Below, one piece after another: positions 1 through 64,000 of a stretch of 64,000 nt of DNA (positions within the stretch are counted from its first letter, which is position 1; each line of letters starts with the position of its first letter). Source of the DNA: Luteitalea sp. TBR-22 (GTDB lineage Bacteria; Acidobacteriota; Vicinamibacteria; Vicinamibacterales; Vicinamibacteraceae). The DNA lies in contig NZ_AP024452.1 in the NCBI RefSeq assembly GCF_016865485.1, forward strand, positions 3,928,501-3,992,500, in the 5' to 3' direction. Under the pieces are notes generated by a model. It saw only the letters and a list, made by a program, of their open reading frames with translations, was not told the origin of the DNA and did no database searches. The position numbers and the translations under genes were made by a program.

Positions 1-596
1 ATCGTGTGGAGGACCGTGCCGATCGCCCCCGCGTGCACGAGTTCGACGGCCCGCTGGGTGGCGGGGCTCTCGAGCCGGCCGCCGTAGAGGATCGAGTAGA
101 TCCGCTTCGTCTCGGCCTGCACCCGCCGCACCTCGGCCAGTTGCGCCAGCGTCGTCACGCCGGGCTTGTCGACCATGAAGTCCTTGCCGGCCTTCATCAC
201 CCGGATGCCGAGGGGCGCGCGCTCGTTCGGGATGGCCGCGCTGACGACGAGCTGGATGCGTCGGTCGTCGAGAATCTCCTGCTCGCTGCGTGCCACGGTG
301 GCCTGCGGGAACCGCTTGGTGAACGCCGCCAGCAGGTCGGGCTCCCTGGCGTACACGGCGACCAGTTCGCCCCCGTGCTTCAGGACCGTCTCGACCTGGC
401 TGTACACGTGCCCGTGATTCAGGCCGATGGCGGCGAACCGGACGGGCGGGCGGGCTCCCGAGGAGGGCTGCGGCGCGGCCAGCGTCTCGCTGCGAAGGCG
501 GCGGCCGCCCCGCGCCGGTTCGAAGGCGCCGGCGGGCAGCATGGCCATCGCCGCTCCGGAGGTGGACAGGGTATTGATGAAGGTGCGTCGGTTCAC
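1..596 (-). CDS. Gfo/Idh/MocA family oxidoreductase, Tat-exported, 3' end outside window
   Basis: About 198 N-terminal residues of an NAD(P)-dependent sugar or inositol dehydrogenase-like protein are present; the gene runs off the left edge. The N-terminus has a Tat-type signal with a twin arginine (NRRTFINTLSTSGAAMAML), so export in folded form is likely. The Rossmann part follows (AAIGLNHGHVYSQVE), then GKDFMVDKPG, which matches the family E/D-K-P motif whose Lys is usually catalytic. The chosen start is GTG at 596, with AGGAGG 12 nt and GAGGAG 3 nt upstream. Secreted Gfo/Idh proteins are common in polysaccharide-degrading Acidobacteriota and Planctomycetes. The substrate cannot be told from this fragment. 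It diverges from the pilT-like gene. Confidence 0.85.
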   Translation of the reverse strand, partial: MNRRTFINTLSTSGAAMAMLPAGAFEPARGGRRLRSETLAAPQPSSGARPPVRFAAIGLNHGHVYSQVETVLKHGGELVAVYAREPDLLAAFTKRFPQATVARSEQEILDDRRIQLVVSAAIPNERAPLGIRVMKAGKDFMVDKPGVTTLAQLAEVRRVQAETKRIYSILYGGRLESPATQRAVELVHAGAIGTVLHT

Positions 597-692
597 GGAC
601 TCCTCGGGCCTCCTGGCGCGTCGGCCGGCCGCGGGCCGGCCCGACAGGCTGTCGTGTGCCGCCTAGCCTATGCGATCTCGCCTCGCCTGATC

Positions 693-710
693 ACGGGCAA
701 CGGAGCCCGT
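693..710. other. small hairpin in divergent intergenic region
   Basis: The 272-bp gap between the divergent Gfo/Idh and pilT-like genes contains a perfect 6-bp stem (ACGGGC/GCCCGT) with a 6-nt loop. No consensus promoter or known riboswitch core could be recognised around it. The role is unknown. Confidence 0.3.
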
Positions 711-868
711 GGTGGCCCGGTCGGCACCCGTCGTCGAGAGGCGCCGATCGGCACGTCGTGAGACAAACGCGCCGCTGCGGGAAGGCCGGCGGGCACGGGC
801 GGGCCGAGGCGCCGGCCATCGCCGTTCATGCGCGCTGCCCCCCTGCCGATTGGCAGGGAGGGCCAGTC

Positions 869-2026
869 ATGCACCTCAACGACCTCCTCACCCACGCCGT
901 CCGCAGTGGCGCGTCCGACATCCACATCAAGGTGGGCAGCTACCCGATGATGCGGGTCGACGGCGTGCTGATGGTCGCCAACGAGACCCGTCGCCTCGAG
1001 CGCGACGACACCGAGACGATGGCCGCCACGGTGCTCAACGTCGAGCAGCGCAAGTACTTCGTCGCGCACCAGGAAATCGACGCGGCCTACAGCATCGCCG
1101 GCCTCGGCCGCTTCCGCTGCAACGTCTTCACGCAGCGCGGCACCATCTCGCTGGTCATCCGGGTCATCTCGACGAAGGTCCCGACCGTCGACGCGCTGGA
1201 GCTGCCCGACGTGCTCAAGCGGATCGCCGAGGAGGAACGCGGCCTCGTGCTGGTGACCGGCACCACCGGCTCGGGCAAGAGCACGACGCTCGCGGCGATG
1301 ATCGACCACATCAACGAGCGGCGCTCCTCGCACATCGTCACCGTCGAGGATCCGATCGAGTACCTGCACCGCGACCGCAAGTCGATCGTCAACCAGCGCG
1401 AGATCAACGTCGACACCAAGTCGTTCGCCCACGCGCTCCGCTCGGCCCTGCGCCAGGACCCCGACGTCATCCTGGTGGGCGAGATGCGCGACCTCGAGAC
1501 GGTCGAGACCGCGCTGCTCGCGGCCGAGACCGGGCACCTTGTCTTCTCGACGCTGCACACGCTGGACGCCCCCGAGAGCATCAACCGCATCGTGGCGGTC
1601 TTCCCGCCGCACCAGCAGCGCCAGGTGCGCCTGCAGCTGGCCAGCGTGCTCAAGGCGGTCGTCTCGCAGCGCCTGCTGCCCCGCGCCGCCGGCGCCGGGC
1701 GCGTGGCGGCCGTCGAGGTGATGATCAGCACCCCGTTCATCCGCGACTGCGTCGCCGACAAGGACAAGACGCACCTGATTCACGGCGCGATCGCCGCCGG
1801 CACGTCGCAGTACGGGATGCAGACGTTCGACCAGCACCTGTTCCTGATGTACACGCGCGGCATCATCAGCTACGACGACGCGATGCGGTACGCGTCCAAC
1901 AAGGACGAGTTCAAGCTGAAGGTGCAGGGCATCTCCACGACCACCGACATGGCGCGCGACGAGATGCTGCACGCCTCGCTCGGCCGTCCCGGCGGCTCGC
2001 CGGAAATCACGCGCTTCAGCAGCTAG
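869..2026 (+). CDS. pilT: PilT/PilU-type twitching motility ATPase
   Basis: A 385-residue hexameric secretion ATPase of the type that retracts type IV pili, acting in the cytoplasm at the pilus base. The Walker A motif is GTTGSGKST, the Asp box lies around VTVEDPIEY, and Walker B is DPDVILVGEMRD. The His box is HLVFSTLHT. The N-terminal PAS-like half (ASDIHIKVG) is intact. The usual PilT C-terminal AIRNLIRE motif is replaced by a variant (IRDCVADKDKTHLI), so it may be a PilT paralogue or PilU-like protein. The start is ATG 869, preceded by GGGAGGG. An in-frame extension back to 656 has no coding character. No other pilus gene lies beside it. Confidence 0.9.
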   Translation: MHLNDLLTHAVRSGASDIHIKVGSYPMMRVDGVLMVANETRRLERDDTETMAATVLNVEQRKYFVAHQEIDAAYSIAGLGRFRCNVFTQRGTISLVIRVISTKVPTVDALELPDVLKRIAEEERGLVLVTGTTGSGKSTTLAAMIDHINERRSSHIVTVEDPIEYLHRDRKSIVNQREINVDTKSFAHALRSALRQDPDVILVGEMRDLETVETALLAAETGHLVFSTLHTLDAPESINRIVAVFPPHQQRQVRLQLASVLKAVVSQRLLPRAAGAGRVAAVEVMISTPFIRDCVADKDKTHLIHGAIAAGTSQYGMQTFDQHLFLMYTRGIISYDDAMRYASNKDEFKLKVQGISTTTDMARDEMLHASLGRPGGSPEITRFSS

Positions 2027-2076
2027 TCCGCCCCGCCGCCCTGGGGGACGTGGCGCACGTTCCCCGCTCCCGTTGG

Positions 2077-2082
2077 TAGGAT
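2077..2082 (+). promoter_or_regulatory. candidate -10 box of recX (TAGGAT)
   Basis: TAGGAT ends 6 nt before the GTG start of recX, so transcription would begin at or next to the start codon. No -35 consensus is visible. It resembles the short-spacing promoters of other genes in this window. Confidence 0.35.
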
Positions 2083-2088
2083 CGCGCC

Positions 2089-2568
2089 GTGCCTCGCGAG
2101 TCGGTCCCGCCCGATCCGTACACCTACGGCCTTGCCGCGCTGGGGCGTCGAGAGCTCACCGAGCAGCAGTTGCGGGCGCGGTTGGCGCGTCGTGGCTGCG
2201 CCCCGGACGCTGTCGACGCCGCGATGGCGCGGCTGACGCGCGAGGGGCTGCTCGACGACGCGCGGGCAGCACGGGCGTTCGCGCGCACCGAGAGCCGCGT
2301 GAAGCACCGCGGCCCGCAGCGAATCAGGCGCTCGCTCGAGCAGATGGGTCTGGACCGTCAGGCCGCGCGCGCCGCCACCGAGGAGGGCTTCGAGGAGCGC
2401 TCGGTGGCCGACACGCTCGAGGCGGCGCTGGCGCGACGACTGCGCGGACCGATCACCGACGATCGCCACGCCCAGCGCCTGGTGGCGTACCTGGTCCGAC
2501 AGGGCTTCGACCTGCAGGATGCCATCGCGGCGATCCGCCGCCGACGGCGTGCCGGCGACCAGGAATAG
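2089..2568 (+). CDS. recX: RecX family regulatory protein
   Basis: A 159-residue helical protein of the RecX family, which binds RecA filaments and modulates their recombinase and co-protease activity. The repeated three-helix pattern is visible: YGLAALGRRELTEQQLRARL, then a LTREGLLDDARAARAF segment typical of the family, then VKHRGPQRIRRSLEQMGL. The length fits small RecX proteins. recA is not in the window, although it is often adjacent in other bacteria. The start is GTG 2089, probably read from a leaderless transcript. The gene converges with the CBM9-like gene, with only 24 bp between the stop codons. Confidence 0.85.
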   Translation: MPRESVPPDPYTYGLAALGRRELTEQQLRARLARRGCAPDAVDAAMARLTREGLLDDARAARAFARTESRVKHRGPQRIRRSLEQMGLDRQAARAATEEGFEERSVADTLEAALARRLRGPITDDRHAQRLVAYLVRQGFDLQDAIAAIRRRRRAGDQE

Positions 2569-2592
2569 CCGGCGCCCCGCCGCCCGCGTCGG

Positions 2593-3357
2593 CTACTGCG
2601 CGGCGAACACGAACTTCCGGAACGCGGCAGGGACGTGGAAGCTCGGCGCCCCGGTCGGCGACCACGCACGGTTGACCGACCCCTCCTTCGGGTTGGCGGG
2701 CCCGTTCGGGCGCTCGATGCGGAAGGCGTTGAAGCCCCATGCGTCGCCGGGAGCCGGCGGCAACGCCACCTTCTCGGGCAGCGGGAGCGACCGGAAGCCG
2801 GCCCACGGTGCGAACGCCGTGGCGATCCAGCGCTTCGGCGAGCCATCGGCGTTCTTCTCGTGTCGCACCGCCGTCTGCAGCCCCTCGTGGTTCCAGGTGA
2901 GGTCCGAGGTCACCGTCGGATGCGGCGCGACCATGCGCACGTCGCACACCACGTTGGTCGGGCTGATCTCCAGTTCCCAGTAGTCCTTCCCCGCCCAGGC
3001 GGGATCGAGGAAGATCTCGACCACCTCCTCGTCCCACAGGTGATCGTCGCGCCTGGTCATGGTGGCCCAGGGCGCCGGGTCGTCGGCGTCCCAGCGGAGG
3101 TAGAGCCCCTCGGGCGCCCAGAGCGCGCGCAGCCGCGTCTCGTACGGGGCACTCCCCCACGACAGGACCTCCGCCGCCTTCCACGCGCCATCGTCGGCCG
3201 CCAGCAGCGCGGCCTGGGAGGCACCGCCGGCGCGGTGGACCGTGTACGACGCATCGGGCGGTTGAGGTGTCTGAGCCGGCCGGGCCTGGGCCGCGGCGAG
3301 GACGGACACGGCGAGCGTGGCAATCAGGACGATGCTGGGGAGGGCGACGGTGCGCAT
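2593..3357 (-). CDS. secreted carbohydrate-binding family 9-like protein
   Basis: A 254-residue secreted or periplasmic protein with a signal peptide (hydrophobic VALPSIVLIATLAVSVLAAAQA). The rest resembles the CBM9-like domain found as stand-alone proteins. Features seen are YTVHRAGG, then LYLRWDADDPAPWATM, then HLWDEEVVEIFLDP, then YWELEISPTNVV, and a C-terminal GFNAFRIERP segment. Such domains bind sugar chain ends; the target here is unknown and no catalytic domain is attached. The start ATG 3357 lies 6 nt from a TATACT box. The gene is bounded upstream by the heptamer repeat arrays that precede alaS. Confidence 0.8.
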   Translation of the reverse strand: MRTVALPSIVLIATLAVSVLAAAQARPAQTPQPPDASYTVHRAGGASQAALLAADDGAWKAAEVLSWGSAPYETRLRALWAPEGLYLRWDADDPAPWATMTRRDDHLWDEEVVEIFLDPAWAGKDYWELEISPTNVVCDVRMVAPHPTVTSDLTWNHEGLQTAVRHEKNADGSPKRWIATAFAPWAGFRSLPLPEKVALPPAPGDAWGFNAFRIERPNGPANPKEGSVNRAWSPTGAPSFHVPAAFRKFVFAAQ

Positions 3358-3363
3358 GCGGGG

Positions 3364-3369
3364 AGTATA
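3364..3369 (-). promoter_or_regulatory. -10 box (TATACT) of CBM9-like gene
   Basis: A near-consensus TATACT on the minus strand is separated from the ATG by only 6 nt, implying a leaderless transcript. Any -35 element would have to lie inside the adjacent GGCTCAG tandem array. Confidence 0.5.
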
Positions 3370-3372
3370 GAA

Positions 3373-3414
3373 GGCTCAGGGCTCAGGGCTCAGGGCTCAG
3401 GGCTCAGGGCTCAG
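3373..3414. repeat. tandem heptamer array, six perfect GGCTCAG units
   Basis: Six exact head-to-tail copies of GGCTCAG lie between the divergent CBM9-like and alaS genes. The same unit (GGCTCAG/GGCTCAA), in either orientation, recurs in at least ten other gaps in this window. Confidence 0.95.
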
Positions 3415-3416
3415 GC

Positions 3417-3486
3417 CGAAGGACGAAGGCCGAAGGACGAAGGACGAAGGACGAAGGCCGAAGGACGAAGGCCGAAGGACGAAGGC
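3417..3486. repeat. tandem heptamer array, ten CGAAGGA/CGAAGGC units
   Basis: Ten contiguous 7-bp units of CGAAGGA or CGAAGGC directly follow the GGCTCAG array, with the same period but a different unit. A degraded copy in reverse orientation (TCCTTCG, GGGCCTT) lies upstream of the mqnE-like gene near 44826-44870. Confidence 0.95.
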
Positions 3487-3522
3487 CCAGCGCCGGGGCT
3501 GGGGCCCGGCGGGGCCCCGGAT

Positions 3523-3528
3523 TACAAT
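3523..3528 (+). promoter_or_regulatory. candidate -10 box of alaS (TACAAT)
   Basis: TACAAT ends 8 nt before the alaS ATG, which would give a leaderless or nearly leaderless mRNA. No -35 hexamer was recognised, and no Shine-Dalgarno sequence fits between the box and the ATG. Confidence 0.45.
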
Positions 3529-3536
3529 GGCCTGCT

Positions 3537-6182
3537 ATGCGTTCGCGCGACATCCGCAGCGGGTTCCTCGACTTCTTCGAATCGGCCGGCCACAAGCCGG
3601 TGGCCAGCGCGTCCCTGGTGCCGGGCGACGACCCGACGCTGCTGTTCACCAACGCCGGGATGAACCAGTTCAAGGACGTCTTCCTGGGCAAGGAAAAGCG
3701 CGACTACGCGCGCGCCACCACCGCGCAGAAGTGCATGCGCGTGAGCGGCAAGCACAACGACCTCGACAACGTCGGGCCCTCGCCGCGGCATCACACGTTC
3801 TTCGAGATGCTCGGCAACTTCTCGTTCGGCGACTACTTCAAGGGCGAGGCCATCCCCTACGCCTGGCGCCTGCTCACCGAGGTCTGGCAACTGCCGAAGG
3901 ACCGGCTGTACGCCACGATCTTCATGGGCGAGCCGGGCGTGCCACGCGACGACGAGGCCTACGACCTGTGGCGCAAGTTCCTGCCCGCCGACCGCATCGG
4001 CGAGCTCGGCGCCGAGGACAACTTCTGGCAGATGGGCGACACGGGGCCGTGCGGCCGGTGTTCCGAGATCTACTTCGTCAAGGACGACGGGTCCATGATG
4101 GAGATCTGGAACAACGTGTTCATGGAGTTCGACCGGCAACCCGGCGGCGCGCTCGAGCCGCTGCCGGCGCGCTCGATCGACACCGGCATGGGCCTCGAGC
4201 GCATCACCGCGGTGCTGCAGGGCGTCGACAGCAACTACGACACCGACCTGTTCCAGCCGCTGCTGCAGGAAGTGGCGCGGATGTGCGGGACGCCGTACAC
4301 GGGCAGCGACCAGGCCAGCACCTCGATGCGGGTCATCGCCGACCACATGCGGGCGACGACGTTCCTCATCGCCGACGGCGTCATCCCGAGCAACGAGTGG
4401 CGCGGGTACGTGCTGCGCAAGATCATGCGTCGGGCGATGCGGCACGGCAAGAAGCTGGGCATCACCGAGCCCTTCATGCACGCCCTCGCCGATCGGGTCG
4501 TGGCGGAGATGGGCGAGGCGTATCCCGAGCTCAAGGCCAATCGCGACAGCGTCGTGAAGGTGATCCGCTCCGAGGAGGAACGCTTCGACGCCGTCCTGAC
4601 CGCCGGCCTCGGGCGCCTCGAGCAGGTCCTGGACCGCGCCGCGGCCTCCGATCGCAAGGTCGTGCCGGGCGACGAGATGTTCCGCCTGTACGACTCGCTC
4701 GGCCTGCCGCTCGACTTCATCGAGGATCTCGCCAGCGAGCGGCAGCTCGCCGTCGACCGGGCCGGCTACGAAGCCGCGATGGAGGCCCAGCGTGAGCGCG
4801 CCCGGGCCGGCAGCCACTTCGAGGTGTCGCGCGCCCAGGGCTTCGCGGTGAGCAGCCCGAGCACGCAGGCGGCACTCGACGCGCTCGGCGACCGCTTCGA
4901 CGGCTACGAGGTCACCGAGATCCTCGAGGCGACGGTGGTGGCGCTGTTCGACGCGGAGCGGCACGAGGTGCCGGCGCTCGATGCCGGCGCGACCGGCTAC
5001 GTCGTGCTGGACCGCACGCCGTTCTACGTCGAGAGCGGCGGCCAGGTGTCGGACACGGGGACGCTGACCGGCCAGGACGGCGCGGCGACGGTGCAGGCCA
5101 TGTCGCGGCTGGTGGCCGGCGGACCGCGGGTCCACCAGGTGACCGTCGATCACGGACGGCTGCAGGCCGGTGCCATCGTCGCGGCGCGCGTCGACCTGGC
5201 GCGTCGGACGGCCATCAGGCGCAACCACACCGCCACGCACCTCCTGCACGCGGCCCTCCGGCGGACGCTCGGCACCCACGTGAAGCAGGCCGGCTCACTG
5301 GTCGCCCCCGATCGACTGCGGTTCGACTTCGTCCATACCGGGACGATTTCGGCCGAGGAGCTCGAGACCATCGAGCGGATCGTCAACACGGAGATCATGC
5401 GCAACACGGCCGTGCAGACCACGTTGCGCAAGACCGATGAGGCAATGGCGCTCGGCGCCATGGCGCTGTTCGGCGAGAAGTACGGCGAGACGGTGCGGGT
5501 CGTCGACATCCCGGGCTTCAGCCTGGAGCTGTGTGGCGGCACGCACTGCCGCGCGACGGGCGACATCGGGGTGTTCGCCGTGCTCGCCGAGGGCGGCGTG
5601 GCCGCCGGCGTGCGCCGCATCGAGGCGGTGACCGGCGAGGGCGCGGTGGCCCTGCTGCAGGGCGAACGACGGCACCTGCAGGCGGTGGCCGGTGAGCTGC
5701 ACGTGACGGCGGCCGAAGCGGCCGAGGCGGCGGCGAAGCTGCAGGGCGAGGTCAAGCGCCTCACCAGGGCGCTCCACGAGGCGCGCGTGAAGGCCGCCCT
5801 GGGTGGCGGCGACGGCGCCGGCGGCCAGCAGACCCACGAGGTCGGCGGCCTGAAGGTGGTGACGCGACGCGTCGACGGCGTCGACAGGTCGGCCCTGCGC
5901 GAGCTGGCCGACCAGATCAAGGCCTCGATGGGGTCCGGCGTCGTCGTCCTGGCGGCGGAGGCCGAGGGCAAGGTGAGCTTCGTGGTGTCGGTGAGTCCTG
6001 ACCTGACCGCCAGGGTCAAGGCCGGCGACCTGGTCAAGCGCCTGGGCCCCATCGTCGGGGGCGGGGGCGGCGGTCGGCCGGACTTCGCCGAGGCCGGCGG
6101 CAAGCAGCCCGAACGGATCGCCGACCTGCTGGCCGCAGCGCCACGCGCCGTCGGCGAGGCCGCAGGGGTGGCGGCCGACTGA
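3537..6182 (+). CDS. alaS: alanine--tRNA ligase
   Basis: An 881-residue alanyl-tRNA synthetase, close to the usual length of about 876. It charges tRNA-Ala in the cytoplasm and clears mischarged Ser and Gly. The class II catalytic domain is at the N-terminus (SAGHKPVASASLVP, then FTNAGMNQFKD, then RHHTFFEMLGNFSFGDYFK). The editing domain carries the zinc ligands HTATHLLHAALR and CGGTHCRATG. The C-Ala/DHHA1 domain ends the protein (VVVLAAEAEGKVSFVVSVS, then GGGGGRPDFAEAGG). The start ATG 3537 is set by the conserved RSRDIRSGFLDFFE; an open extension upstream to 3267 merely translates the heptamer arrays. A strong hairpin follows the stop. Confidence 0.98.
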   Translation: MRSRDIRSGFLDFFESAGHKPVASASLVPGDDPTLLFTNAGMNQFKDVFLGKEKRDYARATTAQKCMRVSGKHNDLDNVGPSPRHHTFFEMLGNFSFGDYFKGEAIPYAWRLLTEVWQLPKDRLYATIFMGEPGVPRDDEAYDLWRKFLPADRIGELGAEDNFWQMGDTGPCGRCSEIYFVKDDGSMMEIWNNVFMEFDRQPGGALEPLPARSIDTGMGLERITAVLQGVDSNYDTDLFQPLLQEVARMCGTPYTGSDQASTSMRVIADHMRATTFLIADGVIPSNEWRGYVLRKIMRRAMRHGKKLGITEPFMHALADRVVAEMGEAYPELKANRDSVVKVIRSEEERFDAVLTAGLGRLEQVLDRAAASDRKVVPGDEMFRLYDSLGLPLDFIEDLASERQLAVDRAGYEAAMEAQRERARAGSHFEVSRAQGFAVSSPSTQAALDALGDRFDGYEVTEILEATVVALFDAERHEVPALDAGATGYVVLDRTPFYVESGGQVSDTGTLTGQDGAATVQAMSRLVAGGPRVHQVTVDHGRLQAGAIVAARVDLARRTAIRRNHTATHLLHAALRRTLGTHVKQAGSLVAPDRLRFDFVHTGTISAEELETIERIVNTEIMRNTAVQTTLRKTDEAMALGAMALFGEKYGETVRVVDIPGFSLELCGGTHCRATGDIGVFAVLAEGGVAAGVRRIEAVTGEGAVALLQGERRHLQAVAGELHVTAAEAAEAAAKLQGEVKRLTRALHEARVKAALGGGDGAGGQQTHEVGGLKVVTRRVDGVDRSALRELADQIKASMGSGVVVLAAEAEGKVSFVVSVSPDLTARVKAGDLVKRLGPIVGGGGGGRPDFAEAGGKQPERIADLLAAAPRAVGEAAGVAAD

Positions 6183-6203
6183 CAGCTTTGTCAGCGCAGC
6201 GAC

Positions 6204-6226
6204 GCCACGTGGGGCTTCCACGTGGC
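6204..6226 (+). terminator. hairpin downstream of alaS
   Basis: A perfect 9-bp stem (GCCACGTGG/CCACGTGGC) with a 5-nt loop starts 22 bp after the alaS stop. No long T-run follows, so it is either a weak intrinsic terminator or a 3'-end stabilising hairpin. Confidence 0.5.
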
Positions 6227-6309
6227 GGTTCCTGCCAACGCGCGGCGGGATCGCCCGAAAAGGCCCGGGCGCGCCTCCGGATCGAGTCTTGCGACGCCAT
6301 GCCGATGTC

Positions 6310-7011
6310 ATGGGCATGGTCCCCCGCCTCCTCGTGTGTGCGCTCGCGGCGAGCGTCATCGGCCTGGCCTCCCCTGCGTCCGCGCAGATCTACGTCAGTC
6401 GGGACGCCGGCGGGACCCTCGTCCTGTCGGACCAGCCGGTGGACGGGGCGATCAGCTCCTACGCGGTGCGCAATTCCGCGGTCCGCACCACGCGGGCCGT
6501 CGCGGCCGACGTCGGGACGTCCTGGGACGAGGTGATCGAGGCGGCAGCGGCCACCCACGGCGTGCGCCCTGAGTTGGTCCGGGCAGTCATCCAGGTCGAA
6601 TCGGGCTTCAATCCACGCGCCCGATCGAACAAGGGCGCCATGGGCCTGATGCAGCTGATGCCGCAGACGGCCGCCGGCCTGGGCGTGGACAACCCGTGGG
6701 ATCCGGTTCAGAACATCCACGGTGGCGTGGCGTACCTGGGATCGCTGATCCGGGAGTTCGGCGACGAGGTCCTCGCCCTGGCGGCCTACAACGCCGGCCC
6801 GGGGGCCGTGAACCGCTACGGGCAGCGCGTGCCGCCGTATCGGGAAACGCAGGACTACGTGCACAAGATCACCCGGCGCACCGAGACGGCGCCCGTCGCG
6901 CGCAGCGGGCGCACGGTCATCTACAAGGTGCTCGAGGAAGTCGACGGACAGCCGCAGTGGCGCCTGACCGACACGCGACCGACGAGCGGCCGGTACGAAG
7001 TGATCCGCTGA
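6310..7011 (+). CDS. lytic transglycosylase, SLT domain
   Basis: A secreted peptidoglycan lytic transglycosylase of about 233 residues. The signal peptide (PRLLVCALAASVIGLASPASAQ) is followed by a short DUF4124-like segment (IYVSRDAGGTLVLSDQPVDG). The SLT catalytic domain then begins: VRPELVRAVIQVESGFNPRA holds the catalytic Glu in the ES pair. Further SLT motifs are KGAMGLMQLMPQTA and LALAAYNAGPGAVNRYG. These enzymes cleave the MurNAc-GlcNAc bond to give 1,6-anhydro ends during wall turnover. ATG 6310 was chosen; ATG 6316 or an upstream TTG at 6289 is possible. It stands alone between alaS and the sensor kinase. Confidence 0.88.
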   Translation: MGMVPRLLVCALAASVIGLASPASAQIYVSRDAGGTLVLSDQPVDGAISSYAVRNSAVRTTRAVAADVGTSWDEVIEAAAATHGVRPELVRAVIQVESGFNPRARSNKGAMGLMQLMPQTAAGLGVDNPWDPVQNIHGGVAYLGSLIREFGDEVLALAAYNAGPGAVNRYGQRVPPYRETQDYVHKITRRTETAPVARSGRTVIYKVLEEVDGQPQWRLTDTRPTSGRYEVIR

Positions 7012-7159
7012 CCGGCGCCGCCGCGCCCGCCCCCTGGCTCCCCTCAGGAATGTCCCGCGAGCCATGCGGGCTCCCGGCAAGGTGGACCCAGCTGCCAGAC
7101 GCGCGACTTGTCGGCCAGGTGAGGCGCGGATAGACTCGCCTGCGGCCCCGTCGCAGACC

Positions 7160-9181
7160 ATGGCATCCCTGTTCCGACTTGGACCAACCTTCTGGCGGGT
7201 CGGCAGGAGGCTCCTCCATGGCGCCCTTGCCACGGGACTCCTGGTGCACGCGCCGGCGCTCGCCCGGCAGATGCCGCCGACGGGCATCCTGTTCCTCCAT
7301 TCGTACGACTCCACCTACCAGTGGACGCGCGACCTCGAGCAGGGCGCGCGCGAGGTGTTGGCGGTGCTCGAGCCGGCGCCCGAGGTCCGCGTGGAGTACC
7401 TCGACGCCCGGCACGAGACCCGCGCCGACATCCGCGAGCGGTTCGCCGCGTGGCTCGCGGCCAAGTACGCCAGGCCCCCGCGCGTCGTGGTGGCGTCCGA
7501 CGACGCGGCGGTGGAGTTCCTGCTGACGCATCCCGGCCTGTTCCCGGAAGTGCCGGTGGTGTTCGGCGGCGTCAACAGCGCGGCGCTCGCGGCGCGCCTG
7601 CCGCGCAGCCGGTTCGCGGGCGTCACCGAGCCCACCGACGTCAATCACCTGATCGATCGCATCCTGGCCGTGCGGCGCGGCACGCGGCGGGTGTTCGTGG
7701 TGACCGACCGGCAGGAAGCGTCGATCGAGTTGCGGACGGCGATCGAGGCGGCGGCGCGCGAGCACGCATCGCTCTCGCTGACGTACCTCTCGGGGGATGT
7801 CCTGAGCTTCCGGCAGGTGCTCGCCGCGCTCGAGCGCGACACGCAGCCGGACGACCTCGTGGTGGTGCGCCCGTTCGTCGAGGATCGTGACGGGACGCCG
7901 GTCGATGCCGCCGACGGCCTGCGACGCGTCATCGGGGCATCCCGTGCCCCGGTCGTCAGTCCGAGCGTCAGCGACATCGGGCAGGGGCTGCTTGCCGGCA
8001 TCTACAGCACCGGCATCGAGCACGGGCACCGCATGGGCCAGAAGGCGCTCGCCGTGGTCCGCGGCACGCCGGTCAGTCGCGTGGGGATCGAGCCGGCGAT
8101 CGATGACCAGCTGATCTTCGACGCGCAGCAGTTGCGGCGATGGGGCCTGCGCGAGCAGGACCTTCCGCCTGGCTCGCGGGTGGCCAACCTGCCACCGAGC
8201 TTCTACCGCACGAACAAGAAGGTGATCTGGACCGGCGTCGCCGTGCTCGTCCTGCAGACCGGGATCATCGCCGCCCTCATCCTGATGGCGCGGTCGCGTC
8301 GCCGCGCGCAGCGGGCCCTCCAGGAGCAGGCCGATGCGCTCGCCGCCTCGAACCGACAGCTCGACCTGGCGAACCGATCGCTGGTCCGCGAGCAGGAAGG
8401 CCGGCAGGTGGCCGAGGAGGCGCTGCGCCAGTCGCAGAAGATGGAGGCCCTGGGGCGCCTGGCCGGCGGCGTCGCACACGACTTCAACAACCTGCTGACG
8501 GTGATCATCGGGCAGAGCGCGCTGCTGGCCGAGAAGTTGCCGGCCGGCGGGGCGCTGCGCGCCGGCGCCGACGAAATCCGGACGGCCAGCGATCGCGCCG
8601 CCGTCCTCACGCGACAGTTGCTCGCATTCAGCCGCAAGCAGGTGGCGCCGAGGACCCCCTGCCGCATCGCGGCGACGCTCCGGCAACTCGAGCCGATCAT
8701 CCGGCGGCTGGTGCCCGAGACGGTGACCCTCGACATCCGGGCCGACGACGACATCCCCGCCGTCATCCTCGGCGAGGGCCAGTTCGAGCAGGTGGTGCTC
8801 AACCTGGTGACCAACGCCAGGGACGCGATGCCCGAAGGGGGGCGGCTGGTGATCGAGGCGCGCCTCGAGGCGGTCGCCTCGACGCTGCTCGGCGATCCGG
8901 ACCTGCAGCCCGGCACGTACGCGGTGTTGCGCGTCACCGACACCGGCGTCGGCATGGACGCCGAGACCCAGCGGCAGATCTTCGAGCCGTTCTTCACGAC
9001 GAAGGAACCAGGCCGCGGGACCGGCGTGGGCCTGGCAACCGTCTACGGCATCGTGAAGCAGCACGGCGGCGGCATCACCGTGAACAGCAGCCCCGCCATG
9101 GGCGCGACATTCGCGATCTACCTGCCTGCGCCGCAGGGCGCCGCGGTGACCGCCGGCGCCGACACCCGGGCCGCGTCGTGA
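7160..9181 (+). CDS. membrane histidine kinase with periplasmic ABC-substrate-binding-type sensor
   Basis: A 673-residue sensor kinase. A signal or TM segment at the N-terminus is followed by about 330 residues resembling the ABC_sub_bind (DUF534) periplasmic fold (GILFLHSYDSTYQWTRDLEQ, then VFGGVNSAALAARLP). A TM helix lies near residue 355-380 (WTGVAVLVLQTGIIAALIL), then a short coiled coil. The HisKA domain has [11 protein letters not shown] with the phospho-His near 438. The HATPase has the N box (VLNLVTNARDAMPEGG), [18 protein letters not shown] and GTGVGLATVYG. There is no receiver domain and no adjacent response regulator, so the partner is elsewhere. Upstream ATG 7160 was preferred to in-frame positions back to 7064. 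Confidence 0.85.
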   Translation: MASLFRLGPTFWRVGRRLLHGALATGLLVHAPALARQMPPTGILFLHSYDSTYQWTRDLEQGAREVLAVLEPAPEVRVEYLDARHETRADIRERFAAWLAAKYARPPRVVVASDDAAVEFLLTHPGLFPEVPVVFGGVNSAALAARLPRSRFAGVTEPTDVNHLIDRILAVRRGTRRVFVVTDRQEASIELRTAIEAAAREHASLSLTYLSGDVLSFRQVLAALERDTQPDDLVVVRPFVEDRDGTPVDAADGLRRVIGASRAPVVSPSVSDIGQGLLAGIYSTGIEHGHRMGQKALAVVRGTPVSRVGIEPAIDDQLIFDAQQLRRWGLREQDLPPGSRVANLPPSFYRTNKKVIWTGVAVLVLQTGIIAALILMARSRRRAQRALQEQADALAASNRQLDLANRSLVREQEGRQVAEEALRQSQKMEALGRLAGGVAHDFNNLLTVIIGQSALLAEKLPAGGALRAGADEIRTASDRAAVLTRQLLAFSRKQVAPRTPCRIAATLRQLEPIIRRLVPETVTLDIRADDDIPAVILGEGQFEQVVLNLVTNARDAMPEGGRLVIEARLEAVASTLLGDPDLQPGTYAVLRVTDTGVGMDAETQRQIFEPFFTTKEPGRGTGVGLATVYGIVKQHGGGITVNSSPAMGATFAIYLPAPQGAAVTAGADTRAAS

Positions 9182-9184
9182 TCC

Positions 9185-9706
9185 CTATCGCCTGGCCTGT
9201 CGTGCGTTGATGGCGTCGCGGAACTGGTGACGCAGCGCCGTGACGTCGGACCGCTCGAGGCGCAGCACGCTCGCGATGCGGCTGATCTCGGTGTCTTCCA
9301 CCGTGGTGATCCCGTGCTGGGCCGAGACCGCGAACAGCGCGCGCAGCAGTTCCAGCTTCTCTTCGCGACTGGCCAGCAGTTCGAACTCGCGTGCCACCTG
9401 GTAGTCCTCGGCCGCGCCGTGACTGCCCGTGGCCTGCACCGCGAGCCCGACGAGCCGCTGCGCCTGCTCGGCCGACACCTCGGCCTCGGCCGCCAGGCGC
9501 GCCTCCATGACGGCGCGTTCCTCGTCGCTGACCTCGTGGTCGGCGAAGGCCACGCGACCGAGCAGGTACGCGAAGGCCGCCAGCAGGCGAGCGCGCTCGG
9601 CCGGCACGCCCGTGAGCACGCCGGCGATCTCGGCCACCGTCTCCGTCTCGTGCGCGGCGCCGTCGTCGGACGCGAGGCCGAGGCTGCGGAAGAGCGCGGA
9701 CAACAT
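9185..9706 (-). CDS. TerB-like family protein
   Basis: A 173-residue, all-helical cytoplasmic protein similar to the TerB (tellurite resistance B-like) domain. The characteristic acidic metal-binding loop is present (VAFADHEVSDEERAVMEARL), as is the matching loop in the second half (HGITTVEDTEISRIASVLRL). TerB domains coordinate divalent metals and are often linked to membrane stress systems. The gene shares one base (TGATG) with the upstream 4TM protein and is presumably co-translated with it. Its stop is 3 bp from the stop of the convergent sensor kinase. Tellurite resistance itself is not implied. Confidence 0.75.
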   Translation of the reverse strand: MLSALFRSLGLASDDGAAHETETVAEIAGVLTGVPAERARLLAAFAYLLGRVAFADHEVSDEERAVMEARLAAEAEVSAEQAQRLVGLAVQATGSHGAAEDYQVAREFELLASREEKLELLRALFAVSAQHGITTVEDTEISRIASVLRLERSDVTALRHQFRDAINARQARR

Positions 9707-10050
9707 CAGTGCTTGGGCGCGAACAGGGCGCCGAGGACCCAACTGACGATGCTGACCAGCAGCGCGCCCATCACGGCGCTGCCGAACCCGGCGAGGTCGA
9801 ACCCGGGCACGAGCGCGGCCGCCAGGGCGAACGCGGCGCCGTTGACGACCAGATAGAAGAGGCCGAGCGTGATGATCGTGATCGGCAACGTCAGGATGGT
9901 CAGGACGGGGCGCACCAGGGCGTTCACAAGGCCCAGCACGAAAGCCGCCACCAGCAGCGCCGACACCGAGCTGACGCGCACGCCCGGCACCAGATAGGCC
10001 GCCAACCACAACGCCGCGGCGACGATGGCCCAGTGAAGGAGGAATCCCAT
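9706..10050 (-). CDS. phage holin family (4TM, PF04020-like) membrane protein
   Basis: A 114-residue protein with four predicted TM helices: LLHWAIVAAALWLAAYLVPG, a VSALLVAAFVLGLVNALV segment, LPITIITLGLFYLVVNGAAF and AVMGALLVSIVSWVLGAL. The NALVRPVLTILTLPITIITLGLF signature is typical of this widespread family. The 'phage holin' label is historical; most members are chromosomal inner-membrane proteins of unknown function, and nothing phage-like surrounds this one. It is first in a two-gene unit with the TerB-like gene. Confidence 0.8.
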   Translation of the reverse strand: MGFLLHWAIVAAALWLAAYLVPGVRVSSVSALLVAAFVLGLVNALVRPVLTILTLPITIITLGLFYLVVNGAAFALAAALVPGFDLAGFGSAVMGALLVSIVSWVLGALFAPKH

Positions 10051-10136
10051 GGGGTAAAGCTAACAGACTCCGCGGGCACCGGGCACCGGCATCAGGCCCC
10101 GAGTGGTCGTGAGCCTTTCGCCGCAAGCCGCCCGTC

Positions 10137-10150
10137 CTGAGCCCTGAGCC
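10137..10150. repeat. short CTGAGCC heptamer array (two units)
   Basis: Two tandem CTGAGCC units (reverse complement of GGCTCAG) sit just upstream of the S4-domain gene. This is the smallest array of this family in the window. Confidence 0.7.
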
Positions 10151-10173
10151 ATGAGACAGTACCCTTGACGCGC

Positions 10174-10578
10174 ATGCCCGACGCCCTGGTCTCCGACAAG
10201 CCGCTGCGGCTCGATGTCTGGCTCGATGTCGCCTGCCTCTGCAAGACCCGCTCGGAAGCCCAACGGGCCATCAAGGGCGGCAAGGTGGAGGTCAACGGTG
10301 AGCGACCGAAGCAGAACCGCGACGTGAAGCCCGGCGACACCATCACCCTCACCAGGCCGCTCGGGCGCAAGCAGGTCGTGCGCGTCAAGGCGACCGCCGA
10401 GGCCCACATGCCGAAGGCCGAGGCCAGGGCCCTGCTCTTCGAGGACGTCACGCCGCCGCCGACTCCGGAGGAACTCGCCTTCCTGCAGTTGCTGAAGGAC
10501 ACCCGACCGCGTGGGCCGGTGGTGGCCCCCGACAAGCGGGCGCGGCGGGAACTGCGCAAGCTCAAGGGACGCGACTGA
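10174..10578 (+). CDS. S4-domain RNA-binding protein, Hsp15-like
   Basis: A 134-residue basic protein with an N-terminal S4 domain (RLDVWLDVACLCKTRSEAQRAIKGGKVEVNG), then a beta extension (KPGDTITLTRPLGRKQVVRV) and a highly basic tail (PDKRARRELRKLKGRD). The family includes heat-shock protein 15, which binds stalled 50S subunits carrying nascent chains, and other rRNA-binding S4 proteins. The exact RNA target is not deducible. ATG 10174 was chosen because a TACCCT box ends 8 nt before it, as in other apparently leaderless genes here; TTG 10165 would add three residues. It lies upstream of rpsT. Confidence 0.8.
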   Translation: MPDALVSDKPLRLDVWLDVACLCKTRSEAQRAIKGGKVEVNGERPKQNRDVKPGDTITLTRPLGRKQVVRVKATAEAHMPKAEARALLFEDVTPPPTPEELAFLQLLKDTRPRGPVVAPDKRARRELRKLKGRD

Positions 10579-10615
10579 CTGACGGCCCAGGGGCGGCGCG
10601 GAGGGGGCGATCGTG

Positions 10616-10624
10616 TGCTACACT
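10616..10624 (+). promoter_or_regulatory. extended -10 promoter candidate for rpsT
   Basis: TGC followed by TACACT fits an extended -10 element about 100 bp upstream of the rpsT start. No -35 consensus is needed for such promoters and none is seen. It leaves a GC-rich structured leader of about 90 nt, where S20 autoregulation could act; that role is inferred. Confidence 0.45.
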
Positions 10625-10721
10625 CTGATGTTTCCACTGACCGGGTGGCACGCGCGCCCGGCACCGTGGGGGCCCCGTCGCGGGTCCGGAACCAGCGCGT
10701 AGGCAAAGCGGAGTTGTTGTT

Positions 10722-10988
10722 GTGGCAAATCACGAGTCGGCGCTGAAGGCGCACAAGCAGAGTCTGGCCAACCGCGAGCGCAACCGCCAGGCGCGCACGC
10801 GCCTGCGTTCCGCGCTGAAGACGATTCGCAAGGCCATCACCGCGGGCGATGCAGCCGCCGCGAAGGCCGGGCTGAACGAGACCGTCTCCCTGATCGACAA
10901 GATGGCCAAGAAGGGCGTCATCCACGACAACGCCGCCTCGCGGTACAAGTCGCGGATCGCCAAGCGCCTGAACGGCATCGCCGCCTAG
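10722..10988 (+). CDS. rpsT: 30S ribosomal protein S20
   Basis: An 88-residue basic three-helix ribosomal protein that binds 16S rRNA at the bottom of the 30S subunit. The N-terminus MANHESALKAHKQSLANRER and the C-terminal KKGVIHDNAASRYKSRIAKRL are diagnostic. The start is GTG 10722. The gene converges with holA, and a long imperfect hairpin separates the two stops. Confidence 0.97.
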   Translation: MANHESALKAHKQSLANRERNRQARTRLRSALKTIRKAITAGDAAAAKAGLNETVSLIDKMAKKGVIHDNAASRYKSRIAKRLNGIAA

Positions 10989-11008
10989 GCGTTCCACCGA
11001 CCGGGAAC

Positions 11009-11062
11009 GGCGGGGTGGGCCACCTTCGCCCTACGGGCTTCGGTGCCCAAGGGCACCCCGCC
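11009..11062. terminator. long hairpin between convergent rpsT and holA
   Basis: The outer stem is GGCGGGGTG/CACCCCGCC (9 bp, perfect). An inner stem pairs GGGC-CACC with GGTGCCC around a pyrimidine-rich loop. It fills the gap between the two converging stop codons and probably ends transcription in both directions, though neither side has a T-run. Confidence 0.5.
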
Positions 11063-11063
11063 C

Positions 11064-12158
11064 CTACCTTCTGGAATTCCCGGTTCGCTGGGGGCTCCCG
11101 CCGCCGTACCCTCCTCCCTGCGGGCCACGCGGCGCTCCTCCACTCCCCTGTTGGGGGCGTCCCCCGCCGTAGCCCGATGGGCGCAGGCGGGGACACAGCT
11201 CCACCACCAACCGTTCGAGCACCACCTGCGGGTCGCGCCCCAGCTTGCTCGCGCCGTCGGCGCGATAGAGCGCACGCACGGCCGCACCCACCCGGTCCGG
11301 TGCCACCTGCGGCATCCGCGAGCGGATCCACCAGCCCAATTGCCCGAGCATCTGGAACGGCGACGAGCCGTTCTCGATCATCAACTGCACGTGGCGGAGG
11401 GCCGTCGCCGCGTCGCCGGCGGCAATCGCGTTGGTCACCGCCCAGTCGTCGAACTGCTGCGCCGCCCCGACCACCAGGCGGACGTCCTGCTCGGTGATGG
11501 CGGGCGCGTCGCCCACAAACAGCACCAGCGTGTCGATGTCCTTCCGGAGCCGGACGATGTCGGGGCCCGCTCGCTCGACCAGCGCGGTCAGTCCAGGCGC
11601 GTCGATGCGCTTGCCGGAGGCCTTCACGCGGTCGGCGGCAAACTGCATCGCGTCGCGCAACGCCGACTGCGCGCCGTTGAAGCCGTCGGTGCTGAACCCC
11701 TCGCACTCCACGGTCACGGCCTGCTTGTCGAGCAGCTTGCCGAGTTTCGTGGCGCGGTTGATGTCGGTGGCCACGAGCACCAGGACGTTCGAGGGCTCGG
11801 GGTTGGCCACGTAGCCTTCCAGTCCGCCGGGATCTGGCGCCGGCGCCTCGTCGCCGCCCCCCTCGCCGTCGTCCTCGGCCAGCTTCTTGCGGCCCTTGAA
11901 CAGCCGCTCGATGTGCGCGAACACGACCACGCGGCGGTCGCCGAGCATCGGGCGCGTGCGCGCCGCGAAGACGACGTCGTCGGGGCGCGCGTCGCCGGCG
12001 GTGAACCGCTCGACGTTGAAGCCGCGCAGATCCTCCTCGACCAGGCTGGTGAGCGAGGCCACGACCTCGTCCTTGCCGGCCTCGTCCTCGCCGATCACGA
12101 GGTAGACGGGCGCGACGGTGCCCTTCTTGAGCGCCGCCGCGAGCTCACGCGGCGTCAC
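11064..12158 (-). CDS. holA: DNA polymerase III subunit delta
   Basis: A 364-residue clamp-loader delta subunit that opens the beta clamp. It starts with MTPRELAAALKKGTVAPVYL and GEDEAGKDEVV, and the degenerate AAA+ fold contains DRRVVVFAHIERLF and VLVLVATDINRATKLGKLL. Domain III contains QMLGQLGWWIRSRMPQVA. The C-terminus carries an extra tail of about 39 residues rich in Gly, Arg and Gln (GYGGGRPQQGSGG, then GGGYGGGSPQR) that is not part of the usual delta fold. It lies downstream of lptE and leuS on the same strand and may be co-transcribed with them. The stop abuts a bidirectional hairpin. Confidence 0.92.
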   Translation of the reverse strand: MTPRELAAALKKGTVAPVYLVIGEDEAGKDEVVASLTSLVEEDLRGFNVERFTAGDARPDDVVFAARTRPMLGDRRVVVFAHIERLFKGRKKLAEDDGEGGGDEAPAPDPGGLEGYVANPEPSNVLVLVATDINRATKLGKLLDKQAVTVECEGFSTDGFNGAQSALRDAMQFAADRVKASGKRIDAPGLTALVERAGPDIVRLRKDIDTLVLFVGDAPAITEQDVRLVVGAAQQFDDWAVTNAIAAGDAATALRHVQLMIENGSSPFQMLGQLGWWIRSRMPQVAPDRVGAAVRALYRADGASKLGRDPQVVLERLVVELCPRLRPSGYGGGRPQQGSGGAPRGPQGGGYGGGSPQRTGNSRR

Positions 12159-12236
12159 GTCAGCAACTCGACGCGACGAGCGACGTCGCGCGTGGTGTGC
12201 GTTGCCGTGCGAGGCCGCAAAGCGTCCGGATCACGG

Positions 12237-12782
12237 CTAGAACGCCTCGAGGATCGACGACACGGTGCGGCGGGCGACGGTGTCGGAGATGCGGTCGGCG
12301 GCCGCCCGGTTCTGGCCCAGGAAGGCCGAGGCGTCGAGCGCGCCAGTGCCGGTGCTCAGGTCGTACTCGTCGACGATCTCGAGCGAGCCGTTCTCCCAGA
12401 TGACCTTGTTGGCCTTGACGTCCTTGAACTCGACCTTGAGCTGCACGCGCACGATGTAGCGCGTCGCCTGGTTGTTCTCGTTGAAGCCACTCGGCTCGAG
12501 GCTGACGCCGGCGATGGTGCCCGACAGGACCGCGTCGGCGCCGTCGGTCACGCCGAGCACCTGGTAGCGTCCGCGGCCGAGGAACTCGGTGCGCACCCGC
12601 TGGGTGACCTGCTGCTCGAGGTCGTACACCGAGGTGTTGTTGGCAAAGATCGGAATCCCGATCACCTTGATGTACGACGGCAGGAAGTTGCCCCGCCCCG
12701 ACAACGTGTACCCGCACCCGCTGGTGGCCATCGCCACGACCACGAGGCAGGCCAGCGCCGCGCGACGGCCGATCGCCCGCAT
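12237..12782 (-). CDS. lptE: LPS assembly lipoprotein LptE
   Basis: A 181-residue outer-membrane lipoprotein that plugs the LptD barrel and helps deliver LPS to the surface. It has a lipoprotein signal peptide with lipobox ATSGCGYTLSGRG; the Cys would be lipidated. GCGYTL is the classic start of mature LptE. The core contains IKVIGIPIFANNT and LEQQVTQRVRTEFLGRGRYQV, both family features. Its ATG overlaps the leuS stop (ATGA), so translation is coupled. The leuS-lptE-holA order is a common arrangement in Gram-negative bacteria. lptD is not in the window. Confidence 0.9.
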   Translation of the reverse strand: MRAIGRRAALACLVVVAMATSGCGYTLSGRGNFLPSYIKVIGIPIFANNTSVYDLEQQVTQRVRTEFLGRGRYQVLGVTDGADAVLSGTIAGVSLEPSGFNENNQATRYIVRVQLKVEFKDVKANKVIWENGSLEIVDEYDLSTGTGALDASAFLGQNRAAADRISDTVARRTVSSILEAF

Positions 12783-15337
12783 CACTTCACCACCACGCTG
12801 ACCAGGCGGCCGGCGGCCACGATCACCTTGACGATCGTCTTGCCGTCGGTGTGCGCCTTGACGTTGGGGTCGGCCAGGGCTGCGGCCTGCACCACGTCGT
12901 CCGGGGACCCGGCAGGCACGACGACGCGTCCGCGCACCTTGCCGTTCACCTGGACGGGCATCTCGACCGCTTCTTCGGCCGCGACCGCCGCGTCCGAAGT
13001 CGGCCAGCCCGCCGCAACGATGCCGTCCGTGTGGCCGAGCATCTCCCAGAGCTCCTCGGCCATGTGTGGGGCGAACGGCGAGAGCAGGCGCACCAGGGCT
13101 TCGACGGCCTCGCGAGCCGCTGCGAGCGTGCTCGCGGGCACGTCGGTCCCGACCGGCTGCTCGGCGCCGGCGGCGCGCCGCCCCGGCTTGAAGAGTCCCG
13201 TGGCCTCGCCGAACGCGTAGAGCTCGTTGACGAGCACCATCAGGCCCGAGATGGCGGTGTTCAGCTGCACCCGCGGGTACAGGTCGCCTGTCACCTTCTC
13301 GACCGCCTGATGCGTCTTGCGGCGCAGCGCCCGCTCGACCTCGGAGAATTCGCCGACGCCGTCCACGGCCGGCGCCGTCGCCAGCGTCGCGGCCAGGGGC
13401 TCCACGAAGCGCCACACCCGCGTCAGGAAGCGATAGCTGCCCTCGAGGCCGGTGTCGGTCCACTCGACCTCCTTCTCCGGCGGCGCGACGAACATCACGT
13501 ACAGGCGCAGCGCGTCGGCGCCGAACTTCGCGATCATCTCGTCCGGATCGACGACGTTGCCCTTGGACTTGGACATGACCTGTCCGTCCTTGAGCACCAT
13601 GCCCTGCGTGAGCAGCCGGGCGAACGGCTCGTCGTGCGACACCATGCCGAGGTCGCGGAACACGCGCGCGAAGAACCGCGAGTAGATCAGGTGCAGGATC
13701 GCGTGCTCGACGCCGCCGCTGTAGAAGTCGACCGGCGCCCAGTAGTTGCACCTGGCCGGGTCGAAGGCCTGCTGGTCGTTCTTCGCGTCGGTGAACCGGT
13801 AGAAGTACCAGGACGAGTCGAAGAACGTGTCCATCGTATCGGTCTCGCGCCGCGCGGCGCCGCCGCACTTCGGGCACGAGACGTTGACGAACTCGGGCAG
13901 CTGCGCCAGCGGCGACTCGCCCTTGCCCGTGAACTCGACGATCTTGGGCAGCACCACCGGCAGCTGGTCGTCGGGCACCGGCACCACGCCGCACGTCGGG
14001 CAGTGGATCATCGGAATCGGCGTGCCCCAGTAGCGCTGTCGCGAGACGCCCCAGTCCTTGAGTCGGTACTGGATCGTCTTCTTGCCGATCCCCCGTGCCT
14101 CGGCCGACGCGGCCATCTTCTGCCACGCCTGCTCGGTGGGCAGGCCCGAGAACTCGTCGGAGTTGACGCTCACGCCGTACTCGGTGAACGCCTCCGCCAT
14201 CGTCGCGCCGTTTGCAGGCTCACCGTCGGCGGGCTTGACCACCACCTGCACGGGCAGGCCGTACTTGCGCGCGAACTCGAAGTCGCGCTGATCGTGCGCG
14301 GGCACCGCCATGATCGCGCCGGTGCCGTAGCCGCCGAGCACGAAGTTGGCGACCCACACGGGCACCGTCTCGCCCGTGAACGGGTTCATCACGCGGCGGC
14401 CGGTGTCGAAGCCTTCCTTCTCCACCTCGCCGGACATGCGGCCCAGGCGGTCCTGCTGGCGGAACCGCTCGGCCTGCTTGCGGAACGCCGCAGGGTCGGG
14501 CGACTCGCTGGCGAACTTCTCCACGAGCTCGTGCTCGGGCGCGATCAGCACGAACGTCGCACCGTAAATGGTGTCGATGCGGGTCGTGAAGATCTCGATG
14601 CCCTCGGCGGTGGCGCGGCCCTGCTCGTCGGCGATCGGGAACGTGGCCTGCACGCCCTCCGACTTGCCGATCCAGTTGCGCTGCATCGTCAGGACCTTCT
14701 CGGGCCAGTCGGGCAGCCGGTTGGTGCCCTCGAGCAGTTCCTCGGCGTAGTGCGTGATGCGCAGGAACCACTGCTCGAGCTCACGCGAGGTGACGTGGCT
14801 GCCGCAGCGCCAGCAGGCGCCGTCGATCACCTGCTCGTTGGCGAGCACGGTGAGGCAGCTCGGGCACCAGTTGACGGTCGAGCGACGGCGGTACGCCAGG
14901 TCGCGCTCGGCCATGCGGATGAACAGCCACTGGTTCCAGCGGTAGTAGTCGGGCAGGCACGTGGCCAGCTCCCGGCCCCACGCGTACGAGATGCCGAGGC
15001 GCTGCAGCTGCCCCTTCATGTACGCGATGTTGTCGAGCGTCCACTTCTCCGGGTGGAGGTTGTTCTTGATGGCCGCGTTCTCGGCCGGCAGGCCGAATGC
15101 ATCCCAGCCGAAGGGGTGCAGGACGTTGGCGCCCTGCATGCGCTTCAGGCGGGCGACCACGTCCCCGATCATGTAGTTGCGGACGTGGCCCACATGGGCG
15201 CGGCCCGAGGGGTACGCGAACATTTCGAGGCAGTAGAACGACGGTTTGGACGCGTCCTCGGAGACCTCGAAGGCCCCCGTCGCGGTCCAGCGTTCCTGCC
15301 ACTTCTTCTCGATGATTTGCGGGGAATAGTCGGCCAC
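12782..15337 (-). CDS. leuS: leucine--tRNA ligase
   Basis: An 851-residue class I synthetase that charges tRNA-Leu. The HIGH-type motif is HVGH at residues 48-51 in [12 protein letters not shown], and the KMSKS motif appears as [11 protein letters not shown]. The CP1 editing domain is present ([20 protein letters not shown]), as are zinc-site cysteines ([31 protein letters not shown]). The start is GTG 15337 ([14 protein letters not shown]), from the conserved N-terminus and a TATACT box 13 nt upstream. An upstream in-frame extension to 15403 has no family similarity. It is the first gene of a leuS-lptE-holA unit. Confidence 0.97.
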
Positions 15338-15350
15338 GGCTAGATCAGAC

Positions 15351-15356
15351 AGTATA
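15351..15356 (-). promoter_or_regulatory. -10 box (TATACT) of leuS
   Basis: TATACT on the minus strand ends 13 nt before the GTG start, leaving a predicted leader of roughly 6 nt. No Shine-Dalgarno sequence fits in that space. Confidence 0.5.
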
Positions 15357-15451
15357 GCGGCAGGGCGGCGCCTCCGGCCCCGCCACTGCCGCTCTCCTGT
15401 CAATGCCGCAATGCCGGGAATGCCGAAAGGGCAAAGGAGAAGCCAAGACAG

Positions 15452-15479
15452 AGGTGTAGGCGTCGGCCTTGGCCGACGC
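15452..15479. repeat. palindromic intergenic element, AGGTGTAG plus 9-bp inverted repeat
   Basis: GCGTCGGCC-TT-GGCCGACGC is a perfect 9-bp inverted repeat preceded by AGGTGTAG. A second copy, in opposite orientation and with one arm mismatch, lies at 41834-41860. Both share AGGTGTAGGCGTCG. The rest of the 243-bp leuS-GH2 gap holds only variants of CGAAGG/GGCCTTG repeats and the promoters. Confidence 0.75.
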
Positions 15480-15580
15480 GCGCCGGTCCAAGGCCACCCC
15501 GAAGGCCCAAGGCCGACCGACGAAGGCCGTCTCCCGGCGCCGTGCGAAGCGGGGCGCCGCGTGTGCTAGCGTGTCGCGCC

Positions 15581-17404
15581 ATGCAACGCTTCCGAGCCCT
15601 GAGCCTGGCCCTGTCGCTGGCCGGGGTGCCGGCGCTGGCCGTCGCCCAGACGCCTGCCTCCCTCCCCCGTCCCGAGTTCCCCAACCCGCAGTTCGAGCGG
15701 AAGGACTGGCTTTCCCTGAACGGCCCATGGCGGTTCGCGTTCGACGACGCCGATGCCGGCCTGCGAGAGGGGTGGGCCGCAGGCACCACAAAGCTGGACC
15801 GCACGATCCTCGTGCCGTTCGCCTTCGAGAGCCGGAAGAGCGGCATCGCCGACACGCGCTTCCACCCGGTGGTCTGGTACCAGCGCGACGTGACCGTGCC
15901 GGCCGCCTGGAAGGGTCGTCGGGTCCTGCTCCGCTTCGGGGCGGTGGACTACCACGCCACCGTCTGGCTGAACGGCCAGAAGCTCGGCGAGCACGAGGGC
16001 GGCAGCACGCCGTTCGCCTTCGACGTGACGGACCTGCTGCGCGGCGGCGCCAACGCGGTCGTCGTCCGGGCCTTCGATCCGCCGACCGATCGCTTCGTGC
16101 CGCGCGGCAAGCAGTACTGGAAGGAGACGTCCGAGAGCATCTTCTACACGCGCACCTCGGGCATCTGGCAGTCGGTGTGGCTCGAGGCGGTGGGCGACAG
16201 CTACCTGTCGCACGTGCGGGTCACGCCGTCGATGGACGGCGCGGTGCGCTTCGACGCGCGGCTGGCCCGTCCGGCAGCGGACCAGGTGCTGCGCGCGACG
16301 ATCAGCTACAACGGCGCGGTGGTGACACGTGGTGAGGCCGCCGTCGACGGCACCCGCGGCTCGTTGGGCCTGCGCGTGATCGACCCCCGGGAGTGGCAGG
16401 TCGGGCAGGGCAACCTGTACGACGTCACGCTCGAGCTCGTGCGCGGCGGCACGGTGCTCGACACGGTGAAGACCTACTACGGCTACCGCGAGGTGACCGT
16501 CGACGCCAAGGGCCTGCAGTTCAACGGCCGACGGATGTACCTGCGCATGGTGCTCGACCAGGGTTACTGGCCCGAGTCGCTGCTGACGCCGCCCTCCGAC
16601 GAGGCGATTCAGTACGACATCAAGACCTCGCAGGCGATGGGCTTCAACGGCGCCCGCAAGCACCAGAAGGTGGAGGACCCACGCTTCCTCTACTGGGCCG
16701 ACAAGCTGGGCTACCTGGTGTCGGGCGAGATGGCCAACGCCTACCAGTACGACGACCAGTACGTCGCGCGGTTCACCCGCGAGTGGCTCGAGGTGCTCGA
16801 GCGCGACATCAACCACCCGTCGATCATCATGTGGATCCCGATCAACGAGAGCTGGGGCACGCCCAACCTCCGCGATCGACGCCAGCAGGCGCACCTGAAG
16901 TCGAACTACTGGCTGACCAAGTCGCTGGATCCCTCACGCCTCGTGATCGAGAACGACGGCTGGGAGCACGTGGACACGACCGACGTGTTCGGCATCCACG
17001 ACTACGCGCGCACGGGCGAGATGATTGCCAAGAAGTACGCCGTGCTCGACAACCCCAACGCGCGCATCCCCGACAACAGCCGCGCCGCGCTCGTGCCCGG
17101 CTACGAGTACAACGGCTCGCCGATCTTCCTGTCGGAGTTCGGCGGCATCGCCTACCGCGCGCCCGGCGCACCGGTGCCGGAGGGCGCCTGGGGCTACTCA
17201 GGCGTCGAGAAGACGCCCGAGGACGCGCTGGCCCGGTTGAAGGGCCTGTACGAGGCCATCGCGAAGGTGCCGCGCATCATCGGCGTGTGCTACACGCAGT
17301 TGACCGACGTCGAGCAGGAGATCAACGGCCTGCTCACCTACGACCGCAAGCCGAAGTTCGACGTCGAGGCGATCAAGGCGATCAACGACATCGTGAGGCC
17401 GTAG
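15581..17404 (+). CDS. secreted glycoside hydrolase family 2 enzyme
   Basis: A 607-residue GH2-type enzyme with a signal peptide (FRALSLALSLAGVPALAVAQ). The N-terminal sugar-binding jelly roll (WYQRDVTVPAAWKGRRVLLR, then WLNGQKLGEHEGGSTPFAFD) is followed by an Ig-like domain and a TIM barrel. In the barrel, HPSIIMWIPINESWG carries the acid/base Glu after Asn, and IFLSEFGGIAYR carries the probable nucleophile Glu. The family covers beta-galactosidase, beta-glucuronidase and beta-mannosidase; specificity cannot be told. ATG 15581 follows a TGCTAGCGT extended -10-like sequence closely. It converges with the HAAS/PadR operon across a GGCAGTC array. Confidence 0.9.
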   Translation: MQRFRALSLALSLAGVPALAVAQTPASLPRPEFPNPQFERKDWLSLNGPWRFAFDDADAGLREGWAAGTTKLDRTILVPFAFESRKSGIADTRFHPVVWYQRDVTVPAAWKGRRVLLRFGAVDYHATVWLNGQKLGEHEGGSTPFAFDVTDLLRGGANAVVVRAFDPPTDRFVPRGKQYWKETSESIFYTRTSGIWQSVWLEAVGDSYLSHVRVTPSMDGAVRFDARLARPAADQVLRATISYNGAVVTRGEAAVDGTRGSLGLRVIDPREWQVGQGNLYDVTLELVRGGTVLDTVKTYYGYREVTVDAKGLQFNGRRMYLRMVLDQGYWPESLLTPPSDEAIQYDIKTSQAMGFNGARKHQKVEDPRFLYWADKLGYLVSGEMANAYQYDDQYVARFTREWLEVLERDINHPSIIMWIPINESWGTPNLRDRRQQAHLKSNYWLTKSLDPSRLVIENDGWEHVDTTDVFGIHDYARTGEMIAKKYAVLDNPNARIPDNSRAALVPGYEYNGSPIFLSEFGGIAYRAPGAPVPEGAWGYSGVEKTPEDALARLKGLYEAIAKVPRIIGVCYTQLTDVEQEINGLLTYDRKPKFDVEAIKAINDIVRP

Positions 17405-17408
17405 GGAC

Positions 17409-17463
17409 GGCAGTCGGCAGTCGGCAGTCGGCAGTGGCAGTCGGCAGTTGGCGGTCGGCAGTC
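17409..17463. repeat. tandem heptamer array, GGCAGTC family
   Basis: Eight near-tandem units of GGCAGTC, with GGCAGTT and GGCGGTC variants and one 6-bp unit, fill the gap between the convergent GH2 and HAAS genes. The same unit recurs at 21215-21284, and related sequence occurs near 40427-40463. Confidence 0.95.
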
Positions 17464-17470
17464 GGGCGAG

Positions 17471-18463
17471 TCACCTGTCCGGCGTGCGTCCGAGCGTCCG
17501 GAGCCGGTAGTACTGCTTGCCCATCTCGACCAGGGTGGCCACGACCATGACGCCGAAGCCGATGGCCACGCCCGTGTTCACCCACGTGAGCAGTGCCGGG
17601 AGCGTCTCGGCAGGCACGACGCCGGGCTGCGGGTGTGGCGCCACCACGACCCAGACGCGGGCCGAGAGGATCATCAGCGCGATGCCCAGTTGTGCGCCGA
17701 GCAACAGCAGCTTGAGCACGAGCCGACGCGGCGTCCGCGTCGGCCTGACCAATCCGTACGCATCCACCAGGAAGTTGCCCGCGGCGACCGCGACCATCGG
17801 CGCGTACCAGACCGACCAGATGGGCGCGAAGGCGAGCACGGCCGCCAGGGGCCCCATGGCCAGCCAGGGCGAGGTCGGCACGAGCAGCAGCCACACCAGC
17901 GCGATCCCGCCGAACACGACCTCTGTCCCGGCCTGAAGTCGGTCATGCAGCCGGCTGGCCTGCCGCCGGCCACCCATCCAGTCCGGGATCCTGCGCGGGT
18001 CCCAGTCGGGCGCGAATCCGGCCCGCGCGCCCAGCGCGTCGACCGCCGCAAACCCCAGCGTCGTCCAGGCAAAGACCAGCAGCGCGCGAGTGGGATAGGC
18101 CTTCAGACCGTCGAACAGCACCGGCACGGACACGCCCTGCAGGGCAGACGTGATCACCGCCAGCACCACCGTGACGACGAGAGCCGCGCCGAGTCCGAGC
18201 TTGAGCGCAAACAGGTAGATGGGAAAGACCACCGGACCAATCAGGTGCTGGCGTGGCGCGAAGCGCGAGGCGACGAGCGCCGGATGCCCGTGCCGCCGCA
18301 GGATGTCGGCGACCTCGGGCTCGCTGAGGTCGCGCCCGAGCGCCTGGCTGCGGTCTTCCATCTCCGAGGAGAGGTTCTCCGACAGTTCGCGGACGATGTC
18401 GTCCTGGTCCCGGTGCGGCAGGAAGAATCGGACGGCGTTGAGATAGCGTTCGACGAGGGTCAT
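17471..18463 (-). CDS. HAAS-domain multi-TM membrane protein
   Basis: A 330-residue inner-membrane protein. The N-terminal 80 residues match the HAAS signalling domain (also called DUF1700-like): MTLVERYLNAVRFFLPHRDQ, then VRELSENLSSEMEDRSQALG, then LSEPEVADILRRHGHPALVA. Several TM helices follow (VFPIYLFALKLGLGAALVV, then TRALLVFAWTTLGFAAVDAL, then VFGGIALVWLLLVPTSPWLA, then VAIGFGVMVVATLVEMG). HAAS proteins are habitually encoded next to PadR regulators, as here, with a 4-bp ATGA overlap. The likely role is a membrane sensor or effector whose level PadR controls; its signal is unknown. Confidence 0.75.
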   Translation of the reverse strand: MTLVERYLNAVRFFLPHRDQDDIVRELSENLSSEMEDRSQALGRDLSEPEVADILRRHGHPALVASRFAPRQHLIGPVVFPIYLFALKLGLGAALVVTVVLAVITSALQGVSVPVLFDGLKAYPTRALLVFAWTTLGFAAVDALGARAGFAPDWDPRRIPDWMGGRRQASRLHDRLQAGTEVVFGGIALVWLLLVPTSPWLAMGPLAAVLAFAPIWSVWYAPMVAVAAGNFLVDAYGLVRPTRTPRRLVLKLLLLGAQLGIALMILSARVWVVVAPHPQPGVVPAETLPALLTWVNTGVAIGFGVMVVATLVEMGKQYYRLRTLGRTPDR

Positions 18464-18822
18464 CGAGGGAACTCCTGCAGCAGGCCCCGAAGCGAGGCGT
18501 CGATCGCCCCCCACTCGTCGAGGAGCTGCCCCAGCATGGCGTCGCCGGCCGGCGATAGCCGATAGAACCGCTTGTTGCGCTTGCCTTCCTCGCGCCACTC
18601 GCTGGCCAGCAGGCCCTGGGTCTCGAGCCGACGCAACAGCGGATAGAGCGTGCCCTCGTCCACGTCGAGTCCGTGGTCGGCGAGCACCTTCCGCAGTGAG
18701 TAGCCGTAATGCTCGGCCCGCAGGGCAGCGAGGACGGCAACCGTGATGTGTCCCCGACGCAGTTCGAGGCGCAGGTTGTCGAACAGGGCAGGGTCGGCAG
18801 CAGGAGGTATGCGGAGGCTCAT
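18460..18822 (-). CDS. PadR family transcriptional regulator
   Basis: A winged-helix repressor of about 120 residues. The PadR signature is clear: HITVAVLAALRAEHYGYSLR, then DEGTLYPLLRRLETQGLLAS, a wing at EGKRNKRFYRLSPAG, and a C-terminal dimerisation helix (LGQLLDEWGAIDASLRGLL). The start could be ATG 18822 or GTG 18831; the palindrome at 18822-18848 covers the GTG and abuts the ATG, favouring ATG. Autorepression is likely. It is the first gene of a two-gene operon with the HAAS membrane protein. Confidence 0.9.
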   Translation of the reverse strand: MSLRIPPAADPALFDNLRLELRRGHITVAVLAALRAEHYGYSLRKVLADHGLDVDEGTLYPLLRRLETQGLLASEWREEGKRNKRFYRLSPAGDAMLGQLLDEWGAIDASLRGLLQEFPR

Positions 18823-18848
18823 GTACGCCACATAGTGTGTGGCATACA
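18822..18848 (-). promoter_or_regulatory. likely PadR operator, 11-bp inverted repeat
   Basis: On the minus strand TGTATGCCACA and TGTGGCGTACA are arranged as an inverted repeat with a 5-bp spacer; 10 of 11 positions match. It abuts the padR ATG and overlaps the presumed promoter or first transcribed bases, as expected for an autoregulatory PadR site. The extended TGTA/TACA ends resemble known PadR sites. Confidence 0.65.
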
Positions 18849-18915
18849 GTATTACGACGGAGCCTGTACGGTAGTTCGGCTGCCCGGAGTTCTCAGACCG
18901 CCTGCGCCTGATACG

Positions 18916-20490
18916 TCACTGGGTGGAGGCCACGTCGTTCCCCACACCCAGCGCCCGTCGCACCGCCTGGACGATCTCGGCAGGCCCGAAGGGCTTCTCG
19001 ACGATCCGGAAGGGCGAGTGTGATCGCGCCCGCTCGATCAGGGCGGGCGCGGCGTGCCCGGTCATGACGATGACCGGCAGCTGGGGACGCATCGCCGCCA
19101 CGCGCTCGGCCAGCCCGACGCCGTCGAGGCCTGGCATCACGAGATCGGTCAGCAGCACGTCGATCGACTCCGGCTCCCGGGTCAGCGACTCGAGCGCCTG
19201 CCCGCCGCTGGCCGCCTCGAGCACCCTGAAGCCGGCATCGGTGAGCACGCGCACGATCAGTTCGCGCAGCCGCAGGTCGTCCTCGACGACCAGCACGCCG
19301 GCGCGCGTGTGCATGCCGAGGGCCATGGCAGAGTCGAGACGCACCTGGTCGGGCGGCGCCACGGCCTGCGGCAGGACCACGCTGAAGCTGGTGCCCTCGC
19401 CCAGCCGACTCTCCACGTCCACCTGTCCGCCGGCCTGCTCGACGACGGCGTAGACCGTGGCGAGGCCGAGCCCGGTACCGCTGCCCGGTTCCTTCGTGGT
19501 GAAGAACGGCTCGAAGATGTGTGGCAACACCTCGGCAGGAATGCCGCTCCCGGTGTCGGCCACCGTGAGACACACCCGCGGGGCTGCGGCGGCCTCGTGG
19601 GCGTCCGGGCAGGGGCGCAGGTGCATCCGCAGGCGCCCACCACCGGGCATGGCGTCCCTGGCGTTGACGACGAGGTTCAGCACGAGCTGGTCGAACTGCC
19701 CCGGGTCGATCACGACCCGCAGGGCGTCGCCGTCGATGCGGACCTCGATCTCGACGTTCTCGGGGATGAGCCGACGCAGCATCGGCTCGAGGGCGGTCAG
19801 CGCGGTGGACAGGTCGAGCACGCGCGGGCGAAGCGGCTGCCGTCGACTGAAGGCCAGCATCTGCTTGGTGAGTTGCGCCGCCCGCACCGCTGCCTCGCGC
19901 GCCCCGGACAGGGCCCGTCCATCGGCCGGCTCCGACCGGCCTCCCTGCAGCACGAGTTCGAGGTTGCCCAGGATCACCGTGAGCAGGTTGTTGAAGTCGT
20001 GCGCGATGCCGCCGGCCAGGCGGCCGACCGCTTCCATCTTCTGCGCCTGCCGGAGCTGCGCTTCGAGGGCGCGCACCTCGGACACGTCGGTGGACACGCC
20101 CACCACGCCGACGAGCTGACCGTCGGCATCCAGGATCGGCGAATCGACCACGAACGTCGTGAACGCGCTGCCGTCACGCCGCTGTACGGGGAACTCGCCG
20201 GCCCAGCTCTCGCCACGGGCGAGTCGGGCCATGATGGCGGCCGCCTCGGCGCGGGAGGTCTCGTGTGGCGTCAGCTCGACGATCGGACGGCCGAGGGCCT
20301 CGGCGCGGGTCCAGCCGAACAGGCGCTCGGCATACAGGTTCCAGTAGATGACGCGACCTTGCAGGTCAGTCGCGATGACCGCCTGCTGCACCGCATCGAT
20401 CAAGCGCGACTCGAGCGTCGCCCGATCGTCGGAACGCGGGGACTGCCATGGGAACTGGTGCACCGGGAGGGGAGGCTCCTGATGACTCAT
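18916..20490 (-). CDS. soluble hybrid histidine kinase: PAS-HisKA-HATPase-receiver
   Basis: A 524-residue cytoplasmic hybrid kinase with no TM segment. A PAS domain lies at about 25-140 ([32 protein letters not shown]). HisKA has [12 protein letters not shown] with phospho-His 164. The HATPase has the N box [39 protein letters not shown]. The C-terminal receiver (about 398-515) has VVEDD at its start and phospho-Asp 449 in [12 protein letters not shown]. No TM, no DNA-binding output and no neighbouring regulator are seen, so signal output would be by phosphorelay to a distant protein. A small palindrome lies upstream. Confidence 0.9.
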
Positions 20491-20552
20491 GCGTTCCTCG
20501 CTTCGCCCCGAAGGGCGGTGTCGGTGAACCCGCCGCTCGGGCGAGCCAGCTC

Positions 20553-20573
20553 ATGCTCGTTATTGATGAGCAT
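20553..20573 (-). promoter_or_regulatory. palindrome upstream of hybrid kinase
   Basis: ATGCTC and GAGCAT form a 6-bp inverted repeat with a 9-bp AT-rich spacer, about 63 bp upstream of the kinase start. Its AT content stands out locally. It could be an operator or part of the promoter; no regulator can be assigned. Confidence 0.35.
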
Positions 20574-20600
20574 ACAACACCGGCCGCCAGGCCCGGCCCC

Positions 20601-21203
20601 TCACGGCTTGACCGCGAGGACCTGCACGACCGCGCTGGGGCCGCTGTGCCTGGCGCCTTCGTTCACGTCGCGATCGAGTTCCCGGCCGATGACGACCTCG
20701 AGTCCGGGCAACTCGGCGCGTACGCGCTCCAGCGTCAGGAGCCAGTCGGCCAGCGACGGTGGCGGGCCGCCGACCCCGCCGATCTCGTGCTGGCGGGGCG
20801 TGTAGGCCTCGAGCACGAACACTCCGCCCGGGGCGAGTGCCCGCACCACTCGCGGGTACAGGTCGGCGCGCAGGGCCGGCGGCAGGTGCACGAAGATGCT
20901 CGTGATGCCTTGCCAGCACGCCTCGCCGAGATCGAAGGTCGCCAGGTCGGCGACGATCGTCGCGAGCGCGACCCGGCGCGATGCGGCCAGCGCGCGCGCC
21001 TTGCTCAGGCCCACCTCCGAGCCGTCCACGCCGGTCACCTCGTAGCCGAGCGACGCCAGGTGGACGCCGTTGCGCCCCTCCCCTTCCCCGAGACACAGGA
21101 CCCGGCCTGCCGGAATGCGGGTGGCGACTTCTGCCAGGAAGTCATTGGGCGCGGTGCCGAAGACGTAATCGTCGGTGCGATAGCGGTTGTCCCATTCGGA
21201 CAT
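20601..21203 (-). CDS. class I SAM-dependent methyltransferase
   Basis: A cytoplasmic methyltransferase of 200 residues. The SAM-binding motif I is VLCLGEGEGRNGVHLASLGY, with the acidic motif II at VTGVDGSEVGLSKARALA. The sequence start WDNRYRTDDYVFGTAPNDFL resembles TehB/thiopurine methyltransferase-like enzymes. The later segment has VVRALAPGGVFVLEAYTPRQ. The substrate is unknown. The start is ATG 21203, with a GTG immediately before it as alternative. The upstream gap is filled by a GGCAGTC heptamer array. Confidence 0.8.
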   Translation of the reverse strand: MSEWDNRYRTDDYVFGTAPNDFLAEVATRIPAGRVLCLGEGEGRNGVHLASLGYEVTGVDGSEVGLSKARALAASRRVALATIVADLATFDLGEACWQGITSIFVHLPPALRADLYPRVVRALAPGGVFVLEAYTPRQHEIGGVGGPPPSLADWLLTLERVRAELPGLEVVIGRELDRDVNEGARHSGPSAVVQVLAVKP

Positions 21204-21214
21204 CACAACACCTC

Positions 21215-21284
21215 GGCAGTCGGCAGTCGGCGGTCGGCGGTCGGCGGTCGGCAGTCGGCAGTCGGCGGTCGGCAGTTGGCGGTG
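21215..21284. repeat. tandem heptamer array, ten GGCAGTC/GGCGGTC units
   Basis: Ten contiguous 7-bp units, alternating GGCAGTC and GGCGGTC with one GGCAGTT, occupy nearly all of the 90-bp gap between the small membrane protein gene and the methyltransferase. This is the second and more regular array of this family. Confidence 0.95.
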
Positions 21285-21293
21285 GACGGGCGA

Positions 21294-21491
21294 CTAGCGC
21301 GCGCCGCCGCGTCGACGCGGGCTCCTGGTCGCGACGGCGGCCGCGACCAGCCCCACGATTGCGCTCCAGAGCAGGATGCGCCCGACGCGCACGTGGGCGC
21401 CACCGAAGCGGATCCAGTCGAGCACCGTCAGCAGGGCGCCGGCGCACGCGCAGGCCTGCAGGAACCGGCCGAGAGCAAGCTGCCACCACAT
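21294..21491 (-). CDS. small hypothetical membrane protein
   Basis: A predicted 65-residue protein with two TM helices (WWQLALGRFLQACACAGALL and VGRILLWSAIVGLVAAAVAT) and a basic tail (RSPRRRGGAR). I do not recognise a family. ATG 21491 was preferred because TAGGA lies 9 nt upstream; an in-frame extension to 21512 is possible. The gene sits between the FGE-like gene and the heptamer array and may be co-transcribed with the methyltransferase. Confidence 0.5.
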   Translation of the reverse strand: MWWQLALGRFLQACACAGALLTVLDWIRFGGAHVRVGRILLWSAIVGLVAAAVATRSPRRRGGAR

Positions 21492-21539
21492 CTGACGCGA
21501 TCCTAGCGGCAATCGGCCATGGAAATGGTCGGCGCCGGC

Positions 21540-22325
<786 letters not shown>

Positions 22326-22328
22326 GGG

Positions 22329-23348
22329 TCAGCGCTCGGTGACCAGTGGATGCGCCTGCAGGGCCTGCGCCGCCGCGCGGCCGCGACGGTCTGGACCGAC
22401 GGCGTCGCGCCAGGTCGCATCCGCTGCCACCGGTCCGTGCAACACGTCGACCGTCGCGTCGAGGCAGGCGCGCAGCGCCTGCAGGTCGTAGCCGCCCTCG
22501 GTCACGACCGCGATCCGGCCGCCGCAGGTCAGCGCGGCACGGCCGCGCAGTGCGGCCAGCCACGCCCGGAACCCTTCGGTCGTCACTCGCTGGGAGCCGA
22601 GCGGGTCGTCCTGGTGCGCGTCGAAGCCGGCCGACACGATCAGCAGCTCCGGCGCGAAGCGGACCAGCGCGGGATCGATGATCGTGTTCCACACGTGTGC
22701 ATGGTCGGCATCGCTCGCGCCGGCTTCGAGGGGCACGTTGAGCGTTGCGCCGGCGCCGGCGCCGTACCCCGCTTCACTGGCCGCGCCGGTCCCGGGGTAG
22801 AACGGGAACTGGTGCGAGTTGACCACGAGCACCGATGGGTCGGTATAGAACGCCCACTGCGTGCCATTGCCGTGGTGTACGTCGATGTCGACCACCGCCA
22901 CACGAGTCGCGCCGGCCGCGCGGGCCGCTGCGGCGGCGATCGCCACGTTCGACAGCAGGCAGAACCCCATGGCCTGGGCGCGCTCCGCGTGGTGCCCGGG
23001 CGGGCGAACGACCGCGAGCGCCGGGGTGGCCGTGGTCCACGCATGCAACGTCGCCTCGACGGCGGCACCGGCGGCAAGTCGCGCCACGTCGATGCTCTCG
23101 GGCGAGGTGAACGTATCGGCGTCGACGGCCGTCGCCCGGCCGCGCCTGGCCTCGAGATCGGCCACGTACCCGTCGTCGTGGATGCGCAGGATCTCCTCGT
23201 CGGTGGCCGGCCGCGGCTCGCGGACGTCGATGCCCATGTCGCTGGCCCGCAGAGCCGCGGCGCGCATCACGTCGCCGCGCTCGGGGGATTCCGGGTGGCC
23301 GGCCGGGGTGAGGTGGTCGAGGAAGCGGGGCGAGAAGAAGAGGACCAT
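22329..23348 (-). CDS. histone deacetylase-like amidohydrolase
   Basis: A 339-residue zinc hydrolase of the HDAC/acetylpolyamine amidohydrolase/AcuC superfamily. Motifs in order: HPESPERGDVM, then VVRPPGHHAERAQAMGFCLL with the tandem active-site His pair, VVDIDVHHGNGTQ with zinc ligands Asp and His, and FDAHQDDPLG with the third ligand Asp. VTEGGYDLQAL comes near the end, without the usual Tyr variant being certain. It removes acetyl groups from a lysine, polyamine or acyl substrate; which one is unknown. The start ATG 23348 matches the family N-terminus (VLFFSPRFLDH), but no clear ribosome site is visible. It is followed by the FGE-like gene. Confidence 0.88.
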   Translation of the reverse strand: MVLFFSPRFLDHLTPAGHPESPERGDVMRAAALRASDMGIDVREPRPATDEEILRIHDDGYVADLEARRGRATAVDADTFTSPESIDVARLAAGAAVEATLHAWTTATPALAVVRPPGHHAERAQAMGFCLLSNVAIAAAAARAAGATRVAVVDIDVHHGNGTQWAFYTDPSVLVVNSHQFPFYPGTGAASEAGYGAGAGATLNVPLEAGASDADHAHVWNTIIDPALVRFAPELLIVSAGFDAHQDDPLGSQRVTTEGFRAWLAALRGRAALTCGGRIAVVTEGGYDLQALRACLDATVDVLHGPVAADATWRDAVGPDRRGRAAAQALQAHPLVTER

Positions 23349-23401
23349 CGTCGGCGCGGGCAGTTCGGTGGTGGACGTCGTCGCGTCGGGCAAGCCGACG
23401 C

Positions 23402-24085
23402 CTACGCGTGGTGGAGCAAGTCGAGTGAACGGGCCTTGAGGCGTCGCAGTTCGGCCTCGAGGTCCAGGCGCCGCTGCTCGAGCCCGGCATCGTCGGCGTC
23501 GGCAGCCACGCGGAAGGGCGGGCCGACCGCCACCGCGATGCGCGAGAACGGCCCGGGCACCTGCGTCCGGTCCCAACTGCGCGCGTGCCACGCCGAGGCA
23601 CTCTCGATGTGGAACGGGAGGATGGGCTGCCCGGTGGCCTTGGCGAGCCATAGTGCGCCCGGTTGTGCCTGCTCGGCCGGACCGCGAGGGCCGTCGAGCG
23701 TGAAGGCAGTCGGGTGCCCCTGCGCCATCAGCCGCTTCATCTGCACGAGCGCCTTCACGCCGCCGCGCGAGGAGGACCCGCGCGCCGCCCCGAACCCGAA
23801 CCGCTCGATGATGCGCGCGATCCACTCGCCGTCGAAGTTCTCGCTCGTCATCACGACGATGCCCCGGTCGCGCCAGAAGCCGATCGCCGGCAGGATGCGG
23901 CCGTGCCAGAAGGCCATGATGGGGTGCTCGCCTGCCGCGAGCACCTGCGCGTAGGCGTCGGCGCCCTCGCTGGTGTACCGCCAGGTGCGCGCGAGCCCCG
24001 CGACGATCGGCGTGACGACGCCGGCAATCAGCGCCACCTGACGCCGCTTCGAGGCGGACCGCTCCCACGCCGGGCGGTCGCTCAC
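23402..24085 (-). CDS. DUF374-type lysophospholipid acyltransferase
   Basis: A 227-residue membrane-associated acyltransferase of the DUF374 group, related to LpxL/KDO-lipid acyltransferases. Motifs: PIMAFWHGRILPAIGFWRD with the catalytic His, and TAFTLDGPRGPAEQAQPGAL with the DGP(R)GP signature. ILPFHIESASAWHARSWD follows. An N-terminal helix (VALIAGVVTPIVAGLA) would anchor it in the inner membrane. The acceptor is probably lipid A or a phospholipid intermediate. GTG 24085 overlaps the upstream FeS-oxidoreductase stop (GTGA), so it is translationally coupled to the Etf cluster. Confidence 0.82.
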   Translation of the reverse strand: MSDRPAWERSASKRRQVALIAGVVTPIVAGLARTWRYTSEGADAYAQVLAAGEHPIMAFWHGRILPAIGFWRDRGIVVMTSENFDGEWIARIIERFGFGAARGSSSRGGVKALVQMKRLMAQGHPTAFTLDGPRGPAEQAQPGALWLAKATGQPILPFHIESASAWHARSWDRTQVPGPFSRIAVAVGPPFRVAADADDAGLEQRRLDLEAELRRLKARSLDLLHHA

Positions 24086-25959
24086 CCCTGCGCCTGCTCC
24101 GCCGCGACCGCGCCCTCGTCCTGGCCGATACGCCCGGCCTTCCGCAGGCGGCCCTCGGTCCACGTCATGAGGTCGACCATCTGGATGTCGTCGGTGCCGG
24201 GCGTGCTGGCCTTCGCGCCCTTGAGCATGATCGAGCAGAACGGGCAACCCATCACGATCGTGTTCGCGCCGGTCGCCTTCAGCTGGTCGAACCGAGCCTG
24301 GCTGATGCGCGTCCCCGCCTCCTCTTCCTCGAAGAGCAGGCCGCCGCCGGCGCCGCAGCAGAACGGGTTGTCCTTCGTGCGCTCGGGCTCGCTGATCGCG
24401 GCGCCGTGCCGCTCGAGCAGGGCGCGCGGCGCCTGGTGCTCGCCGGCGTATCGCCCGAGGTAGCACGGATCGTGGAACGTCACGGCTTCTTCCTCGAGGC
24501 GCACCGGGCGCTCGTAGCGCGTGAGGTGCTCCACGAGCACCGACGAGTGCACGACCTTGCCCTCGAAGCCGAACGGCCGGTAGTCGTGGCCGAGCGTCTT
24601 GAGGCAGTGCGGACACGACGTCACCACCTTGGTGACGCCGGCCGTCTGCAGGTCGGCGACGTTGGCCGTCGCGAGCTCCTGGAACTGGTACTCGTTGCCG
24701 GTGCGCTTGGCGACGTCGCCGGTGCAGCGCTCCTTGGACAGCACGCCGAAGGTCTTGCCCTGCGCGCGCAGGATCGCGGCGAGCGAGCGCAACGACTTCT
24801 GGAAGTCGGGCTCGGTGCCGCCGGCGCAGCCGAGCCACAGCAGGTACTCGTGCCTGGCGGGATCGAACGTCTCGAACTGGGCGGACGCCACGAACTTCTG
24901 GCGGGCGTCGGCGCCCTGCCCCCACAGGTTGCCGCGGCGCTCGAGGTTGTTGTAGACGGGCCCGAGGTACTCGGGCGCGTCGCCGTTGCTCACCAGCCCG
25001 CGGCGCGCGCCGATGATGACCGGCGTGTGCTCGATGCCGACGGGACAGACGTCTTCGCACGCGCCGCAGGTCGTGCACTGCCAGAGCACGCCCGGGTCGT
25101 AGACGTCGGCGAGCCTGGCGTCGGCCTTGCCCTCGAGGAGCGCGGCCTCGTTCTGCAGGATCAGCGTCTTCGGGTTCAGGAGCTTGCCCGTGGCGAACGC
25201 CGGGCAGTTCTCCTGGCAGCGGCCGCACTCGACGCAGGTGAACGCGTCGAGCACCGCCTTCTTCGGCAGGTCCTTCACCGCCTCCATCCCGACCTCTTCC
25301 TTCTCGAAGTCGAGGTTGGGCACGGTGCCGAGCACGGGCGCCTTCAGGAACACCGTACCCGGCGACAGCAGCAGGTGCAGGTGCTTGGAGTCGGGGATCA
25401 GCACCAGGAAGGTGAAGATCAGCAGCATGTGCACCCACCAGTTCACGCGGGCGGCGATGCCGCCGTCGAGCACGAACAGGTCGAGCAGGAACGTGATCAT
25501 CAGCACCGCGATGAAGCCGGCGATGAGGATCGACTCCTTGGACACGGTTGGACCGAGGGCCCGGGGCCGGAGGATGCCGCGACGGATGGCGAGGAACACG
25601 ATGCCCGCGAGGACGCCAATCGAGAAAGGCGCCAGCAGGTACATGTAGACCCTGAATGCGGCGGTGTGCGTGAGGTCGACGATCCCGAGGCCGTGCAGGG
25701 TCTCGATCAGGGTGTAGCCGCCGAACGCGACGAAGCCCCAGAACACGCCGAGGTGCGCCATGCCGACCCACGGGCGCCGGCCGATCACCTTGCTCTGGAA
25801 GACCACCTCGGTCACGAACCGCTCGACGCGGGCGGGCAGGTGGTCGAAGGAGAACTCCCCGGGCGCGGCCTGCAGGAGGCGCCACCGGGTGGACATCTGG
25901 GCGGAGAACAGGCCGACGCTGGCGACCACGACCACCCAGAACGCGAGCGTCTCGAACAT
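24082..25959 (-). CDS. membrane (Fe-S)-binding oxidoreductase, Etf:menaquinone oxidoreductase type
   Basis: A 625-residue fusion. The N-terminal part has five or six TM helices similar to NarI/HdrE cytochrome b subunits (FWVVVVASVGLFSAQMSTRW, then LGVFWGFVAFGGYTLIETLH). Two [4Fe-4S] ferredoxin motifs follow (CVECGRCQENCP and CTTCGACEDVCPVG), then two CCG domains (CPHCLKTLGHDY; CCGAGGGLLFEE). Proteins of this design beside etfAB take electrons from acyl-CoA dehydrogenases through Etf and reduce (methyl)menaquinone (EMO-type). The start ATG 25959 precedes the first helix; an upstream extension translates repeats. The menaquinone pathway is encoded about 13 kb away. Confidence 0.88.
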   Translation of the reverse strand: MFETLAFWVVVVASVGLFSAQMSTRWRLLQAAPGEFSFDHLPARVERFVTEVVFQSKVIGRRPWVGMAHLGVFWGFVAFGGYTLIETLHGLGIVDLTHTAAFRVYMYLLAPFSIGVLAGIVFLAIRRGILRPRALGPTVSKESILIAGFIAVLMITFLLDLFVLDGGIAARVNWWVHMLLIFTFLVLIPDSKHLHLLLSPGTVFLKAPVLGTVPNLDFEKEEVGMEAVKDLPKKAVLDAFTCVECGRCQENCPAFATGKLLNPKTLILQNEAALLEGKADARLADVYDPGVLWQCTTCGACEDVCPVGIEHTPVIIGARRGLVSNGDAPEYLGPVYNNLERRGNLWGQGADARQKFVASAQFETFDPARHEYLLWLGCAGGTEPDFQKSLRSLAAILRAQGKTFGVLSKERCTGDVAKRTGNEYQFQELATANVADLQTAGVTKVVTSCPHCLKTLGHDYRPFGFEGKVVHSSVLVEHLTRYERPVRLEEEAVTFHDPCYLGRYAGEHQAPRALLERHGAAISEPERTKDNPFCCGAGGGLLFEEEEAGTRISQARFDQLKATGANTIVMGCPFCSIMLKGAKASTPGTDDIQMVDLMTWTEGRLRKAGRIGQDEGAVAAEQAQG

Positions 25960-26035
25960 GTCGACGAGGATAGCAGGCGGGAGCTGAGGGCTGGGAGCTG
26001 GAACCGCGGCGTTTGCGGTTACGGCTTGCGAAGAA

Positions 26036-26120
26036 GGCTCAGGGCTACAGGCTCGAGGTTCAGAGAGCATGCTGCCTCTACGCAGAATGCCTTCTGAGCC
26101 CTGAGCCGTGAGCCGTGAGC
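26036..26120. repeat. inverted pair of heptamer-repeat arms between FeS oxidoreductase and etfA
   Basis: The left arm has degenerate GGCTCAG-type units and ends in AGAGAGCAT. The right arm begins ATGCCTTCTGAGCC and continues with CTGAGCC/GTGAGCC units up to the etfA stop. The arms are complementary, so the transcript between etfA and the FeS gene could fold into a long hairpin. Confidence 0.8.
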
Positions 26121-27068
26121 CTATTTCTTCAGTTCGGCGATCAGCGCCGGGACCACCTCGAACAGGTCACCGGCGATGCCGTAGTCGGCCAGTTCGAAGA
26201 TCGGCGCCTCGGGGTCCTTGTTCACGGCGACGATCGTCCTGGCGCCCTTCATGCCGACCACGTGCTGGATGGCGCCCGAGATGCCGAGCGCCAGATACAG
26301 CTTCGGCGCGACGGTCTGCCCGGAGCTGCCGATCTGCCGGTCCATGGGCAGCCAGCCGTTGTCGCAGATGGGGCGCGACGCTGCGACCTCGGCGCCGAGC
26401 GCCTCGGCCAGCTCCTGCACCATCGCGAGGTGCTCGGGGCCCTTGATGCCGCGCCCCACCGAGACGATGCGCTCGGCGGCGGTGAGGTCCACCGCCTGCT
26501 TGGCTTCCTTGAAGGGGGCCTCGGGCTGCTGGCGCACCCCATCGAGCGCCACCTGGCGCGTCTCGACGGGGGCGCTGCCCTTCTGCAGCGCGTCGGCACG
26601 CACGGCGCCCGCCTGCAGGGTCGCGAAATGCGGCGCCGCACCGCTGGCGTCGACGTCGGCGATCAGGCGAGCCTGGAACACGGGGCGCGTGAAGCGATAG
26701 CCCTCGCCCTGCGCGGTCACCGCCACGCAGTCGGACACGAGGCCGCGACCGCACCGCGCGGCCAGCTTCGGCATGAAGTCGCGGGCCTGGTACGTGTGCG
26801 CCGCCAGCACCAGGGACGGCGACAGCGCGGTGACGATGGCCGACAGCGCCGCCACGTAGCCGTCGGCGGTGTAGTCGGCCAGCCCGGCGTGCTCGGCGAT
26901 GACCACGCCGGCCACCTGCGCCTCGGCCAGCGACGCGCCGATGGCGGCGATGCCCTGCCCGGCGACGACGATCGTGACGGGCTGCCCGAGCGCCTGGGCC
27001 GCGGCAACGGCCTCCCACGTGGCGCGGTGGACCTGCCCACCGTTGTGTTCCGCGATGACGAGAATCAT
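26121..27068 (-). CDS. etfA: electron transfer flavoprotein subunit alpha
   Basis: A 315-residue FAD-binding Etf alpha subunit. The C-terminal FAD signature is clear: LYLALGISGAIQHVVGMKGA, followed by TIVAVNKDPEAPIFELADYG. The N-terminal half begins MILVIAEHNGGQVHRATWEA. With EtfB it shuttles electrons from acyl-CoA dehydrogenases. Its ATG overlaps the etfB stop by 4 bp (ATGA), so the two subunits are translated together. The membrane FeS oxidoreductase, the likely electron acceptor, follows after a 160-bp gap holding the repeat element. Confidence 0.96.
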   Translation of the reverse strand: MILVIAEHNGGQVHRATWEAVAAAQALGQPVTIVVAGQGIAAIGASLAEAQVAGVVIAEHAGLADYTADGYVAALSAIVTALSPSLVLAAHTYQARDFMPKLAARCGRGLVSDCVAVTAQGEGYRFTRPVFQARLIADVDASGAAPHFATLQAGAVRADALQKGSAPVETRQVALDGVRQQPEAPFKEAKQAVDLTAAERIVSVGRGIKGPEHLAMVQELAEALGAEVAASRPICDNGWLPMDRQIGSSGQTVAPKLYLALGISGAIQHVVGMKGARTIVAVNKDPEAPIFELADYGIAGDLFEVVPALIAELKK

Positions 27069-27829
27069 TGGGACACCACCCGCGCGTCCTCGCGCAAGGC
27101 GCGCACCAGCTCGCGCGCCGCCTCGGCGGGACTGCCCGCGATCATCCGGGTCTGCTTCTGCTTCTCCGGCGCCCGGAGGTCCACGACGCGCTGCGACGCC
27201 TGCGGCGCCGGCGGCGTGACCACACGGATTTCCTTCTTCTTGGCCGCCATGATCCCCTTCAGCGTCGCGTAGCGCAGCTGGTTGATGCCGCTCTGGATCG
27301 TGAGCAGGGCCGGCAGCGGCATCTCGAGCCACTGGAACCAGCCGCCCTCGAGCTCGCGCTTCACGCGCAGGCCCGCGCCCTGCACCTGCACCTCCATGAC
27401 GATCGTCGCGTGCGGCACGCCGAGCCGCTCGGCGAGGATCACGCCCGTCTGGCCGAAGCCCATGTCGTCCGACTGCAGGCCGGTGAGCACGAGGTCGGGC
27501 GCCTCGGTGCCAATCGCCGCCGCGAGCGCCTCGGCCACGACCGACGCATCGGCACGCGCGAGCGCATCGTCCTCGACGTGCAGCGCGCGATCGGCGCCGC
27601 GCGCGAGCGCCTCGCGCAGCACCTGGGCGACGCGCGACGGCCCGGCCGACACCGCGATCACCTCGCCGCCGTGCGCCTCGCGCAGCCGCAGCGCCGCCTC
27701 GAGCGCATAGGCGTCGGGCTCGTTCATCTCGAACTCGGCCTCGGCGTCGCGAATCCAGGTGCGCGCCTCGTCGGGGCGTACCTGCCAGTCACGGGTGACG
27801 ACCTGCTTGATGCAAACAATGATCTTCAT
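27065..27829 (-). CDS. etfB: electron transfer flavoprotein subunit beta
   Basis: A 254-residue Etf beta subunit. The start is MKIIVCIKQVVTRDWQVRPD. Family segments are NEPDAYALEAALRLREAHGG, then DLVLTGLQSDDMGFGQTGVI (nucleotide binding), then LPALLTIQSGINQLRYATLK, a form of the Etf-beta signature. It pairs with EtfA as a soluble cytoplasmic heterodimer. It is the first gene of an etfB-etfA-FeS oxidoreductase-acyltransferase run. Its upstream region is wholly made of GGCTCAR repeats, so the promoter must lie in or beyond the repeat or come from it. Confidence 0.96.
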   Translation of the reverse strand: MKIIVCIKQVVTRDWQVRPDEARTWIRDAEAEFEMNEPDAYALEAALRLREAHGGEVIAVSAGPSRVAQVLREALARGADRALHVEDDALARADASVVAEALAAAIGTEAPDLVLTGLQSDDMGFGQTGVILAERLGVPHATIVMEVQVQGAGLRVKRELEGGWFQWLEMPLPALLTIQSGINQLRYATLKGIMAAKKKEIRVVTPPAPQASQRVVDLRAPEKQKQTRMIAGSPAEAARELVRALREDARVVSQ

Positions 27830-27976
27830 GGCTCAGGGCTCAGCGCCCGGATGGCTCAAGGCCCAGGGCTCAAGGCTCAGAAAGCATTCAGTGAAACGGT
27901 TGTGGCCGTGCGGGCGGCCTTCTCGTGCCGCGCGGCTCTGTGGGCTCTCCGAGCCCTGAGCCGTGAGCCCTGAGCC
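27830..27976. repeat. inverted heptamer arms between etfB and fabF
   Basis: The left arm holds GGCTCAG/GGCTCAA units ending AGAAAGCATTC. About 50 bp of non-repeat sequence separates it from a right arm of GAGCCCTGAGCCGTGAGCC type. The structure (GGCTCAR arm, AGAAAGCA, spacer, YTGAGCC arm) is shared with 26036-26120 and 55302-55482. Confidence 0.85.
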
Positions 27977-27982
27977 TACCGT

Positions 27983-29224
<1,242 letters not shown>

Positions 29225-29269
29225 TCCCCCTCCGTCCCCCGGGCGCCTTCCCCCCGGTGTGGCAGTTGC

Positions 29270-29515
29270 TTACTTCTTGGCCTTGCCGTGCTGCTCGATG
29301 TAGGCGATCGCCTCGCGCACGCGGGTGATCTTCTCCGCGTCGTCATCCGGGATCTCCACCCCGAACTCCTCCTCGAACGCCATCACCAGCTCGACGACGT
29401 CGAGCGAGTCCGCGCCGAGGTCGTCCACGAACGACGCATCCGGCGTGACTTCTTCCTCGTCGACGCCCAGCTGCTCCACGATGATGCTCTTGACCTTCTC
29501 TGCCACAGCTGACAT
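29270..29515 (-). CDS. acpP: acyl carrier protein
   Basis: An 81-residue acidic four-helix carrier protein. The phosphopantetheine Ser sits in [20 protein letters not shown]. The length and acidity are typical. ATG 29515 is preceded by GGAGGAG. It carries growing acyl chains for FabF, FabG and FabZ and for lipid A acylation by LpxA, also in this window. The genes on either side (fabG, fabF) are the conserved neighbours. Confidence 0.98.
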
Positions 29516-29531
29516 CTGCCACTCCTCCTGC

Positions 29532-30275
29532 TCAGGCATACATGCCGCCGTTGACGGCGAGCACCTGCCCCGTGATGTACCCGGCCGCGTCTGATGCAAG
29601 GAAGCACACCGCCGCGGCCACATCCTCCGGCGTGCCCAAACGACCGAGCGGGATCGCCGACGTCCAGTTGGCCTGGGCGTCCGTGCTGATCTCCCGCGTC
29701 ATGTCCGTGTCGATGAGCCCCGGGGCCACCACGTTGACGGTGATGGACCGCGAGGCGACCTCGCGCGCGAGCGCCTTCGAAAAGCCGATGATGCCGGCCT
29801 TGGTCGCCGCGTAATTGGTCTGCCCGGGGTTGCCGCTCTGGCCCACCACCGAGCTGATGCTGATGATCCGTCCCTGACGCTGCTTCAGCATCGTCTTCAG
29901 CACGCCTTGCGTGCAGAGGAACGTGCCGGTGAGGTTGGTGGCCAGCACGGCGTCCCAGTCCTCGCGCTTCATCCGCAGCAGCAACTGGTCGCGCGTGATG
30001 CCGGCGTTGTTCACCAGGACGTCGATCCGCCCGAACCGCTCGAGGGTGGCGTCGATGACCCGTTGCACCGCCTCGGCGTCGGCCACGTCGGCCGCCAGCG
30101 CGAGCGCCTGCCCGCCGGCCGCCGTCACCTCCGCGGCGACGGCCTCGGCGGCATCCCCACGCGAGGTGAGGACGACGGCGGCGCCCGCCGACGCGAGCGT
30201 CAGGGCCGTCTGTCGGCCGATGCCGCGCGACGCGCCCGTGATGATGGCTACCTTGCCTGAGAGATCGAGCCTCAC
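29532..30275 (-). CDS. fabG: 3-oxoacyl-ACP reductase
   Basis: A 247-residue short-chain dehydrogenase that reduces 3-ketoacyl-ACP with NADPH. Motifs: [20 protein letters not shown] for cofactor binding, [29 protein letters not shown] with catalytic Ser, then Tyr and Lys in NYAATKAG. The C-terminus is [22 protein letters not shown] 30275 overlaps the fabD stop (GTGA), giving coupled translation. Confidence 0.97.
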
Positions 30276-31204
30276 GATGCTGCGAAGAGCGCCTCCACCG
30301 CTGCGAGTTGTTCAGGGGCTCCGAAGCTCACCACCCGAGCCTCGCGGTCGATCTTGCGCACCAGTCCTGCGAGCACCGTCCCCGGGCCCACCTCAACATA
30401 CGCGCGCACACCAGCCGACACAAGATACCCGATGACGTCCTCCCAGCGCACGGCGCCCGACACCTGCGCCACCAGCGCGTCGATCGCCGCCGCGCCCTCG
30501 CGCTTCGGCTGGGCATCGACGTTGGCCACCACCGGCACGCGCGGCGCCTGCACGGCGAGGGCGCGCAACTCCGGCTCGAGCCGCGCCTGGGCCGGGGCCA
30601 TGAGCGCGCAGTGGAACGGCGCGCTGACGTTGAGCGGAATCACCCGCTTGGCGCCACGTGCCTTCGCCTCGGCGCCGGCGCGCTCCACCGCCGCCCTGGC
30701 GCCGGCAATCACCACCTGGCCGGGGGCGTTCAGGTTCGCCGGGCTCACCACCTCGCCCTGCGCGGCGGCCTCGCACGCCGCCGCTGCCGTCGGACCGTCG
30801 AGCCCCAGGATGGCCGCCATGGCGCCCTCGCCGACCGGCACGGCCTCCTGCATGTAGCGGCCGCGGTGCGACACGATGCGCAGCGCGTCGCCGAAGGCAA
30901 ACGTGCCGGCGGCGACATGCGCCGAGTACTCCCCCAGTGAATGCCCCGCCGCCCAGGCCGGCGCGAACCCGCGCGCCTCGAGCACCCGGTAGGCGGCGAT
31001 GCTGGTGGCCAGGATGGCCGGCTGGGTGTTCTCGGTGAGGGTGAGCTGGTCGTCGGGACCGTCGAAGCACAGGCCGCTCAGCGAGCGGCCGAGCGCCTCG
31101 TCGGCCTCGGCAAACGCGGCGCGGGCCTCGGGGAACGTGTCGACAAGGGCCTTGCCCATGCCCACCGCCTGCGAGCCCTGCCCGGGAAAGAGAAACGCAA
31201 TCAT
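30272..31204 (-). CDS. fabD: malonyl-CoA:ACP transacylase
   Basis: A 310-residue enzyme that moves malonate from CoA to ACP. The N-terminus FLFPGQGSQAVGMGKAL is diagnostic. The catalytic Ser is in the GHSLGEYSAHVA motif and the partner His in VSAPFHCALM. It overlaps plsX by 4 bp upstream and fabG by 4 bp downstream, so the whole set appears to be one operon. Confidence 0.97.
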   Translation of the reverse strand: MIAFLFPGQGSQAVGMGKALVDTFPEARAAFAEADEALGRSLSGLCFDGPDDQLTLTENTQPAILATSIAAYRVLEARGFAPAWAAGHSLGEYSAHVAAGTFAFGDALRIVSHRGRYMQEAVPVGEGAMAAILGLDGPTAAAACEAAAQGEVVSPANLNAPGQVVIAGARAAVERAGAEAKARGAKRVIPLNVSAPFHCALMAPAQARLEPELRALAVQAPRVPVVANVDAQPKREGAAAIDALVAQVSGAVRWEDVIGYLVSAGVRAYVEVGPGTVLAGLVRKIDREARVVSFGAPEQLAAVEALFAAS

Positions 31205-32229
31205 CGGATGTGTCCACGCAGGGCCGCGCCGCGCGCGTCCCCCCGCTCCTGCAGTCCTTCGGTCAGCCGTGCCACGAGTCGCTCACGCACGAAGCGCGCG
31301 GTGAGGCCGATCCCGGTGGCGATGGCCTTGGGCGAGGACCGCCCGTGCCCGATCACGCACAGGTGACGCAGGCCGAGCAACGGCGCCCCGCCGTATTCGG
31401 AGTAGTCGAGCCGCGCCCGGAAGCGCCGCAACGCGCCGCGCGTGAGCACCGCCCCGACCTGCGCGGTCACCGACCGCGCCATCTCGTCGGCCATGAGGCC
31501 GTCGATCGCCTCGACGAGCCCCTCGCTCGTCTTGAGCACCACGTTGCCGGTGAAGCCGTCGCACACGATCACGTCGGCCGCCCCGGTGAACAGCTCCGAA
31601 GCGTCGAGGTTACCGATGAAGTGCAGCGACGTCTCGGCGATGCGCGCGTGCGCGCCGCGCACCAGCGACGTGCCCTTGCCGGCCTCTTCCCCGTTGGAGA
31701 CCAGGCCGACGCGCGGCCTGTCGATGCCGAGCGCGACCTGCGCGTACGCGGCACCGAGCCGCGCGAACACCACCAGGTGCTCCGGCCGACAACTCACGCT
31801 CGCGCCCGCGTCCACCAGCACGGCCGCGCCCTCGCGCGTCGGGATGGTGGCCGCGATGGCGGGACGCTCGATGCCGTCGAGGAAGCCGAACGCGGCATGC
31901 GCGGCCAGCACGGCGGCCCCGGAATGCCCGGCGGTGAAGAGCGCTGCCGCATCTCCCGCCGCCACCGCCTCGGCCGCCACACGCACCGAGGCCGTCCGCC
32001 GACGGCGCACCGCGAGCGCAGACTCCCCCATGCCGACCACGTCGGCGGCATCGAGGATGGAGATGGAGAGGCTGTCGACTTCAGGAAACCGGGCGAGCTC
32101 GTCCTCGAGCAACGCGCGGGCCCCGACCAGGGTCAGGTCCAGGCCGTCCTCGCGGGCGGCGAGTACCGCGCCGTGCACCACGGTCCGGGGGGCCTCGTCG
32201 CCCCCCATGGCATCGACGGCGATGCGCAT
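31201..32229 (-). CDS. plsX: phosphate acyltransferase PlsX
   Basis: A 342-residue enzyme that converts acyl-ACP to acyl-phosphate for phospholipid synthesis. The start is MRIAVDAMGGDEAPRTVVHG, which fixes ATG 32229; a longer frame to 32277 only translates a repeat. Other family segments: TASVRVAAEAVAAGDAAALF, then GHSGAAVLAAHAAFG, then DVIVCDGFTGNVVLKTSEGL. It is downstream of rpmF, as in many bacteria, and overlaps fabD. A repeat-rich 150-bp gap separates it from rpmF. Confidence 0.96.
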   Translation of the reverse strand: MRIAVDAMGGDEAPRTVVHGAVLAAREDGLDLTLVGARALLEDELARFPEVDSLSISILDAADVVGMGESALAVRRRRTASVRVAAEAVAAGDAAALFTAGHSGAAVLAAHAAFGFLDGIERPAIAATIPTREGAAVLVDAGASVSCRPEHLVVFARLGAAYAQVALGIDRPRVGLVSNGEEAGKGTSLVRGAHARIAETSLHFIGNLDASELFTGAADVIVCDGFTGNVVLKTSEGLVEAIDGLMADEMARSVTAQVGAVLTRGALRRFRARLDYSEYGGAPLLGLRHLCVIGHGRSSPKAIATGIGLTARFVRERLVARLTEGLQERGDARGAALRGHIR

Positions 32230-32240
32230 CGGCCTACCCG

Positions 32241-32270
32241 CCTGCGCCAAGGCTTCGGCGGGGCAAGCCG
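32241..32270. repeat. dispersed intergenic repeat, CGCCAAGGCTTCGGCGG type
   Basis: CGCCAAGGCTTCGGCGG (32245-32261) is imperfectly self-complementary and is followed by GGCAAGCCG. A related sequence forms the 3' end of nusB (61509-61532), and a degraded form lies in the centre of 33208-33318. Similar sequences are familiar as scattered intergenic repeats in other bacteria. Confidence 0.5.
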
Positions 32271-32382
32271 CCGCCATCAGGGCTGCGACGCGGCAATCGG
32301 CCTCCGCCAGGCCTCAGGCGCGGCGTGCCACACGCCGACACGCCAGAGGGCGCCAGCGACACGGTCACGCGAACGGCCCGGA

Positions 32383-32568
32383 TCAGGCTTCCTCGTTGAC
32401 CGGGCGCACCTGCCGGCCGCGATAGTGGCCGCAGTTGGAGCACACCACGTGGGGCGGCTTCAGCTCGCTGCACTGCGGGCACGGACCGAGGGCCACGGCC
32501 TTGAGGGCGTCGTGGGTACGGCGCTTGGCCGTGCGGCTCTTCGAATGACGTCGCTTGGGATTGGGCAT
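32383..32568 (-). CDS. rpmF: 50S ribosomal protein L32
   Basis: A 61-residue ribosomal protein. The N-terminus MPNPKRRHSKSRTAKRRTHD and the zinc-binding C4 motif CPQCSELKPPHVVCSNCG are diagnostic. The zinc-ligand form (rather than the Cys-less paralogue) is present, so no zinc-starvation switch is evident. It follows the DUF177 gene by 6 bp and leads into plsX. Confidence 0.97.
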   Translation of the reverse strand: MPNPKRRHSKSRTAKRRTHDALKAVALGPCPQCSELKPPHVVCSNCGHYRGRQVRPVNEEA

Positions 32569-32574
32569 GACTGG

Positions 32575-33150
32575 TTACTCGCGCGGCGCTGACCCGTCCG
32601 CATCCTTCAGGAGGGATTTCAGCCCCGCCAACCGCGGGTCCTCCCACCGGTTCTCACACGTGCACGTGGCCACGTTGCGGTTCACTCCGCAGTGCGGACA
32701 CAGCCCCTGACAGTCCTCGCGGCACAGCGGCTTCATGGGCAGCGCCAGGTAGCACTGCTCGCGCGCCACCTGCGCGAGGTCGATCCGCGGTTCGTCGTAC
32801 GGCACGATCGACGGATCGTCGTCTTCCATCTCGCGGCCGTCGTCGTCGCCGGCCGCCGCGGCAGGCACCAGGCCCGCCCGCTCGACCGCCGCCGGCACGA
32901 ACCGCAATTCCACGTCGGTCGCCACCGGGAACGGGAACGACTCGGCACACCGCGCGCACGACAGCGACAGGGTCGCCGTGAGCCGCCCGCGCAGGTGGTA
33001 GGTCTCTGCGCTGCCCCGCTCCACCTCGCCGTCGAAGTGCACCGGCGCCTCGACCACGAAGTCGTCGGCAGGCACGTCGAGCGCCGCCGGCGGCAGGTCC
33101 GCGACCACGGGCACGCGGTCGGCAGGAAGGGTCGTGAGGTCGATCACCAT
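32575..33150 (-). CDS. DUF177/YceD family protein
   Basis: A 191-residue protein of the YceD (DUF177) family. The middle contains a cysteine pair in LSLSCARCAESFPFPVATDV and the C-terminus a CREDCQGLCPHCGVNRN motif, both usual for the family. YceD has a reported link to 23S rRNA accumulation in bacteria and plants. It almost always sits directly before rpmF, as here. A stretch rich in Asp and Glu (AAAGDDDGREMEDDDPS) is a small insertion. Confidence 0.88.
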   Translation of the reverse strand: MVIDLTTLPADRVPVVADLPPAALDVPADDFVVEAPVHFDGEVERGSAETYHLRGRLTATLSLSCARCAESFPFPVATDVELRFVPAAVERAGLVPAAAAGDDDGREMEDDDPSIVPYDEPRIDLAQVAREQCYLALPMKPLCREDCQGLCPHCGVNRNVATCTCENRWEDPRLAGLKSLLKDADGSAPRE

Positions 33151-33207
33151 GGCTGGACGGTACAGCGCCAGTCACGGAGACCCGCGCGAACGCACAAGCA
33201 TAGCAGA

Positions 33208-33318
33208 TGGCAATTCGAAACTTGAAATTCGAAATTCCGAGCGGCTCGGCCTCCGGCCTTCGCCGCGCCAGGCGGAGCCGGCGCGCTTGAATTTCAAATG
33301 TCGAATTTCACATTGCCA
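33208..33318. repeat. AT-rich inverted-repeat element with TGGCAAT ends
   Basis: This 111-bp element is bounded by TGGCAAT and ATTGCCA. Both arms carry AATTTC/GAAATT-rich sequence (TTGAAATTCGAAATT on the left; GAATTTCAAATGTCGAATTTC on the right, written here as two overlapping motifs). The GC-rich centre has its own stem (CTCGGCCTCCGGCC with AGGCGGAGCC). The AT-rich arms stand out sharply from about 70% GC surroundings. It sits between the starts of DUF177 and the dgt stop. MITE-like or REP-like; not identified. Confidence 0.75.
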
Positions 33319-33321
33319 GTA

Positions 33322-34367
33322 TCAGGGTCGGGGCAGTTCGATCCACGGGCGCGGAATGTAGAGTTCCTCGAACAACCGCACCGCGTACCGATCGGTCATC
33401 CCGGCGAGAAAATCCCTTGCTGCGGCATCGAGCCCCTCGCGCTCGATGGTCTCGGCGTCGAGCCACGCCCCGGGACGTTCCCGCACCTTCTCCCACAGCC
33501 CGCCGAGGATGCCGGTCGCCTTGGCGAACTCGGCCGTCGCCGTCTCGTTCTCGTAGACCCGCTCGAACATGAACGCCCGCAGGTCGAGCAGCGCCTGCAG
33601 GACGGGCTCGCTCATCCGCAAGGACTCGAGCCCGCACGCCAGGCTCTCGGTCACCACGTCGCTGACCATCGACCCGATGCGCGCCGACGAGGTCGGCCCG
33701 AGCACCGCGACCGCGCTCCGGGGCAGGTCCGCAGGATCGAGCACGCCGGCCCTCACCGCATCGTCGATGTCGTGGTTGACGTACGCGATGATGTCGGCCA
33801 CCCGGGCAATCTGCGCCTCGAGCGTCGCCGCACGCTCACTGGCCGGCACGTTGATCGGCAGCCCGTGCTTGCCCTTCGAGTGCGTCGAGATGCCCTGACG
33901 CACCTCGAACGTCAGGTTGAGGCCCCGCCCGCCCTGCTCGAGCACCTCGACGATGCGCAGGCTCTGCGTCGCATGGGAGAAGCCCCCAGGTACCAGCTTG
34001 TCGAGCACGCGCTCGCCGGCGTGGCCGAAGGGCGTGTGGCCGAGGTCGTGCGCCAGGGTGATCGCCTCGGTGAGCTCCTCGTGCAGCCGCAGCACCTTGG
34101 CCAGCGTCCGTGCGATCTGCGACACCTCGAGGGTGTGCGTGAGCCGCGTCCGGTAATGGTCACCGGCCGGCGAGAAGAAGACCTGGGTCTTGTGCTTGAG
34201 GCGACGGAAGGCCTTGGAGTGCACGACGCGGTCGCGGTCGCGCTGGAAGGCCGGACGGATCGGATCCTCGGGCTCGGGCCGGGCCCGGCCCTGCGTGGCG
34301 TCGCTGAAGGTCGCCTGCGGGGCCAGCATGAGGCGCTCGCGCGCCTCGAGTTGTTCGCGGATCGTCG

Positions 34368-34371
<4 letters not shown>
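33322..34371 (-). CDS. dgt: deoxyguanosinetriphosphate triphosphohydrolase-like protein
   Basis: A 349-residue HD-domain dNTP triphosphohydrolase. The metal-binding HD motif begins RLTHTLEVSQIARTLA and continues ITLAHDLGHTPFGHAGERVL. The N-terminal region has RDRDRVVHSKAFRRLKHKTQ, typical of the dGTPase family. It hydrolyses dNTPs to nucleosides and triphosphate, controlling the pool. Its ATG overlaps the deoB stop by 4 bp, linking two nucleotide-salvage functions. Confidence 0.92.
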
Positions 34372-35552
<1,181 letters not shown>

Positions 35553-35563
35553 GACGTCGGGCC

Positions 35564-35830
35564 TCAGGCCTCGTGGGACGCCGAGGAGAAGTAGTTGGGC
35601 ACCGACCGGTTGGACCGGATGGTGGCGATGGCGTGCTTGAACACCATGTGGTCGGCGCCCTCGTGGTCGATCACGAGCGCGAACCGATCGAAGTTCTTGA
35701 TGCGGCCCTCGAGCACCTGCCCGTCCATCAGCCGGATCTGCACGACCAGCCGTTCGCGACGCGCCGAGTTCAGGAACACGTCCTGGATGTTGGGGGGCGC
35801 TGACGGCTTGGACTCGCGGTGGGTGGGCAT
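35564..35830 (-). CDS. hfq: RNA chaperone Hfq
   Basis: An 88-residue Sm-like protein. Sm1 is IQDVFLNSARRERLVVQIRL with the following MDGQVLEGRIKNFDRFALVI. Sm2 is HMVFKHAIATI, where the usual Tyr of YKH is Phe. The Gln of the proximal uridine pocket is present. There is a 13-residue N-terminal extension and a short tail, shorter than in enterobacteria. It follows miaA with a one-base TGATG overlap, the conserved miaA-hfq order. Confidence 0.95.
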   Translation of the reverse strand: MPTHRESKPSAPPNIQDVFLNSARRERLVVQIRLMDGQVLEGRIKNFDRFALVIDHEGADHMVFKHAIATIRSNRSVPNYFSSASHEA

Positions 35831-36789
35831 CAGCGGCTGGCTCCGTGCGACTCGATCAGGGCTCGGGCGGCGGTGAAGGTCTCCTCCCGTTCACCCGCGC
35901 CGTCCAACCATATCATCCCCGGTTCCTTCCTGAACCAGATCAGCTGGCGCCGCGCGTAGTGCCGGTTCTCGCGCACGATCAGCGCGCGCGTCTCGGCCTC
36001 GTCGCGCACGCCATCGAGCATCTCGAGGATCTGCCGGTACACGAGCCCGCCGAACGGATTGGCCTCGCGCGGGATGCCGGCGGCGAGGTTGTCGCGCACC
36101 TCCTGCACCACGCCGCGAGCCCACTGCGCGTCGACGCGACGCGCCACCCGCTCGGCAATCGCCTCCGACGGCAGGCGCAGCCCGAGGGCGCACACGTCGT
36201 ACTCGGGCAGCGGCGATCGGGTCTCGGCAAAGTGCGCCGAGAGCGGCCGCCCGGTGAGCAGCCACACCTCGAGCGCCCTCACGAGGCGCTTCTCGTCGCG
36301 CGGCATGATGCGCGCGGCCGACGCCGGATCGACGCGCCCGAGCACGCGGTGCAGGTGCTCGACGCCGCGGGCCACGGCCCGCGCATGCAGCCGCGCCCGC
36401 ACCTCGTCGTCGCGTCCGGGCCCGTCGAACAGGCCCGACACGAGGGCGCGGTAATAGAACCCCGTGCCGCCGACCAGGATCGGCAGGCGCCCGCGTGCCG
36501 AGATGTCGCGCACGACCGCCGCGGCCTCGCGGGCGAAGCGGGCCGCCGAGTAGACCTCGGTCGGATCGGCCACGTCGATCAGGTGATGGGGAACGCCCCG
36601 CTGTTCACCCATCGGCACCTTGTCGGTGCCGATGTCGAAGCGCCGGTAGACGGCGGTGGAGTCGCAGTTGACGATCTCGCCGCCGTACTCGGTGGCCAGG
36701 CGGATGCCGAGGGCACTCTTGCCCGTGGCGGTGGGCCCCAGCACCGCCAGCAGCAACGGGCGCCCCGTCGCGGAGCGGCGAACGCTCAC
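35830..36789 (-). CDS. miaA: tRNA dimethylallyltransferase
   Basis: A 319-residue enzyme that adds the dimethylallyl group to A37 of tRNAs reading UNN codons. The P-loop is LGPTATGKSALGIRLA, followed by GGEIVNCDSTAVYRRFDIGT with the catalytic Asp/Ser region. GGTGFYYRALVSGLFDGP and RQLIWFRKEPGMIWLD are family segments. GTG 36789 is the start. Coupled to hfq. Confidence 0.96.
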   Translation of the reverse strand: MSVRRSATGRPLLLAVLGPTATGKSALGIRLATEYGGEIVNCDSTAVYRRFDIGTDKVPMGEQRGVPHHLIDVADPTEVYSAARFAREAAAVVRDISARGRLPILVGGTGFYYRALVSGLFDGPGRDDEVRARLHARAVARGVEHLHRVLGRVDPASAARIMPRDEKRLVRALEVWLLTGRPLSAHFAETRSPLPEYDVCALGLRLPSEAIAERVARRVDAQWARGVVQEVRDNLAAGIPREANPFGGLVYRQILEMLDGVRDEAETRALIVRENRHYARRQLIWFRKEPGMIWLDGAGEREETFTAARALIESHGASR

Positions 36790-36842
36790 AGGTCGGCCGC
36801 GGCCTGCGACCGCGCCGCTGCCGACGACGGCCGGGTGGCTCG

Positions 36843-36863
36843 CCCTGAGCGGAGTCGAAGGAG
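36843..36863. repeat. CCCTGAGCGGAGTCGAAGGAG motif (dispersed-repeat type)
   Basis: The gap between miaA and the TonB gene contains CCTGAGCGGAGTCGAAGG, which resembles a short repeat scattered through many bacterial genomes. Only one clear copy is present in this window, so its repetitive nature here is inference. Confidence 0.35.
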
Positions 36864-36932
36864 TTCCCCGGCCCTACCGATGAAGAATGGACACACGCGT
36901 CCCTGCCTGGGCTTGCCTGCGCGCCGCCTCCC

Positions 36933-38015
36933 TCATTGCGAGGGCGGTTGCTCGTTGTAGTAGAAGGTGACCGTGAAGAACGCCGGCGGCGACGGGTACT
37001 CCGGCGGCAGCGGCGTCGTCGGGTTGGACCACTGCAGCGAGTTGGCCGCGGCGCGGTCGAAGGCGTCGATGCCCGAGGGCTGCTTGATCGCGATGTCGGT
37101 GATGCGGCCGTCCTTGTGGACGTTGAAGGTCACCACGACGTGCCCGCGCATCACCATGGCGGCTTCGGGAATCAACCAGTTGCGCTTGATCTGCGCCACG
37201 AAGCGGCGGATCCACGGCCCGAACTCGACGCCCTTGGTGTCGAACTGGATGTAGGGCCCGAAGGGCGAGTTGCCGCCATTGGGGTTGTTGAAGGCCTCGT
37301 TCTGGACGTACTTCTCGAGGTTCTTCAGGGCCTGCCCCAGCGAGCCCCCCGGCGGCCGCATGGCGGGGGTGGCCGAGGCCGGACTGTTGCGGGCCTGCGG
37401 GTTGGCGACCACCCCGGTGTCGCCGCGGGCGAGCAGGCCGGACTGGCCGTCGCGCACGTTGACGCCGTCGGTGGAGGCGGGATTCTGCGAGGGCGTCGCC
37501 TGGTTCTGCGGCGGCGTCGGCTGGGCCGCCCTGGCCTGCTGCGCCGGCATCTCGCGCGGGGACTCGGAGGGCTCGGGGGCCGGCCCCTTGCCGCGCGCGA
37601 GATCCTTGGCCGATTGCTTCTCGACGAACTCCAGCGAGTTGCCGCGCGAGAACGGCTGGTCGTTGGTCGCGTTGGGCGCCCGCTGCATCGTCTGCGCCAC
37701 GCGGTCCTGATCGGCCAGCGACGCCGTGTCCTTCGGCCGCGCCGCCTTCATGTCGATCTTCGGCTGCACGAACACGAAGCGGGGCTGCTGACGTTGCTGC
37801 TGCATGGCCAGCGCCTGCTGGCGCTCGATCTCGGCCTGCTGCTGCTCGGCCTGCTGCATCAGCAACTGCTTGACGAACGGGATTTCGGGGGCGAACAGCA
37901 GGAGGAGGAACAGCCCGACGTGCAGGAACACCGACAGGAGCACGGCCTCGCGCCGTGACATCGCCGAGTCCATGCTCGGCGGTTCGGGTCGGTGATCCTC
38001 GAAATCGATGTACAT
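36933..38015 (-). CDS. TonB/TolA-like energy transducer
   Basis: A 360-residue protein with one N-terminal TM helix (AVLLSVFLHVGLFLLLLFAPE), then a Gln-rich coiled coil (QQAEQQQAEIERQQALAMQQ). A Pro/Gln/Ala-rich periplasmic spacer follows. The C-terminal domain is TonB-like (QIKRNWLIPEAAMVMRGHVV, then VHKDGRITDIAIKQPSGIDA, ending in FTVTFYYNE). It would link proton-motive force to outer-membrane transporters or stabilise the envelope as TolA does. No exbBD or tolQR lies nearby. ATG 38015 follows a TATACT box by 12 nt. Confidence 0.85.
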   Translation of the reverse strand: MYIDFEDHRPEPPSMDSAMSRREAVLLSVFLHVGLFLLLLFAPEIPFVKQLLMQQAEQQQAEIERQQALAMQQQRQQPRFVFVQPKIDMKAARPKDTASLADQDRVAQTMQRAPNATNDQPFSRGNSLEFVEKQSAKDLARGKGPAPEPSESPREMPAQQARAAQPTPPQNQATPSQNPASTDGVNVRDGQSGLLARGDTGVVANPQARNSPASATPAMRPPGGSLGQALKNLEKYVQNEAFNNPNGGNSPFGPYIQFDTKGVEFGPWIRRFVAQIKRNWLIPEAAMVMRGHVVVTFNVHKDGRITDIAIKQPSGIDAFDRAAANSLQWSNPTTPLPPEYPSPPAFFTVTFYYNEQPPSQ

Positions 38016-38027
38016 CCGGTCAGTTCA

Positions 38028-38033
38028 AGTATA
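38028..38033 (-). promoter_or_regulatory. -10 box (TATACT) of TonB-like gene
   Basis: TATACT on the minus strand ends 12 nt before the ATG, leaving a leader of only about 6 nt. This is similar to leuS. Confidence 0.45.
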
Positions 38034-38090
38034 GAGGTTCGAGGCCAGACGCGCCTGACCGGGGGCCGAGAAGTGCCGTGCGCGCCGCCC

Positions 38091-38852
38091 TCAGGCGGGC
38101 CGCTCGGCAACGTAGAGATAGACGACGCCGAACGTCAAAGGGACGGCCTCGCAGCGGGTCAAGCCGGCAGCCTGCAGTTGGGCGACGAACTCGGCCGGCG
38201 GCGTGAAGCTCTCGACCGATGCCGGAAGATAGGCGTAGGCCTCGCCGTGCCGCGAGACCAGCCGGCCGAGGCGCGGCAGGACGTTGCGGAAGTACCACAG
38301 GTAGCCGGCCCGGATCAGCGGCTGCTGCGGCGTGGAGAACTCCAGGATGGCCAGGCGCCCTCCCGGCTTCAGCACCCGCGCCACCTCCCGAAGGGCCACA
38401 CCCGCGTCCTGGACGTTGCGGATGCCGAAGGCGATGGTGACCGCATCCATGGAGGCCGACCGCGCCGGCAGCCGCATCGCATCGCCGCGCACCAGCGGGA
38501 TGACCGCGGCCCGCCCCTCGTCGCGCAGCTTGCGCTTGCCCACCTTGAGCATCTCGGCCGAGAAGTCGACGCCGAGCACGCGGCGGGCCAGCCGCCGCCT
38601 GACCATCGTCCGGGCGACGTCGCACGTGCCGGTGCACAGATCGAGCACCTGCTCCCGTCCCGTCAGCTTCAGGCGCCGCACGGCGCGCCAGCGCCAGTAG
38701 AGGTCCTGCCCGCCGCTCAGCACGTGGTTCAGCAGGTCGTAGCGGCCGGCGATCTCGTCGAACATGCCGGCGATCTTGGCCGGGGCCTTGCCGGTGTCCG
38801 GGGTCACGCCGCCGTAGGTGGTCGACGCGGCCCGTTCGGTGGTGCTGGTCAT
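38091..38852 (-). CDS. menG: demethylmenaquinone methyltransferase (UbiE/MenG)
   Basis: A 253-residue SAM methyltransferase. UbiE motifs are present: GMFDEIAGRYDLLNHVLSGG, VLDLCTGTCDVARTM for SAM binding, DAVTIAFGIRNVQDAGVALR, and ILEFSTPQQPLIRAGYLWYF. It performs the last C-methylation of (demethyl)menaquinone. The start ATG 38852 overlaps the ubiX stop by 4 bp. Because the neighbours are futalosine-pathway genes, menaquinone rather than ubiquinone is the likely product. Confidence 0.93.
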   Translation of the reverse strand: MTSTTERAASTTYGGVTPDTGKAPAKIAGMFDEIAGRYDLLNHVLSGGQDLYWRWRAVRRLKLTGREQVLDLCTGTCDVARTMVRRRLARRVLGVDFSAEMLKVGKRKLRDEGRAAVIPLVRGDAMRLPARSASMDAVTIAFGIRNVQDAGVALREVARVLKPGGRLAILEFSTPQQPLIRAGYLWYFRNVLPRLGRLVSRHGEAYAYLPASVESFTPPAEFVAQLQAAGLTRCEAVPLTFGVVYLYVAERPA

Positions 38853-39478
38853 TCGCGGTCCGCCTGCGGGTCCCACATGGGATAGAGCTGGTGGTCGATG
38901 CGCAGCAAGGACAGGACGCGCCCGGCCATGAAGTCGGCAAGGTCGCTGATCGACTGCGGACGCTGGTAGAAGCCCGGCATCGCCGGCATGACGGTGGCGC
39001 CGGCTTCGGCGCACAGCACCATGTTCTTCAGCTGGGGCAGGCTGAGCGGCGTCTCGCGCGGCACGATGATCAGCGGGCGGCGTTCCTTGAGCATCACGTC
39101 GGCGGCCCGCTCGACCAGCGAGCGCGACAGCCCGTGCGCGATGGCGGCCATCGTCTTCATCGAGCAGGGCACGATCACCATCGCGTCGGCGCCCTTGCTG
39201 CCGCTGGCGATGCGCGAGCCGAGGTCCTTGTTGCTGTGGAGCACCCAGCCGCCGCGGCGGACGCCCTCGCCCCAGGTCTCCTCGAGGTAGGCCTGCAGGC
39301 GATCGACGCGCGCCGTGGCGCCGAGCTCGTCGACGAGCAGGCGCCGGCCGTACTCGGTGATCACCAGGTCGACGTGCTGCCCGTGCTGCAGCAGCGCCGA
39401 CAGGGTGCGCATCGCGTAGAGCGCCCCGCTGGCGCCGGTGACGGCAAGCACGATGCGTCGCGTGGTCTCAACCGACAT
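38849..39478 (-). CDS. ubiX: flavin prenyltransferase UbiX (MqnM-type)
   Basis: A 209-residue flavoprotein that prenylates FMN to make the cofactor of UbiD-type decarboxylases. Motifs: VLAVTGASGALYAMRTLSAL for FMN binding, VIVPCSMKTMAAIAHGLSRS, and RRPLIIVPRETPLSLPQLKN. In the futalosine route a UbiX/UbiD pair acts on 1,4-dihydroxy-6-naphthoate derivatives. The partner UbiD homologue is not in this window. It overlaps ubiA by 11 bp at its 5' end. Confidence 0.94.
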   Translation of the reverse strand: MSVETTRRIVLAVTGASGALYAMRTLSALLQHGQHVDLVITEYGRRLLVDELGATARVDRLQAYLEETWGEGVRRGGWVLHSNKDLGSRIASGSKGADAMVIVPCSMKTMAAIAHGLSRSLVERAADVMLKERRPLIIVPRETPLSLPQLKNMVLCAEAGATVMPAMPGFYQRPQSISDLADFMAGRVLSLLRIDHQLYPMWDPQADRE

Positions 39479-40334
39479 AGATGCTCAATCCCGTGGTGGC
39501 GAGGTACAGCAGGCCCACCCAACCGTTCATGTCGAAGGCGCGCTTGACCTGCGACAGGTCCGACGCGCTCACCAGCGACTGCTCGAAGACCAACAGCCCG
39601 GCGACCAGCGCCACGCCACCCTGGTACACGGCGCCGAGCCCGGCGACGACACCGAGCAGCGCGAGGCTGGCGACGGTGATCACGTGCAGGGCCCGCGAGA
39701 TGGCGATCGACTGCGCGACGCCGAAGCGCACCGGAATCGAGCGCAGCCCGTGGGCCCGGTCGAACTCGAGGTCCTGGCAGGCGTACAGCACGTCGAAGCC
39801 GCCCACCCAGCTGCCGATCGCCAGCCCGAGCAGCACCGGCTGCCACGACGGGCCGCCGCCCGACGCGATCCACCCGCCGACCGGCGCCACGGCCATCGCC
39901 AAACCCAGGAAGAACTGCGTCGCCCAGGTGTAGCGCTTGGCGAGCGAGTACCAGAAGACGATGGCGAGCGCGACCGGGGCGAGCGCGAGGCAGAGCGGGC
40001 TGATGCGCGCGCACACCAGCAGGAACACGACGCTGGTCACCACGAGGAACACGACCGCCTCGGTGCGCGACATCGCGCCCCGCGGGATCTCGCGACTGGC
40101 CGTCCGCGGGTTCAGCGCGTCGTAGTGCGCGTCCACGAGGCGGTTGAAGGCCATCGCCGCGCTGCGGGCCGCCACCATCGCCGCGACGATCCAGCCCACC
40201 CGCGCCCACGTCATGGGCACCAGACGGCTCGCGAGCAGCGCGCCCACGAGGGCGAACGGCAGCGCGAACACCGTGTGGCTGAAGCGCACGAACCCGAGGT
40301 AGGTGCGCAGACGGGACAGGGGATCAGGGGTCAA
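39468..40334 (-). CDS. ubiA: UbiA-family prenyltransferase (MqnP-type)
   Basis: A 288-residue polytopic membrane enzyme with about eight helices. The two Asp-rich prenyl-diphosphate motifs appear as AFNRLVDAHYDALNPRTASR and ACQDLEFDRAHGLRSIPVRF. It would attach the isoprenoid chain to the naphthoate ring in menaquinone synthesis. The likely start is TTG 40334, supplied by the GGCTCAA repeat sequence on the opposite strand; the real start may lie a few codons further in. It overlaps ubiX, and mqnX lies upstream. Confidence 0.93.
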   Translation of the reverse strand: MTPDPLSRLRTYLGFVRFSHTVFALPFALVGALLASRLVPMTWARVGWIVAAMVAARSAAMAFNRLVDAHYDALNPRTASREIPRGAMSRTEAVVFLVVTSVVFLLVCARISPLCLALAPVALAIVFWYSLAKRYTWATQFFLGLAMAVAPVGGWIASGGGPSWQPVLLGLAIGSWVGGFDVLYACQDLEFDRAHGLRSIPVRFGVAQSIAISRALHVITVASLALLGVVAGLGAVYQGGVALVAGLLVFEQSLVSASDLSQVKRAFDMNGWVGLLYLATTGLSIYVG

Positions 40335-40463
40335 GGCTCAGGGCTCAGGAAGCAGACTCTCGGGTTTCGGCGTTCGGCTTACGGATCTCCCAGCGGGATC
40401 CATCTGCGGCTCAGTGTCCGCTGTCGACTCCCGACTGCCGATTCCCGACTCCCGCCACCAGCG
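40331..40463. repeat. mixed heptamer-derived sequence between mqnX and ubiA
   Basis: AAGGCTCAGGGCTCAGGAAGCA lies at the ubiA start (the motif is given here as overlapping GGCTCAG units), and CTCCCGACTGCCGATTCC-type sequence related to the GGCAGTC family lies near 40427-40463. The latter encodes the last residues of mqnX (NRQSGVDSGH). Confidence 0.65.
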
Positions 40464-41724
40464 TATCCAACCAACGCAGGTCGGAGGTGTCGGCCGCGTC
40501 GGCGACCAACCATTCTTCCACGTCCTCGACGTCGGCGGGAGGGACGCGCACCACCGCCCGGCTCGAGGCGCCCGGCGCCAACACGCCGAGGTGGTCCAGG
40601 CCGAGCGCCTGCGCGCCGCCGAGGGTCGCCGCACGGAGCAGGGTCGCGGCTGGCACGGCCGGCGCGGCCGCCCGCAAGGCCGCCAGTTCCGCGAACACGT
40701 TGAGGTCGGCGACGCTGGACAGGCTGTCGGTGCCGACGGCCAGCCGCACGCCCGCCGCCACCGCGTCCGCTACAGGAGGGACGCCTGCCCCGACCCATCG
40801 GTTGCTGCGCGGGCACAACACGAGCGTGGCGCCGACACCCGCGAGGACGTCGAGTTCGGGTCGCGTGAGCTGGGTGCCGTGCACGACGAGCAGGTCGCGG
40901 TGCAGGGCGCCGAGCTGCTGCAGGTAGGTCACCGGGGCCACCCCGGGAGCCTGCCAGTCGGGATCCCAGCTCCCGAGATCGGTCAGGAGGTCGCGGAAGG
41001 GCCCGGTGCCGCTGGACAGGAACTCGAGTTCCTCAGGTGACTCGGCCAGGTGGATGGAAGAGACCGGGCAGGCGGGCTGCTCGCGCGTCATGAACCACGT
41101 GACCGGCCGCCCTGGAGAGAGCGCCCCGATCAGCGGCGCCGACGTGGAGTACGGCGCGTGCGGCGCCACCGACGCGATGACGCGGGCACATCCCTCTTCC
41201 GCCAGGCGCCCCTGGGCAGTCATGGCGCCGAGCCGTGTCTCGCTCGCGATGCGCCCGGCATCATCGGCCTTGAATCCCAGCGCCTCGCGGAAGTGGATGC
41301 CCGACAGCGAGGAGGCGGCGAGCGGACCGATGGCCGCGTCCGTGTTGCCGATGTCGCCCACGGCGGCCGTGCCCGCCGTCTCGGCGCTGGCAATGGCCGT
41401 CGCGGCAGCCTCCACCACCTCACCCATCGTGGTGGGCGCACCGAACCGCACGCCGAGCATCGCGCGCACCCAGGCCACGAAGCTGCTGGCGGGCGGTACC
41501 CGGCCCGCCAGGTGCGACAGCTCCAGGTGCGTGTGTGCGTTGACCAGGCCAGGCAGGATCGCGGCGTGGCCGAGGTCGATCGTGGTGGCGGGCACCGGCC
41601 CCGGCGCGCCCGCCGCGCCGACGCCGACGATCTCCCCGCGCGTCGGGTCGACGTCGACCCACCCGTCACGAATGACCGGCGCGGCAATCGGCAGGACCCA
41701 GCGGGCGTGGACGCGGATGATCAT
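40411..41724 (-). CDS. mqnX: amidohydrolase, aminodeoxyfutalosine deaminase-like (MqnX)
   Basis: A 437-residue metal-dependent amidohydrolase. The N-terminal metal site is LPGLVNAHTHLELSHLAGRV; further ligands are VAPHAPYSTSAPLI, SSIHLAESPEELEF and VVHGTQ. LAVGTDSLSSVADLNVFAEL carries the last Asp. The best functional guess is the aminodeoxyfutalosine deaminase of the modified futalosine pathway, because it sits between ubiA and mqnA-mqnC; the family also includes chlorohydrolases and guanine deaminases. The C-terminus (NRQSGVDSGH) is read from repeat DNA. ATG 41724. Confidence 0.8.
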   Translation of the reverse strand: MIIRVHARWVLPIAAPVIRDGWVDVDPTRGEIVGVGAAGAPGPVPATTIDLGHAAILPGLVNAHTHLELSHLAGRVPPASSFVAWVRAMLGVRFGAPTTMGEVVEAAATAIASAETAGTAAVGDIGNTDAAIGPLAASSLSGIHFREALGFKADDAGRIASETRLGAMTAQGRLAEEGCARVIASVAPHAPYSTSAPLIGALSPGRPVTWFMTREQPACPVSSIHLAESPEELEFLSSGTGPFRDLLTDLGSWDPDWQAPGVAPVTYLQQLGALHRDLLVVHGTQLTRPELDVLAGVGATLVLCPRSNRWVGAGVPPVADAVAAGVRLAVGTDSLSSVADLNVFAELAALRAAAPAVPAATLLRAATLGGAQALGLDHLGVLAPGASSRAVVRVPPADVEDVEEWLVADAADTSDLRWLDTLVAGVGNRQSGVDSGH

Positions 41725-41780
41725 GGAGTTGTAGCCGTCGACCTTCAGGTCGGCGGTCAGTGATGGTTCCCTCAGCCTCC

Positions 41781-41802
41781 GCGTCGAGCTGAAGCTCGAC
41801 GC
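41781..41802. repeat. perfect 10-bp palindrome (GCGTCGAGCT-GA-AGCTCGACGC)
   Basis: GCGTCGAGCT and AGCTCGACGC form a perfect inverted repeat with a 2-bp centre in the gap between mqnX and the mqnA-mqnC gene. It could fold as a cruciform or hairpin. Similar sequences occur as intergenic repeats in other bacteria. Confidence 0.6.
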
Positions 41803-41833
41803 CCACGAACTGTCGGGGAGCCCCGGCCCTCAC

Positions 41834-41860
41834 CGTCGGCCAAGGTCGACGCCTACACCT
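41834..41860. repeat. second copy of AGGTGTAGGCGTCG palindromic element
   Basis: On the minus strand AGGTGTAGGC is followed by GTCGACC-TT-GGCCGAC, one mismatch from a palindrome. It matches the element at 15452-15479 and overlaps the end of the mqnC reading frame, supplying its TAG stop codon from GTGTAGGC. Confidence 0.7.
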
Positions 41861-43937
41861 GCGGAACCTGCGCGCGGCGCTCGCGCTCGGCGCGCGTGCG
41901 CGCCTCGTACGCGGCCAGTTCGGCCGGCATCAGGTCGGCGCCGTCCTTCTTCGCGACGTCGAGCGACAACCGGCGCGGCACGGCCCGTTCGCGGAACACC
42001 GGCTGCCCCACCAGGTCGTAGTGCATGTTCCGGCGCATCGCCGTGAAGCCCATGTTCTCGATGTTGCGGACGATCTCGACTTCGTCCATGCAGTAGCTCG
42101 CGCCGGCGGCCCGCACGACGTTCTCCTCGATCATCACGCTGCCCATGTCGTTGGCGCCGAACGCGAGGCTCAACTGCCCGACCTTGCCGCCCTGGGTCAC
42201 CCACGACGCCTGCAGGTTGTCGAAGTTGTCGAGCACGATGCGCGCCAGGGCGAGCGTGCGCAGGTACTCGACCCCGGTGAGCTCCACGCCCGCGAGCTCG
42301 GTGTGATCGGGCTGGTAGCTCCACGTGATGAACGCGGTGAAGCCACCGGTCTCGTCCTGCAGGGTGCGGAGCCGCATCATGTGCTCGATGCGCTCCTCGG
42401 GCGTCTCGACGCTCCCGTACATCATGGTCGCCGTGGTGCGCAGCCCCTGCAGGTGCACCTCGCGCATCACGCCCAGCCACTCGTCAGCGGTGGCTTTCCC
42501 GTAGCAGTTCAGCAGCTTGCGGACGCGGTCGACGAGGATCTCGGCGCCACCACCGGGAACGCTGTCGAGTCCGGCGGCGATCAGCCGCGACACGACCTCG
42601 GGCACCGGCAGCTTCGACATCCGCGAGATGTGCAGGATCTCGGGCGGCGACAGCGCGTGCAGGCGGAACGTCGGGTACTGCGCCTTGACGGCGCGGAACA
42701 GGTCCTCGTACCAGGCCAGCGGGATGTCGGGGTTGTGCCCGCCCTGGAGCAGCAGCTGGTTGCCGCCGACGCTGATCGTCTCGTCGATCTTGGCAAACAG
42801 CTCCTCGCGCGAGAGCACGTAGCCGTCGGGGCTGCCGACCGTGCGGTAGAACGCGCAGAAGTTGCAGCGCGCCACGCACACGTTGGTGTAGTTGACGTTG
42901 CGGTCGATGATGTATGTCACCACCCGCTCGGGATGGCGGCGGGCACGAATCGCGTCGGCCAGGCGGCCGAGTTGCCACGTGCTCGCGTCGCGGTACAGCA
43001 CCAGCGCCTCGTCGGCGTCGATGCGCTCGCCGCGCTCCACCTTCTCCACAATGGCCTGCAGCGACATCTGCCTCGTGCCCTTCCCTGCTGTCGACATGCC
43101 CACCTGCTCCCCCACCTGGGACCGGACCGCGGCCGGCACGCCCAGGGCCTCGACGGCGCGCAGCACGTCGGGGCGCTGCGGCGCGAGACCGTCGGCCATG
43201 GCGAGGGTGAGATAGCGCGAGAGGCCCCGGAGGGCGCCCTCGTCCAGATCGTACCGAATGTTGTGGCGCAGGTACTGCTCGAGACCGGCCGCGCGCTCCG
43301 TCCGGGCACCGGCCTCGGCCCGCGCCAGTGCCTCGATCGCCTCGACGCCGGCCCGCCGCGCCTCGTGCAGCCGCGTCACCAGCGCCGGGCTGATGACTCC
43401 CGGCCGCGCAATCCACGTCGCGAACACGAAGGGCAGCCCGGTGAACGCCTTCCACGCCTCACCGAGGTCGATCTTCTGCGCCCCCAGCGCCTCGTAGGGC
43501 GCCTCGAGCGCCGGGTCGCCGATCACCAGTGCAGCATCGGCCACCGACAGCATCGCGGCCAGATCCGGCGTCGCATCGACGAAGGTCGGCGCAATCCCGA
43601 AGTGATGGCGGCACAGCACGCGCAGCAGGCCGACCGAGCTGCGGGAGCTCACGTCGAGGGCGATGCTGCGGACCTGCGGCACCGGCACGCGCGTGAACAG
43701 CGCCACCGACTGCACCGGGCCGTCGCAGGCAATCGCCAGGCCCGGCACGATGTCGTAGGCAACCCGGCCGCGCAGCAGCTCGATCACCGGCACCAGGCCG
43801 AGGTCGATCTCGCCGGCATGCAGCAGGGCCGCGCACCTCGACGGCACGTCGAGGCGCACCGCGAACTGCGGGTCGCGGTCGAGGCCGTACTCGAGGGGCC
43901 GGGCGTTGAGGAACCCGACCGCGCCGACCCTGATCAC
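41853..43937 (-). CDS. mqnA-mqnC: fused chorismate dehydratase (MqnA) - dehypoxanthine futalosine cyclase (MqnC)
   Basis: A single 694-residue reading frame. Residues 1-280 are MqnA: IRVGAVGFLNARPLEYGLDR, then GEIDLGLVPVIELLRGRVAY, then RSIALDVSSRSSVGLLRVLC. MqnA makes 3-[(1-carboxyvinyl)oxy]benzoate from chorismate. Residues 281-694 are MqnC, a radical-SAM enzyme with the cluster motif CVARCNFC (Cys 354, 358, 361), then GGHNPDIPLAWYEDLF and WSYQPDHTELAG. No stop separates them; the junction is around VGEQVGMSTAGKG. An internal ATG at 43097 has AGGTGG upstream and could also yield free MqnC. GTG 43937 overlaps the mqnE-like stop. Confidence 0.92.
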   Translation of the reverse strand: MIRVGAVGFLNARPLEYGLDRDPQFAVRLDVPSRCAALLHAGEIDLGLVPVIELLRGRVAYDIVPGLAIACDGPVQSVALFTRVPVPQVRSIALDVSSRSSVGLLRVLCRHHFGIAPTFVDATPDLAAMLSVADAALVIGDPALEAPYEALGAQKIDLGEAWKAFTGLPFVFATWIARPGVISPALVTRLHEARRAGVEAIEALARAEAGARTERAAGLEQYLRHNIRYDLDEGALRGLSRYLTLAMADGLAPQRPDVLRAVEALGVPAAVRSQVGEQVGMSTAGKGTRQMSLQAIVEKVERGERIDADEALVLYRDASTWQLGRLADAIRARRHPERVVTYIIDRNVNYTNVCVARCNFCAFYRTVGSPDGYVLSREELFAKIDETISVGGNQLLLQGGHNPDIPLAWYEDLFRAVKAQYPTFRLHALSPPEILHISRMSKLPVPEVVSRLIAAGLDSVPGGGAEILVDRVRKLLNCYGKATADEWLGVMREVHLQGLRTTATMMYGSVETPEERIEHMMRLRTLQDETGGFTAFITWSYQPDHTELAGVELTGVEYLRTLALARIVLDNFDNLQASWVTQGGKVGQLSLAFGANDMGSVMIEENVVRAAGASYCMDEVEIVRNIENMGFTAMRRNMHYDLVGQPVFRERAVPRRLSLDVAKKDGADLMPAELAAYEARTRAERERRAQVPQV

Positions 43938-44824
43938 GCCGCGCCCCGCGGGCGCCAGGCGCCGTCCCGCTCGATCACCTCGAGCGAGGCCGCGGCGATG
44001 TTGCGCCGCACCTCCTCGACGATGGCGCGGCGCGGGCCGTGGGGCATGTCGTCGCGCGCCGGGACGGCGTCGATGTCGTCGGCGCCGAACAGGAGGCACG
44101 ACTGCGAGAGCTTGGCCCCCATTCGGGTCCAGTGCGCCGAGAGGTGCGCCACGTTGTCGAGCGCGATGCGCGCGAGCGCCACGTGCCGCATGTCGTCGAA
44201 GCCCGTGGTCGGGGCATCGGTGGGCTGCTCCACCGGGAGCGGCGCGCACGCACGCACGACGCCGGTGGCCGCCTGCCACGCCCGCAGCTGCTCGAGCGCG
44301 TCGAGCAGGGCGTCGCCGTCGAGGGGCGTGCCGAGCGTCACCAGTTGAATCGCCAGCCCGGCCGAGGCCACTGCCTGCAGTTGCGCCAGGTCGAGGCGAT
44401 CGAGGCGCGCGGTCGCGACGGCGTCGAGGCCGGCGGCCTTCAGTGCGGGCAGCACCGCGTCGAGGGGCCCGAGGCCCGCGAGCACGTCGAGCGACCACCC
44501 CGACAGCGGCAGCGAGGTCAGGGCACGGACACCGGCGACGGCAGCCACCGCCGCATCGAGGCTCGCGGGCACGCCGTCAAGCCGCACCTCGCCGGCCTCG
44601 GGGGCGAGTTCGAAGGCCCAGCCGCGGGCGTCGGCCGGCACGGCGAGCGTCTCGACGCGCACGAACGTGCCGCGTGCCCCGTGCAACCGCGCCCGCACGT
44701 CGGCCGCCAGCATGCCGAGCCCGATGAGGTCGCGGCTCGCGGCCAGCTCACGCAGCTCCGACGACGAGAGCGCGCCGCCCGAGGCGAGGCGCGTTGCCAG
44801 TTCTTCGATGTCCACGGTCACCAT
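43934..44824 (-). CDS. degenerate MqnE-like protein lacking the radical-SAM cysteine motif
   Basis: A 296-residue protein. The C-terminal part matches aminofutalosine synthase MqnE (PTTGFDDMRHVALARIALDN, then AKLSQSCLLFGADDIDAV, residues about 205-254). The N-terminus (IEELATRLASGGALSSSELR, then ADVRARLHGARGTFV) also fits. Where MqnE and MqnC have NxTNxCxxxCxFC, this protein reads VRVETLAVPADARG with no cysteine. It therefore cannot bind the [4Fe-4S] cluster and is unlikely to be a working MqnE. It sits at the mqnE position, and its stop overlaps mqnA (GTGA). A true MqnE would have to be elsewhere. ATG 44824; upstream is repeat. Confidence 0.8.
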   Translation of the reverse strand: MVTVDIEELATRLASGGALSSSELRELAASRDLIGLGMLAADVRARLHGARGTFVRVETLAVPADARGWAFELAPEAGEVRLDGVPASLDAAVAAVAGVRALTSLPLSGWSLDVLAGLGPLDAVLPALKAAGLDAVATARLDRLDLAQLQAVASAGLAIQLVTLGTPLDGDALLDALEQLRAWQAATGVVRACAPLPVEQPTDAPTTGFDDMRHVALARIALDNVAHLSAHWTRMGAKLSQSCLLFGADDIDAVPARDDMPHGPRRAIVEEVRRNIAAASLEVIERDGAWRPRGAA

Positions 44825-44825
44825 C

Positions 44826-44951
44826 TTCGTCCTTCGTCCCTTGGGCCTTGGGCCTTCGGCCTTGGGGCTCGAACCATGCGCCGCAAGCCCCAAGTCCTGA
44901 GCCGTGAGCCCAGAGTGCTGTCTGAGCCCTGAGCCTTGAGCCCCGAGCCTC
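44826..44951. repeat. mixed CGAAGGM and YTGAGCC heptamer arrays
   Basis: Upstream of the mqnE-like gene are GTCCTTCG, GGGCCTTG and GGCCTTCGG units (CGAAGGM family, reversed). About 30 bp later come CTGAGCC, GTGAGCC and TTGAGCC units up to the Gfo/Idh stop. The two heptamer families again lie side by side, as they do before alaS. Confidence 0.8.
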
Positions 44952-44953
44952 TC

Positions 44954-45892
44954 CTACCCCTGCGTCATCGCGTCGTTGATGCGCTGCGCAAGGGCGAGGG
45001 CCCGGCGGCCCTGCGCGCCATCGACCCGCGGTGCCCGTCCCTCGCGCACGGCGCCGACGAAGTCCTCGAGTTCGCGCCGCAGCGGCTCGGCCTCGGGCAC
45101 GGGCACCGGCCCGCCTTCGATGGCCGGGCGTGCGCCCTCCACCTTGCGGAGCCGCCACACCTCGAGCTCGCGGCTCGCATAATCCACCGACACGTACGCC
45201 GCGGGCTCGATGAACCGCACCTTGCGCACCCGGTCGCGGCTGATGCGGCTGGCCGTGAGGTTGGCGATGCACCCGCCGGCGAACTTCAGCCGCGCGTTGG
45301 CGATGTCGACGCGCCCGGTCAGCACCGGCACTCCGACGGCCTCGACCCCGACGACCTCCTCGTCGATCACCGACAGCAGCACGTCGAGGTCGTGGATCAT
45401 CAGGTCGAACACGACGTCGATGTCGAGGCTGCGATCCGGGAACGTGCCCAGGCGATGCACCTCGATGAAGCGTGGCCGCGTGAGGAACGGCCGCGCGGCG
45501 TCCACCGCCGGGTTGAAGCGCTCCGTGTGCCCCACTGCCAGCACGAGCCCCTTCGCGGCCGCACGCGCGATGAGGTCGTCGGCCTGCGCCAGCGTCGTGG
45601 TCATCGGCTTCTCCACGAGCACGTGGATGCCGGCATCGAGCAACATCGCCGCCAGCGCGTGGTGCGCCTCGGTGGGCGAGGCGATGGTCACCGCGTCGAC
45701 CTGGCCGACCAGCGCCGTTGCGTCGGTCAGCGACGTCGCAGCGCCGTGCTGGGCGGCGATCTCGGCGGCCCGCGTCGCGTCGACGTCGACCACGGCGTGC
45801 AGGCGCGCGCCCGGCGTGTCGCCGAGGATGCGCGCGTGATGGCGCCCGAGCGCCCCGACCCCGATCACCGCGACCCGCACCTCGTCAGCCAC
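44954..45892 (-). CDS. Gfo/Idh/MocA family oxidoreductase
   Basis: A 312-residue cytoplasmic NAD(P)-dependent dehydrogenase. The Rossmann motif is [20 protein letters not shown], and the catalytic Lys lies in [11 protein letters not shown]. The second half has [19 protein letters not shown]. Homologues with this sequence type are often encoded next to lipid A genes and act on UDP-sugars. It is 8 bp overlapping with lpxI, so a role in lipid A or surface sugar synthesis is plausible. GTG 45892. Confidence 0.87.
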
Positions 45893-46721
45893 GCGCCTGT
45901 TCTCCCAGGGGACGCCCCACCACGGTCACGCCCGCCGCGCCGGCGGCGTCGGCCACCGCGGCGCCGTCGAGCACGAGCGTGCGTCCGGCGTCGATCGACA
46001 GGAGGCGGATGCCCGCCTCCCGCAACACCGCGATCGTCGGCAGCCCCACGACCGGCACGTCGAAGCGCATGTCCTGCTGCGGCTTCGCTACCTTGATGAC
46101 GCAGGCGCCGGGCCCGGCGATTCGCCCCGCCCGGCGGATCGTCTCGTCGGTGCCTTCCATCGCCTCCACCGCCACCACCGCCTGGTCCTTCACGACGATG
46201 GTCTGGCCGATGTCGAGACCGGCAATCGCGTCGGCCATGCGATAGCCGAACGCCAGATCGGCCCGCGCCGCCTCGTCGGGCGGCGGCCCCGCGAGATGGC
46301 CGTCCCCGGCCAGCAGCGGCTGCAGGAACGCCGTCGAGTCGAGCAGTTCGATGCCCTTGCCCTTCATCACGTCGGCGATGGCCGAAATCAGCGCGTCGGT
46401 CGACTTGGCGCGCAGCCGCATCAGCACCTGCATCAGCGTCCAGTCGGGCGTGATGTTGGCAAACAGCTTCGCGTGCTTGACCTGCCCGGCCATCACGGCC
46501 TGGGCGCAGCCGGCCTCCTGCAGGATCTGGATGCAGCGGCCGAGTTGCCCGAGCGAGACCTTGTGGAGCGCGGCGCCGAGGGCAGCGGCTCGCTCGTCGA
46601 GGTCGGGCCCGGTCTCTTCCCTGATGGCGACGACGGTCACCGCGTGCCCGAGGGAATGGGCCGCGTCGAGCACGAGCAGCGGGAACCGGCCGTTGCCGGC
46701 GATGAGGCCGATGGAAGCCAT
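45885..46721 (-). CDS. lpxI: UDP-2,3-diacylglucosamine pyrophosphatase LpxI
   Basis: A 278-residue DUF1009/LpxI enzyme that hydrolyses UDP-2,3-diacylglucosamine to lipid X. Family segments: [18 protein letters not shown], then [20 protein letters not shown], then [11 protein letters not shown], then [20 protein letters not shown], with [20 protein letters not shown] near the end. It replaces LpxH, the enzyme used in gamma-proteobacteria. It lies 37 bp after fabZ-lpxA and overlaps the Gfo/Idh gene. Confidence 0.95.
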
Positions 46722-46758
46722 AACGATTCGGGCCGCCGGTGGCCGGCTGCCCGCAGGC

Positions 46759-48015
46759 CTACTCGTCTGCCGACACCTCGTCGGGCCGCCGCGTCGCGCG
46801 GCGGAGGATCACACCGCGGCGCGCCCCGCGGATGAAGTCCACCAGGTACTGCACCTCGTCGCACTGCAGGTCGGGGTCGCCCTCGATCTGCGCCAGCGCG
46901 CGCGTCGTGTTCAGGCGCGACACGAGCAACAGCCGGTACGCGTGCCGCAGCCGGCTCACCGTGTCGGCGGTGAAGCCGCGGCGCATCAGGCCGATGGTGT
47001 TCAGGCCGTAGTTGCGTGCCCGGTTGCCCACCGTCTTGGCAAACGGCAGCGCGTCCTTGGTGACCACCGAGTAGCCGCCGATGAAGGCATGGCGCCCGAT
47101 CCGGCAGAACTGGTGCACGCCCGAGAACGCGCTGATCGTCGCGTAGTCCTCCACGGTCACGTGGCCGCCGAGCGTGGCGCCGTTGCCGAAGATGGTGTGG
47201 TTGCCGACCTTGCAGTCGTGCGCCACGTGCGAGTACGCCATGAACAGGTTGTGGTCGCCGATGCGGGTCACCCCGCCGCCGCCCTCGGTGCCGCGGTGGA
47301 TCGTCACGAACTCGCGGAAGACGTTGAAGCGGCCGATCTCGAGGCGCGTCGGCTCGCCGCGGAACTTGGTGTCCTGCGGGATCAGGCCGATCGAGGCGTA
47401 GGGGAAGATCTCGGTGCCCTCGCCGATCACCGTGTGCCCGTCGATCACGGCGCCCGCGCCGATCTTGCAGCGCGGGCCGATCGTCACGTGCGGCCCGATC
47501 ACCGCGTTGGGCGCGACGGTCGTGCCCGGGCCGATCTGCGCGCCCTGCTCGACCACCGCCGTCGGGTGCACGAGCGCCGGCTCGGGCTCGATCGCCATCA
47601 CGAGGGTGCCCTCGGCGACGATCTGGTCGTGCACGTAGGCCACGCCCCGCACCCGCGCCATGGTGGCGCGGCGACGTTCCACCGAGAGCTCGAGGCGCAC
47701 GCGGTCGCCCGGCGCCACCGGCTTGCGGAACTTGGCACCGTCGACGCCGCGCAGCGAGGCGCGGTGCGGCAGGATGGTCCCGTCGGCTTCCTGCAGCAGC
47801 AGGACGCTGGCCGCCTGCGCCATCGACTCGATCATCAGCACGCCGGGCATGAGGGGCGCCCCCGGGAAGTGCCCCGGGAAGAAGTCCTCGTTGACCGTGA
47901 CGTTCTTGATGGCCACCAGCCGCTCACCCGTGGTGAGGTCGGTGACCGCGTCGACCATCTGCTTCGGGAAGCGCGAGGAGAGCCGATCGACTACTGGCGG
48001 GAGATGGATGGACAC
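46759..48015 (-). CDS. fabZ-lpxA: fused 3-hydroxyacyl-ACP dehydratase (FabZ) - UDP-GlcNAc acyltransferase (LpxA)
   Basis: A 418-residue single frame. Residues 1-150 are Fab[21 protein letters not shown] has the catalytic His49, and Glu63 follows in MIESMAQ. Residues about 158-418 are LpxA, a left-handed beta-helix with [20 protein letters not shown] repeats and the catalytic-His motif [14 protein letters not shown], plus [20 protein letters not shown]. FabZ dehydrates 3-hydroxyacyl-ACP; LpxA uses 3-hydroxyacyl-ACP for the first step of lipid A, so the two compete for a common substrate. GTG 48015. No stop or restart is seen at the junction. Confidence 0.93.
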
Positions 48016-48092
48016 GGGGCGCTCGTCGGCCGGGAGGAGAACTGGCGGGCCCGGCGCGTGTGCGCACGGGCCCGCGACGGCTTCGGGCGACC

Positions 48093-48695
48093 TTACTTGG
48101 CCGCCGGCGTGGCGGCGTCGAGCGCCGCGACCACGTCGGCCGTGACGTTCAGGCCGGCGTCGACCCACACCACCCCGGCATCGGCGATGCTCAGGATGAA
48201 GTGCAGGTTCTTGGCCTTGGCCACCTGCTCGATGACCGGCAGGAGCTTCTGCTGGAACTGCACCTGCAGATCCTGCGTGAACTCCTGGATTTCCTTCTGC
48301 GCGTCCTGGCTCATGCGCTGGAGCTCGGTCTGGAGGCGCTCGACTTCCTTGGCCTGCCCGGCCCGCGCCGACTCGCTCAGCACCGCGCCACCCTGCTCGA
48401 GCTTCTGCTGGGCCGACTGCAGCTGCTTCTGCTTGGCCTCGAGCTCGGCCTGCTTCTTGGCCTGCAGGTCCTTGATCTTCACGCCGGCCGCCTGGCCTTC
48501 CTTGCTGGTCGTGGCGATCGTGTTGAGGTCGACGTAGGCCACCTTGGCGTCCGCCGGGAACGGCCGTGGCGCCGGGCGGGCAGCAGGCGCAGGCGCCGCG
48601 GGCTGGGCGGCGGCACCCTGGGGGGCGGTTTGGGCACCGGCGGCAGCGGCCACCAGCAAGAGGCACGTCACGGACATGGCAAGCACGGACTTCAT
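48093..48695 (-). CDS. skp: OmpH/Skp family periplasmic chaperone
   Basis: A 200-residue chaperone that holds unfolded outer-membrane proteins on the way to BamA. Signal peptide: [19 protein letters not shown]. An Ala/Pro-rich linker precedes [20 protein letters not shown], the conserved start of the family. Long coiled coils follow ([20 protein letters not shown], then [20 protein letters not shown]). The C-terminus is [20 protein letters not shown]. It lies between bamA and fabZ-lpxA, as in many genomes. Confidence 0.92.
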
Positions 48696-48778
48696 CGACG
48701 GCAATCCTTTCAATCCTGCACAGGACGGGCCCCACCCGGGACCGCATCCGCACCATTGAACCACACCCGTGGTTCAGC

Positions 48779-51583
48779 TCAGAACGTCGACCCCACGGCG
48801 AACCGGAACTGGAAGCTCTTGGTCGGGGTGTAGTCGTTCCTGAGCACCCCTTCCCGCTGGGGGTTGGCAGCGAAGATGAGACGGAACGGGACGTTCAGGA
48901 CCGGCATGAAGAACCGGATCTCGGCCCCCGTCGAGGTCTTGAACTCGTCCCACGTGTAGTTCTGCCGGAAGGTCCGGACCTGCCCGGCGTCGTAGAACAG
49001 CACCAGGCGCACCGGCCCGGCGATGCTGATCAGGTACTCGAAGTTGAACAACAGGCTCTTGTTGCCGCCCAGCACGACCCCGGTCTGCGGGTCGCGGGGG
49101 CCGATGCTGCGAACGTCGAAGCCGCGCACGCTGTACTCGCCGCCCAGCACGAGGCGCTCGAACAGGGGCAGCGGCAGCGAATCGCCCCACGCCCGGATGT
49201 ACTCGGTCTCGAAACGGAACCCGAACGACGACCGGCGCGTGTGCTGCAGGAACTGCACGTACTCGAACTTCGGCTTGAAGAAGCGCGTGTTGCCGCCCAG
49301 GCCGGCCAGATCGATCGAGGCCGTCACGCGACGTCCCGTGTTGGGGAAGATCGGGTTGTCGACCGTGTTGTGCACCAGGCTCGGGACGACCTTGCTGATG
49401 GTGCGCGCCTCGGCCGGCGTGCAGAACTGTCCGCCGTCCGGGTCCTCCGGGGTCGGCGGGGTCGGCGTGCACGACAGCAACAGCGCGTCCTGCAGGAACG
49501 GGTTGCGGCCGATCACGTCCGGGTCCGTGTACAGCGGGTTGAGCTCGGTGATCATCACCCGCTCGAAGCTGTACTGGAGGAAGCCGCGCGTGAAGTTGCG
49601 CGTCAGCGGGAAGCCCCACACGGTGTTGACGCCCGTGGTCTGCTGCGTGAACGCGCCGATGTACTGGATCTGCCGCCGCGAGACGTCCACGCCCGCGGTG
49701 ATCGGCCGGTCGAACAGGTACGGCTCGGTGAACGCCACCTGGTAGAACTGGGTGCGCGAGCCGGCCGCCAGCGACAGCGACAGCGTCTCTCCCTTGCCCA
49801 TGAAGTTGGACGTCGAGAACGCCAGCTGCCCGAAGAAGCCCTCGAACTGCGACACGCCGGCGCCGAAGGTGAGCTGGTTGCGGTTCTGCTCCTGCAGCGC
49901 CAGGGTCACGTCGACCTTGTTCTTCTCGCCGGGCGTCTTCTTGACGTCGATGCCCTCCTGCCCCTCCTCCAGCTGCTTGAAGTAGCCGAGCTGGTTGAGG
50001 CGTCGGACGCTGTTCTTCAGCGACTCGGTGTTGAAGACGCCGCCCTCGAGCAGGTTGAGCTCGCGCCGGATCACGTTGTCGCGGGTCGTGGTGTTGCCCT
50101 TGAACGTGATGCGGTTGATGAAGTACTGCTCCCCCTCCTGCATCCGCATCGTCACGTCGACGATCGGCGGGCCGTTGGGTTCGGCGCCATCGGGCAGGAA
50201 CTTCTCGGGGTCGGCCGGATCGACCATGTCGAGCGGCCTGAGGTCGGGGAACCCGGTGAACTCGAAGTAGCCGCCGACCCCGTACAGCTCGCGCGCCTTC
50301 TCGAGGCCCTTGCGGATCTTCTTCTCCGAATAGAAGTCGCCGGTCTGCAGCTTGAAGATCGGCTGCAGCGCCTCGGGCTTGACGACCTTGTTGCCGTCGA
50401 AGGTGAACTTGCCCACCCGATAGCGGCGCCCTTCGGTCACCGGGATGCGCAGCTGCACCTGCCGCGACTTGCCGTCCTTGGAGGTCTCGAGCGTCCGGAT
50501 TTCGGGCTGCCCGACGCGCGCCGCGATGTAGCCCTCCTCGCGGTACAACGCGCGGACCGCCTCGGCGTCCTCCTCGAACTTGGCCTGCTGGTAGACGCCC
50601 TTGCTGCGGAAGCGGTTGATGAGCGTCCGCTCCTTGTTCTCCTTCATGCGGCGCTTCAGCGCGCCGTCGCCCATCGCCTCGTTGCCGATGAACTCGATGT
50701 CCTTGATGAGGACCCGCGGGCCGTCCTTGATGGTGAACGTCAGGTTGACCAGCTTGGGCCCGCCGGCAATCGGCGTGATGGTGTGCGTGACCTCGCCGTC
50801 GAGGTAGCCCTTCTCCGAGAGCATCTCGCGGACCACGCTCTCGACGCGGCGGATCTGCGCCGGGTCGATGAACGAGTCCAGACGGATCACGTTGTTGATC
50901 TCGCGCAGCTTCTCGTCGACCTTGGTGGCCTCGATCTTCTCGCTGCCGACGTACTCGACGATCTTGACGCGCTGCCGTTCCTCGAGCCTGAACCGCACGT
51001 ACTTGCCGATGACGCCGTTCGGGTAGGGCGTGTCGATCACCTCCACCGCGAGGTCATCGAGGAAGTTGGTCGCCCACAGCCGCTTGAAGTCCTCGGTGAG
51101 GTCCTTCTCCACCTCGGGCGTCCACGGCACCCACACGTTCTGCGACGGCCGGCTGCCGCGGGTCTTGATGTAGTAGAGGTACGTCTCGAACTCGATCGAG
51201 GAGACGTTGCCCTGCGTCGGGAAGCACAACTCGACCGTCCGGAGCACCGGTCCGCTGCCGGCCGCCGGCTGTGCCGTCGGGCTGGTCGGCGGAATCACCG
51301 CGCAGGCGCCCTCGACGTCGAGCACGCTCTTGGCGGGCAGGTCGACGGCCCCGCCAGCCGTCACCGTGGTGTCGGAGGACACCGGCGGCGGCGCGGGTCG
51401 GGTGCGGGACGCATCACCCTGGGGAGCGGCCGGGTCCGCGGGGGCGGGCGGCGGGGTCGTCGGCAGCGGCGTCTGCGGCGCGGACGGAGGTGTCTGCGGC
51501 GGGGCCGGTGCCTGCGCGCCGAGGGCGACCGGAGTTGCCCACAGGGCCAGGCAGAGCACCCCAGCAGGGGCAGCGAGTCTCAT
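48779..51583 (-). CDS. bamA: outer membrane protein assembly factor BamA
   Basis: A 934-residue Omp85 protein that inserts beta-barrels into the outer membrane. It has a signal peptide and a Pro/Ala-rich segment of about 100 residues before the first POTRA domain, longer than usual. POTRA domains run to about residue 570. The barrel has the VRGF lid-loop motif ([15 protein letters not shown]) and ends in Phe (FRFAVGSTF), as expected for recognition. An Asp/Pro-rich loop ([20 protein letters not shown]) has two cysteines that could form a disulphide. It precedes skp. Confidence 0.95.
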
Positions 51584-51753
51584 GCGTGTTCGCGATTCCT
51601 AGGGCGTCGTGTCGGCGGCCCGAGCATTGCCGAGACGAGCCGGGTGTGCCACGGCTGGACCTCGCGTGGCAGACCAAGCCGTCAGTGTACCGGAGATGAG
51701 ACGTCGTGCGCCACCCGTCGGTCGGGCTGCCGTGACGGAAAAGTGATGGCGCA

Positions 51754-51807
51754 GGGCTCAAGGCTCTGGGCTCGGAGATCAGGCTCAGGGCTCAGGTCAC
51801 GGCTCGG
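51754..51807. repeat. GGCTCAR heptamer arm upstream of bamA
   Basis: Degenerate GGCTCAA, GGCTCTG, GGCTCGG and GGCTCAG units. It faces the complementary array at 51947-51969 across the hairpin at 51870-51905. Confidence 0.8.
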
Positions 51808-51869
51808 GGATCTGCTGACGGGAGGAACGCCAGGGACCCCAGGTCATCGGCCCGACTTGCCGGACGCGA

Positions 51870-51905
51870 CAAGGGCCGGCCCACCCGAGGGGAGACCGGC
51901 CCTTG
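51870..51905 (-). terminator. hairpin downstream of clpC
   Basis: CAAGGGCCGG and CCGGCCCTTG form a perfect 10-bp stem with a 16-nt loop, about 70 bp downstream of the clpC stop. There is no T-run, so termination efficiency is uncertain. Confidence 0.5.
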
Positions 51906-51946
51906 CCGTGTTCCTGTGACGTCGAGCCCAACCGCGCGCTCTCGGC

Positions 51947-51969
51947 CTTGAGCCTTGAGCCCTGAGCCT
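51947..51969. repeat. YTGAGCC heptamer arm at the clpC 3' end
   Basis: Three units (CTTGAGC-type, TTGAGCC, CTGAGCC) end 4 bp before the clpC stop codon. Inverted relative to 51754-51807. Confidence 0.8.
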
Positions 51970-51973
51970 ACTT

Positions 51974-54415
<2,442 letters not shown>

Positions 54416-54468
54416 GTGGTCCCTTGGAAGAGCTCACGCGGCCTGCGCGTGGGGTGCCGTGTGTCCGC

Positions 54469-54474
54469 ATTATA
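54469..54474 (-). promoter_or_regulatory. -10 box (TATAAT) of clpC
   Basis: A perfect consensus TATAAT on the minus strand starts 53 nt before the clpC ATG. No -35 hexamer is found at 16-18 bp; the nearest TTG-type sequence is about 23 bp away. This is one of the few genes here with a normal-length leader. Confidence 0.6.
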
Positions 54475-54576
54475 CGGGAGGGCCGCGCGGCCGCCCCGCG
54501 CAAACGCCCGTGTCGGTGCACCGTCCATGGCTCCGACCCCGCGACACACACGACCGCGGGCCCTGTCGTTAGGACG

Positions 54577-54598
54577 CCATCCGCCCTCGGACGGATGG
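54577..54598 (-). terminator. hairpin downstream of lolD
   Basis: CCATCCG/CGGATGG stem of 7 bp with an 8-nt loop, about 28 bp after the lolD stop and before the clpC promoter. It could end the lol operon. Confidence 0.4.
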
Positions 54599-54625
54599 GA
54601 CGGGCGGTCAACCCCGCCCCGGCCC

Positions 54626-55300
54626 TCAGGCCGGGCGCAACCGACCGCCCTCCAGCCGGAGCACCCGGTCACAGGCGTCGGCCAGCCGTCCGTTGTGGGT
54701 GGCGATGACCGACGTCAGGCGGTGCTCGGCGTGCATTTCCCTCAGCAACGCATGCAAGGAGTCGGCCGTGTGCTCGTCGAGGTTGCCGGTCGGCTCGTCG
54801 GCCAGCAGCAGCGCCGGACGCATCACGAGCGCCCGGGCGATGGCGACCCGCTGCTGCTCGCCGCCCGAGAGCGTGCCCGGGCGGTGCGACAGGCGGTGTC
54901 CGAGGCCGACCCGCTCGAGCAGCGAGGTGGCGCGGGGGCGCCCGTCGGCCAGCGGCACCCGCCCGATCCGGAGCGGCATCTCCACGTTCTCGAGGGCCGA
55001 GAACTCGGGGAGCAGGTGGTGGAATTGGAAGACGAATCCAACGTGTTGGTTCCGGAACGCGACGCGGCCGGCGTCCGACAGGGCGTGCAGGGCCACGCCG
55101 TCGACCTCGACGACCCCGGCATCGAGCCCGTCGAGCCCGCCTAGCACGTGCAGCAGGGTGCTCTTCCCCACCCCGGAGGCGCCGACGATGGCCACCATCT
55201 CCCCCGCCTCGACCTGCAGGTCGACGTCGCGCAGGACCTCCACCGGTCCGTTGGGCGTCGGGTACGACTTGGCGAGGGAGGAGACGGACAGGAAAGGCAT
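54626..55300 (-). CDS. lolD: lipoprotein-releasing ABC transporter ATP-binding protein
   Basis: A 224-residue ABC ATPase of the LolD/MacB class. Walker A is VGASGVGKSTLLHVLGG, the Q loop is in FVFQFHHLLPEFSALENVEM, and the signature is TLSGGEQQRVAIARAL. Walker B is PALLLADEPTGNLDEHT, where the NLD is typical of LolD. It powers release of lipoproteins from the inner membrane to LolA. ATG 55300 was chosen; three codons further out is possible. It follows lolC after a 183-bp gap filled by a repeat element. Confidence 0.92.
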   Translation of the reverse strand: MPFLSVSSLAKSYPTPNGPVEVLRDVDLQVEAGEMVAIVGASGVGKSTLLHVLGGLDGLDAGVVEVDGVALHALSDAGRVAFRNQHVGFVFQFHHLLPEFSALENVEMPLRIGRVPLADGRPRATSLLERVGLGHRLSHRPGTLSGGEQQRVAIARALVMRPALLLADEPTGNLDEHTADSLHALLREMHAEHRLTSVIATHNGRLADACDRVLRLEGGRLRPA

Positions 55301-55301
55301 G

Positions 55302-55482
55302 GGGCTCAAGGCTCAGGACTCAAGGCTCAGAAAGCTTACAGGCAGAACGCTCCGTGAGCCCCAGGCAGGAGCCGTGCCCAGCCCGCCATGGCCGCCGGCG
55401 AATCTACCCGTCACCGTGCTCTTTGTGCCGTGAGCCGTGAGCCGTCAGTGTGCTCTCCGAGCCCTGAGCCTTGAGCCCTGAG
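55302..55482. repeat. inverted heptamer element separating lolC and lolD
   Basis: The left arm of GGCTCAA/GGCTCAG units ends AGAAAGCTTAC. About 95 bp of spacer is followed by a right arm of GTGAGCC, CTGAGCC and TTGAGCC units up to the lolC stop. The arms are complementary. It is placed between two genes whose products form one complex. Confidence 0.85.
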
Positions 55483-55483
55483 C

Positions 55484-56710
55484 CTATTGGTACCTGAGCG
55501 CCTGCGCCGGGTCGAGGCGCGAGGCCTGCCGGGAGGGGTAGATCGTGGCGAGGAAGCAGACCAGCAACGCCGCCAGGACGACCAGGACGAAGTCGTCGGC
55601 CTGCACCTTGAACGGCACGTAGGCGACCTGATAGACGTCCATCGGGACACGGATGAGCTTGTAGCGGTCGAGCACCCACGTGACCAGCAGCCCGCTCGTG
55701 GCGCCGACCAGCGTGCCGATGGCGCCGATGATGAGCCCCTGCAGCATGAACACGGCCGTGATGCTCCGCGCCCCGGCGCCCATCGTCTTGAGGATGGCGA
55801 TGTCGCGACTCTTCTCCATCACCAGCAGCACCAGCGAGGCGACGATGTTCAGGGCCGCCACCATCACGATCAGACCGATGGTGATGGAGATGGCCATCTT
55901 CTCGAGCCAGAGCGCCGAGAACAGCGACTGGTTCATCTGCGCCCAGTCCTGGGTGACGTAGAGGCCGCCGAGCCGCTTCACGAGGTCGGCCGCCACGGCC
56001 GGCGCGGCGTACATGTCGTCGACGCGCACCTGGATGAAGTCGGGACGGTCGCGCGCCAGCAGGCGCTGCGCGGTTGGCAGCGACACGAACCCGTAGGCGG
56101 CGTCGAACTCGTACAGCCCCAGCGAGTAGACCCCGACCACCTCCAGCCGTCGACTCCCCATCGTCGGGCCGAACGGCGAGAGCGGTCCTTCCGGCGTCAT
56201 CAGCGTGACGGTGTCGCCGACGTCGACGCGCAACTGGTCGGCCAGGGCCTGTCCGATCGCGATGCCCGCCAGTCCTTCCTCGGGTTGCGAGGCCAGCGCC
56301 GCCAGTGAGCCCTTCGTCATCCGCGCCCCGACGTCGGTCACCTCGCCCTCGGTCGACGGCTCGATGCCCTTGACGGTGATGAACGCCTGCTGCTCGCCGG
56401 CCGTGACCAGGGCCTTGCCGAGCAGGATCGGCGAGGCGCCCGTGACGCGCGGCACCTGCCTGATCCGCGCGATGTCGCCGCGCAGGTCGGTGAGCCCGTC
56501 GCCGACCTTCCACACGTAGATGTGCGGCGACGCGCCGACGATGCGGTCGCGCAGTTCGCCCTGCAACCCGGTCATCAACGCGAGCGCGATGATCAGCGCC
56601 ATCACCCCCACGGCGACGCCGATCGTCGAGATGACCGAGATCAGCGACAGGAACGCCTGCTTGCGCCGGGCGACGAGGTAACGGAGGGCAAGGAAGAGTT
56701 CGAAGGGCAT
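55484..56710 (-). CDS. lolC: LolC/LolE family lipoprotein-releasing permease
   Basis: A 408-residue ABC permease with the MacB-like topology: one TM helix near the N-terminus (QAFLSLISVISTIGVAVGVM), a large periplasmic domain and three C-terminal helices (GLIVMVAALNIVASLVLLVM, then GLIIGAIGTLVGATSGLLVT, then VVLAALLVCFLATIYPSRQA). The start MPFELFLALRYLVARRKQAF is a LolC/E hallmark. The end ASRLDPAQALRYQ is also typical. A single permease gene suggests a LolF-type homodimer rather than LolC plus LolE. Confidence 0.92.
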   Translation of the reverse strand: MPFELFLALRYLVARRKQAFLSLISVISTIGVAVGVMALIIALALMTGLQGELRDRIVGASPHIYVWKVGDGLTDLRGDIARIRQVPRVTGASPILLGKALVTAGEQQAFITVKGIEPSTEGEVTDVGARMTKGSLAALASQPEEGLAGIAIGQALADQLRVDVGDTVTLMTPEGPLSPFGPTMGSRRLEVVGVYSLGLYEFDAAYGFVSLPTAQRLLARDRPDFIQVRVDDMYAAPAVAADLVKRLGGLYVTQDWAQMNQSLFSALWLEKMAISITIGLIVMVAALNIVASLVLLVMEKSRDIAILKTMGAGARSITAVFMLQGLIIGAIGTLVGATSGLLVTWVLDRYKLIRVPMDVYQVAYVPFKVQADDFVLVVLAALLVCFLATIYPSRQASRLDPAQALRYQ

Positions 56711-56717
56711 GAGGTAC

Positions 56718-56789
56718 AGGCTACAGGCTCAGGGCTCAAGGCTCAGAGAGCATGGCTCGGGGCTCAGGGCTCAGGGCTCAGGGCTCAAA
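56718..56789. repeat. GGCTCAR heptamer arm, left of the four-helix-bundle gene
   Basis: Two blocks of GGCTCAG/GGCTCAA units, the first ending AGAGAGCATGG and the second AAGAGCATACT. It faces the YTGAGCC arm at 57255-57275 across the S23-type gene. Confidence 0.9.
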
Positions 56790-56839
56790 GAGCATACTGT
56801 GCCCGACGCGGCATCGCTCATGCAGGCTGAGGTGACGGC

Positions 56840-57259
56840 ATGGCTCGCGACGTCAGGAATCTCGAGGTATTCCGCGAAAGCGACCGATTGTTGTTCGCCG
56901 TCATGGCGCTTGCTGCCAACCTGCACACACCGGCACGCTTCATCTTTCGCGATCAGCTCACCCGCGCGGCGCTGTCGGTCCCGCTGAACCTGGTGGAAGG
57001 CAGCCAGCGGAGCACCACTCGCGAGTATGGCCGCTATATCGAGATCGCGACCGGTTCGGCCGCCGAAGCGAGGTATCTGCTTTCTGTGCTGCGACGGCTG
57101 GTTGAGCCAAATCATCGCCTCCAGCGCCTGGAGCAGGACTACGACACCCTCGTCAGGCGATTACAGGCCTTGCGCTCGAGACTGGCGCAGTTATCGGCCG
57201 ACACCGGCAGAGCTGCGCCCGCTTCTGAGCTCCCCGTCTCGACCCTCTCTGAACCTTGA
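56840..57259 (+). CDS. four-helix-bundle (23S rRNA intervening sequence / S23-type) protein
   Basis: A 139-residue protein of the S23/IVP four-helix-bundle family, related to the Avd accessory protein of diversity-generating retroelements. Family segments: NLEVFRESDRLLFAVMALAA, then RDQLTRAALSVPLNLVEGSQ, and YGRYIEIATGSAAEARYLL. Its function is unknown; homologues lie in 23S rRNA insertions or singly in genomes. GAGGTGA precedes ATG 56840. Codon use has more A/T third positions (TTG, TAT, GTA, AAT) than its neighbours, suggesting transfer. The stop and last residues (TLSEP) come from heptamer repeats, and repeat arms lie on both sides in inverted orientation. Confidence 0.85.
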   Translation: MARDVRNLEVFRESDRLLFAVMALAANLHTPARFIFRDQLTRAALSVPLNLVEGSQRSTTREYGRYIEIATGSAAEARYLLSVLRRLVEPNHRLQRLEQDYDTLVRRLQALRSRLAQLSADTGRAAPASELPVSTLSEP

Positions 57260-57275
57260 GCCTTGAGTCCCGAGC
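57255..57275. repeat. YTGAGCC heptamer arm, right of the four-helix-bundle gene
   Basis: CTTGAGC, CTTGAGT and CCGAGC-type units. The first overlaps the stop codon of the four-helix-bundle gene, and 3 bp after the last is the stop of the convergent BlaR1 gene. Confidence 0.8.
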
Positions 57276-57278
57276 TGT

Positions 57279-59288
57279 TCAGTCGCGCGCCAACCTGACG
57301 CTCAACGCTGGCGAGGCCTCCTCGAAGCGCGTGTTCTCTTCAGGCTGCAGCAGTCGCGTGGCAAGCAGCCGGTGCGGTGTCGCCGACATGTCGTGAAGCG
57401 AGATGGCGACATCGCCATTCGCCGCCACGATCGGCACGAAGCCCCAGGTCCGGCCATCGGTGAGGCGCAGGGTCGCCACCTGACCTGCGGCGGACTTCAG
57501 CACGATGACCGCTGGCTGGCCGTCCACCGCCACGTCGAACGCCACCACCGCGCTGCCCGTCTGGGCGACAGGCTCGCTCGTGCGGGCGTCGACCTCAATC
57601 CACTGCCCGTCCGCGGCGCAGCGTGCGGCCCGGCCGGGTTCATCGCGCATGGCAATCTGGGCGCCACTGGAGTACTCGGCGCCCCGGTCGTCGACGCACA
57701 GCGTCCTGCGCTCCGACACCAGCGCGCGAGTCTGGCCCACGAACGCGCGTGGCAGCGTCGGCCTCGACAACGCCAGGGCGTCGCTCCCGAGCATGGCGCT
57801 TCGGTTGGGCGTCACGCCCCATGTTGCGCCATTGACGTATGCGATCTCCCGGACCGCGCAGAAGGCCTGAACGTGCTCGCCTCTCCCCTCACGCCTGGCG
57901 AGGTCGGCCTCGACCAGGCCCGCGTCCACGCGCGCGGTGGCCCCTGGCACCAGCGGCATCGACACCCAGCCCGTCTCGAGGATCTGCACGGGGCGCCCTG
58001 CAGCGGCCTTGAACGAGAGCACGCCGACGAAGCGCAGGCGCTCGATGGCCGCCGTCGACGTGTTCTGCAACTCGAAGGTGCCGCACACGTGCGCCTCGCT
58101 CGACGAGACGGCGAGAATCCGTAGCGCGCTTCCATCCTGACGCTGTGGGAACCCGTAAGGAATGGTCGCGCCTTCCGCATCCCGTCCCGCCGCGAGCAGT
58201 TGCACCGCAAGGTGCCTCGAGGCGGTGGCGACGATCGACGGCAACAGGGCGGTCACCAGGAGCAGCGCGGTGGCGACGAGGGACGTGCGGACGATCGGCA
58301 TCGACATGGGCGGTTCTCCTTCGAGCAGGCGACGGACACGGGTGATGAGTCGGGGGCCGGCCATGCCGACGACCGGCCGGGCGTGCTGCAGGGCACCGAG
58401 TCGCGCCACCAGCGTGAGCGCCTCGACGTACCGGGCGCGCTCGCCCGCGGCTTCCACCGATGCGTCGTCGCAGCAGAACTCGCGTGCTTCCCTGAGGCGG
58501 GCGCCCATCCACCAGACAGCGGGGCACTGGAACAGCAGCGCTTCGACGAAGGACTGCGCGAGGTTGGCGGCAAAGTCACGGCGCGCGACGTGCGTGAGTT
58601 CGTGCACGAGGACCGGCGCCAGGCTCTTGTCCGGCATGCACTGCAGCAGGTGCGCAGGCACGAGGACTGCCGGCGCGCGGATGCCTACCGCGACCGGCGC
58701 CTCGACCTCGGTGGACACCAGGAGGCTGGTGCCCTCGACCTTCGCCTTCGTACTCAGACACTCGAAGATGCGCGTGAGCGGGCCATCGTCCAGCGGCCTG
58801 GCGCGCACTCGGAGTCGGCTGGCCGCTCGCCACGCTAGCAGGAGGCGCGCCAGCAGCAGCGTCGCGCCGAGCATCCACAGACCCGCAGCGAGACCGAGCG
58901 CGACTGGCGGCAGCGGCACCGCCGCATCCGGCGCGGGTGGCGCGACCGTCACCGCGGCAGGGACGGAACGTGTATCAGCCGTCGTGGCCACGCCCCTTGC
59001 AGCGGGCAATGCGGGCGCCACCGCGGCCTCGCCCGCTGGTGTCGAGCCGCGCCCGAGCGTGGCAGGGACGACCAGGAGCAGCGGTAGCCCGAGAACTGCC
59101 AACACTGCAGCGGTCCCGAAGGCGTACGAGGCGGCGCGGTACTGGGCCACGGCAGGGCCCGTTCGACGGGCAAGTCGCCAGACTGCCAGCGCGAGAGCCG
59201 GGATCGCGGTGGCGACCACCGGAAGGATGACGAGCCACCCCAGGGCAACAAGCCAGGGGTGATCGAGCACCGCCCAGGCCCGGGTCAT
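57279..59288 (-). CDS. BlaR1/MecR1-like M56 metallopeptidase membrane sensor
   Basis: A 669-residue membrane protein. N-terminal TM helices (LDHPWLVALGWLVILPVVAT, later LPPVALGLAAGLWMLGATLL) flank the M56 peptidase. The zinc motif is VLVHELTHVARRDFAANLAQ (HELTH), and the third ligand lies in REAREFCCDDASVEAAGERA. After a further TM helix (SLVATALLLVTALLPSIVAT) come about 330 extracytoplasmic residues with no penicillin-binding domain, so the ligand is unknown. It would cleave the BlaI-type repressor on sensing. ATG 59288 overlaps the blaI stop (ATGA). Confidence 0.88.
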   Translation of the reverse strand: MTRAWAVLDHPWLVALGWLVILPVVATAIPALALAVWRLARRTGPAVAQYRAASYAFGTAAVLAVLGLPLLLVVPATLGRGSTPAGEAAVAPALPAARGVATTADTRSVPAAVTVAPPAPDAAVPLPPVALGLAAGLWMLGATLLLARLLLAWRAASRLRVRARPLDDGPLTRIFECLSTKAKVEGTSLLVSTEVEAPVAVGIRAPAVLVPAHLLQCMPDKSLAPVLVHELTHVARRDFAANLAQSFVEALLFQCPAVWWMGARLREAREFCCDDASVEAAGERARYVEALTLVARLGALQHARPVVGMAGPRLITRVRRLLEGEPPMSMPIVRTSLVATALLLVTALLPSIVATASRHLAVQLLAAGRDAEGATIPYGFPQRQDGSALRILAVSSSEAHVCGTFELQNTSTAAIERLRFVGVLSFKAAAGRPVQILETGWVSMPLVPGATARVDAGLVEADLARREGRGEHVQAFCAVREIAYVNGATWGVTPNRSAMLGSDALALSRPTLPRAFVGQTRALVSERRTLCVDDRGAEYSSGAQIAMRDEPGRAARCAADGQWIEVDARTSEPVAQTGSAVVAFDVAVDGQPAVIVLKSAAGQVATLRLTDGRTWGFVPIVAANGDVAISLHDMSATPHRLLATRLLQPEENTRFEEASPALSVRLARD

Positions 59289-59680
59289 GACTGCCCCTTC
59301 TTCTGGACCTGGTCCAACAGGGCGCGGATCTCGTCGAGTTCCTCGGCGTCGACGCGCCGCCCCGCAAGGGCGCTCTGGAGCAAGCTGCGCGCGGATCCGC
59401 CGAAGGCTTGTTCGAGGAGTTGCCCGGCGAGCGCGCGCTGCGTCGCGCTGCGCGGCTGCGCGGGCGCGTACACATGTGACTTGAAGCGTTCCTCGCGGGT
59501 CAGCAGGCCCTTCTGGTGCATCACCTGCATCTGCTTGAGGACGGTCGTGTAGCCGATGTCGCGCAAACCCGCCACGACATCGTGCACCTCGCGGACCGTG
59601 CTCCCGCCCCGGTCCCACAGCACCCGGAGGATGTCCAGCTCCGCATCGGTGGGCGTCGGCGCGGCGGATCGTTTGACCAT
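59285..59680 (-). CDS. BlaI/MecI family transcriptional repressor
   Basis: A 131-residue winged-helix repressor. DNA-binding half: SAAPTPTDAELDILRVLWDR, then STVREVHDVVAGLRDIGYTT, then VLKQMQVMHQKGLLTREERF. The C-terminal helices mediate dimerisation and contain the region cut by BlaR-type peptidases. A perfect 7-bp inverted repeat lies 28 bp upstream of its start and is the likely operator. It is the first gene of the pair. Since BlaR1 here lacks a beta-lactam sensor, the regulon need not be beta-lactamase. Confidence 0.92.
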   Translation of the reverse strand: MVKRSAAPTPTDAELDILRVLWDRGGSTVREVHDVVAGLRDIGYTTVLKQMQVMHQKGLLTREERFKSHVYAPAQPRSATQRALAGQLLEQAFGGSARSLLQSALAGRRVDAEELDEIRALLDQVQKKGQS

Positions 59681-59707
59681 GGCGTCACCTCGTGGAGGAT
59701 GACGCTA

Positions 59708-59725
59708 CTACGACCTTCGTCGTAG
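59708..59725 (-). promoter_or_regulatory. likely BlaI operator (CTACGAC-N4-GTCGTAG)
   Basis: A perfect 7-bp inverted repeat with a 4-bp spacer lies 28 bp upstream of blaI. The TAC/GTA core resembles known BlaI/MecI operators (TACA/TGTA), although it is more GC-rich. The placement fits autoregulation of the blaI-blaR1 pair. Confidence 0.6.
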
Positions 59726-59881
59726 ATCAACGATCAAAATCGTAAGACCACGCGCGGCAGGAGGGCGACCGCTTCGGCGAACCGGCCCTCCCCGAATGCT
59801 CGCCGTGTGCCGCAGCCGTGTGCTCTCTGGGCCGTGAGCCGTGAGCCTGCTGTGTCTGTCTGAGCCGTGAGCCCTGAGCCG

Positions 59882-61420
<1,539 letters not shown>

Positions 61421-61422
61421 GG

Positions 61423-61495
61423 GGCTTACGGCTGAAGGCTTGCGGCTCAGGGCTTACGGGTCAGGGCTCGGGGCTCGGAGTGCGTCGCTCAGGAC
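61423..61495. repeat. degenerate GGCTCAG/GGCTTAC heptamer array between nusB and lysS
   Basis: GGCTTAC, GGCTGAA, GGCTTGC, GGCTCAG and GGCTCGG units form a degenerate array. It overlaps the 3' end of nusB, where TCCTGA supplies the stop. It is inverted relative to the array at the other end of lysS. Confidence 0.75.
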
Positions 61496-61980
61496 TCCCG
61501 GCCCGGGCCCGCCGGAGCCTTTGGCGAAGGCGGCTGCCCGGATCCCGGTGACCGTTCCTTCTCGAGCCGCTTGCGGATGGCATCGAGCACGCCGTTGACG
61601 AAGCGCACGGCGTCGGGCGCACTGAAGGTGCGCGCCAGTTCGAGGGCCTCGTTGATGACGACCGCCGGTGGCACCTCCCGGCGCTCGAGCAACTCGAAGA
61701 CCGCCAGCCGCAGCACCAGGCGATCGATGACCGCGAGGCGCTCGATGCGCCAGTTGGTCGCCGCCTCGGCGATCAGCGGATCGATGCGGTCGAGCGTCCG
61801 CGCCGTGCCCTGCGCCAGCGCCACGGCCAGCGCGTCGCGCTCGGCCACCGGCGGCCGCAACTGCAACTCGCGGACACCGGCGATGGCTTCGGGAAGCGCA
61901 TCGCCGGTCATCTCCCAGCCGTAGAGCATCTGGAGGGCGCTCTCACGGGCCTGCCGGAGCTGCTGCGCGTCGAGGCTCAC
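61489..61980 (-). CDS. nusB: transcription antitermination protein NusB
   Basis: A 163-residue helical RNA-binding protein that acts with NusE in rRNA antitermination. Family segments: LRQARESALQMLYGWEMTGD, then WRIERLAVIDRLVLRLAVFE, then VPPAVVINEALELARTFSAP, and RFVNGVLDAIRKRLEKE. The last 17-20 residues (GSGQPPSPKAPAGPGRES) lie beyond the normal fold and are encoded by a dispersed repeat. GTG 61980 overlaps the ribH stop (GTGA), the common ribH-nusB coupling. Confidence 0.95.
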   Translation of the reverse strand: MSLDAQQLRQARESALQMLYGWEMTGDALPEAIAGVRELQLRPPVAERDALAVALAQGTARTLDRIDPLIAEAATNWRIERLAVIDRLVLRLAVFELLERREVPPAVVINEALELARTFSAPDAVRFVNGVLDAIRKRLEKERSPGSGQPPSPKAPAGPGRES

Positions 61981-62480
61981 CCTTCGCTCCCCTGCCCGCG
62001 CGCCGGCGCCTGCCACTCGCGCGCCAGCAACGCCATGGTCACGGCCGCGACCGCGGCCTCGTAGCCCTTGTTGCCGGGCCCCTCGGGCACGCGCGCCTCG
62101 GCTTCGGCCTGCGTGTTGACCGTGAGGACGCCGAAGGCCATCGGCACCCCCTGGGCGAGCGAGGCCTGCATCATGCCGTGCGACACGGCCGAGGCGATGT
62201 AATCGAAGTGGGGCGTCTCGCCCTTGATCAGGCAGCCGAGGCACACGATGGCATCGACGCGGCCGGATGCGGCGGCGGTACGCGCACCGAAGGGGATCTC
62301 GTAGGCGCCCGGGACGTCGAGGCGCTCGACGTCGGTGGCCGACACGCCGGCCGCCGCGAGGGCCTCGCGCGCGCCGGCGGCGAGACGCTCGGTGATGCCG
62401 TCGTGGTAGGTGGACACGACGAGCGCGACGCGCAGGCCGGGCGCCTGCGGGACGGGCTGGAGGATGGCGGGACGCGACAC
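61977..62480 (-). CDS. ribH: 6,7-dimethyl-8-ribityllumazine synthase
   Basis: A 167-residue lumazine synthase, the penultimate enzyme of riboflavin synthesis. Motifs: VALVVSTYHDGITERLAAGA, then LDVPGAYEIPFGARTAAASG, then IVCLGCLIKGETPHFDYIAS with the phosphate-binding loop and catalytic His, and GVPMAFGVLTVNTQAEAEAR. GTG 62480 has AGGAG 8 nt upstream. No FMN riboswitch is visible; it is 10 bp from the enoyl-CoA hydratase gene and overlaps nusB. Confidence 0.96.
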   Translation of the reverse strand: MSRPAILQPVPQAPGLRVALVVSTYHDGITERLAAGAREALAAAGVSATDVERLDVPGAYEIPFGARTAAASGRVDAIVCLGCLIKGETPHFDYIASAVSHGMMQASLAQGVPMAFGVLTVNTQAEAEARVPEGPGNKGYEAAVAAVTMALLAREWQAPARGQGSEG

Positions 62481-62490
62481 GGAGTTGCTC

Positions 62491-63273
62491 CTATCGACCG
62501 GTGAACGTGGCCGGACGCTTCTCGAGGAACGCGCGGACGCCTTCCCGCATGTCCTCGGTGGCCGCGGCCAGCCCGAAGAGCCTCGCCTCGGCAGCGAGCC
62601 CGTCGGCCAGCGGGCGGTCGAGGCCATCGGCAATCGCCTCGCGCGCGTACCGGAGCGCGAGCGGCGCACGCGCGGCAAGTTGGTCGGCCAGCGCCTGCGC
62701 CTCGTCCATAAGCGCAGCCGCCGGCACCGACCGCAGCACGATGCCGAGGCGCACGGCCTCGTCAGCCGACACCTGGCGCCCGGTGAGGATCAACTCGAGC
62801 GCCTGCTGCCGCCCGATGGCACGCGCGAGGCGCTGCGTACCACCGAACCCCGGGATGAGCCCGAGCGAGGTCTCCGGCAGGCCCAGGCGGGCCGTGTCGG
62901 CCATCAACCGGAACGTGCACGCCAGCGCCAGTTCGCACCCGCCGCCGAGGGCGTAGCCGTTGATCGCCGCGATGGTCGGGACCGGCATGCTCTCGAGCCG
63001 GTCGAACACGGCCTGCCCGGCCCGCGCATACGCTGCCGCGGCGTCCGCCGTGAACCCGTCGAACTCCGCGATGTCGGCCCCGGCCACGAAGGCCTTGGGC
63101 CCGGCCCCGGTCACGATCAGCACCCGCAGCGCAGCCTCGTCGGCAAGCGCGTCGAGCCGCGCGCGCAGCGCCGCCAGCGTCGCGCGGTTGAGCGCGTTCA
63201 GCTTCTCGGGGCGCGTGATGGTCAGCACGCGCACCGCGCCGGTGCCCGTCAGGTCGAGGTACTGGTCGCTCAT
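62491..63273 (-). CDS. enoyl-CoA hydratase/isomerase family protein
   Basis: A 260-residue crotonase. The oxyanion-hole residues lie around VLTITRPEKLNALNRATLAA and the FVAGADIAEFDGF motif. A later segment is INGYALGGGCELALACTFRL, and the catalytic Glu region is ARLGLPETSLGLIPGFGGTQ. It has both glutamate positions (E in GGCELA, E in LPETSLG), which supports hydratase activity in beta-oxidation, feeding electrons to EtfAB through the acyl-CoA dehydrogenase step. It is upstream of ribH. Confidence 0.92.
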   Translation of the reverse strand: MSDQYLDLTGTGAVRVLTITRPEKLNALNRATLAALRARLDALADEAALRVLIVTGAGPKAFVAGADIAEFDGFTADAAAAYARAGQAVFDRLESMPVPTIAAINGYALGGGCELALACTFRLMADTARLGLPETSLGLIPGFGGTQRLARAIGRQQALELILTGRQVSADEAVRLGIVLRSVPAAALMDEAQALADQLAARAPLALRYAREAIADGLDRPLADGLAAEARLFGLAAATEDMREGVRAFLEKRPATFTGR

Positions 63274-63352
63274 GTCGGCAGTGGCAGCACGCGCGGTCGG
63301 GTCGGTCGGCCGCGCGCGGATTCGGCGCGAACCCGCCAGGGACGGCTGTGAC

Positions 63353-63751
63353 TCAGGGACGGGCGGCGGTGCGCCGCCTGTCGAGGAGTATAGCCCACGC
63401 TCCCGCAGCCCCCATCGCCAGTGCGGCGCCGACCGCATCGGCCACGACATCGGCGACGTCGGGGGTCCGCCCGGGCACGAAACGCTGGTGGACTTCGTCG
63501 CTGACGCCGTACGCGACGGCCAGCAGGAAGGCGGCCAGCAGCGCCGAGCGGGTCACCGTGCGCCACCGCCACGCCGTCAGGCCCATCAGCAACAGCACGG
63601 CCAGCACGCCGAACGTGAAGGCATGCGCTTCCTTGTCGCTGACCGACGGGGGGCTCGGCAGCGACGGCTGCGACGACAGCACGAAGATCATCGACAGCCA
63701 GGCGATGGCCGGCACCCAGCCGATCAACCGGCGACGACGGTCGGGGGTCAC
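63353..63751 (-). CDS. VanZ family membrane protein
   Basis: A 132-residue protein with four TM helices: RLIGWVPAIAWLSMIFVLSS, FTFGVLAVLLLMGLTAW, SALLAAFLLAVAYGVSDEVH and VADAVGAALAMGAAGAWAIL. The VSDEVHQRFVPGRTPDVADV motif is the VanZ signature. Members are scattered in bacteria; VanZ of vancomycin clusters gives low teicoplanin resistance by an unclear means, but most are of unknown role. GTG 63751 overlaps the stop of the small gene upstream (GTGA). Confidence 0.85.
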   Translation of the reverse strand: MTPDRRRRLIGWVPAIAWLSMIFVLSSQPSLPSPPSVSDKEAHAFTFGVLAVLLLMGLTAWRWRTVTRSALLAAFLLAVAYGVSDEVHQRFVPGRTPDVADVVADAVGAALAMGAAGAWAILLDRRRTAARP

Positions 63752-63921
63752 AGCGGGAACGGGAACATCAGCCAGCCGAGGAGGAGCGCGGTGCCGATGA
63801 ACCCGCCGGCGATGTAGAGCGCCAGGCGCACCTGGCCGGCACGGTCGTCCTTCTGCAGCACCGCGAGCACCGTCGAGACGCAGGCGGCGAAGAACACGAG
63901 GAGGAGGAAGTGGCTGGTCAT
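63748..63921 (-). CDS. small two-helix membrane protein (57 residues)
   Basis: A 57-residue protein with two TM helices (HFLLLVFFAACVSTVLAVLQ and ALYIAGGFIGTALLLGWLMF) joined by a charged loop (KDDRAGQVR). I do not recognise a family. The ATG at 63921 and the stop at 63748 each overlap neighbouring genes (TGATG and GTGA), so it sits in a tightly packed operon of small membrane proteins. The tight overlaps on both sides are the main evidence that it is real. Confidence 0.6.
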   Translation of the reverse strand: MTSHFLLLVFFAACVSTVLAVLQKDDRAGQVRLALYIAGGFIGTALLLGWLMFPFPL

Positions 63922-64000
63922 CACGGCTTGCGGCCGATCGCGATGTCGTACGCGTCGAGCACCACCAGCGCGTTCAGCAACCCGGCCACGATCAGGTAGG
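63921..64000 (-). CDS. C-terminus of a membrane protein, 5' end outside window
   Basis: Only 26 codons are inside the window (YLIVAGLLNALVVLDAYDIA, then IGRKP and stop). A TM helix is likely. The stop overlaps the start of the next small gene (TGATG). The product cannot be identified. Confidence 0.45.
   Translation of the reverse strand, partial: YLIVAGLLNALVVLDAYDIAIGRKP

Follow-up and report, generated by a model that had tools for sequence, protein, structure and literature searches.

The question raised by this locus is what a relative of a radical-SAM enzyme can still contribute when the cysteines of its cluster site are gone and its gene stands directly before mqnA and mqnC of the futalosine pathway to menaquinone. 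The gene, here labelled X, is a cysteine-free relative of mqnE within a window of 64,000 nucleotides from Luteitalea sp. TBR-22, the window being the whole stretch of DNA that was analysed. Its reading frame runs from an ATG at 44824 to a stop at 43934-43936 (Table 1), which confirms the intact gene reported in a preliminary description of this DNA, and the stretches quoted there, PTTGFDDMRHVALARIALDN, GADDIDAV and VRVETLAVPADARG, are all present in the translation. At 0.929, the third-position GC of X resembles that of the surrounding genes (0.866-0.952). The coupling to mqnA that had also been claimed is visible as the sequence GTGA, a 4-nt overlap of the stop of X with the GTG start of mqnA, and the same overlap recurs in 30 of 51 other loci, with a 1-nt overlap in seven of the 51 loci measured (the nearest in-frame start being taken in both counts) and X and mqnA on one strand in all 51. 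In the window genome, mqnA and mqnC share one open frame (43937-41853). For the PF02441 flavoprotein further downstream we assume the UbiX name.

Table 1. Features of the window around gene X, with the evidence for each.
Feature	Position	Strand	Basis and remarks
UbiE-family methyltransferase	38091..38855	minus	PF01209; start approximate
Flavoprotein family, UbiX-like	38849..39478	minus	PF02441
UbiA-family prenyltransferase	39468..40334	minus	PF01040
Amidohydrolase	40411..41724	minus	Top NCBIfam match is an aminofutalosine deaminase family, 118.4 bits, below cut-off 320
mqnC (cyclic dehypoxanthinyl futalosine synthase), cysteines kept	41853..43070	minus	TIGR03699, 484.5 bits vs cut-off 428.1; inner boundary approximate
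mqnA (chorismate dehydratase)	43071..43937	minus	PF02621, 177.4 bits; GTG start; inner boundary approximate
X, cysteine-free MqnE-related protein, 296 aa	43934..44824	minus	ORF, profile matches, predicted fold
Best conserved third of X (residues 192-292: APLP, PTTGFDD, W, GADDID, GPRR, ER)	43949..44251	minus	Conservation
End of strand 1 and loop where the MqnE CxxxCxxC segment is deleted (VRVETLAVPADARG)	44621..44662	minus	Alignment; motif absent in 53/53
Gfo/Idh/MocA oxidoreductase, upstream neighbour of X	44954..45892	minus	PF01408
LpxI (lipid A pathway), upstream neighbour	45885..46721	minus	PF06230, PF17930

X is a full-length relative of MqnE and is nearer to it than to MqnC. The homology claimed in the preliminary description is real, as the MqnE profile TIGR03700 matches with an E-value of 7.6e-18 (64.5 bits, below the cut-off of 434.55) and profile-profile comparison with MqnE gives a probability of 99.7-100 across 291-304 columns, the MqnE of its own order being aligned over 291 columns with a probability of 99.7. 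The MqnC profile TIGR03699 reaches 48.7 bits, likewise below its cut-off of 428.1, Pfam CofH_C (PF19288) falls just under its gathering threshold (26.7 vs 27 bits, over 49 residues), and no match of X to Radical_SAM (PF04055) was listed up to E = 1. With balanced profiles, the E-value is 1.1e-38 for MqnE and 3.3e-33 for MqnC, and MqnE outscores MqnC for 48 of 53 X sequences while MqnC is closer for five; for the X of one relative (G010), TIGR03699 scores 91.1 and TIGR03700 79.4.

The segment that reads NxTNxCxxxCxFC in MqnE had been described as replaced in X. The cysteines are indeed gone, but in the alignment about 28 columns are deleted rather than replaced, and the GGG loop of MqnE is deleted as well, X being shorter than the MqnE of the window genome by 68 residues. 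The CxxxCxxC motif is absent from all 53 X sequences, and no column of their alignment holds a cysteine in more than eight of the 53. Out of 93 MqnE columns conserved to at least 90%, X keeps 26, swaps 10 for another fixed residue, deletes 17 and loses 40; sixteen of the 26 kept columns fall at residues 192-292. MqnC (TIGR03699) belongs to the same superfamily, and a few residues of X agree with it, but its cysteine motif is absent in X, and the true mqnC lies two genes downstream of X. From established radical-SAM chemistry we infer that X no longer carries out a radical reaction.

X occupies the mqnE slot before mqnA-mqnC. This follows from f16, a sister family of the same class, in which mqnA-mqnC is preceded by an intact mqnE in all three genomes read (L135, L136, L219), and from three other families with the same intact order mqnE-mqnA-mqnC (L134, L153, L159); the intact copies in this slot all belong to other lineages. 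Neither Gfo/Idh nor LpxI was matched in the upstream flanks of the f16 mqnE in L135, L136 and L219, and therefore only the mqnA-mqnC side is common to X and f16. In quick trees, the X sequences form a single clade on a long stem, placed between MqnE and MqnC, with SH-aLRT values of 95-98 for MqnE plus X against MqnC and also 90 for X plus MqnC against MqnE. The AU test rejects none of three constrained placements, with the f16 MqnE (p-AU 0.615, also the best likelihood of the three), with the MqnE of the order (0.52) or with the MqnC of the order (0.427). The first tree drew on 25 of the 53 X sequences and had 87 of 95 rows; 12 X sequences entered the second, which had 54 rows. One of 43 rows (the X of L029) was wrong in the mqnC profile used for the f16, other-family, f23 and L219/G376/G444 loci; the balanced MqnE and MqnC profiles and the trees are free of this row. 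X is likely to be the old operon mqnE turned dead, with the trees leaving its exact parent among the three placements.

The catalytic step itself can be assigned to another gene. That the genome might be without MqnE is rejected by a cysteine-bearing MqnE at G000:C1:1017638-1018687, which scores 472.5 bits and thus lies above the cut-off of 434.55. Within the 4 kb around this dispersed mqnE no other mqn genes were recognised by eye, and CxxxCxxC is kept in 21 of 21 MqnE sequences taken from the window genome and its relatives. Two further genes sit together near 6.008 Mb: one encodes a second protein of the PF02621 family, interpreted as MqnD, and the other a member of the PNP family, interpreted as MqnB. 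With MqnE elsewhere and these two readings, the known steps would be covered by candidates that do not require X as catalyst, namely MqnA, MqnE, MqnC, MqnD, the MqnB-like protein and the amidohydrolase. The preliminary description had offered a choice between a pseudoenzyme and another enzyme performing the step, and both sides of it hold, since an MqnE is encoded elsewhere and X is conserved and cysteine-free. One table row of PMC3914697 can be read as giving MqnA, MqnC and MqnD in five of five acidobacterial proteomes. One relative, G023 (98% complete), has X, mqnA and mqnC, while no MqnE above the cut-off and a single PF02621 protein were found.

A similar situation is found for MqnC in family f23 of the same phylum, to which a phylum-wide search pointed through short matches of full coverage. 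Twelve of its 30 genomes encode a cysteine-deleted MqnC relative of 305-320 aa (one frame has 379 aa) that has no CxxxCxxC (loci L127-L131, L161-L168 and others), and the other 18 encode an intact MqnC relative with NYTNFCTEYCTFC. A glycosyltransferase lies in the loci of all 12 dead and nine of the 18 intact copies, which indicates that dead and intact copies represent one locus, at least in those genomes. Each of the 12 genomes that have the dead form shows a further match, 28-33% identical; CxxxCxxC is present in the six of these 12 that were fetched, for which MqnC gives the best score, and in the three scanned MqnC is the best NCBIfam family, at 300-316 bits and below the cut-off of 428.1. 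An extra match also occurs in five of the 18 intact genomes, the one fetched scoring equally with MqnE and MqnC. The dN/dS of the dead f23 MqnC, based on nine of the 12 dead sequences, is 0.067-0.103 (nine finite values among the ten closest pairs), indicating strong purifying selection, and that of the intact copies is 0.014-0.097. Like X, the dead f23 MqnC has thus lost the same segment, is kept by selection and is accompanied by a cysteine-bearing, MqnC-like gene elsewhere (in the six fetched); unlike X, it is derived from MqnC, is closer to its intact orthologue, has a glycosyltransferase neighbour and has no mqnA match in its loci. A dead copy kept alongside another cysteine-bearing gene is therefore seen twice.

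What has been retained in X can be described both from its predicted structure and from the selection acting on it. AlphaFold prediction with seven sequences gave a best model with a pLDDT of 86.9 and a pTM of 0.86, the other four models reaching only 72-76, and in this best model of the window X strand 3 is only two residues long. A second X (L037) was predicted with a pLDDT of 82.4 and a pTM of 0.83 (other models 68.8-81.9) and has all eight barrel strands. Foldseek places the MqnE crystal structures 6xig and 6xi9 at the top for the window model (E 7.9e-17), and VIA-align against 6xig gives a Z of 28.3 at 2.9 A over 288 residues, with the next family at a Z of 20.4; L040 was excluded from the structure alignments for its undetermined residues. 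As the MqnE crystal structures are the best matches of the model, the MqnE fold is predicted to survive in X despite the loss of the cluster site. X therefore shares with MqnE (TIGR03700; 6xi9, 6xig) its full-length homology, its predicted fold and an operon slot of the f16 type, and is set apart from it by the missing CxxxCxxC segment and GGG loop and by a score far below the cut-off.

Purifying selection acts on X. Of the 162 genomes of the order, 137 have the gene (E up to 1e-38), only two of the matches listed are interrupted by a stop, and 17 columns are invariant in an alignment of 48 of the 53 sequences. Among the finite values for the 14 closest pairs per gene, NG86 dN/dS is 0.073-0.307 for X, compared with 0.033-0.101 for MqnC, 0.031-0.241 for MqnE and 0.026-0.098 for MqnA; X evolves faster than all three, yet is constrained. 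Among the residues fixed in 25 of 25 X sequences but not in MqnE are, numbered from the ATG, R81 (His in MqnE), D211, G263, R265 and R266. According to the DSSP strings from which the placements were read, R81 lies on strand 2, and R265 and R266 lie in the loop after strand 8, beside the aspartates that are kept on this strand. With its catalytic residues lost and the protein conserved, X has the sequence pattern of a putative pseudoenzyme.

Pseudoenzymes are a well-known class, and in these, as in accessory subunits such as Dph1-Dph2, an inactive or less active relative is retained next to an active enzyme; X differs from them by the deletion of the whole cluster segment and by the large distance to the gene of its active relative. 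Quite possibly, X has been kept as a pseudoenzyme that does a non-catalytic job in the futalosine route to menaquinone, although this reading has to remain tentative. A structural or regulatory role had been proposed in the preliminary description and is still the best reading, one that we infer from conservation, position and sequence. After a dispersed gene had taken over the catalysis of MqnE, the operon copy would have been retained for a job that depends on the fold and not on radical chemistry. In the established pathway, the product of MqnA is the substrate of MqnE, and X might bind an anionic pathway compound such as this enolpyruvyl product, dock to MqnA and/or MqnC, and thereby stabilise, hold or hand over an intermediate. 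The retained residues, which lie mostly in strands 6-8 and after them, and the new fixed arginines would suit either the binding of an anionic compound or docking.

The choice of partner has some constraints. Of the 53 loci, 52 have mqnA next to X and 51 contain mqnC, the two without mqnC ending at contig edges. The locus without adjacent mqnA is that of G047, in which X is followed directly by mqnC while mqnA is on another contig, so that MqnA alone cannot be the partner in every genome; together with G023, this argues against too narrow a partner role. The docking to an MqnA-MqnC fusion that had been suggested cannot be the general role because the single frame, real in the window, is confined to it (of the 50 X loci in which both genes are matched, it is the only one).

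The fixed residues specific to X could equally form a new active site. X would then be a non-radical enzyme with its barrel turned to a step that is not listed for the pathway or to an alternative one, acting for instance on the MqnA product or a side product, and the charges at R81, R265 and R266 beside the kept strand 8 aspartates, the predicted barrel fold and the retention across the order are all in keeping with such an enzyme. We consider this unlikely, as the known steps of the pathway already have candidates in the genome and as the dead f23 MqnC, in which 52 of the 110 columns conserved in MqnC are retained (five sequences), fits the retention of an old fold at least as well. It is more improbable still that X acts as a regulator, adjusting MqnA, MqnC or the dispersed MqnE by binding a compound of the pathway, with no intermediate handed over. 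The operon position, the coupling to mqnA and the loss of the catalytic segment with much of the barrel retained would agree with regulation, but by sequence neither regulation nor a new enzymatic activity can be told apart from a pseudoenzyme that holds or hands over an intermediate.

A role outside menaquinone synthesis, with X merely sharing the operon, is suggested by its upstream side and is contradicted by its distribution. In 47 loci, three genomes being counted twice (L034/L082, L037/L094, L039/L088), matches within the locus, irrespective of adjacency, were obtained for the Gfo/Idh/MocA oxidoreductase in 46, LpxI in 46, the amidohydrolase in 40 and the UbiA-family protein in 37. X and mqnC, on the other hand, vanish together. 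Among 60 relatives, X is found in 52, six have no match at all, and the matches in G027 and G041 are to MqnE or MqnC only; in a sample of 149 genomes of the class, the sole match outside the order among those listed (G444) is an intact MqnE. The test for mqnC covered 23 of the 25 X-less genomes of the 162-genome order sample, and no mqnC was recognised in 19 of them, comprising 11 with no TIGR03699 match and eight whose only matches, at 323-342 bits, are at the level that MqnE gives (two of the eight were confirmed as MqnE). The remaining four have mqnC and all reach a contig edge at that spot, inside mqnA in G041, 242 bases past mqnC in G333, within X itself in G003 and inside mqnC in G371. 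X is therefore present in every genome read in which the mqnA-mqnC neighbourhood is assembled. In one genome (G376), X even occurs twice, both times with mqnA and mqnC behind it, and a function of X outside the pathway is thus very improbable. That X is a decaying relic of the old mqnE is hardly credible, for although it evolves faster than its neighbours, decay is rejected by its conservation across the order, its invariant columns and a dN/dS well below 1.

The preferred reading, a pseudoenzyme retained for its fold, can be extended by the f23 parallel, as the cluster segment has been lost twice in one phylum, from MqnE in this order and from MqnC in f23. A more doubtful proposal is that both folds may have an essential non-catalytic duty, for example in a futalosine-pathway assembly that would hold MqnA, MqnC and an unstable intermediate. 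Such a duty would outlive the chemistry and would be masked in ordinary species by one protein doing both jobs. Searches of the open-access literature yielded nothing relevant on MqnE pseudoenzymes or on inactive relatives of radical-SAM enzymes and no cysteine-deleted radical-SAM relative kept order-wide in a biosynthetic operon, which is weak evidence because subscription papers lie mostly outside it. If confirmed, the reading would add an unrecognised non-catalytic role to the futalosine pathway and would provide natural separation-of-function variants, in which catalysis and the second role reside on two genes. The case also warns against taking a gene that resembles mqnE or mqnC, in or near an mqn operon, as proof of where the chemistry is done.

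As a separate observation, locus L142 of family f41 shows a third, less clear case of a dead copy.

Within family f23, 12 of the 30 genomes carry an MqnC without its cysteine segment, together with a further MqnC-like match, which is a parallel to the cysteine-free MqnE-related protein. In the MqnE-like protein of locus L142 (genome G231, family f41), the first motif cysteine is gone and the segment reads GLPVPSCPLC; no MqnE over the TIGR03700 cut-off was found in this genome. The MqnE of locus L156 has Cx5Cx2C spacing (NVCVYTYDCKFC) in place of Cx3Cx2C.

Only the window genome has mqnA and mqnC in a single frame, while all 49 further loci of the cysteine-free gene with matches to both genes lack it; the joint frame may be a true fusion or a sequencing error. 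In genome G047, mqnC comes straight after the cysteine-free gene and mqnA lies on a different contig. The block of cysteine-free gene, mqnA and mqnC occurs in two copies in genome G376 (L220, L221), where contamination, estimated at 3% for this genome, may be the source of the second.

The whole futalosine pathway seems to have been lost in G031 and in the f11 genomes G016, G026, G036, G045, G053, G359 and G360, because MqnC is absent from all eight and a PF02621 protein, the family matched by MqnA, from the three tested (G016, G026, G031).

Coordinates of the mqn features discussed
Feature	Position	Strand
mqnA and mqnC, one open frame	window 41853-43937	-
Cysteine-free MqnE-related gene, then mqnC directly (G047)	L043:2660-4776	+
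MqnE-like protein adjoining mqnC (f41)	L142:2948-4105	+
MqnE with altered motif spacing	L156:3804-4964	-
Cysteine-deleted MqnC and further MqnC-like match (f23)	L127-L131, L161-L168, L179, L182, L189, L190
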